DNA of 22,667 nt from a virus, in the IMG/VR virus record IMGVR_UViG_3300017714_002504, positions 1 through 22,667 of that record; one strand, 5' to 3'. The position numbers and the translations under genes were made by a program. Each line of letters opens with the position of its first letter. Position 1 is the stretch's first letter. Below are positions 1 to 22,667 of this stretch, in pieces. The notes under the pieces are model-generated. The model had not been told where the DNA came from. It worked only from the letters and a program-made list of their open reading frames with translations, and made no database searches.

Positions 1-701
1 CTGCAAAACCTGCACCCGCTGCAGCTGCACCCGCTGCAAAACCTGCAAAACCTGCACTTTCTGCGAAAGATACTGCAAGCAACGCCGAGTATGACCGTTT
101 AAGAAAGTCTGATCCTGCTGCTGCTAAGAAGTTTGGTATGGCTGCATCCAAGGCAAAGTTTGGATCTAACAAGCCCAAAACTGCTAATCCTTTGATGTCT
201 TCTCCTGCATCAAAAGCACCTTCTGGAAGATCTGCAATCAAGTCAAGTCGTTTGAGTGCTGCATTGGATGGAGTTAAGAAGGTCAAGAAGGAGTCCAATG
301 AACTAGACCTAGTTCTTCAGCACCTCGTCTCTGAGGGCATCGCAGACTCCCTACAAGGCGCTCTAGTCATGGTTGAGGGAATGAGTGATGAATTCATCAA
401 CAGCATCATTGAGCAGGCTCAGATGGGTTCTGCGATGGTTGAATTTCTAATCCAGAACGGTGAGGCTGAAACCATTGAGGAAGCACAATACATCATCTCC
501 GAGTTAGACGAAGAGAACATTGATCTTCTTATTCAGAGTATTACTGAAGGTCCTCAAGCTTTCCCTTTTAAAAAGGTTGAAGATAAGATGGACAAGTTGC
601 GTCCTGGTTCTCATGCCAAGAATATTGACCGAACGTCTACTAGATTCAACGCACTTGGTGCAGCGAGATCAGCAGCACAGCGTCGTGAAGGAGGGGTCTA
701 A
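1..701 (+). CDS. Ala/Lys/Pro-rich protein, C-terminal part (5' truncated by window edge)
   Basis: Open reading frame already running at the left edge (first full codon at position 3); 232 residues are visible and it ends at a TAA at 699-701. The visible N-terminal part is low complexity (AKPAPAAAAPAAKPAKPA), followed by a basic Lys/Ser/Ala-rich linker and then a helical acidic region (LDLVLQHLVSEGIADSLQGA and onward) with repeated 'EGIADSLQGAL' and 'NGEAETIEEAQYIISELDEE' style segments. An internal ATG at 138 is not needed, because the frame is open upstream with the same composition. I do not recognise a named family. The composition suggests a flexible linker plus a small helical domain, as in accessory virion proteins, but that is inference. 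A strong terminator follows directly. Confidence 0.8.
   Translation, partial: AKPAPAAAAPAAKPAKPALSAKDTASNAEYDRLRKSDPAAAKKFGMAASKAKFGSNKPKTANPLMSSPASKAPSGRSAIKSSRLSAALDGVKKVKKESNELDLVLQHLVSEGIADSLQGALVMVEGMSDEFINSIIEQAQMGSAMVEFLIQNGEAETIEEAQYIISELDEENIDLLIQSITEGPQAFPFKKVEDKMDKLRPGSHAKNIDRTSTRFNALGAARSAAQRREGGV
3..58 (+). repeat. Short in-frame Ala-Lys-Pro coding repeat
   Basis: Repeats of GCA-AAA-CCT and GCA-CCC-GCT units encode AKPA/APAA motifs at the left edge. The repeat is coding and in frame, and it probably continues upstream of the window. Such tracts vary in copy number by slippage. Confidence 0.6.
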
Positions 702-720
702 GACATTTCTTAACATTCTG

Positions 721-749
721 AAGGGGGCCTTGACAGGTCCCCTTTTTTT
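721..749 (+). terminator. Rho-independent terminator after the Ala/Lys/Pro-rich gene
   Basis: An 8-bp stem (723-730 with 735-742, one G-T pair) closes a 4-nt loop and is followed by seven T residues (743-749). It ends the gene that stops at 701. The loop and stem top also spell TTGACA, the -35 of the next promoter. Confidence 0.88.
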
Positions 750-758
750 ATGTACAAT
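730..758 (+). promoter_or_regulatory. Sigma70-type promoter embedded in the terminator
   Basis: TTGACA at 730-735, a 17-bp spacer, then TACAAT at 753-758. The -35 lies in the terminator hairpin top and the spacer contains the T tract. It would start transcription near 765, just upstream of the ATG at 782. Confidence 0.75.
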
Positions 759-781
759 TGCCTTGTTAGAGGTAAAGAGGG

Positions 782-946
782 ATGAACAAAGCTAAACTTA
801 AAGTATTAGTAATGGCTCTCAAAGAGATCATTGAAGAACTTGAGTCTGAAGTTTATTCAGATACAGAATCATATACGGCACCAGTCGAAGGAATGGTTGG
901 TGATTATGATGAAATATTTGATGATGACGATGGTTATCCAGACTAA
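782..946 (+). CDS. Small acidic hypothetical protein (54 aa)
   Basis: ATG at 782 preceded by an AAAGAGGG Shine-Dalgarno-like stretch; 54 residues to a TAA at 944-946. The N-terminal half (MNKAKLKVLVMALKEIIEEL) looks like a basic then amphipathic helix; the C-terminal half is strongly acidic (YDEIFDDDDGYPD). It sits between a terminator/promoter composite and the endonuclease gene, so it is the first gene of a new transcript. No family is recognised. Its small size and charge pattern resemble many phage early proteins that bind host proteins, but nothing in the sequence proves a function. Confidence 0.7.
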   Translation: MNKAKLKVLVMALKEIIEELESEVYSDTESYTAPVEGMVGDYDEIFDDDDGYPD

Positions 947-962
947 CTAAATATTTTTAGTT
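945..962 (+). promoter_or_regulatory. Hairpin overlapping a late-promoter-like ACTAAATA box
   Basis: AACTAAA (945-951) pairs perfectly with TTTAGTT (956-962) around a TATT loop. The 5' arm and loop contain ACTAAATA (946-953), one mismatch from the NATAAATA late-promoter pattern of T4-like phages. No T tract follows, so a terminator is unlikely. Confidence 0.35.
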
Positions 963-975
963 TAGTTATGATTAT

Positions 976-1431
976 GTGGCAGAAAGTAAAGAATATGAAA
1001 ATCCCTGGATCTATTGTGGTAGCGTCTTTGACGGGAGTCTTATTGGGGACAACCATGGTTTTGTTTACAAGATCACCTGTAGCACCACCAATCGTTCCTA
1101 CATCGGAAGAAAATACTTCATACAAAAACGAAAGCCTAGAAGTAGTACTAATACTGGCAAGCGGCGAAGAGTTACTAGTGAAAGTGACTGGAAAAAGTAC
1201 TATGGTAGTTGTCCAGAGCTTAAAGAGGATATTAAACAGTATGGACGGGAGTCTTTTGCTAGAGAGATCCTCTCACTACATCTCACCCCTGGAAAAGTCA
1301 ACTATGAGGAGACTCGTCAACTCTTCATCAATAATGTCCTGACTGAGGCCCTTGACAACGGCACCCCTGCCTTCTATAATAGCAACATTCTCGGAAGGTA
1401 CTACCGCAAAGATTATTTTAATTATGATTAA
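976..1431 (+). CDS. GIY-YIG endonuclease, SegE-like homing endonuclease family
   Basis: 151 residues from a GTG at 976; a stop at 958-960 precludes a long extension. The GIY-YIG module is at about residues 28-45: FVYKIT (GIY position) and then NRSYIGRKYF (YIG position), with a basic linker KRKPR and conserved SDWKKYYGS and YGRESFAREIL segments that supply the Arg and downstream motifs of this nuclease fold. GIY-YIG homing enzymes cut DNA and spread themselves among T4-like phages. No intron or second DNA-binding domain is visible, so it would be a free-standing type. Its 3' end hosts a consensus promoter (1352-1380), and it overlaps the next gene by 8 nt. Confidence 0.8.
   Translation: MAESKEYENPWIYCGSVFDGSLIGDNHGFVYKITCSTTNRSYIGRKYFIQKRKPRSSTNTGKRRRVTSESDWKKYYGSCPELKEDIKQYGRESFAREILSLHLTPGKVNYEETRQLFINNVLTEALDNGTPAFYNSNILGRYYRKDYFNYD
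1352..1380 (+). promoter_or_regulatory. Perfect-consensus sigma70 promoter inside the endonuclease gene
   Basis: TTGACA at 1352-1357, a 17-bp spacer, TATAAT at 1375-1380: no mismatch. Transcription would start near 1387, about 37 nt before the lysozyme ATG at 1424, so lysozyme can be expressed without the endonuclease. Confidence 0.8.
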
Positions 1432-2005
1432 ACGAATTCTAGCCTTGACAGCACTGACACTTACTAGTTCTGCTTGTGCATATCCATCCATTACAGAAAT
1501 TGTTGATCCTCCTGCTGTAGAGGTTCCTGTCGTAATTCATGAACCTACGTGGCAGTGTGAAGACTGCACTCCCGCAGAACAATTTGTTCTTGCACAGTTA
1601 CAAGAACAAACACTTATCAAAGATCGTAATGCTCTTGCTACGATCATGGGTAACATCAAGCAGGAGAGTAATTTTATCTCCAACATCTGTGAAGGTGGTG
1701 CTCGTGTCTCCTATACTGAATGTAAGTCTGGTGGATTTGGTTTGATTCAGTGGACCAGCATCGGTCGTTACAAGGGTCTTGGTAACTTCTGTGCTAAATA
1801 TCAATGCGATCCATCATCCCTTGAAGGTCAAGTTCGCTGGATGATTAATGAACCAATCTTCCAACGCAATCTTCCTGTATTTGAAGGTAATGGCCAAAGC
1901 ATATCTTATTATATGCGACCTGCTTATCGCTGGTTAGGATGGGGTATCAAAGGTAATCGCGAGGTTTATGCCTGGGATTATAGAGATAAATTGGTATGGG
2001 CCTAA
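1424..2005 (+). CDS. Secreted phage-tail-lysozyme-like muralytic protein
   Basis: 193 residues from the ATG at 1424 (the frame is open upstream, but this ATG gives a clean signal peptide and a short overlap with the preceding gene). Residues 1-19 form a basic-hydrophobic leader ending TSSACA; Cys18 could be a lipobox cysteine or precede a signal peptidase I site. The mature domain has NALATIMGNIKQESNF (catalytic-type Glu81), GGFGLIQWTS (103-112) and a C-terminal helical region with a W-rich segment, the pattern of the phage tail lysozyme / goose-type lysozyme-like fold that cleaves peptidoglycan. Six or more cysteines (45, 48, 89, 100, 123, 128) suggest disulfides outside the cytoplasm. It may act in entry or release. 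Confidence 0.75.
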   Translation: MIKRILALTALTLTSSACAYPSITEIVDPPAVEVPVVIHEPTWQCEDCTPAEQFVLAQLQEQTLIKDRNALATIMGNIKQESNFISNICEGGARVSYTECKSGGFGLIQWTSIGRYKGLGNFCAKYQCDPSSLEGQVRWMINEPIFQRNLPVFEGNGQSISYYMRPAYRWLGWGIKGNREVYAWDYRDKLVWA

Positions 2006-2199
2006 GTAAATATGACTTTGGCGGTCTTGACAGACATCCTGCTAATGTGTTAAGATTGATCAGTGAACTTGAGGGGTCATTCCAACTTCTCAAGTACATG
2101 GGGTTCCAAGAAGACATGGATACCATCAACGAAATGAAAAAGAGCTACTACAAACTCTATTTCAAACTCAACAAAGAGTTAACAAACAAGGGCAAGTAG
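1996..2199 (+). CDS. Small hypothetical protein overlapping a tRNA gene (67 aa)
   Basis: 67 residues starting at ATG 1996, overlapping the lysozyme end by 10 nt. The sequence is MGLSKYDFGGLDRHPANVLR and then two helices rich in Leu/Lys (SELEGSFQLLKYMGF, MKKSYYKLYFKLNKEL), so a small helical cytoplasmic protein is likely. I recognise no family. Notably, its last codons and TAG stop (2197-2199) lie within the acceptor stem and start of the D arm of the downstream tRNA-Arg. Confidence 0.65.
   Translation: MGLSKYDFGGLDRHPANVLRLISELEGSFQLLKYMGFQEDMDTINEMKKSYYKLYFKLNKELTNKGK
2027..2056 (+). promoter_or_regulatory. Possible internal promoter ahead of the tRNA cluster
   Basis: TTGACA at 2027-2032 and TAAGAT at 2051-2056, spacer 18. 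It lies inside the small helical-protein gene and would read into the tRNAs. The -10 is weaker and the spacing differs from the other promoters here. Confidence 0.3.
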
Positions 2200-2263
2200 C
2201 TCAGTGGAATAGAGCAAGGCACTTCTAATGCCTCGGTCGGGGGTTCGAGTCCCTCCTTGCCCG
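2190..2263 (+). tRNA. tRNA-Arg (anticodon TCT)
   Basis: Full cloverleaf of 74 nt: acceptor GGGCAAG/CTTGCCC, D stem GCTC/GAGC, anticodon stem AGGCA/TGCCT with loop CTTCTAA (anticodon 2224-2226), T arm with TTCGAGT loop, discriminator G. CCA is not encoded. It reads AGA, a frequent Arg codon in the AT-rich genes of this window. The first 10 nt overlap the upstream gene. Confidence 0.95.
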
Positions 2264-2265
2264 TT

Positions 2266-2309
2266 GGGGGAGTACATAAAAAGATCTTCTCCTACGCAGA
2301 AGCGCCCCC
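2266..2309 (+). other. Structured spacer between tRNA-Arg and tRNA-Asn
   Basis: GGGGG (2266-2270) can pair with CCCCC (2305-2309), enclosing a 5-bp hairpin CTTCT/AGAAG (2286-2290 with 2298-2302) that has a 7-nt loop, the geometry of an anticodon arm. TGGGGGAGTA at its left end also occurs at the 3' end of tRNA-Asn (2384-2393). It could be a decayed tRNA or a processing signal. Confidence 0.35.
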
Positions 2310-2318
2310 TTTCAATAT

Positions 2319-2391
2319 TCCCCTGTAGCTCAGTTGGTAGAGCAGGTGACTGTTAATCACCCTGTCCCTGGTTCGAGTCCAGGTGGGGGAG
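2319..2391 (+). tRNA. tRNA-Asn (anticodon GTT)
   Basis: 73-nt cloverleaf: acceptor TCCCCTG paired with TGGGGGA (two G-T pairs), D stem GCTC/GAGC, anticodon stem GGTGA/TCACC with loop CTGTTAA (anticodon 2352-2354), T loop TTCGAGT, discriminator G. CCA is not encoded. Confidence 0.95.
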
Positions 2392-2394
2392 TAT

Positions 2395-2465
2395 GCGGGA
2401 TTAGTTTAGAGGCAAAACTAAAGGTTTCCAACCTTTCGTCATCGGTTCGATTCCGATATCCCGCT
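2395..2465 (+). tRNA. tRNA-Gly (anticodon TCC)
   Basis: 71-nt cloverleaf: acceptor GCGGGAT/ATCCCGC, anticodon stem AAAGG/CCTTT with loop TTTCCAA (anticodon 2427-2429), T loop TTCGATT, discriminator T. It reads GGA, the Gly codon most common in the glycan genes. Only 3 nt separate it from tRNA-Asn. Confidence 0.94.
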
Positions 2466-2480
2466 TTAAGTATTAATCAC

Positions 2481-3068
2481 ATGACTTTTCCTATAAAATT
2501 TTATGATGTTTTAAGTGATGAGTTATTTGATGCATGTTTTGATGAACTCGATGCACCTGTATGGGGACTCAATAATGCATCTTCAAGGGGATTGAGTAGA
2601 GCTTGGGGAATGGGAACCATTCATGATAATATTCCTTTCTTCAATGCTGCTGCTTATATTAAACTAAAAATTTTAAAACATATAAGAGAGAAACTTCACT
2701 TAGTTAAGATACATGTTAATGGTCAGACTGCCTTGCAAAAAGGAGATTTTCATCATGACTTTGCACAAGAATATGTTTGGACTTTTATATTGTTTACTAA
2801 TGATAATTGGAGCATTCAATGGGGTGGTGAATTTATTTGTTTAGATCCAGAAACAGAAGAGTATCATTATATTCCATATGTCCCAAACGGCGGAGTTTTG
2901 ATACCATCTCATTGGCAACACTATGGATCATCTCCAAATAATTTTACTGATGAATTAAGAACCACTCTGGCTTTCTGTTATTGCTTGTCAGAAGAAGTTG
3001 ATAATATTGTATCTGATCATGAGTATTCTTATACATATGATAGTAGACATCCTAAAAAATTTATATGA
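2481..3068 (+). CDS. 2OG-Fe(II) oxygenase, prolyl-4-hydroxylase-like fold
   Basis: 195 residues from the ATG at 2481; in-frame codons further upstream run through tRNA-Asn and tRNA-Gly, so the longer start is rejected. The C-terminal half carries the double-stranded beta-helix signature: GDFHHDF (His91-x-Asp93), WGGEFICLDPE, then PNGGVLIPSHWQHYGSS (distal His147) and Arg160 in ELRTTLAFCY, which would bind the 2-oxoglutarate carboxylate. Enzymes of this superfamily hydroxylate proteins, small molecules or nucleic-acid bases using Fe(II) and 2-oxoglutarate. The substrate cannot be read from sequence. It is the first of three such genes within 3.4 kb. Confidence 0.8.
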   Translation: MTFPIKFYDVLSDELFDACFDELDAPVWGLNNASSRGLSRAWGMGTIHDNIPFFNAAAYIKLKILKHIREKLHLVKIHVNGQTALQKGDFHHDFAQEYVWTFILFTNDNWSIQWGGEFICLDPETEEYHYIPYVPNGGVLIPSHWQHYGSSPNNFTDELRTTLAFCYCLSEEVDNIVSDHEYSYTYDSRHPKKFI

Positions 3069-3077
3069 AGGGGCAAC

Positions 3078-3326
3078 ATGTTATCAATAAGATGCAAAAT
3101 GTGCAATACTGAATTGACCAGTACAAGTAAAATTCAATGTTGTGGGTGTCCAAATATGATGAAAATTATAGATGACACGATCAGCGCACTTGATTTAGAT
3201 CAAGTCGTTCTTATCAATAGTGAAAATAAAATTAAAGAACAGAGTCATTTGCGCTCAGATGACTTACAATTCCAAGAGAACCGACGCAAGCGTAAGGTTC
3301 GTAAACTAAACTTTGAAATCCGATGA
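3078..3326 (+). CDS. Small zinc-ribbon-like hypothetical protein (82 aa)
   Basis: 82 residues; ATG at 3078 preceded by GAAGGGG. The N-terminus has a CKMC pair (Cys6, Cys9) and a CCGCPN cluster (Cys21, 22, 24), the spacing of a short zinc ribbon; the C-terminus is very basic (ENRRKRKVRKLNFEIR). That combination suggests a nucleic-acid- or protein-binding zinc domain with a basic tail, but no specific family is recognised. It overlaps the next gene by 4 nt (ATGA). Confidence 0.7.
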   Translation: MLSIRCKMCNTELTSTSKIQCCGCPNMMKIIDDTISALDLDQVVLINSENKIKEQSHLRSDDLQFQENRRKRKVRKLNFEIR

Positions 3327-3538
3327 TTAACTTAGACCAACGCTATCACGATTACCTTCACACCAATAAGTGTTTTAACATTGATGGTGTCTGTGAAAAA
3401 GTAAAAGCTTATGGTTATACTTGTAATAGTAATGAAATCACTGGTTATTATGTTTCAACAGAAAACAAAAAATTATATTATGACATGAATGAAAAATTTC
3501 TTAGAATGGATTCTGTTAAAGTCAAATCTGTTAAATAA
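3323..3538 (+). CDS. Hypothetical protein (71 aa), translationally coupled
   Basis: 71 residues starting in an ATGA overlap with the zinc-ribbon-like gene. Tyr-rich, with two cysteines in the first half (KCFNIDGVCEKV) and a beta-like core (ITGYYVSTENKKLYYDMNEK), ending in a Lys/Val tail. No signal peptide or membrane segment. No family is recognised; the overlap implies co-translation with its upstream neighbour. Confidence 0.65.
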   Translation: MINLDQRYHDYLHTNKCFNIDGVCEKVKAYGYTCNSNEITGYYVSTENKKLYYDMNEKFLRMDSVKVKSVK

Positions 3539-3555
3539 AACTAATATGTAAACTC

Positions 3556-3729
3556 ATGGAACTACAATCATCGGAAAAACAGTTTGTATATGAAATGCTT
3601 TCTAGACAAGTTACCGAGTGTAATGACATCGAAGAAGTAAAAGATATATTATTGCAATATGCAATGCTTTATTTAAAACAACAAGAAGTTTTATCTTGTT
3701 TGGGTCCACCTCCTACAATAAAAATCTAA
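3556..3729 (+). CDS. Small hypothetical protein (57 aa)
   Basis: ATG at 3556 to TAA at 3727-3729, 57 residues: MELQSSEKQFVYEMLSRQVT, then an acidic-amphipathic helix (NDIEEVKDILLQYAMLYLKQQEVL) and a short CLGPPPTIKI tail. Mostly helical and soluble. It fills the gap between two confident genes on the same strand, 17 nt after one stop and 4 nt before the next start, which supports it as real. Function unknown. Confidence 0.65.
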   Translation: MELQSSEKQFVYEMLSRQVTECNDIEEVKDILLQYAMLYLKQQEVLSCLGPPPTIKI

Positions 3730-3733
3730 AAAC

Positions 3734-4012
3734 ATGTCCGACCTCAACTTGTCCGATTTAAAATTGGAACGTAAGGAATGCACCCATTGTGGGGCTGTCT
3801 GGATGAATGGTCAACACTACTGGCATACAGGTGCAATGGGATCTGATTTAGACCTTGCAGGTTTAGTTTGCAACAATCATGGTAATAGCAGTTGTATTAA
3901 TCCCCTCAAGGGTACAGAAGGTGGAGACACCTGGGCTGATCGCTTTGTGGACCTGACAAATGATTTTGCAGATCTCCACAAAAAAATGACTGACGAGTAC
4001 GAAAAGGATTGA
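3734..4012 (+). CDS. Cys/His-rich hypothetical protein (92 aa)
   Basis: 92 residues. A CTHCGAVW motif (Cys16, Cys19) followed by GQHYWHTG and CNNHGNSSC (Cys46, His49, Cys54) gives enough ligands for a zinc site joining two loops; the C-terminal third is acidic and helical (RFVDLTNDFADLHKKMTDEY). The TGA stop (4010-4012) is part of the TTGACA of the next promoter. I recognise no named family. Confidence 0.7.
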   Translation: MSDLNLSDLKLERKECTHCGAVWMNGQHYWHTGAMGSDLDLAGLVCNNHGNSSCINPLKGTEGGDTWADRFVDLTNDFADLHKKMTDEYEKD

Positions 4013-4037
4013 CATCCGCTCCTCAATCCCTTATAAT
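4009..4037 (+). promoter_or_regulatory. Perfect-consensus sigma70 promoter over a stop codon
   Basis: TTGACA at 4009-4014, 17-bp spacer, TATAAT at 4032-4037. The -35 contains the TGA stop of the preceding gene. It drives the 4060-6578 block of small proteins and 2OG oxygenases. Confidence 0.85.
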
Positions 4038-4059
4038 GATCAGGTAATCAATCAAAGCA

Positions 4060-4275
4060 ATGACAATCACTGCGAAGTTCAAGAAAGACGTTCAAACTCT
4101 CAAGGGAGCGGCAAACGGAGATTTTCTTCTTGATGTAAAGAACCCAAAACTTTTCAAAAAAGTTCGCAAGTTCTATGAGTCTAATGGCGTAGTTTTTTCT
4201 GGAGATCCTCTAGATGATTATGAAATTATGATGGATCAAATCTATTCCGATCTTCAATCTGTAGAAGTTGGTTAA
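4060..4275 (+). CDS. Hypothetical protein (71 aa), first gene of the 4060-6578 operon
   Basis: 71 residues from the ATG at 4060, 22 nt downstream of the -10. A basic N-terminal half (TAKFKKDVQTLKGAANGDF, KNPKLFKKVRKFYES) and an acidic C-terminal half (DPLDDYEIMMDQIYSDLQSV). No Cys, signal peptide or membrane span. The polar charge split suggests a small binding protein; no family is recognised. Its stop shares one base with the start of the next gene (TAATG). Confidence 0.7.
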   Translation: MTITAKFKKDVQTLKGAANGDFLLDVKNPKLFKKVRKFYESNGVVFSGDPLDDYEIMMDQIYSDLQSVEVG

Positions 4276-4895
4276 TGTTTTATAAATTTCCAATTGATTT
4301 TGTTTATTGGGAACAAGTTGGTAATCATAAAAAAATAAAAGAAAAATTATTACCGGCTATCCTAAACAAAAAAAGAGAAACTATAAACCCTCCAAGCGGT
4401 TGGGAATGTAATGTAAATACTAGTTTCAATATGGGTTCGGAATTCAATAACTTTCTTGTCGATGATGAGATTATAAGTGAAGTTATCTGGAAACCATTAG
4501 ACAACATGTTTGAACAATTAGATCATTCTGTTCCTATTCCAGAAGAATCTATTATTGACGAGGGATGGTATAGTGTGTATGATGGCCTTGATGAACATCA
4601 AGAGGTTCACAGTCACCTTTCAAGTAAATTTTATAAAGATGGAATTGAATACTATACATCTTATTCAGCAATCTATTTGTTAGAACTTCAAGAAGAAAAA
4701 AATTCAACTGTTTTTTATTCTCCTGCACCTCATACTGGGATGGAACCATTCTATCCTATCGCGTTTAATCCATCAAACAAACATAAGATTGAAGAGGGAA
4801 CCGTATTCATTTTTCCATCCCATCTTCTTCATTATGTGAATCCATCAAAGAACAATCGGGTTACTATTTCTTACAACATTGCATCCAAATCATGA
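4275..4895 (+). CDS. Putative 2OG-Fe(II) oxygenase (second of three)
   Basis: 206 residues. The region from about 98 to 206 carries the core: DEHQEVHSHLSSKFY (metal-site His112/His114), YSAIYLLELQEEKNSTVFYS, GTVFIFPSHLLHYVNPS (distal His183 or 186) and NNRVTISYN with Arg195 for 2-oxoglutarate. The pattern (H-x-H near the sheet, then a distal His ~70 residues on and an Arg) matches the putative 2OG-Fe(II) oxygenases common in cyanophages and marine bacteria. The canonical H-x-D acid is not obvious, so activity is less sure than family membership. It overlaps the next gene by 4 nt. Confidence 0.72.
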   Translation: MFYKFPIDFVYWEQVGNHKKIKEKLLPAILNKKRETINPPSGWECNVNTSFNMGSEFNNFLVDDEIISEVIWKPLDNMFEQLDHSVPIPEESIIDEGWYSVYDGLDEHQEVHSHLSSKFYKDGIEYYTSYSAIYLLELQEEKNSTVFYSPAPHTGMEPFYPIAFNPSNKHKIEEGTVFIFPSHLLHYVNPSKNNRVTISYNIASKS

Positions 4896-5173
4896 ACGAT
4901 CTAGATCCTAAGTCAGTTGAGTCTACTAAGACTATTGTAATTCACGAACGATTTCCCTATCGGTTCGTTCAAAGAGGTTACATTCAACTGAATGGTAAAC
5001 CAGATTTTCGTATGCAAAAAGCACATGAGTATACTAAAAAGTACTCTGACATTTACTTGTTTGACAATGGTGATCAAATGCTTCTTGCTATTGAAGATCC
5101 AGAATATCCTAAATGGTTAGATCCAGCTGGTGTTCCTGCATATGTGACAGATAATGTCAAAGCACAATACTAA
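4892..5173 (+). CDS. Hypothetical protein (93 aa) between two oxygenases
   Basis: 93 residues in an ATGA overlap with the upstream oxygenase and a TAATG junction with the downstream one, so it is expressed with both. It contains a beta-rich core (TIVIHERFPYRFVQRGYIQL), a basic helix (RMQKAHEYTKKYSDIYLFDN) and an acidic end (IEDPEYPKWLDPAG). No recognisable domain, signal peptide or membrane span. Tight coupling to two oxygenases may mean a partner or substrate-adaptor role, but this is inference. Confidence 0.68.
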   Translation: MNDLDPKSVESTKTIVIHERFPYRFVQRGYIQLNGKPDFRMQKAHEYTKKYSDIYLFDNGDQMLLAIEDPEYPKWLDPAGVPAYVTDNVKAQY

Positions 5174-5814
5174 TGCTTCATCATTTTTTCCCTACACCAA
5201 TCTATGAAGTAGATTTAAACATTAATCCTGAGCAGTTTAAAACCTATTTAAATTTTATTGAAGATCTGAACTGGTCTCAGGATTTTGATACTTGGGGAAA
5301 TCCGCATGGATATACTACTACGGTAGATTACAAAGAAGATATCTTATCACTTGATCCACTGTTTAGTTTGGCAACACTTATTGATATTGAAATGTCAAGC
5401 TTCGTGTTCAATGATATAGGCATCTCTCCAGCAGCACACTATATCGAACGCACAACTTCTTGGGCAAATAAGCAAAGCTTTGGGGACTACATAAGTACAC
5501 ACCTACATTCAAATTCTCATTACAGTGGTGTTCTTTACTTAAAAACCCCTGAAGATTCTGGAGATATACATTTTATTAATGAACAAAGTACTTGGTCATA
5601 TCCTGGTCTAGAGTATAATCTTCATTGTACAAATAAAATTAATATTCCCTCAGTATCTTTTACTCCTACTACTCAAAAGTTGTTATTATTTCCATCATTT
5701 CTAAAACACTTTGTTGATAAATCTCAGTCAAAAGAGTTGAGATATAGTTTATCTTTCAATTACTTTGTCAAGGGTGAGTATATTGATGGAATGAGTTACT
5801 TAAATATAAAATGA
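5173..5814 (+). CDS. 2OG-Fe(II) oxygenase, FPTPIY-type family (third of three)
   Basis: 213 residues. Starts with the family hallmark FFPTPIYEVDL and ends with the cupin-like oxygenase core: TSWANKQSFGDYISTHLHSN (His110, His112), YSGVLYLKTPEDSGDIHF, KLLLFPSFLKHFV (distal His179) and ELRYSLSFNY (Arg190). This is the layout of the TIGR02466-like putative 2OG-Fe(II) oxygenases often found in cyanophages. The reaction would couple 2-oxoglutarate decarboxylation to hydroxylation of an unknown substrate. It overlaps its downstream neighbour by 4 nt. Confidence 0.82.
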   Translation: MLHHFFPTPIYEVDLNINPEQFKTYLNFIEDLNWSQDFDTWGNPHGYTTTVDYKEDILSLDPLFSLATLIDIEMSSFVFNDIGISPAAHYIERTTSWANKQSFGDYISTHLHSNSHYSGVLYLKTPEDSGDIHFINEQSTWSYPGLEYNLHCTNKINIPSVSFTPTTQKLLLFPSFLKHFVDKSQSKELRYSLSFNYFVKGEYIDGMSYLNIK

Positions 5815-6578
5815 AAACAATTTATTATTATCCTTCGGAAGGGGGATTTACAAATGATAGAGAAATTATGAGTCCAGAGGAGTCAATCCTTGCGGATGAT
5901 AGATTTTCTTTTCACCCAGAGACATTAATATCTGAAACAGAAAAGCAATTTTCTTTCTTTGAATGTCCCGCTTGGGCTCATAAAGCAAAAAGAATCTTTA
6001 CAATCAAATCACCAATTGATATTAAATTTACGTTTGATTTTACAAAAGTAGATACAACTGGTGAAGTTTTCATTAATAGTCCATATCTTAATGAAGATTC
6101 TTATCATAACTTAACAGAACCAACTTTCACTAATTCTAATTGGTTTCTTGAGAATCCAAATAGAATTACTATGCAGTTGAATCTTCCTCGTTATCTTTTT
6201 TGGACAAAAGACAAAGACATTTGGATTGAACAAAGATCTCATCCAGAAGCATCTGCTAGAAATAATATTGTATTAGTTGGTGGTTGGTTTAATATGTCTT
6301 CTTGGCCAAGACATCTCTCGTTTGCATATAATGTTTTTGATGTAAAAAATTCAGTAAATATTAAGAGAGGTGATCCTATATTTCAAGTTTGTTTTCATTC
6401 AAAAAATCAAGATGAAAAATTCAAACTTGTTAAAAAGGCACCACCTAAAGATATGAAACTGAAAATTAGAAGAAATGTTGGATTGAAAATTTTGAGTCCA
6501 AACTTATCTTCGCAATTTATGTTTGGGCAAGAAGAAAAGGAATCTAAATGTCCATTCAAGTTTCTCTGGAAAGATTGA
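5811..6578 (+). CDS. Conserved-looking hypothetical protein, possibly DUF6065-like (255 aa)
   Basis: 255 residues in an ATGA overlap with the third oxygenase. Central section is Trp/Phe rich and beta-like: KSPIDIKFTFDFTKV, NRITMQLNLPRYLFWTKDKD, WFNMSSWPRHLSFAYNV, then VNIKRGDPIFQVCFHS. The last of these resembles a dUTPase-like or DUF6065-like 'KRGDPLFQI' turn, which is why I suggest that family, at low certainty. The C-terminus is basic (KKAPPKDMKLKIRR) and ends with CPFKFLWKD. Its TGA stop (6576-6578) lies within the first strand of an RNA pseudoknot, so termination of its translation could control that fold. The enzymatic role is unknown. Confidence 0.7.
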   Translation: MKTIYYYPSEGGFTNDREIMSPEESILADDRFSFHPETLISETEKQFSFFECPAWAHKAKRIFTIKSPIDIKFTFDFTKVDTTGEVFINSPYLNEDSYHNLTEPTFTNSNWFLENPNRITMQLNLPRYLFWTKDKDIWIEQRSHPEASARNNIVLVGGWFNMSSWPRHLSFAYNVFDVKNSVNIKRGDPIFQVCFHSKNQDEKFKLVKKAPPKDMKLKIRRNVGLKILSPNLSSQFMFGQEEKESKCPFKFLWKD

Positions 6579-6610
6579 CCCCGTTGGTAAGGGTCATAAA
6601 ACATGCCAAC
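6576..6610 (+). promoter_or_regulatory. H-type RNA pseudoknot upstream of the glycan operon (candidate wcaG-type element)
   Basis: Stem 1: 6576-6581 with 6591-6596 (TGACCC/GGGTCA, 6 bp). Stem 2: 6583-6589 with 6604-6610 (GTTGGTA/TGCCAAC, 7 bp with one G-T). Loops are 1 nt, 1 nt and an A-rich 7 nt (TAAAACA), the ideal geometry for an H-type pseudoknot. AGGGTC at 6590-6595 could instead pair with GACCCT at 6631-6636 and disrupt the terminator. A 'wcaG' RNA motif is described from cyanophages upstream of wcaG-like epimerase genes; identity with it is a guess from context. Confidence 0.6.
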
Positions 6611-6626
6611 TGGCGAGCCTGATCCC

Positions 6627-6656
6627 AAAAGACCCTTGACAATGAGGGTCTTTTTT
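6627..6656 (+). terminator. Rho-independent terminator before the glycan operon
   Basis: Stem of 9-10 bp (6627-6636 with 6645-6654, AAAAGACCC/GGGTCTTTT) with an 8-nt loop and a T run (6651-6656). With the A run on the left arm it could work on both strands. It ends transcripts from the 4009 promoter unless antiterminated. Confidence 0.85.
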
Positions 6657-6664
6657 AGTATGAT
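6636..6664 (+). promoter_or_regulatory. Sigma70 promoter of the glycan operon, -35 in the terminator loop
   Basis: TTGACA at 6636-6641, 17-bp spacer, TATGAT at 6659-6664. Transcription would start near 6671, 20 nt before the ATG at 6691, so these transcripts lack the terminator and pseudoknot. Confidence 0.78.
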
Positions 6665-6690
6665 ACATACAAAGGAATTTAAATTAAAAC

Positions 6691-7749
6691 ATGTCCGAAT
6701 ATAAAAAAACAGCATTGGTCCTAGGTGCTGGTGGATTTATCGGGAGTCATATGGTAAAACGTCTTCGTTCAGAAGGCTATTGGGTGCGTGGTGTTGATCT
6801 AAAGAGACCAGAATATTCAGACACTAAAGCAAACGAGTTTATTCAAGGTGACTTGCGTGATAGGAGTTTTGTTCGTCGTTGTATTCGTACCACTGGTATC
6901 AATGGTGGGTTCTATGCACAGATTGTAGATAAGTTTCTGTCACCCTTTGATGAGATCTATCAGTTTGCTGCTGATATGGGTGGTGCAGGATTTGTATTCA
7001 CTGGTGAGAATGATGCAGACATCATGCATAACTCAGTGTCTATCAATCTGAATGTGCTTGAAGAACAACATCTTCTTAATCTGGATAAGGATACAAACAA
7101 GACTAAGATTTTCTATTCTGGTTCTGCTTGTATGTACCCTGAGCATAATCAACTTGACCCCGATAACCCTGATTGCCGTGAAGAATCTGCGTACCCTGCT
7201 GCTCCTGATTCAGAGTACGGCTGGGAAAAACTCTTTAGCGAAAGACTTTACTTTGCTTACAACCGTAATCATGGCATTCCTGTTCGGGTTGCTCGCTATC
7301 ACAACATTTTTGGTCCCGAAGGAACCTGGGACGGTGGAAGAGAGAAAGCACCAGCTGCAATCAGCCGTAAAGTCGCTTACCTCCCAGAGGTCGGTGGAGC
7401 TATCGAGGTGTGGGGAGATGGCTTACAAACTCGTTCCTTCTTGTTCATTGACGAATGCATTGAAGCAACTAGACGATTGATGGACAGTGACTTTATGGGA
7501 CCAGTTAATATTGGTTCTGAGGAGATGGTCACTATCAATCAACTTGTAGAGACTGCTGCTAAGGTTTCTGGTAAGGTTGTTAGGAAGAAGTATAAACTGG
7601 ATGCACCTACTGGTGTTCGTGGACGCAACTCTAATAATGATCTAATTAGTGAGAAACTTGGTTGGGATTATAGTCAGACTCTAGAAGAAGGTATTCGTAA
7701 AACATACACTTGGATTCAGGAGCAAATTAATGCAGCCTCACAAGTTTAA
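6691..7749 (+). CDS. GDP-mannose 3,5-epimerase-like short-chain dehydrogenase/epimerase
   Basis: 352 residues, the normal length for this family. NAD-binding Rossmann motif LGAGGFIGSH (11-20), then QFAADMGGAGF, SGSACMYPE (Cys147), EYGWEK (Tyr176, Lys180), GGREKAPAA (Lys219) and GDGLQTRSFLFIDE (Arg248), ending PTGVRGRNSNNDLI and EKLGWDYS. These are the catalytic and GDP-binding positions of plant GDP-mannose 3,5-epimerase (Cys, Tyr-x-x-x-Lys, Lys, Arg), which converts GDP-D-mannose to GDP-L-galactose and GDP-L-gulose. It opens the glycan operon behind a strong promoter and overlaps the next gene by 20 nt. It uses more CGT/CGC Arg codons than the AT-rich genes that follow. A general 'NAD-dependent epimerase' is the fallback name. 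Confidence 0.88.
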   Translation: MSEYKKTALVLGAGGFIGSHMVKRLRSEGYWVRGVDLKRPEYSDTKANEFIQGDLRDRSFVRRCIRTTGINGGFYAQIVDKFLSPFDEIYQFAADMGGAGFVFTGENDADIMHNSVSINLNVLEEQHLLNLDKDTNKTKIFYSGSACMYPEHNQLDPDNPDCREESAYPAAPDSEYGWEKLFSERLYFAYNRNHGIPVRVARYHNIFGPEGTWDGGREKAPAAISRKVAYLPEVGGAIEVWGDGLQTRSFLFIDECIEATRRLMDSDFMGPVNIGSEEMVTINQLVETAAKVSGKVVRKKYKLDAPTGVRGRNSNNDLISEKLGWDYSQTLEEGIRKTYTWIQEQINAASQV

Positions 7750-8533
7750 TCTTGTAGGTGATACTTTTACTCACCTGACAAACGGAAATAAAGGATACTC
7801 TGTTCATGGAAAAGAATCTCAATACATTGAATGGGTAAAAGATGGTGGAGAGGCTACATTTTATATTGATAGCACTCTACCATATGCATGGATTGATCCG
7901 AAACCAGGTCCAAAATATGCCTGGTTGTTGGAATCAAAATATATTACACCGCAGATTGTTGATTCAGTAAAAATGAATTCTCAACAATACATAGATACTT
8001 TTGACGCAATCTTTACTCACAATCAAGATTTGCTTTCAATTCATCCTAAATTTAAATGGTGCCCTGCTCAAGGGTTTTGGATTAAAGAACCTAAGATCTA
8101 TGAGAAATCAAAAATGATTTCGATGATCGCATCAAATAAAAGAATGTGTCAGGGGCATACAACTCGTTTAGAATGGGTAGAAAGACTAAGAGATCAAGTT
8201 GATCTTTATGGTCGTGGATTCAATGAGATCTTACATAAAGAAGAAGGTCTTTGTGACTACATGTTCTCAGTTGCTATTGAGAATGGACAATATGAAACAT
8301 ACTTCACTGAAAAATTACTTGACTGTTTCGCAACAGGAACTATTCCTGTTTATCTTGGAGCTCCTGACATTGGAAAATACTTCAATGCTGATGGTATAAT
8401 TACTCTTAGTGATGAGTTTTATATTTCAGATGAACTCTATTCCAGTAAAATGGATGCTATCAAAGACAATCTAGAGATTGTCAAAAAAATGGAAGTCCTT
8501 GAAGACTTTATTTACCTTACTTATTTCTGCTAA
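7730..8533 (+). CDS. GT10-family alpha-1,3-fucosyltransferase-like glycosyltransferase
   Basis: 267 residues. The C-terminal half shows the GT10 donor-site pattern: SNKRMCQGHTTRLEWVERL (135-153), LYGRGFN, DYMFSVAIENGQYETYFTEK (176-195) followed by LLDCFATGTIPVYLGAPDI. In this family the E-N and TEKL...G-IPV-G elements bind the GDP-L-sugar. GT10 enzymes transfer L-fucose from GDP-L-fucose; GDP-L-galactose differs from GDP-L-fucose only by a C6 hydroxyl, so the adjacent epimerase could feed this enzyme. No signal peptide or membrane span; presumably cytoplasmic. The 20-nt overlap with the epimerase gene implies coupled expression. Confidence 0.85.
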   Translation: MQPHKFNLVGDTFTHLTNGNKGYSVHGKESQYIEWVKDGGEATFYIDSTLPYAWIDPKPGPKYAWLLESKYITPQIVDSVKMNSQQYIDTFDAIFTHNQDLLSIHPKFKWCPAQGFWIKEPKIYEKSKMISMIASNKRMCQGHTTRLEWVERLRDQVDLYGRGFNEILHKEEGLCDYMFSVAIENGQYETYFTEKLLDCFATGTIPVYLGAPDIGKYFNADGIITLSDEFYISDELYSSKMDAIKDNLEIVKKMEVLEDFIYLTYFC

Positions 8534-8535
8534 CT

Positions 8536-9168
8536 ATGGGACAAATTAATCATCCAGTCAAACTGAAGAAAATGCTTCAGGATTTTGACATTAAGAATTT
8601 TGTGGAGAGTGGAACTGGGGATGGTTCTAGTATGGATAAAGTCCTTCTCACTGAAGTTGTAGACGATTCGTATGGTGTAGAACTTGATGATGGTCTTTAC
8701 GAGAAATTAGAGAAAAAATATAACAGTCTGGATTATGTCCACCTGTATAATGGATATACAGAGGATCGTTTTGATGATGTTCTGAATGATCTTGATGATT
8801 CTCCAACTCTATTCTGGTTAGATGCACATTTCCCTGGTGCAGATTATGGAGATGCTAGTTATGGCGCTGAGGAAGATATTGACAAGCGTCTTCCTATGGA
8901 GAAAGAACTTCGTGTCATGAAGGATAATCGTGATCTATCAAAAGACATTATCTTCATGGACGATTTACGAATTTATGTTGACCGCCCTTTCGTTGCTGGT
9001 TCATGGCCTCAAAGAAAACTATATGGTGCTGATGGATATGATTTCGTTGAAGAGATTATTGGTGACACACATATTCTAATTGAACATCATGGAGATCAAG
9101 GGTATCTTTTAGCATTCCCAATTGATACTCCAGAAGAAAAAATTCGAGAAATTCTTAATGAAGTCTAG
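8536..9168 (+). CDS. Class I SAM-dependent methyltransferase-like protein
   Basis: 210 residues, 2 nt after the GT10 stop. Rossmann-like motif I is NFVESGTGDGSS (21-32), the acidic end of strand 2 is YGVELDD (46-52), and strand 4 is TLFWLDAHFPGADYG (91-105), the last resembling sugar- or macrolide-O-methyltransferases of the FkbM/TylF type. It probably methylates a hydroxyl on the glycan or a sugar precursor; the substrate is unknown. The protein ends in a helical tail (DTPEEKIREILNEV) that overlaps the next gene by 11 nt. Confidence 0.7.
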   Translation: MGQINHPVKLKKMLQDFDIKNFVESGTGDGSSMDKVLLTEVVDDSYGVELDDGLYEKLEKKYNSLDYVHLYNGYTEDRFDDVLNDLDDSPTLFWLDAHFPGADYGDASYGAEEDIDKRLPMEKELRVMKDNRDLSKDIIFMDDLRIYVDRPFVAGSWPQRKLYGADGYDFVEEIIGDTHILIEHHGDQGYLLAFPIDTPEEKIREILNEV

Positions 9169-9880
9169 TGTTATTGTTCTTCAGCAAGGTGGCTTGGGGG
9201 ACATCTTTTTTATTCAAAAACTTTGTAAAAAACTTTCTGTAAATTATGATGTGTATCATCCAGTTACATCAGAAATGTGGAACTCTGGTGTCAATCAATT
9301 AATTACTGGAGATGTTAAATGTGGAGTAGATCTTGATCTACCAAAAGATAATGTGATGGTATATGATTGTTCTAATCAACCAAAACCAAATGGTTCTGCT
9401 GATATTATGACATCAAAATATGCATCTACTGGATGTAGTTGGTATGATTGGAAAGACTATTTCACTTACAAACGTAATTATGAAAGGGAAACCAATCTAA
9501 AAGAAACTTTAGGTATTCAAGATGGAGAACCATTCATCTTTGCAAACAAGTGGTATAGTTTTCGTAAACCACATGAAGGTGTTGAATTGAGTATCCCAGA
9601 AGATTATGATGGTAAAGTTATCTGGATGGATACAGATATAGCTCCAAGTGTATTTGATTGGTGTTGGATTATAGAAAATGCAGAGCAAATTCACATTGTT
9701 GATACTTGCCTAAATTATATTGTAGACACTCTCAACATTAAAGCAGACACTTTGATCTGCCACCCAAGACATTATAAAAATACCGAGGAATGCGTTGGAA
9801 AATTATTCAATGCACCTTGGCAATGGGTTGATTATGAAAGATGGTTGTGGCGTGAAAAAGTTCCTCAGGAGTTAGAATGA
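9158..9880 (+). CDS. GT-B glycosyltransferase, heptosyltransferase (GT9)-like, copy 1
   Basis: 240 residues from the ATG at 9158; the frame is open from 9122, but the later ATG begins directly with the beta strand MKSSVIVLQQGGLGDIFFIQ. GGLGDI at the end of the first strand is typical of GT9 ADP-heptose transferases (GLGDI/GxGD). Other conserved blocks are SWYDWKDYFTYKRNYE, VFDWCWIIENAEQIHIVDTC (C-terminal donor domain, matching the 'ADR-IGPDSG' region of GT9 in position) and FNAPWQWVDYERW. The length is short against about 320-350 for bacterial GT9. It is a clear paralogue of the next gene, so the family call is shared. Acceptor unknown. Confidence 0.65.
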   Translation: MKSSVIVLQQGGLGDIFFIQKLCKKLSVNYDVYHPVTSEMWNSGVNQLITGDVKCGVDLDLPKDNVMVYDCSNQPKPNGSADIMTSKYASTGCSWYDWKDYFTYKRNYERETNLKETLGIQDGEPFIFANKWYSFRKPHEGVELSIPEDYDGKVIWMDTDIAPSVFDWCWIIENAEQIHIVDTCLNYIVDTLNIKADTLICHPRHYKNTEECVGKLFNAPWQWVDYERWLWREKVPQELE

Positions 9881-10638
9881 AAACTGGATTGATTTATCAA
9901 CCATGTGGGCTTGGAGATATTCTTTTCCTACAAAAAGGCGCACATTATATTCAAAATGAACTTGGATATAAAGTGTATTGGCCTGTGATTCATGAATTCA
10001 AATGGTTAAAGGATTATATTCCTGACTTTGAATTTGTATCCTGGGGAGACGATAGTAATCCAGTAAATGGCAGCACGGAACCTATTCCTGAGTCCTGTCA
10101 ATTCCCACACAAAGACAAATATATTCATGGAGCTCCAAGTAAAATGGAACCTGATTTATTTTTCTTTCAGGGATTTGGTGATTACCAGCCAATAATGAAG
10201 GGGAAATATGATAACCTCGGACTTGATTGGAAAGACTGGAGAGATTATATTCTTTTCAATAGAAATATTGAAAAGGAGAAAGAACTGTATTATAATGTTC
10301 TTGGTTTGAAAGATGATGATGAGTTTGTCTACGTCAATCGGCTTTGGTGTACAAGACCAAAGCTAGAATTCTTCCCACACATTCCAGCAGACTCTCAAAG
10401 TTATGGTGGATATAAAGTGGTGGAGAATCAAATTATTCCTGGTTACTCTTTGTTTGATTGGTGTATGGTTTTTGAAAAAGCATCCGCTGTATTCATGATA
10501 GAAACGGCAATCAATTACATTCTTGAGTCACCACAACTCTTTGAAACTATGTCTAAAAAACCACTATATCTTTGGCATAGGTGGGGAGACTGGTCTCAAG
10601 TTCGTTACCTTTTTAATTTACCTTGGAGATATCAATGA
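9877..10638 (+). CDS. GT-B glycosyltransferase, heptosyltransferase (GT9)-like, copy 2
   Basis: 253 residues; ATGA overlap with copy 1. Shared blocks with copy 1: QPCGLGDILFLQK (N-terminus), DWKDWRDYILFNRN, LFDWCMVFEKASAVFMIETA followed by INYILE, and LFNLPWRY at the end. The order and spacing match, so the pair arose by tandem duplication. With heptose-phosphate nucleotidyltransferase and kinase genes 500 nt downstream, both may transfer heptose, perhaps to successive acceptor positions. Direct evidence for the sugar is lacking. No membrane span; likely cytoplasmic or peripheral. Confidence 0.65.
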   Translation: MKTGLIYQPCGLGDILFLQKGAHYIQNELGYKVYWPVIHEFKWLKDYIPDFEFVSWGDDSNPVNGSTEPIPESCQFPHKDKYIHGAPSKMEPDLFFFQGFGDYQPIMKGKYDNLGLDWKDWRDYILFNRNIEKEKELYYNVLGLKDDDEFVYVNRLWCTRPKLEFFPHIPADSQSYGGYKVVENQIIPGYSLFDWCMVFEKASAVFMIETAINYILESPQLFETMSKKPLYLWHRWGDWSQVRYLFNLPWRYQ

Positions 10639-11129
10639 TTGAAACTATTGAATTTCAGAAAAAGTGGTATCCTAAATTTCAGACTGAAGGCAATGCATCT
10701 CAGTTTGCTATTCCTTTTGCACTACATGTTTGCAAAGGTCTTGGTTATGATATTGGATGTATGAAACCAGAGTGGGCTTTACCTAATGCCACTCCTATTG
10801 ATCTTGATTTTGATGATCCATGGGATGCTGATAATCTTCCAGAAAATGTTTCTCCAGACTACATCTTTTCTAGTCATTGCTTGGAACATGTTCCTGACTG
10901 GGTGGCTACTATGGATTACTGGCATAATAAACTTACAGTCGGTGGAACTTTATTTTTATATCTTCCTGATTTCAGTCAAAGGTACTGGAGACCTTGGAAC
11001 AATTACAAGCATAAGCATGTATTCACTCCAGAAATTATTGAACAATATATGTTTGATCGTGGATATAAAAATGTGTTTGTATCAGGTATAGATCTCAATA
11101 ATTCATTCATGGTAATGGGAGAAAAATGA
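10635..11129 (+). CDS. SAM-dependent methyltransferase (Methyltransf_11-like)
   Basis: 164 residues from the ATG at 10635, chosen because it makes the usual ATGA overlap with the preceding gene; an in-frame ATG at 10623 would add four residues. Motif I is GLGYDIGC (35-42 region), the acidic residue after strand 2 is in PIDLDFDDPWD, and YIFSSHCLEHVPDW followed by TVGGTLFLYLPDF are the strand 4 and strand 5 signatures of small-molecule methyltransferases. In glycan clusters these cap or methylate sugars. Overlap with the downstream nucleotidyltransferase (ATGA) supports one polycistronic mRNA. Confidence 0.75.
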   Translation: MIETIEFQKKWYPKFQTEGNASQFAIPFALHVCKGLGYDIGCMKPEWALPNATPIDLDFDDPWDADNLPENVSPDYIFSSHCLEHVPDWVATMDYWHNKLTVGGTLFLYLPDFSQRYWRPWNNYKHKHVFTPEIIEQYMFDRGYKNVFVSGIDLNNSFMVMGEK

Positions 11130-11548
11130 AATTGAGACCTAAACTAATTTTTGTGAATGGATGCTTTGATATCTTACATCCTGGCCATATTAAAATGTTT
11201 GAACATGCAAGAAGTCTTGGAACCAAATTAATTGTTGCCATTGACTCTGATGAAAAGGTAAAACAAATGAAAGGTGATTCAAGACCTATCAACAATCAAG
11301 ATGATAGAAAATTTATTCTTGAGGCCATTCGATACATAGATGAGGTAATCATTTTTAATTCTAAAGATGAACTACAGGAACTTGTCAAAACGATAAAACC
11401 TGCTATAATGATGGTTGGATCTGATTATAAAGGAAAGGAAGTTGTAGGTTCTGATTATGCAAAAGAAGTTCGATTTTTCGATAGAGTCAGAGACTACTCT
11501 ACAAGCAAAATCATTGAAAGTATTACTGATCGGAGAGTCTTGTGTTGA
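11126..11548 (+). CDS. hldC: Heptose-1-phosphate nucleotidyltransferase (HldE C-domain / RfaE2 type)
   Basis: 140 residues. FVNGCFDILHPGHIKMFEHA (9-28) carries the HxGH nucleotidyltransferase signature (His18, His21), VAIDSDEKVKQMKG and RPINNQDDRKFILEA are conserved next to it, and the C-terminus has VRDYSTSKIIESI, matching the end of the adenylyltransferase domain of HldE/RfaE. This enzyme activates D-glycero-D-manno-heptose-1-phosphate to an ADP- (or GDP-) heptose. It is a free-standing single-domain protein, whereas in E. coli it is fused behind the kinase. It overlaps the kinase by 35 nt if the TTG start of that gene is used. Related glycerol-3-phosphate cytidylyltransferases are an alternative but fit less well. 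Confidence 0.8.
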   Translation: MKLRPKLIFVNGCFDILHPGHIKMFEHARSLGTKLIVAIDSDEKVKQMKGDSRPINNQDDRKFILEAIRYIDEVIIFNSKDELQELVKTIKPAIMMVGSDYKGKEVVGSDYAKEVRFFDRVRDYSTSKIIESITDRRVLC

Positions 11549-12257
11549 TGAATATCATTATGGAGAGTGTCGCAGGTTAAGTCCTGAGGCACCAGTTCCT
11601 GTTTTAGATTATACTAAGACCACCTTACATCCTGGTATGGCATCTAATGTTCTTCAGAACTTAGAGTCTTTTGGATGTGAGGTGGATTTTATTACGAATG
11701 ATCCTGAGGATCTTCGCAAGACACGATTTGTTGATGCCAGATCAAAACAACAACTTCTCCGTGTTGATGAAGGAACTTGTGTTGATCCATTGAATCTAAA
11801 AAATCTAAAAAATTTAGATGACTATGATGTCATTATCTTTTCAGATTATGATAAAGGTTTGATTCCTTGGTCAGCTGCAAATTATATTTGTGAGCATTAT
11901 AGTGGTAAAATTTTTGTAGATTCTAAAAAGACAGATCTTTCATGTTATCAGAATGCTTATATCAAAATCAATGAGTTTGAAGAGAAACAAGCATTAGCAT
12001 ATTCAGACAGTTGTTCTTTCATTGTGACTCTTGGTATGGATGGTGCAAAGTGGCTTGGTACTACTTATCCTGCACCTAAAGTAGATGTGTATGATGTATC
12101 AGGTGCTGGAGATGTATTTCTAGCAACACTATCTGTTGTCGCTACCATGGAAAATATTGACTCTGCTGTTCAAAAGTCTGTCCTAATGGCATCTCGTTCG
12201 GTACAGCATTTTGGAACATATAAATTAACTAAGAAAGACATCGCAGAAGTATTATGA
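11514..12257 (+). CDS. hldA: Heptose-7-phosphate kinase-like PfkB sugar kinase (HldE N-domain / HldA type)
   Basis: 247 residues from a TTG at 11514, which begins directly with the first strand (KVLLIGESCVDEYHYGECRR). An ATG at 11457 would add 19 residues that overlap the preceding gene by 92 nt and precede the conserved start, so it is less likely. Signatures: GECRRLSPEAPVPVL (as in HldE SRISPEAPVPV), HPGMASNVLQNLESFG, VIIFSDYDKGL, VDSKKTDLSCY, and the catalytic PfkB motif VYDVSGAGDVFLATL. It would phosphorylate D-glycero-D-manno-heptose-7-phosphate at C1. It is shorter than bacterial HldA domains (about 315), mainly in the middle. GmhA, GmhB and HldD are not in this window. Confidence 0.8.
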   Translation: MKVLLIGESCVDEYHYGECRRLSPEAPVPVLDYTKTTLHPGMASNVLQNLESFGCEVDFITNDPEDLRKTRFVDARSKQQLLRVDEGTCVDPLNLKNLKNLDDYDVIIFSDYDKGLIPWSAANYICEHYSGKIFVDSKKTDLSCYQNAYIKINEFEEKQALAYSDSCSFIVTLGMDGAKWLGTTYPAPKVDVYDVSGAGDVFLATLSVVATMENIDSAVQKSVLMASRSVQHFGTYKLTKKDIAEVL

Positions 12258-13132
12258 AAGTTTTGAATTTTTTGAGACCAGAAAATGGTCTCACGGAGGA
12301 TCCTCTTTATTATCTAAACTTTGAAAAGTACGAAGGTGTGGCAAGAGATTGTTATCTCTTCATGGCTGACTTCTATAAGGATCTATATTCTGGTCGATAT
12401 GATGATAAAGAAAAAGTAGTCTTGACTTTGGAAGAACCAAACTTCTGTGTTGCTCCTGGAGACAAGGTAAAACTTCACGAAGTTGCTGATAAGATTCTTA
12501 CAATCTGTCCTTATACTGCAGAACTATTTGACAATAGAGAGTTTGTATTCTTTCCCTTCAGTGAGGATTGGATTCCTCCAAAAGTAGAAAAGATAATTGA
12601 TGTTTCTTACTTTGGTAGTATGCCGAAGGCTGTGCCTTGGGAAAGTTATGTCAAAAATGTATTCACAAAATACAATTTTAGATTTGGACACTACAGTATG
12701 GGTAATGTTCCTAGGTGTTCCTATCAAGATAAGATGATGATGTATGCATCAACTAAGGTTGCTGTTGTTCATGGTCTCTGCAATATTGATTCTGGAACTG
12801 CTGAAAGATATCATAACTTCCCTAGAGGTAAAGAGAATAAAGCATTCAGTGAATTGGATAGAGGATGGGCACCTCAAATTAAATCAAGGATGTTTGAGGC
12901 CGCATTCTCAAGATGTGTCATTCTTTGTCAAAAGGATTCCTGGAATCCGATTGAAAAATTCTTTGAACCAGAAAAAGAATTTCTGTATTTTGAAGACGAA
13001 GAGGACCTTAAGAAAATCTTAAGTCATGTGTTAGAAAACTATGACGAGTTTGACCAAATGAGAGAAAGCGCATATAATACTGCTGTGAATAACTATACAA
13101 CCAAGCACTTTGTTGAGAAGTTTTTAAAATGA
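12254..13132 (+). CDS. GT-B-like glycosyltransferase (Glyco_trans_1_2 C-domain)
   Basis: 292 residues; ATGA overlap with the kinase. The C-terminal third has RGWAPQIKSRMFEAAFSRCV, ILCQKDSWNPIEKFFEPEKE and FLYFEDEEDLKKILSHVLEN followed by YDEFDQMRESAYNTAVNNYT, the layout of the glycosyltransferase group 1 'Glyco_trans_1_2' domain (E in MFEAA contacts the nucleotide-sugar; the following helices close the domain). The N-terminal half has a weaker Rossmann-like pattern (VDVSYFGSMPKA). It sits inside the glycan operon. Donor and acceptor are unknown. Confidence 0.7.
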   Translation: MKVLNFLRPENGLTEDPLYYLNFEKYEGVARDCYLFMADFYKDLYSGRYDDKEKVVLTLEEPNFCVAPGDKVKLHEVADKILTICPYTAELFDNREFVFFPFSEDWIPPKVEKIIDVSYFGSMPKAVPWESYVKNVFTKYNFRFGHYSMGNVPRCSYQDKMMMYASTKVAVVHGLCNIDSGTAERYHNFPRGKENKAFSELDRGWAPQIKSRMFEAAFSRCVILCQKDSWNPIEKFFEPEKEFLYFEDEEDLKKILSHVLENYDEFDQMRESAYNTAVNNYTTKHFVEKFLK

Positions 13133-14034
13133 AAAAGTTTATCGTAACAACCACTATCAATAAGCCCACCAGGACAACCATGAACTTCTCAGCGATGCCT
13201 GGATGGACTCTGGTTGTCGTTGGAGATAAAAAAACACCACATCACCTATACAAAGAGTTAGACTGTGTTTATCTGTCTCCTGATATGCAGGAGCATGGTT
13301 GGAAAGAATTGTCTGATACTATTGGATGGAATAGTATTCAACGTAGAAACATCGGTTTTGTCTATGCATACCAACAAGGTGCTGATGTTATTGCAACAGT
13401 GGATGATGATAATATTCCATATGAAAACTGGGGTGAGGACCTTTTAATTGGTAAGACTATTGAGATGGATCTGTATGAGTCTTCTACGGAAGTCTTTGAT
13501 CCTTTGTGTGTTACTAACTATCCTGAACTTTGGCACCGTGGATTCCCTATTCAACAGGTTCCTCATCGTAAAGAAACACGATACGTTGGCAAAGAAGAAC
13601 GTAAAGTTCTGATTCAGGCTGATCTATGGGACGGTGATCCTGATATTGATGCCATGGCAAGAATGTCTATGAGCCCATGTGTAAAATTCAATGTCCAAAA
13701 ACCATATGGTTCATATAGTATGTCTCCTTTCAATAGTCAGAATACCTTTCTGGCTCGTGAAGTAATTCCTCATTATGCTGTTCTTCCTCATGTTGGACGC
13801 ATGGATGATATTTGGGGTGGATATATTGCACAAATGAGATTCCCTCAAAGTCTTGTATATAATAAAGCATCTGTTTATCAAGATCGTAATGTGCAAGATC
13901 TTGTGACCAATTTGGAAAAAGAAATTGTTGGATATCGATATACTCAAACATTGGTTGCCAATTTAAATGCTTGGCAAGCATATGTTCCAGAAGAAACTAT
14001 TGAGTTCTATAAAGCATATAGGAGGTGTTTCTAA
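13129..14034 (+). CDS. GT-A-type glycosyltransferase, STELLO/RGP-like
   Basis: 301 residues; ATGA overlap with the preceding gene. IVTTTINKPTRTT at the start, TIGWNSIQRRNIGFVYAYQQ (65-84) and ADVIATVDDDNIPYENW (85-101) with the DDDN metal/nucleotide site are the pattern of STELLO-type and reversibly glycosylated-polypeptide-type proteins. Later MSPFNSQNTFLAREVIPHYA, RMDDIWGGYIAQM complete the fold, where the D-D-I-W motif probably forms the acceptor/catalytic loop. UDP-arabinopyranose mutase activity is known for some relatives; transferase activity for others. Which one applies here is open. A good GGAGG Shine-Dalgarno for the next gene lies in its last codons. Confidence 0.65.
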   Translation: MKKFIVTTTINKPTRTTMNFSAMPGWTLVVVGDKKTPHHLYKELDCVYLSPDMQEHGWKELSDTIGWNSIQRRNIGFVYAYQQGADVIATVDDDNIPYENWGEDLLIGKTIEMDLYESSTEVFDPLCVTNYPELWHRGFPIQQVPHRKETRYVGKEERKVLIQADLWDGDPDIDAMARMSMSPCVKFNVQKPYGSYSMSPFNSQNTFLAREVIPHYAVLPHVGRMDDIWGGYIAQMRFPQSLVYNKASVYQDRNVQDLVTNLEKEIVGYRYTQTLVANLNAWQAYVPEETIEFYKAYRRCF

Positions 14035-14385
14035 ATGCGTTATGTTATTGATATAGATGGAACTATTTGCTTCCCTGGTAAAGAAGATGATAATAGATAT
14101 ACCCTTGCAAATCCTAGGTGGGATAGAATTCAGGTAATAAATAAATTATATGATGAAGGCAATTACGTTGTCTATTTGACTGCTAGAGGTATGGGTAGAT
14201 TTGACAACTCCCGCGAATTGGCGGAGAAAGAATTCTTCACTTTTACTGAGGCTCAACTAAAGTCTTGGGGGTGCAAATACCATGAACTTCATCTAGGCAA
14301 ACCCTCAGGGGACTTCTATATTGACGACAAAGGTATTAACGACAATGATTTCTTCACAAAACGACCCGATCAAATTCGTTCCTAA
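14035..14385 (+). CDS. HAD-superfamily phosphatase, capsule-biosynthesis type
   Basis: 116 residues; starts 1 nt after the upstream TAA with GGAGG at 14021-14025, the best ribosome-binding site in the operon. Motif I is VIDIDGT (Asp6, Asp8), motif II YLTARGMGR (Thr49), motif III Lys89 in LGKPSGDFY and motif IV YIDDKG (Asp97, Asp98). This is a compact cap-less HAD phosphatase like those named for capsule biosynthesis. It might supply the heptose-bisphosphate phosphatase step (GmhB role) missing from this pathway, but the sequence is too short and divergent to claim that. It overlaps the cupin gene by 41 nt. Confidence 0.8.
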   Translation: MRYVIDIDGTICFPGKEDDNRYTLANPRWDRIQVINKLYDEGNYVVYLTARGMGRFDNSRELAEKEFFTFTEAQLKSWGCKYHELHLGKPSGDFYIDDKGINDNDFFTKRPDQIRS

Positions 14386-14710
14386 AGGATGGGGCTACGA
14401 GAAGTGGATCACAAATGGTTCACTTTACTGTGGCAAAATTCTTTGGTTTTGTAAAGGTAAAAAATGTTCTTGGCATTATCATAATGAAAAAGATGAAGTC
14501 TTCTATGTACAAAGTGGTAAACTTAAGGTATACTGGAGTCACTTTGATGACTATGAAATGGCACACGTCAAAGAATTGAAAGAAGGTGAAAAATTTCATG
14601 TTCCTACTGGAATGAGACATCGAATGGAAGCATTAGAAGACACTGTAATGTTTGAGTTCTCGACAGAACATTTTGATGAAGATAGTATTCGTATTGAAAA
14701 AGGAGATTGA
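14345..14710 (+). CDS. Cupin-fold protein, mannose-6-phosphate isomerase type II / sugar-isomerase-like
   Basis: 121 residues from the ATG at 14345; an earlier in-frame start at 14321 overlaps the phosphatase further and precedes the conserved N-terminus. GWGYEKWITN is the typical opening of small cupins associated with sugar nucleotides. The cupin-1 motif is CSWHYHNEKDEVFYVQSGK (His44, His46, Glu51) and cupin-2 is GEKFHVPTGMRHRM (His92). It would bind one divalent metal and may isomerise or epimerise a hexose phosphate, for example feeding mannose-6-phosphate. A pure sugar-binding role is also possible. The TGA stop shares one base with the next start (TGATG). Confidence 0.75.
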   Translation: MISSQNDPIKFVPKGWGYEKWITNGSLYCGKILWFCKGKKCSWHYHNEKDEVFYVQSGKLKVYWSHFDDYEMAHVKELKEGEKFHVPTGMRHRMEALEDTVMFEFSTEHFDEDSIRIEKGD

Positions 14711-15552
14711 TGTCAATTAGTTATAACCGACTTGGTTCAAATGGTCGGCTTGGAAATCAAATGTTTCAGTATGCAGGCCTTCGCGGTATTGCAAAACAAA
14801 ATGGATATTCCTGGTTGATTCCACCACCAGATGACTATGGTGATTCAAACTATGGTCTTTTTGATTGCTTTGAAATGAGCACTGTTACATTTCAAAATTT
14901 TGGATTCACTGAAAATGTTCAGAATCTTGCGACTGGATGTTTTCATTTTAATGAGAAGTTTTTTAGAGAATGCCCAGACAATATAAATCTACATGACTAT
15001 TTTCAGACAGAAAAATATTTTAAAAATGCAGAGTCAATCATACGTCAGGACTATACTTTCTTACCAGAAATTTTAGATCCATGTAAAGAGGTTGTTGAAC
15101 AGTTTGACAAACCAATCTTTATTCATGTACGTCGTGGTGATTATGTAAAGCAACCAGAGAATCATCCAGTGTGTCCTTTGTCATACTATGAAAATTCTTT
15201 AAAGGAATTTCCTGAAGATACTCCAGTCTTTGTTTTTTCTGATGACCTTGATTGGTGTAAAGAACACTTTACTGATGATAGGTTTGTTTTACCAACTGAG
15301 AATATTAAGTATTCTCATACTGCAGATACTAATGATGGCCGTATTGAATCATTTGTTCCATATTATGATCTATGCATGATGAGTCTATGTCATGGTGCTA
15401 TTATCGCTAATAGTTCTATGAGTTGGTGGGGTGCATGGTTACAAAATAACCGTGGTAAAATTGTTGCACCAAAACCCTGGTTTGGAACTAGGTATAATGA
15501 TTACGATATGAGTGATCTTTTACCCGAATCTTGGATTGAAAAGGAGGTTTAA
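14710..15552 (+). CDS. GT11-family alpha-1,2-fucosyltransferase-like glycosyltransferase, copy 1
   Basis: 280 residues from the ATG at 14710 (a TTG three bases earlier is possible; AAAGGAG ribosome-binding site at about 14699-14705). All GT11 hallmarks are present: SNGRLGNQMFQYAGLRGIA (10-28), IHVRRGDYV (138-146, donor GDP-L-sugar site) and AIIANSSMSWWGAWL (230-244). GT11 enzymes transfer L-fucose, or a close analogue, with inversion to a galactose-type acceptor. No signal peptide or membrane span. A second GT11 gene follows one gene later. Confidence 0.92.
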   Translation: MSISYNRLGSNGRLGNQMFQYAGLRGIAKQNGYSWLIPPPDDYGDSNYGLFDCFEMSTVTFQNFGFTENVQNLATGCFHFNEKFFRECPDNINLHDYFQTEKYFKNAESIIRQDYTFLPEILDPCKEVVEQFDKPIFIHVRRGDYVKQPENHPVCPLSYYENSLKEFPEDTPVFVFSDDLDWCKEHFTDDRFVLPTENIKYSHTADTNDGRIESFVPYYDLCMMSLCHGAIIANSSMSWWGAWLQNNRGKIVAPKPWFGTRYNDYDMSDLLPESWIEKEV

Positions 15553-16364
15553 TGGATTTAACTTACATCATGCCATGTCGAATTGAATCTGAAGACAGGC
15601 TAAAAAATATTATTACTTCGGTATCTTATCTACTAAAAACTTTTACAGATGCAAAAGTCATTGTAAAAGAAGTAGATACTAAGTCAACCTTTAAGTTTAG
15701 AGCTTTACCAGAGATTAGAAAGATTGCTCCTATTGAGAATCTTTCTCATGTATTTGAAGAGAACTCTGATAATCTATTTCATAAGACTAGGATTTTAAAT
15801 GACTTAATTTTCATGGCAGATACAAAGGTTATCTGTAGTCATGATGTTGATGTTGTATATCCAGTGAAAGCACACATGTATGCATATGAAGCACTCATGA
15901 ATGATAGTATGGATGTTGTTTATCCATACGGTTGTGGAGTTTGGCAGTATCAAGTAGACTATCCTATGGATGTCTTTAAGAGGTTTATTGATTCTGGCCA
16001 TGATCTTAACTCACTAGAACCAAATTGTCGTACAGAGTCTTCTACTATTGGTTGGACTCAGTTCTATAATAAGGAGAAAGTTATTGAAGGTGGTCTCTGG
16101 AATGAAGAATTTATTTCATGGGGTGCTGAAGACTGTGAGTTTTACTATAGGTTCAATGCTTTAGGATATAGAGTGGGAAGAATTGAATCTCCTATCTGGC
16201 ATTTTGAGCATGGAAGATCCCATAATTCTCATTATCATAATCCGAAGTTCATGGAGAATCATAATCTCTGGCAAACTTTGAGAAATACTCCTCAAGATCA
16301 ATTAGCAGAGTATTATAAAAATGTCCCTTATTTGAAAGCGAGGAATACAAATGCTAGCGTATAA
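15552..16364 (+). CDS. GT-A glycosyltransferase, galactosyltransferase-C-domain type
   Basis: 270 residues; 1-nt overlap (TAATG) with the GT11 gene. N-terminal strand-helix units (YIMPCRIESEDRLKNII), then CSHDVDVVYP (95-104) with Asp98-x-Asp100 as the metal-binding DxD, and WNEEFISWGAEDCEFYYRF (183-201) followed by GRIESPIWHFEHGR. The W-G-x-E-D element is the acceptor/catalytic motif of the C-terminal domain of beta-1,4-galactosyltransferase and chondroitin-polymerase-like enzymes (GT7/GT27 type). It probably adds a galactose-like or GalNAc-like residue from a UDP-sugar. It sits between the two GT11 genes and could build their acceptor. Confidence 0.8.
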   Translation: MDLTYIMPCRIESEDRLKNIITSVSYLLKTFTDAKVIVKEVDTKSTFKFRALPEIRKIAPIENLSHVFEENSDNLFHKTRILNDLIFMADTKVICSHDVDVVYPVKAHMYAYEALMNDSMDVVYPYGCGVWQYQVDYPMDVFKRFIDSGHDLNSLEPNCRTESSTIGWTQFYNKEKVIEGGLWNEEFISWGAEDCEFYYRFNALGYRVGRIESPIWHFEHGRSHNSHYHNPKFMENHNLWQTLRNTPQDQLAEYYKNVPYLKARNTNASV

Positions 16365-17148
16365 TCATCTTGGTCTGTTGGGTAGACTGGGTAATCAAAT
16401 GTTCCAATATGCTTCTCTGAGAGGCATTGCGGCTCGTCGTGGATATGATTTTGGTATCCCACCATCAGACTTTGATAATGAGTGGGATTCACATCAACTG
16501 TTTGAAACATTTGAACTTCCTCATTTAAAAAAAGAAAATATCCGATTGTTGGATATGGGACATGCTCCAATCGTAAAAGAAGTTAAGTTTGAATACGATC
16601 AAAGATTGCATGATCAATGTCCTAATGATGTTTCTATTTGGGGATTCTTTCAAACTGAAAAATACTTTAAAGATATTGCAGACAGTATCAAAGAAGATTT
16701 TGCATTTAAAGATGAAATTTTATCCACATGCGAAGAAGCATTTGAATGGGACAATCCAGTATCACTACATGTAAGAAGAACTGATTATCTTCAGAACAGT
16801 GCAAATCATTATAATCTTGGACTTGATTATTATGAGAAAGCTTTAGAGAACTTTGAAGGAAGAACTGTCCTTGTATTTTCTGATGATCCTAAGTGGTGTT
16901 CTGAACAAAAAATATTTGAGGATGATCGTTTCTGTGTATCTGAAGTTGGAGATAATCGATATGATCTATGTCTAATGTCAATGTGTACGTCTCATATTAT
17001 TGCAAACTCATCTTTCTCTTGGTGGGGTGCATGGTTGTCTGGATCTAGTGATGTGATTGCACCAAAGAAATGGTTTGGCCCACAGAATGATAATAAATCT
17101 CTAGAAGATTTATTCCCAACTGGTTGGACAATTATTGATTCTGAATGA
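16351..17148 (+). CDS. GT11-family alpha-1,2-fucosyltransferase-like glycosyltransferase, copy 2
   Basis: 265 residues, starting inside the end of the GT-A gene (14-nt overlap). GRLGNQMFQYASLRGIA (11-27), SLHVRRTDYL (138-147, with Thr in place of the Gly of copy 1's HVRRGDY) and HIIANSSFSWWGAWL are the GT11 motifs. FFQTEKYFKDI and EILSTC align with FQTEKYFKN and EILDPC of copy 1, so the two are paralogues at about half identity by eye. The donor-site change may mean different donor or acceptor preference. Cytoplasmic by appearance. Confidence 0.9.
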   Translation: MLAYNHLGLLGRLGNQMFQYASLRGIAARRGYDFGIPPSDFDNEWDSHQLFETFELPHLKKENIRLLDMGHAPIVKEVKFEYDQRLHDQCPNDVSIWGFFQTEKYFKDIADSIKEDFAFKDEILSTCEEAFEWDNPVSLHVRRTDYLQNSANHYNLGLDYYEKALENFEGRTVLVFSDDPKWCSEQKIFEDDRFCVSEVGDNRYDLCLMSMCTSHIIANSSFSWWGAWLSGSSDVIAPKKWFGPQNDNKSLEDLFPTGWTIIDSE

Positions 17149-17149
17149 T

Positions 17150-17938
17150 ATGGACAAAAATAAATCAACTTTCAAACTGAAAGGAATTCCTCAAGTCTAC
17201 TATATCAATCTTGATGATAAGGAAGACCGTCGCAAGTATATGGAGGATCAGTTTGAATATTGGGACATCACAAATTATACAAGGATCTCAGCCTGCGATG
17301 GTCGTGAAGATGATCTTAGTGGTATTTTAACTGGTCGTTATCCAGAGAATATGATATCAGGTGAAATTGGATGTACTACCTCACACCTGAAAGCACTTAA
17401 GCACTGGTTAGAAAATAGTGATGACAAATATCTTATCATGATGGAAGATGATTGTGATCTTGAGTGTGTTAAACATTGGGGATTTACTTGGAAGCAATTT
17501 GAATCCCAACTTCCATATGATTTTGATGTTGTTCAGTTAGCAATTATTAATCCACAGCAAGTTAGTGTAAGACTTCACAGAAGATTTGTGAATGATTTTT
17601 CTACTGCTTGTTACCTAATTACTCGTCATCATGCACAGAAATTAGTAAATCTACATTGTAGAGGAGATAAGTTTAAATTAGATCAACGTGTTAAGCCCAG
17701 AGCAGTTGCAGATGACTTGATTTATAATTCAGGAAACACTTTTGCAATTCCTTTATTGCTTTATAAGATTGATCTAGGATCAGATATTCATGATATACAC
17801 ATTGATGTATTTCATAAAGGTAGTTACACTGGATTGTGGGAATTTTGGAGGACTTCTGCACCATTGATTGAGGACTGGATGCCATACTTCGACTATGATC
17901 CGTTTTATGGCACTTTGCCACCAGAACAGAACGCTTGA
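17150..17938 (+). CDS. GT25-family glycosyltransferase (LPS-biosynthesis type)
   Basis: 262 residues from the ATG at 17150, 1 nt after the upstream TGA; a TTG at 17135 would add five residues. VYYINLDDKEDRRKYMEDQF (17-36), GEIGCTTSHLKALKHWLE (71-88) and YLIMMEDDCDL (94-104) are the GT25 signatures (N-L-x-R-x-x-R start, SH segment, EDD acidic metal site). GT25 enzymes add galactose or related sugars to lipooligosaccharide and collagen hydroxylysine. It is the last glycan gene; no terminator follows and its stop codon lies in the -35 of the next promoter. Confidence 0.85.
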   Translation: MDKNKSTFKLKGIPQVYYINLDDKEDRRKYMEDQFEYWDITNYTRISACDGREDDLSGILTGRYPENMISGEIGCTTSHLKALKHWLENSDDKYLIMMEDDCDLECVKHWGFTWKQFESQLPYDFDVVQLAIINPQQVSVRLHRRFVNDFSTACYLITRHHAQKLVNLHCRGDKFKLDQRVKPRAVADDLIYNSGNTFAIPLLLYKIDLGSDIHDIHIDVFHKGSYTGLWEFWRTSAPLIEDWMPYFDYDPFYGTLPPEQNA

Positions 17939-17963
17939 CAAAACTTTATGTTTCCTATATAAT
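17935..17963 (+). promoter_or_regulatory. Perfect-consensus sigma70 promoter for the Hli gene block
   Basis: TTGACA at 17935-17940, 17-bp spacer, TATAAT at 17958-17963; the TGA stop of the GT25 gene is inside the -35. Transcription near 17970 leaves a 20-nt leader before the Hli ATG at 17991. Confidence 0.88.
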
Positions 17964-17990
17964 GTGTAAAGAAACATTACGGAGTGTAAC

Positions 17991-18209
17991 ATGACTGTAA
18001 CAACTGAAGATGGTGGACGTACAAACATGTACGCCACTGAGCCCAGAATGTATATCTCTGAGACAGACGCAGAGCGTTATGGTCATGAGACATATGCCGA
18101 GCGAGCTGAGAAACTAAATGGACGCACTGCTATGGTTGGATTTGTTTCTGCTGTTGTCTCTTATGCTTTCAGTGGTAGCGTATTTTTCTTTGGTGTCTTC
18201 GGATTCTGA
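17991..18209 (+). CDS. hli: High-light-inducible protein (Hli), one-helix chlorophyll-binding
   Basis: 72 residues; ACGGAGTG ribosome-binding site. A polar N-terminal extension (1-35) precedes the chlorophyll-a/b-binding helix AERAEKLNGRTAMVGFVSAV (36-55): Glu40-x-x-Asn43-Gly-Arg45 is the intact pigment-binding motif, followed by a hydrophobic C-terminus (FSGSVFFFGVFGF). Hli proteins sit in the thylakoid membrane and bind chlorophyll and carotenoid to protect photosystem assembly under excess light; cyanophages use them to keep photosynthesis running during infection. Its stop overlaps the next start (TGATG). Confidence 0.92.
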   Translation: MTVTTEDGGRTNMYATEPRMYISETDAERYGHETYAERAEKLNGRTAMVGFVSAVVSYAFSGSVFFFGVFGF

Positions 18210-18295
18210 TGACTGAAGTTATTTTCACCGTCACGGCAGTTGCTTTTTTCTGCCTTCTCGGTTATACTATTGAAAACCTATCCGAAACCTATTGA
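18209..18295 (+). CDS. 28-aa single-span membrane peptide
   Basis: ATG at 18209 overlapping the Hli stop, TGA at 18293-18295. The sequence is MTEVIFTVTAVAFFCLLGYT followed by IENLSETY: one hydrophobic span (residues 4-19) and a short acidic tail. Both junctions are TGATG-type overlaps with neighbours, which supports it as a real gene despite its size. Position between Hli and another membrane protein suggests a thylakoid-membrane accessory peptide; no known photosystem subunit is matched with confidence. Confidence 0.6.
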   Translation: MTEVIFTVTAVAFFCLLGYTIENLSETY

Positions 18296-18525
18296 TGGAA
18301 ACCTCTATTGCTGAGCTCCTTACTTATTATGTAATTGGTGGTGCCCTTATCATAGGACCACCTGCAGTGTTCTTGATCATTGCTATGATGGCAGCACTCC
18401 AAAATACGAAAGGACGTATGGTTGGATACAAAGACCACAAAACCTATGGTGATAGCTCTATCTACGATCCGTCACCAAAGTTGCCAACAGATCAAACCAA
18501 ATTTTATCTTGAACTTGACACTTGA
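18295..18525 (+). CDS. Small membrane protein, N-terminus reminiscent of PsbM (76 aa)
   Basis: 76 residues from the ATG at 18295 (1-nt overlap with the peptide gene). Residues 1-37 (METSIAELLTYYVIGGALI, then IGPPAVFLIIAMMAALQ) form one long hydrophobic span; the MET start, a G-P-x-x-F-L-I core and a terminal Gln recall the photosystem II subunit PsbM, but the match is by eye only and PsbM lacks the soluble 39-residue tail seen here (GRMVGYKDHKTYGDSSIYDP and onward). It lies between hli and ferredoxin, so a photosynthetic role fits. The TGA at 18523-18525 precedes the next promoter. Confidence 0.6.
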   Translation: METSIAELLTYYVIGGALIIGPPAVFLIIAMMAALQNTKGRMVGYKDHKTYGDSSIYDPSPKLPTDQTKFYLELDT

Positions 18526-18528
18526 GAC

Positions 18529-18557
18529 TTGACACAGTATCAAACTTTCTATATACT
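18529..18557 (+). promoter_or_regulatory. Sigma70 promoter of the ferredoxin gene
   Basis: TTGACA at 18529-18534, 17-bp spacer, TATACT at 18552-18557. A second TTGACA 14 bp upstream (18515-18520) forms a direct repeat but has no -10 at the right distance. Confidence 0.8.
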
Positions 18558-18581
18558 TACAATCAAATCTACGCAGAATAG

Positions 18582-18872
18582 ATGACATACACTATTACAC
18601 TGAAGACTACTGAAGGTGATCATACTATCCAGTGTGAAGATGATCAATACATCCTTGACGCTGCTGAAGAAGCAGGGGTCGATATGCCTTACTCATGTCG
18701 TGCTGGTGCCTGTTCTACATGTGCTGGTAAAATTATTAGTGGAACCGTTGATCAAAGCGATCAATCTTTCTTGGATGATGATCAACTTGAAGCAGGTTTC
18801 CTACTTACGTGTGTATCTTACCCCACATCTGATTGTGTAATTGCAACCGAAAAAGAAGAGGAACTTTATTAA
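18582..18872 (+). CDS. petF: Plant-type 2Fe-2S ferredoxin
   Basis: 96 residues, the usual length. The iron-sulfur ligands are Cys39, Cys44, Cys47 and Cys77 in [15 protein letters not shown] and LLTCVSYP, with the beta-grasp start [16 protein letters not shown]. It accepts electrons from photosystem I and passes them to ferredoxin-NADP reductase, nitrogen and sulfur assimilation, or phycobilin reductases; cyanophage-encoded ferredoxins are well known and often supply phage bilin reductases. Acidic overall, as expected for docking to FNR. Own promoter at 18529-18557. TAATG junction with the next gene. Confidence 0.95.
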
Positions 18873-19096
18873 TGTCTGTTACTCTACGTTTTAAAATTCT
18901 AGATGCACTTCGTGCTGATGCTGACGGCAATATTGCCAAAGCAAAAGCTAACATAGAAGTTTATCTAGAGAATCCTGTAGGTATTGGTGAGCACCCTGAT
19001 GTGCTTGGTGCTATTCAAGAACAATTAGATATTATTGCACATGAAGAAGAGCGTATTGAGGTAATTCAAAAACACTTCAGTATTCCACATGACTAA
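18872..19096 (+). CDS. Hypothetical protein (74 aa) downstream of ferredoxin
   Basis: 74 residues from the ATG at 18872 (1-nt overlap with petF). Predicted helices throughout: LRFKILDALRADADGNIAKA, NIEVYLENPVGIGEHPD and a C-terminal helix IQEQLDIIAHEEERIEVIQK. It reads as a small helical hairpin, perhaps dimeric. No family is named with confidence. It overlaps the next gene by 8 nt. Confidence 0.7.
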   Translation: MSVTLRFKILDALRADADGNIAKAKANIEVYLENPVGIGEHPDVLGAIQEQLDIIAHEEERIEVIQKHFSIPHD

Positions 19097-19238
19097 TCCT
19101 AATCAACTCTATGAAGACATGGAGAAACTGAATGCCCTATACGAAGAGCTCTGTTGGGCACATGATGATGAACTAGTATTCACACATGAAAATGGCAGAG
19201 TAATTGTTTACAACAAAACACAGGAGCAAAACAAATGA
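19089..19238 (+). CDS. Hypothetical protein (49 aa)
   Basis: 49 residues, ATG at 19089 inside the end of the preceding gene and TGA at 19236-19238 overlapping the start of the second Hli gene (ATGA). The sequence is MTNPNQLYEDMEKLNALYEE, then LCWAHDDELVFTHENGRVIV and YNKTQEQNK: an amphipathic helix followed by a beta hairpin. Tight overlaps on both sides support it. Function unknown. Confidence 0.65.
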   Translation: MTNPNQLYEDMEKLNALYEELCWAHDDELVFTHENGRVIVYNKTQEQNK

Positions 19239-19342
19239 ACGAAAACGCAGAACGCATCAACGGTATGGCAGCAATGATCGGAGTGATCGCTGCTCTTGGA
19301 GCATACGCCATGACAGGCCAAATCATTCCAGGTATTTGGTAA
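19235..19342 (+). CDS. hli: Short high-light-inducible protein (Hli) with altered pigment motif
   Basis: 35 residues: MNENAERINGMAAMIGVIAA and then LGAYAMTGQIIPGIW. The body matches the common marine Hli pattern (AERINGR-AMIG...AY-TTGQIIPG), so the family is clear. The pigment-binding motif ExxNGR reads E6-R-I-N9-G-M11 here: the Arg that normally makes the inter-helix salt bridge with Glu is Met. Glu and Asn are kept, so chlorophyll ligands may survive, but helix pairing should differ. Starts in an ATGA overlap. Confidence 0.85.
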   Translation: MNENAERINGMAAMIGVIAALGAYAMTGQIIPGIW

Positions 19343-19352
19343 ACCGAACCTC

Positions 19353-19381
19353 TTTACACAAAAGACGTTTTATGTTATACT
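19353..19381 (+). promoter_or_regulatory. Sigma70 promoter overlapping a late-type ACTAAATA box
   Basis: TTTACA at 19353-19358, 17-bp spacer, TATACT at 19376-19381. ACTAAATA (19379-19386) overlaps the -10 and is one mismatch from the T4-type late box NATAAATA, so the site could be used both early and late. Confidence 0.65.
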
Positions 19382-19387
19382 AAATAA

Positions 19388-19537
19388 ATGGACGTAACCA
19401 ATGTTACGTTTTACAACAGACTGGTGAGTCTCAACTAATCGCTCATCAGTCTGTGATATACTTACTTCAACGAGAACAAGTCGAGTTCTCTTTCATCCGT
19501 AGGTTAAACTCTACGAGACATACTTAAAGGTACAACA
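19388..19537 (+). promoter_or_regulatory. Structured 150-nt leader with four consecutive hairpins
   Basis: From the likely start near 19388 to the ATG at 19538 there are four stem-loops: 19392-19409 (ACGTAAC/GTTACGT), 19416-19454 (13 bp with one G-T, loop 13 nt), 19472-19490 (GAGAAC/GTTCTC) and 19498-19515 (CGTAG/CTACG, loop GTTAAACT). A purine-rich AAAGG ribosome-binding site (19526-19530) lies just after them. No gene is seen here. The density of hairpins suggests a regulatory or stabilising leader for the downstream porin-like gene. Confidence 0.6.
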
Positions 19538-19909
19538 ATGTTTAAATCTGTATTCGCAGCAACTGCTGCTCTTTCCGTTTCTGCTGGTGCTGCTTTCGCA
19601 GGCCCCTACGTCAATGTAGAAACCAATGCTGGCTGGACTGGTTCTGACTACAATGGAACCGCCACGGATCTTCACCTGGGCTATGAAGGCGCACTCGGTG
19701 AGTCTGCCTCATACTACGTCCAGGGTGGCGCTACTGTAGTCTCTCCTGACGGTGGCGAAAGCGACACCGTTCCTTCTGGTAAGGCAGGTCTGGGTCTTGC
19801 ACTAACCGATAGTCTTGGTGCATACGGTGAAGTCTCCTTCGTTGGCAGTGGTGACAGCGATATCGATCGTGGATACGGTGGTAAGTTGGGCGTCAAGTAC
19901 AGCTTCTGA
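19538..19909 (+). CDS. Secreted porin-like beta-barrel protein
   Basis: 123 residues with a classic signal peptide (MFKSVFAATAALSVSAGAAF, cleavage after Ala21) and a mature part of alternating polar/hydrophobic residues and aromatic-Gly turns: YVNVETNAGW, ATDLHLGYEGA, SYYVQGGATVV, GLGLALTDSLGAYGEVSFVG, YGGKLGVKYSF. The final Phe is the C-terminal signature of outer-membrane beta-barrels. At about six strands it would be a minimal barrel or a subunit. GC content and codon choice (GCT, GGT, CTC, GTC) look richer than in its AT-rich neighbours. It may remodel the host outer membrane or form a virion surface; sequence cannot decide. Confidence 0.7.
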   Translation: MFKSVFAATAALSVSAGAAFAGPYVNVETNAGWTGSDYNGTATDLHLGYEGALGESASYYVQGGATVVSPDGGESDTVPSGKAGLGLALTDSLGAYGEVSFVGSGDSDIDRGYGGKLGVKYSF

Positions 19910-19918
19910 TCGTTCATA

Positions 19919-19947
19919 TAGACACATAGACATCTAGATGTTATACT
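19919..19947 (+). promoter_or_regulatory. Candidate promoter with palindromic spacer, starting inside the terminator
   Basis: TAGACA at 19919-19924, 17-bp spacer, TATACT at 19942-19947. Start of transcription would fall near 19954, inside the terminator hairpin, so the transcript would contain only its right arm and read on into the gene at 19974. Confidence 0.5.
19930..19941. repeat. Perfect 12-bp palindrome in the promoter spacer (possible operator)
   Basis: ACATCTAGATGT is its own reverse complement and lies exactly between the candidate -35 and -10. The position suits binding by a dimeric repressor that blocks polymerase. No partner protein can be named. Confidence 0.5.
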
Positions 19948-19973
19948 GGGGTGCGACGGCATCCCTTTTTTTT
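19948..19973 (+). terminator. Rho-independent terminator after the porin-like gene
   Basis: 7-bp stem GGGGTGC/GCATCCC (19948-19954 with 19959-19965) with loop GACG and a run of eight T residues (19966-19973). The next ATG follows the T run directly. Confidence 0.88.
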
Positions 19974-20183
19974 ATGAAAGATTATTTTCTAAAGATCGTC
20001 ACTCATCCAGCAGTCCATTATAATCTGATTACTATTGGAATACTGATTACAATAGGAGCATTACATAACCATGCTCACTACACAATGAATATGGATGCAG
20101 ATGCTTATGTGAGACAGTGGTGTAGATCATCAGCAGAAAACAAAAAGACCTGTATCCGTTATGGCGGACCCATGGACTACTAA
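19974..20183 (+). CDS. Small membrane protein (69 aa) starting at the terminator's edge
   Basis: 69 residues from the ATG at 19974, the base after the terminator T run; the frame is open to 19938, but the earlier ATG lies in the terminator. One span (NLITIGILITIGALHN, about 19-34) is followed by a His/Met-rich HNHAHYTMNMD stretch and a soluble tail with two cysteines (WCRSSAENKKTC). The His/Met run could bind metal. It lacks a Shine-Dalgarno sequence; its expression probably depends on the promoter inside the terminator. TAATG junction with the next gene. Confidence 0.6.
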   Translation: MKDYFLKIVTHPAVHYNLITIGILITIGALHNHAHYTMNMDADAYVRQWCRSSAENKKTCIRYGGPMDY

Positions 20184-20353
20184 TGAAAAAGAAAGAAATT
20201 CTGGATCAAGTCAAATTGCTCAAACATCGAATTGATAGCCTGGAATCAGACTATTTTAAAATGTTGGTGAAGTATGCTAAATTAGAATCTGAATTAGAAA
20301 TCTTAAAACAAGAGAAGGATTACTTGATTCCGCACGATGGTGATATATACTAA
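20183..20353 (+). CDS. Short coiled-coil protein (56 aa)
   Basis: 56 residues, 1-nt overlap with the preceding gene. KKKEILDQVKLLKHRIDSLE followed by YFKMLVKYAKLESELEILKQ shows heptads with Leu/Ile/Val at a and d positions for about six turns, so a parallel coiled coil is likely. The end (DYLIPHDGDIY) is non-helical. Probably an oligomerising small protein; partner unknown. Confidence 0.65.
   Translation: MKKKEILDQVKLLKHRIDSLESDYFKMLVKYAKLESELEILKQEKDYLIPHDGDIY
20324..20351 (+). promoter_or_regulatory. Possible weak promoter before the 97-aa gene
   Basis: TTGATT at 20324-20329, 16-bp spacer, TATACT at 20346-20351, within the end of the coiled-coil gene. Spacing and -35 differ from the strong promoters in this window. 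Confidence 0.28.
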
Positions 20354-20372
20354 CAAGGTATGATTCTTTATT

Positions 20373-20666
20373 ATGTCAGAATTCCCAAAAGATTGGAGAT
20401 ATGCTGATGATAGGATGCAAATGAGAGCAGCAGTCTTTCGTGCTCTTAGTCATCACCTAGAAGAACATTGTCGATCAGTTTATGAATTTTGTCATGACTG
20501 GGTAAGTCAAGGCAATCAAAATACAAACAACATTGAATTTTATTTTCAAAATTATTTGAAGGAGACAAAACGTGAACAAATTTATCAACTTGAAAAGTGT
20601 CTTGAACTCAATCCTAATTGGTACTTGCCTATTAGGGACGAGCCCGAGTCTGGCAAACCCTCTTAA
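20373..20666 (+). CDS. Hypothetical helical protein (97 aa)
   Basis: 97 residues. MSEFPKDWRYADDRMQMRAA, then VFRALSHHLEEHCRSVYEFC and YLKETKREQIYQLEKCLELN: mostly helix, three cysteines, no signal peptide. Its last 95 nt also encode the signal peptide of the following metallopeptidase in another frame. Either frame could be the younger one. The unknown family and clear ATG suggest a real but unnamed phage protein. Confidence 0.6.
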   Translation: MSEFPKDWRYADDRMQMRAAVFRALSHHLEEHCRSVYEFCHDWVSQGNQNTNNIEFYFQNYLKETKREQIYQLEKCLELNPNWYLPIRDEPESGKPS

Positions 20667-21267
20667 AGATGACGAGTATTACTCTAACCATTCAATGGGA
20701 TGTATGTTACTCGGTGAATGTACTGAAGGTGTAGAGAAAATCTATTCTATGTTGGATGTATCATCACAATATCCCAATCCAGAAAAGTTTACTGGAGTGA
20801 CAGGTGAGTTTCATAATATGTTGCACTCACTTGATCTAATTGGTGTGAATGTATTCCTTGCTGATGAAAAGTATTTTCCAGTAGGACATCGTGGTGTCTA
20901 TCATACTGTGAGTAATAACTTCTTCTTGAACAAAAGATTTATGAGTCGTCCTGGTGTATTGATGAGTGTCATGCGTCATGAAGGATGGCACGCTGCTCAG
21001 GATTGCATGGCAGGTACGATTGATAATAGTATGATTGCTATCATTAAACCCACAGATCAAGTGCCAATGTTATGGAGTGAAATGGTGGAGCGTACCTATC
21101 CTGAGTCAGCATGGCCCTGGGAAAAGGAAGCAACATGGGCAGGTAAGACTGAAAACATGACTATGAATGCTCTTGCAGCATGTGCTGGTGGTAATATGTG
21201 GGAAGTTTATGACCCAACACCACTGACCCGTAAGTATCTGATAGATTATGGATACATTAAAGAGTAA
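20572..21267 (+). CDS. Secreted zinc-metallopeptidase-like protein (HEGWH)
   Basis: 231 residues from a GTG at 20572 with a GAAGGAG ribosome-binding site 8 nt upstream. Signal peptide 1-28 (basic start, LNSILIGTCLLGTSPSLA, cleavage after Ala28). The zinc motif is SVMRHEGWHAAQDC (His136, Glu137, His140), and WPWEKEATWAG (Glu184/Glu186) could give the third, gluzincin-type ligand. Cysteines 44, 50 and 145 fit an extracytoplasmic protein. It might process envelope or virion proteins, or act in lysis. The substrate and true activity are not shown. The 95-nt overlap with the preceding gene is unusually long. Confidence 0.72.
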   Translation: MNKFINLKSVLNSILIGTCLLGTSPSLANPLKDDEYYSNHSMGCMLLGECTEGVEKIYSMLDVSSQYPNPEKFTGVTGEFHNMLHSLDLIGVNVFLADEKYFPVGHRGVYHTVSNNFFLNKRFMSRPGVLMSVMRHEGWHAAQDCMAGTIDNSMIAIIKPTDQVPMLWSEMVERTYPESAWPWEKEATWAGKTENMTMNALAACAGGNMWEVYDPTPLTRKYLIDYGYIKE

Positions 21268-21274
21268 CCTATAA

Positions 21275-21282
21275 AATAAATA
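21275..21282 (+). promoter_or_regulatory. T4-type late promoter box
   Basis: AATAAATA at 21275-21282 is an exact NATAAATA, the late box reported for T4-like cyanophages. It lies 21 nt before the ATG at 21304, in the short gap after the metallopeptidase gene. Confidence 0.6.
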
Positions 21283-21303
21283 GAGCTGCCTTACTCTTAA
21301 TTC

Positions 21304-21600
21304 ATGGAATCAACTCCTAAGAAGAAAGAGGAAACCAAAAAGGAAAATAAATTTGAGTGGGCGGACGAGGGTGTATCAACTCTCGTCCGCGTTGTTATTC
21401 TTGGATGGTCAGCAGCAATTCTGACTCTTAACTATGTAACTGTTCCTGGTGTTCCTCAGAAAAATATCGACCCTACTTTTATTGCCAGCGTCTTTACTGG
21501 GACGTTAGCTACTTTTGGAGTCATGCCTTCTAAGAAAAAGAAGGATGACGAAGTTAAACAAGCACCTACATTGGAGAAAAAAGATGCAAAAATTGATTAA
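21304..21600 (+). CDS. Two-span membrane protein, holin-like topology (98 aa)
   Basis: 98 residues: a charged N-terminus (1-21, KKKEETKKENK), span 1 at about 25-45 (TLVRVVILGWSAAILTLNYV), an extracytoplasmic Pro/Lys loop, span 2 at about 57-75 (PTFIASVFTGTLATFGVM) and a very basic-then-mixed tail (KKKKDDEVKQ). Two spans with charged ends fit class II holins, and a late promoter upstream fits timing, but holins have no conserved sequence, so this is topology only. It overlaps the next gene by 17 nt. Confidence 0.55.
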   Translation: MESTPKKKEETKKENKFEWADEGVSTLVRVVILGWSAAILTLNYVTVPGVPQKNIDPTFIASVFTGTLATFGVMPSKKKKDDEVKQAPTLEKKDAKID

Positions 21601-21862
21601 CGGAATCGCACTACTATCAGGATTGACTTGTGCAAGTCTCATTGGTGGGGGTGTCTATGTTTACATGCAGAAAGATGCTCTCCTAGAGAGTGCTAAAGAA
21701 GCAGCAACTAAAGCAGCAACAGAAGCAGTAACTAGTGCTCTTCCTGGTATGCTAGATGGACTTATGCCAGAACTTCCTGGTATGACTGGTGGTGCTATTC
21801 CTGCTGCTCCTAGCGTTGGTGGTGGAACTCCTGCTATAACTGGTCCTGCCTTACCTTTCTGA
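21584..21862 (+). CDS. Membrane-anchored Ala/Gly/Pro-rich protein (92 aa)
   Basis: 92 residues from the ATG at 21584; the frame is open upstream, but this ATG fits the overlap and leads straight into the anchor. Residues 5-27 form one span (INGIALLSGLTCASLIGGGV), residues 29-50 an Ala-rich amphipathic helix (KDALLESAKEAATKAATEAV), and the C-terminal half is Pro/Gly-rich (LPGMLDGLMPELPGMTGG, then PAAPSVGGGTPAITG). Cys16 in TCASL might be lipidated. Gene order (two-span protein, then anchored Pro-rich protein) resembles holin/spanin pairs only in outline. Confidence 0.6.
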   Translation: MQKLINGIALLSGLTCASLIGGGVYVYMQKDALLESAKEAATKAATEAVTSALPGMLDGLMPELPGMTGGAIPAAPSVGGGTPAITGPALPF

Positions 21863-21907
21863 GAATTTGCTGAGACCTGTTAAATAGGTACAGCTATTAT
21901 ACTTATC

Positions 21908-22021
21908 ATGGCACAATCGACATATAAGAAACGCCAAAAGAAAGAGGCGACTGAAACATTTTTCCTGTATGTATTTTTTCATTCTATTTGGACAGGAATT
22001 TTTAATTTATTTGAGGACTAA
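21908..22021 (+). CDS. Small single-span peptide (37 aa)
   Basis: ATG at 21908 to TAA at 22019-22021, 37 residues: MAQSTYKKRQKKEATETFFL followed by YVFFHSIWTGIFNLFED. Basic N-terminus, one aromatic hydrophobic segment (18-33), acidic end. A TATACT-like -10 (21898-21903) sits just upstream but has no -35. The TAATG junction with the next gene supports translation. Function unknown. Confidence 0.55.
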   Translation: MAQSTYKKRQKKEATETFFLYVFFHSIWTGIFNLFED

Positions 22022-22667
22022 TGCCTGAGATACCTATTATTACAGGTAGGGACATTAGTATTAAAGGTATTAATATTAATACTATATCTACCTATGACTT
22101 TAATAATCCTTCAACATCCGTACCACTAGCAGCTCCAGTAGTAGTAAACATTGGTGTGCCTGTGGTTAACATTCCAGGATGTGTTGAGGCGACTGAAACT
22201 AATACTGCTAAAAATAATCAATTACGAACGGATGATCCTAATGGTGTGGTTACAATTTGCGATTCTGGTGTTCCCAGTTTTAATCCTATTTCTTTTGAAC
22301 CAAACCAGATGATTATGTCGGGTCCACCTCAGGTGAACTCCCAAAAACCAGATGAACCAAAACCTCCAGAAGCAAAAACAGATACACCACCTCCACCTCC
22401 ACCACCTACTGCCAAAATAGAATGTCCTACCAAGGTTCAGGTAGCACAAGAACCTGTAGGAACATTAGTAGAAGGATTTAGAAAGGAAGTTGTTGGTTAT
22501 AAACTCATTGATAAGACATGTGTTCAGATAACAGAACCAGTTTCTCTACCTACACAAATTGTTGCTGGTCTACCTAGTGGTGGACAGGTAATGCAGGTAG
22601 GTGGTATTGCTGTCATCGCTACATCATCAGCACTACTAGCAAAACCGCTGGCAGACATACTATTGAA
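22021..22667 (+). CDS. Pro-rich, probably structural protein (3' truncated by window edge)
   Basis: Open from the ATG at 22021 to the window end, 215 codons visible. A beta-rich N-terminus (IPIITGRDISIKGININTIS, VPLAAPVVVNIGVPVVNIPG), then a Pro-rich linker with seven consecutive prolines (KTDTPPPPPPPTAKIECP) and a second beta-rich block (VGTLVEGFRKEVVGYKL, LPTQIVAGLPSGGQVMQVGG) that leads into a hydrophobic stretch (IAVIATSSALLAKPLADI). Composition fits a fibrous virion protein, and the block is late-promoter linked. No family is named with confidence. Confidence 0.7.
   Translation, partial: MPEIPIITGRDISIKGININTISTYDFNNPSTSVPLAAPVVVNIGVPVVNIPGCVEATETNTAKNNQLRTDDPNGVVTICDSGVPSFNPISFEPNQMIMSGPPQVNSQKPDEPKPPEAKTDTPPPPPPPTAKIECPTKVQVAQEPVGTLVEGFRKEVVGYKLIDKTCVQITEPVSLPTQIVAGLPSGGQVMQVGGIAVIATSSALLAKPLADILL

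Follow-up and report, generated by a model that had tools for sequence, protein, structure and literature searches.

The 5' untranslated region of E. coli ompA, the gene of a small outer-membrane barrel, carries stability hairpins at the 5' end of the mRNA, and the coat-protein operator of the RNA phage MS2 is a short hairpin with a bulged A that lies near a start codon and is bound by protein. Several structured RNAs are known from cyanophages, namely wcaG, manA, glnA, PhotoRC-II and CfrI (PMC9964418, PMC2864571). The manA RNA (RF01745) and the glnA glutamine riboswitch (RF01739) are cis-regulatory RNAs reported in cyanophages (PMC9964418), whereas CfrI of S-PM2 is an antisense RNA of about 225 nt at psbA (PMC2984593). 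The wcaG (RF01761) and PhotoRC-II (RF01717) RNAs are candidate cis-regulatory structured RNAs in 5' regions of genes of T4-like cyanophages, and the leader described here is a candidate of the same kind.

The window, i.e. the whole 22.7-kb stretch of DNA that was analysed, is an IMG/VR fragment of a T4-like Synechococcus phage, and its closest records are Synechococcus phages. The gene behind the leader had been labeled porin-like by the original prediction. It belongs to PF24653, which bears the Pfam title 'Cyanophage outer membrane protein like beta barrel', the AlphaFold model of its 123-aa product consists of six antiparallel strands (pLDDT 78), and the best matches of this model among PDB structures, with weak E-values, are the OmpA, OmpX and OprF barrels. 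Taken together, these data make small OmpA/OmpX-type beta-barrel a better term than porin. Genes for a ferredoxin and a high-light-inducible protein (window positions 18582-18872 and 19235-19342), forming a photosynthesis-type cluster, lie just 5' of the leader. The features of the region are the following:

19353 to 19381, plus strand: putative promoter P1, TTTACA-17-TATACT with TG before the -10 (10 of 12 matches in a consensus scan)
19379 to 19386, plus strand: putative late-type promoter, ACTAAATA, one mismatch from the cyanophage late promoter NATAAATA; relatives have TATAAATA at the same place
19390 to 19411, plus strand: hairpin H1 of the computed fold, 9 bp with a 4-nt loop, predicted 5'-terminal hairpin of the late-type transcript; its sequence is not conserved
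19416 to 19454, plus strand: hairpin H2 of the computed fold, 14-bp stem including G-U, 11-nt loop at 19430-19440 (CUCAACUAAUC)
19454 to 19462, plus strand: putative inner promoter P2, extended -10 TGnTATACT with a weak -35 in the window
19472 to 19490, plus strand: hairpin A, 6-bp stem 19472-19477/19485-19490, loop AAGUCGA at 19478-19484
19494 to 19497, plus strand: CAUC element, invariant in the alignments; its U and C lengthen stem B
19496 to 19518, plus strand: hairpin B, 8 bp (19496-19503 with 19510-19515 and 19517-19518), bulged A at 19516
19526 to 19530, plus strand: ribosome-binding site AAAGG, recognized from the sequence
19538 to 19909, plus strand: Phage_OMP gene, 123-aa secreted small beta-barrel (PF24653 Phage_OMP, PHROG 417, DUF680, PhCOG173)
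19948 to 19973, plus strand: strong intrinsic terminator 3' of the Phage_OMP gene

In Rfam searches at threshold only three tRNAs were found in the window, and the leader had no Rfam 15 match at the gathering threshold. Permissive searches with the window and with related leaders gave matches far below threshold, none of them credible; the glutamine riboswitch glnA, first suggested by the CAUC...AAGU spacing, was dropped on these grounds. The same search detected wcaG and PhotoRC-II in three relatives (L030, L044 and L072) at places other than the leader, which shows that it was not blind. One of these relatives (L030) carries tandem wcaG matches at 471-566 and 575-683, the second below the gathering score. 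The leader differs from wcaG and PhotoRC-II in sequence, structure and associated genes, neither of these RNAs scoring in it; it shares the cyanophage cis-RNA setting with manA and glnA, but matches neither even at permissive thresholds; and it is a non-coding RNA of a T4-like cyanophage as CfrI is, but not an antisense RNA at psbA.

All four stem-loops that had been predicted in the leader were present in both the minimum free energy and the centroid folds of 19388-19540. The folding energy was -43.1 kcal/mol, compared with -28.5 ± 3.6 kcal/mol in dinucleotide shuffles (z = -4.05), and one of 200 shuffles was as stable as the real sequence. The opposite strand folded less well (z = -2.23). 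The longest stem, in H2, had been counted as 13 bp; it is indeed long, and has 14 bp once G-U is included. The predicted distance of 10 nt between the last hairpin and AAAGG was correct, with the main helix of stem B ending at 19515 and AAAGG beginning at 19526.

To examine the hairpins in relatives, 80 close and 160 more distant loci were gathered, plus 14 named phages. The intergenic DNA upstream of the gene is mostly unalignable among them, but one block recurs, in which stem A, closed by the 7-nt loop NNGUCGA, is joined through a short linker with CAUC at its 3' end to stem B, followed by AG and the ribosome-binding site. The check proposed beforehand for the stems, a search for compensatory changes, was carried out on this core, and pairing proved to be preserved. 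In 61 MAFFT-aligned sequences, 10 of the 12 pairs showed double changes that stay paired, and 94.9% of the cells were paired (76.3% in column shuffles), a value that fell to 31-59% when the partner was shifted by one to three columns. In 100 model-aligned sequences 98.2% were paired as against 74.6% in shuffles, with 306 double-change cells compared to 78, although this alignment, having been fitted to the structure model, leans towards it. In an APC mutual-information scan of the same 100 sequences the nine top couplings were all predicted pairs, followed by a clear gap. Compensatory changes were seen in all six pairs of hairpin A, which is among the top couplings, and in four of the six main pairs of hairpin B. 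The secondary structure of the core is thus supported by compensatory changes. G-U pairs outnumbered A-C pairs 118 to 3 (22 to 3 when the near-constant G-U closing pair of B is excluded), which indicates that selection acts on the plus-strand RNA. The same tolerance for G-U but not for A-C speaks against the inverted repeats being operator or promoter parts at the DNA level, and so do arms that vary freely yet stay complementary, the opposite of operator conservation. Promoter-like elements are interspersed with the hairpins, and some relatives have an inverted repeat as the spacer of their inner promoter, but even so a DNA-level feature appears extremely improbable.

The unpaired bases of the core are as conserved as its stems in the 100-sequence alignment. 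Hardly any variation is seen at GUCG of loop A, at CAUC, at the A and G 3' of stem B or at several positions in loop B; in a few loci CAUC is replaced by AAUC. In the distant form, as in the window fold, G-A beyond the bulged A is the pairing partner of the U and C in CAUC. Moreover, the base at 19518 tracks the basal pair of B: it is A if this pair is C-G and U or C if it is U-A. This tracking and the pairing across the bulge make hairpin B a helix whose bulged A is invariant. Of 114 unique loci, 19 (about one in six) have a longer stem capped by a short A-rich loop in place of the GUCG loop; five further loci classed as 'other' in this count still contain GTCG. Stem A therefore tolerates substitution, with CAUC, stem B and AG retained, and the GUCG loop is not strictly required.

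Where transcription might start bears on the role of these hairpins. The leader had been placed behind a promoter, and a sigma70-like site is present at 19353-19381, but the scan count of such sites (three, against 2.5 in shuffles) gave hardly any excess, so that P1 is supported by its position and by its conservation in two relatives (L002 and L003). The cyanophage late promoter is NATAAATA (PMC2984593), and of 130 unique loci 51 have exact TATAAATA upstream; for T4-like cyanophages, overlap of early and late promoters has been described (PMC2984593). At the place of P2 many relatives have a near-perfect TTGACA-17-TATAAT, of which the window retains the extended -10 only. The relatives often read TTGACA/TTGACG-17-TATAAT, with the -10 at -33 to -40 from CATC, and with this spacing the predicted transcript start falls at the foot of hairpin A. 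Both the late-type and the inner transcript would carry a hairpin at or near the 5' end. In four relatives (L046, L082, L095 and L176) the spacer of the inner sigma70 promoter, just 5' of hairpin A, forms the inverted repeat TTGACAGCAC...GTGCTATAAT, which could be an operator.

This arrangement is what one would expect if the hairpins were passive stabilizers that merely block 5'-end-dependent attack by RNase E, as in E. coli ompA, without being specifically recognized. A hairpin directly follows each predicted start (H1 after TATAAATA, A after the inner promoter), the sequence of H1 is free, A-rich loops can replace GUCG, and the product is an OmpA/OmpX-like barrel. The leader may indeed be likened to the ompA 5' untranslated region in having hairpins at the 5' end of the mRNA for an outer-membrane barrel; what sets the cyanophage core apart is its bulged A and the near-invariance of its unpaired bases. 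A plain stem needs none of CAUC, the bulged A, the flanking G or the loop B bases to be near-invariant; B lies internal to A, and the loop of H2 is fixed as well. Passive stabilization as the whole explanation is therefore possible, but we consider it doubtful.

H1 itself has the features of a simple hairpin for 5'-end stability. Most relatives have a hairpin after TATAAATA, with 64% being more stable than 90% or more of the shuffles, and within the nearest group (L082 and L095) the arms of H1 differ with pairing kept. The loop of H2 has the family consensus CUCAAYUAMUC and is carried by 43 other loci, in 32 unique copies in all, every one of them upstream of Phage_OMP; those measured precede CATC by 52-85 nt. 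These copies were collected with the loop as search key, the stem not being part of the key, and the stem covaries (20 double-change cells, 6.4 in shuffles). On inspection no consistent pairing between the H2 loop and the core was found.

About 233 of the 246 sampled loci with enough upstream sequence have the core. When the core model was run on 14 complete phage genomes, eight of them gave one confident match each, just before Phage_OMP. The match in P-SSM7 was weak (25 bits, E = 9e-5) and represents a divergent form, which precedes the Phage_OMP gene in Prochlorococcus myoviruses; P-HM2 and AG-345-L05 also carry it, missed by the core model but clear by eye. Among the 14 genomes the core was absent from P-TIM40, ACG-2014f and both podoviruses. 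Podovirus Phage_OMP homologues have little or no upstream space, and a few homologues among the sampled loci lack the element altogether. An 18-base signature of the divergent form was found 119 times in a scan; in 111 cases Phage_OMP comes immediately after it, and the other eight run into a contig end. In the sampled loci and genomes the core was never found away from the Phage_OMP gene, and as to host copies, only one marginal match was obtained in 151 genomes (family of the single-cell genome Prochlorococcus AG-363-M21). A minus-strand match of the core model within the window (704-752, 19 bits) was rejected, as it falls on a GC-rich terminator-like GGGGACC...GGCCCCC hairpin after the first gene.

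The core always lies on the same strand as Phage_OMP, with CATC about 40-52 nt 5' of the start codon, and this constant position points to a role in cis. Single-stranded GUCG, CAUC and CUCAAYUAMUC, conserved in a compact 5' fold, could pair with other RNAs if processing or termination released the leader as a small RNA acting in trans. However, the distance to the start codon is held, the core never occurs apart from Phage_OMP, and no plus-strand terminator was found between core and ATG in the window leader; such a small RNA thus appears very unlikely. The distances also take every value from 40 to 52 in relatives, so that no frame is kept, in agreement with the predicted lack of coding potential. 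This leaves practically no probability for a translated leader peptide or an extended protein start, in spite of the records of Syn10 and P-SSM7, which place the gene start inside the leader: leader length runs through all three frames, and translation from the downstream ATG gives a protein that begins with a conserved signal peptide. The annotated starts in Syn10 (L093 1330-1434) and P-SSM7 (L086 1405-1428) add about 35 and 8 spurious residues, respectively, before the signal peptide.

The Prochlorococcus-phage form (L085, L086, L092, L096-L175) has a conserved segment, GGACTCGAAAGATCGTAACCCTG, 5' of stem A; this segment could compete with stem B by pairing with its 5' arm. Six of six pairs between the upstream CCCUGYG and this arm are possible in 94 of 118 sequences, but the partners do not track each other consistently. 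CGCAGGG-UUUUUU in this form was considered as a terminator and rejected, the U run being unconserved. Such an alternative pairing, in a compact multi-helix leader with conserved unpaired bases, brings to mind a metabolite or ion riboswitch tuning expression to the state of the host, for example to phosphate, and a phosphate-limitation response has been suggested for DUF680/PhCOG173 (PMC6224464). Yet the tracking is inconsistent, the core is small, occurs in phages only and guards a single, non-metabolic gene, and no classical expression platform is evident in the window form. There is no terminator over the core, and the ribosome-binding site is partly open (mean unpaired 0.58; AUG 0.61), so that its masking by the leader is unclear and no ready switch is visible. 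A pho box in the leader was also rejected, one half-site only being present, on the minus strand. We therefore regard a metabolite or ion riboswitch as distinctly unlikely.

Of the roles offered by the original prediction, a regulatory RNA or stability element acting in cis fits best, the core always preceding the same start codon at nearly the same distance, and its view that the leader is more structured than a simple leader needs is strongly supported by the covariation, the near-invariant unpaired bases, the linkage to one gene and the lack of an Rfam match. Our preferred reading, to which we give an even chance, is that 19390-19518 is a structured 5' leader whose core is a cis-acting element setting the stability or translation of Phage_OMP mRNA, probably via a protein. 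The terminator at 19948 and the sigma70-like promoter make Phage_OMP probably a one-gene, monocistronic unit, whose transcript from the upstream promoter would carry 19390-19518 as its 5' untranslated leader. The core (hairpin A, CAUC, and hairpin B with its bulged A) would then act on the mRNA during infection. Near-invariant unpaired bases suggest specific recognition, most likely by a protein, and the GUCG loop, CAUC, the bulged A and the loop of B most likely form an RNA surface for a phage or host RNA-binding protein. A contribution to stability is suggested too by the hairpins at the predicted 5' ends: the 5' end of the mRNA would be shielded by H1 and, where transcription begins at the inner promoter, by hairpin A. 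We infer that the leader is transcribed, and that a partner bound to it shifts expression of the gene up or down. The A-rich loops in place of GUCG, the partly open ribosome-binding site and the few homologues devoid of the element speak against this reading. By analogy only, hairpin B may be compared with the MS2 operator as a bulged-A hairpin near a start codon; the sequence, the loop and the position of the bulge differ. A more far-reaching version, in which the double hairpin with bulged A and GUCG loop represents a new phage-specific class of RNA operator or riboswitch that responds to a ligand or to a protein of a given infection stage and thereby controls outer-membrane-protein expression in marine T4-like cyanophages, the Prochlorococcus form acting as a bistable switch, seems to us conceivable but unlikely.

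In open-licence PubMed Central papers no earlier description of the leader was found; one may exist elsewhere. Paired mutations have maintained the fold of the core across hundreds of marine cyanophages, and the core seems to be a new control element of a phage gene that occurs very widely. Only a handful of structured RNAs are known from marine phages, and the core is an addition to them. An RNA element dedicated to Phage_OMP also offers a handle on how phages adjust the expression of an outer-membrane protein.

With 456 phage records matching in tblastn, the Phage_OMP gene is among the commonest cyanophage-specific genes. PhCOG173 was mutated in about 100% of S-TIM4 phages evolved on Synechococcus WH8102, many of the mutations being disruptive (PMC6224464), and its repeated disruption in this laboratory evolution evidently reflects a cost of expression that depends on host or conditions. 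The product has been detected in S-SZBM1 virions (PMC9146016), and the S-TIM4 study assigned PhCOG173 to the nonstructural proteins (PMC6224464). Some genomes of the Prochlorococcus/Synechococcus family (L382-L387) encode proteins of about 330 aa with a distant PF24653 match, a possible cellular source of the phage gene. S-SM2 has a second, diverged Phage_OMP copy beside pstS (L094 2123-2497), which is without the RNA core and is accompanied by TTAACC-type, pho box-like repeats.
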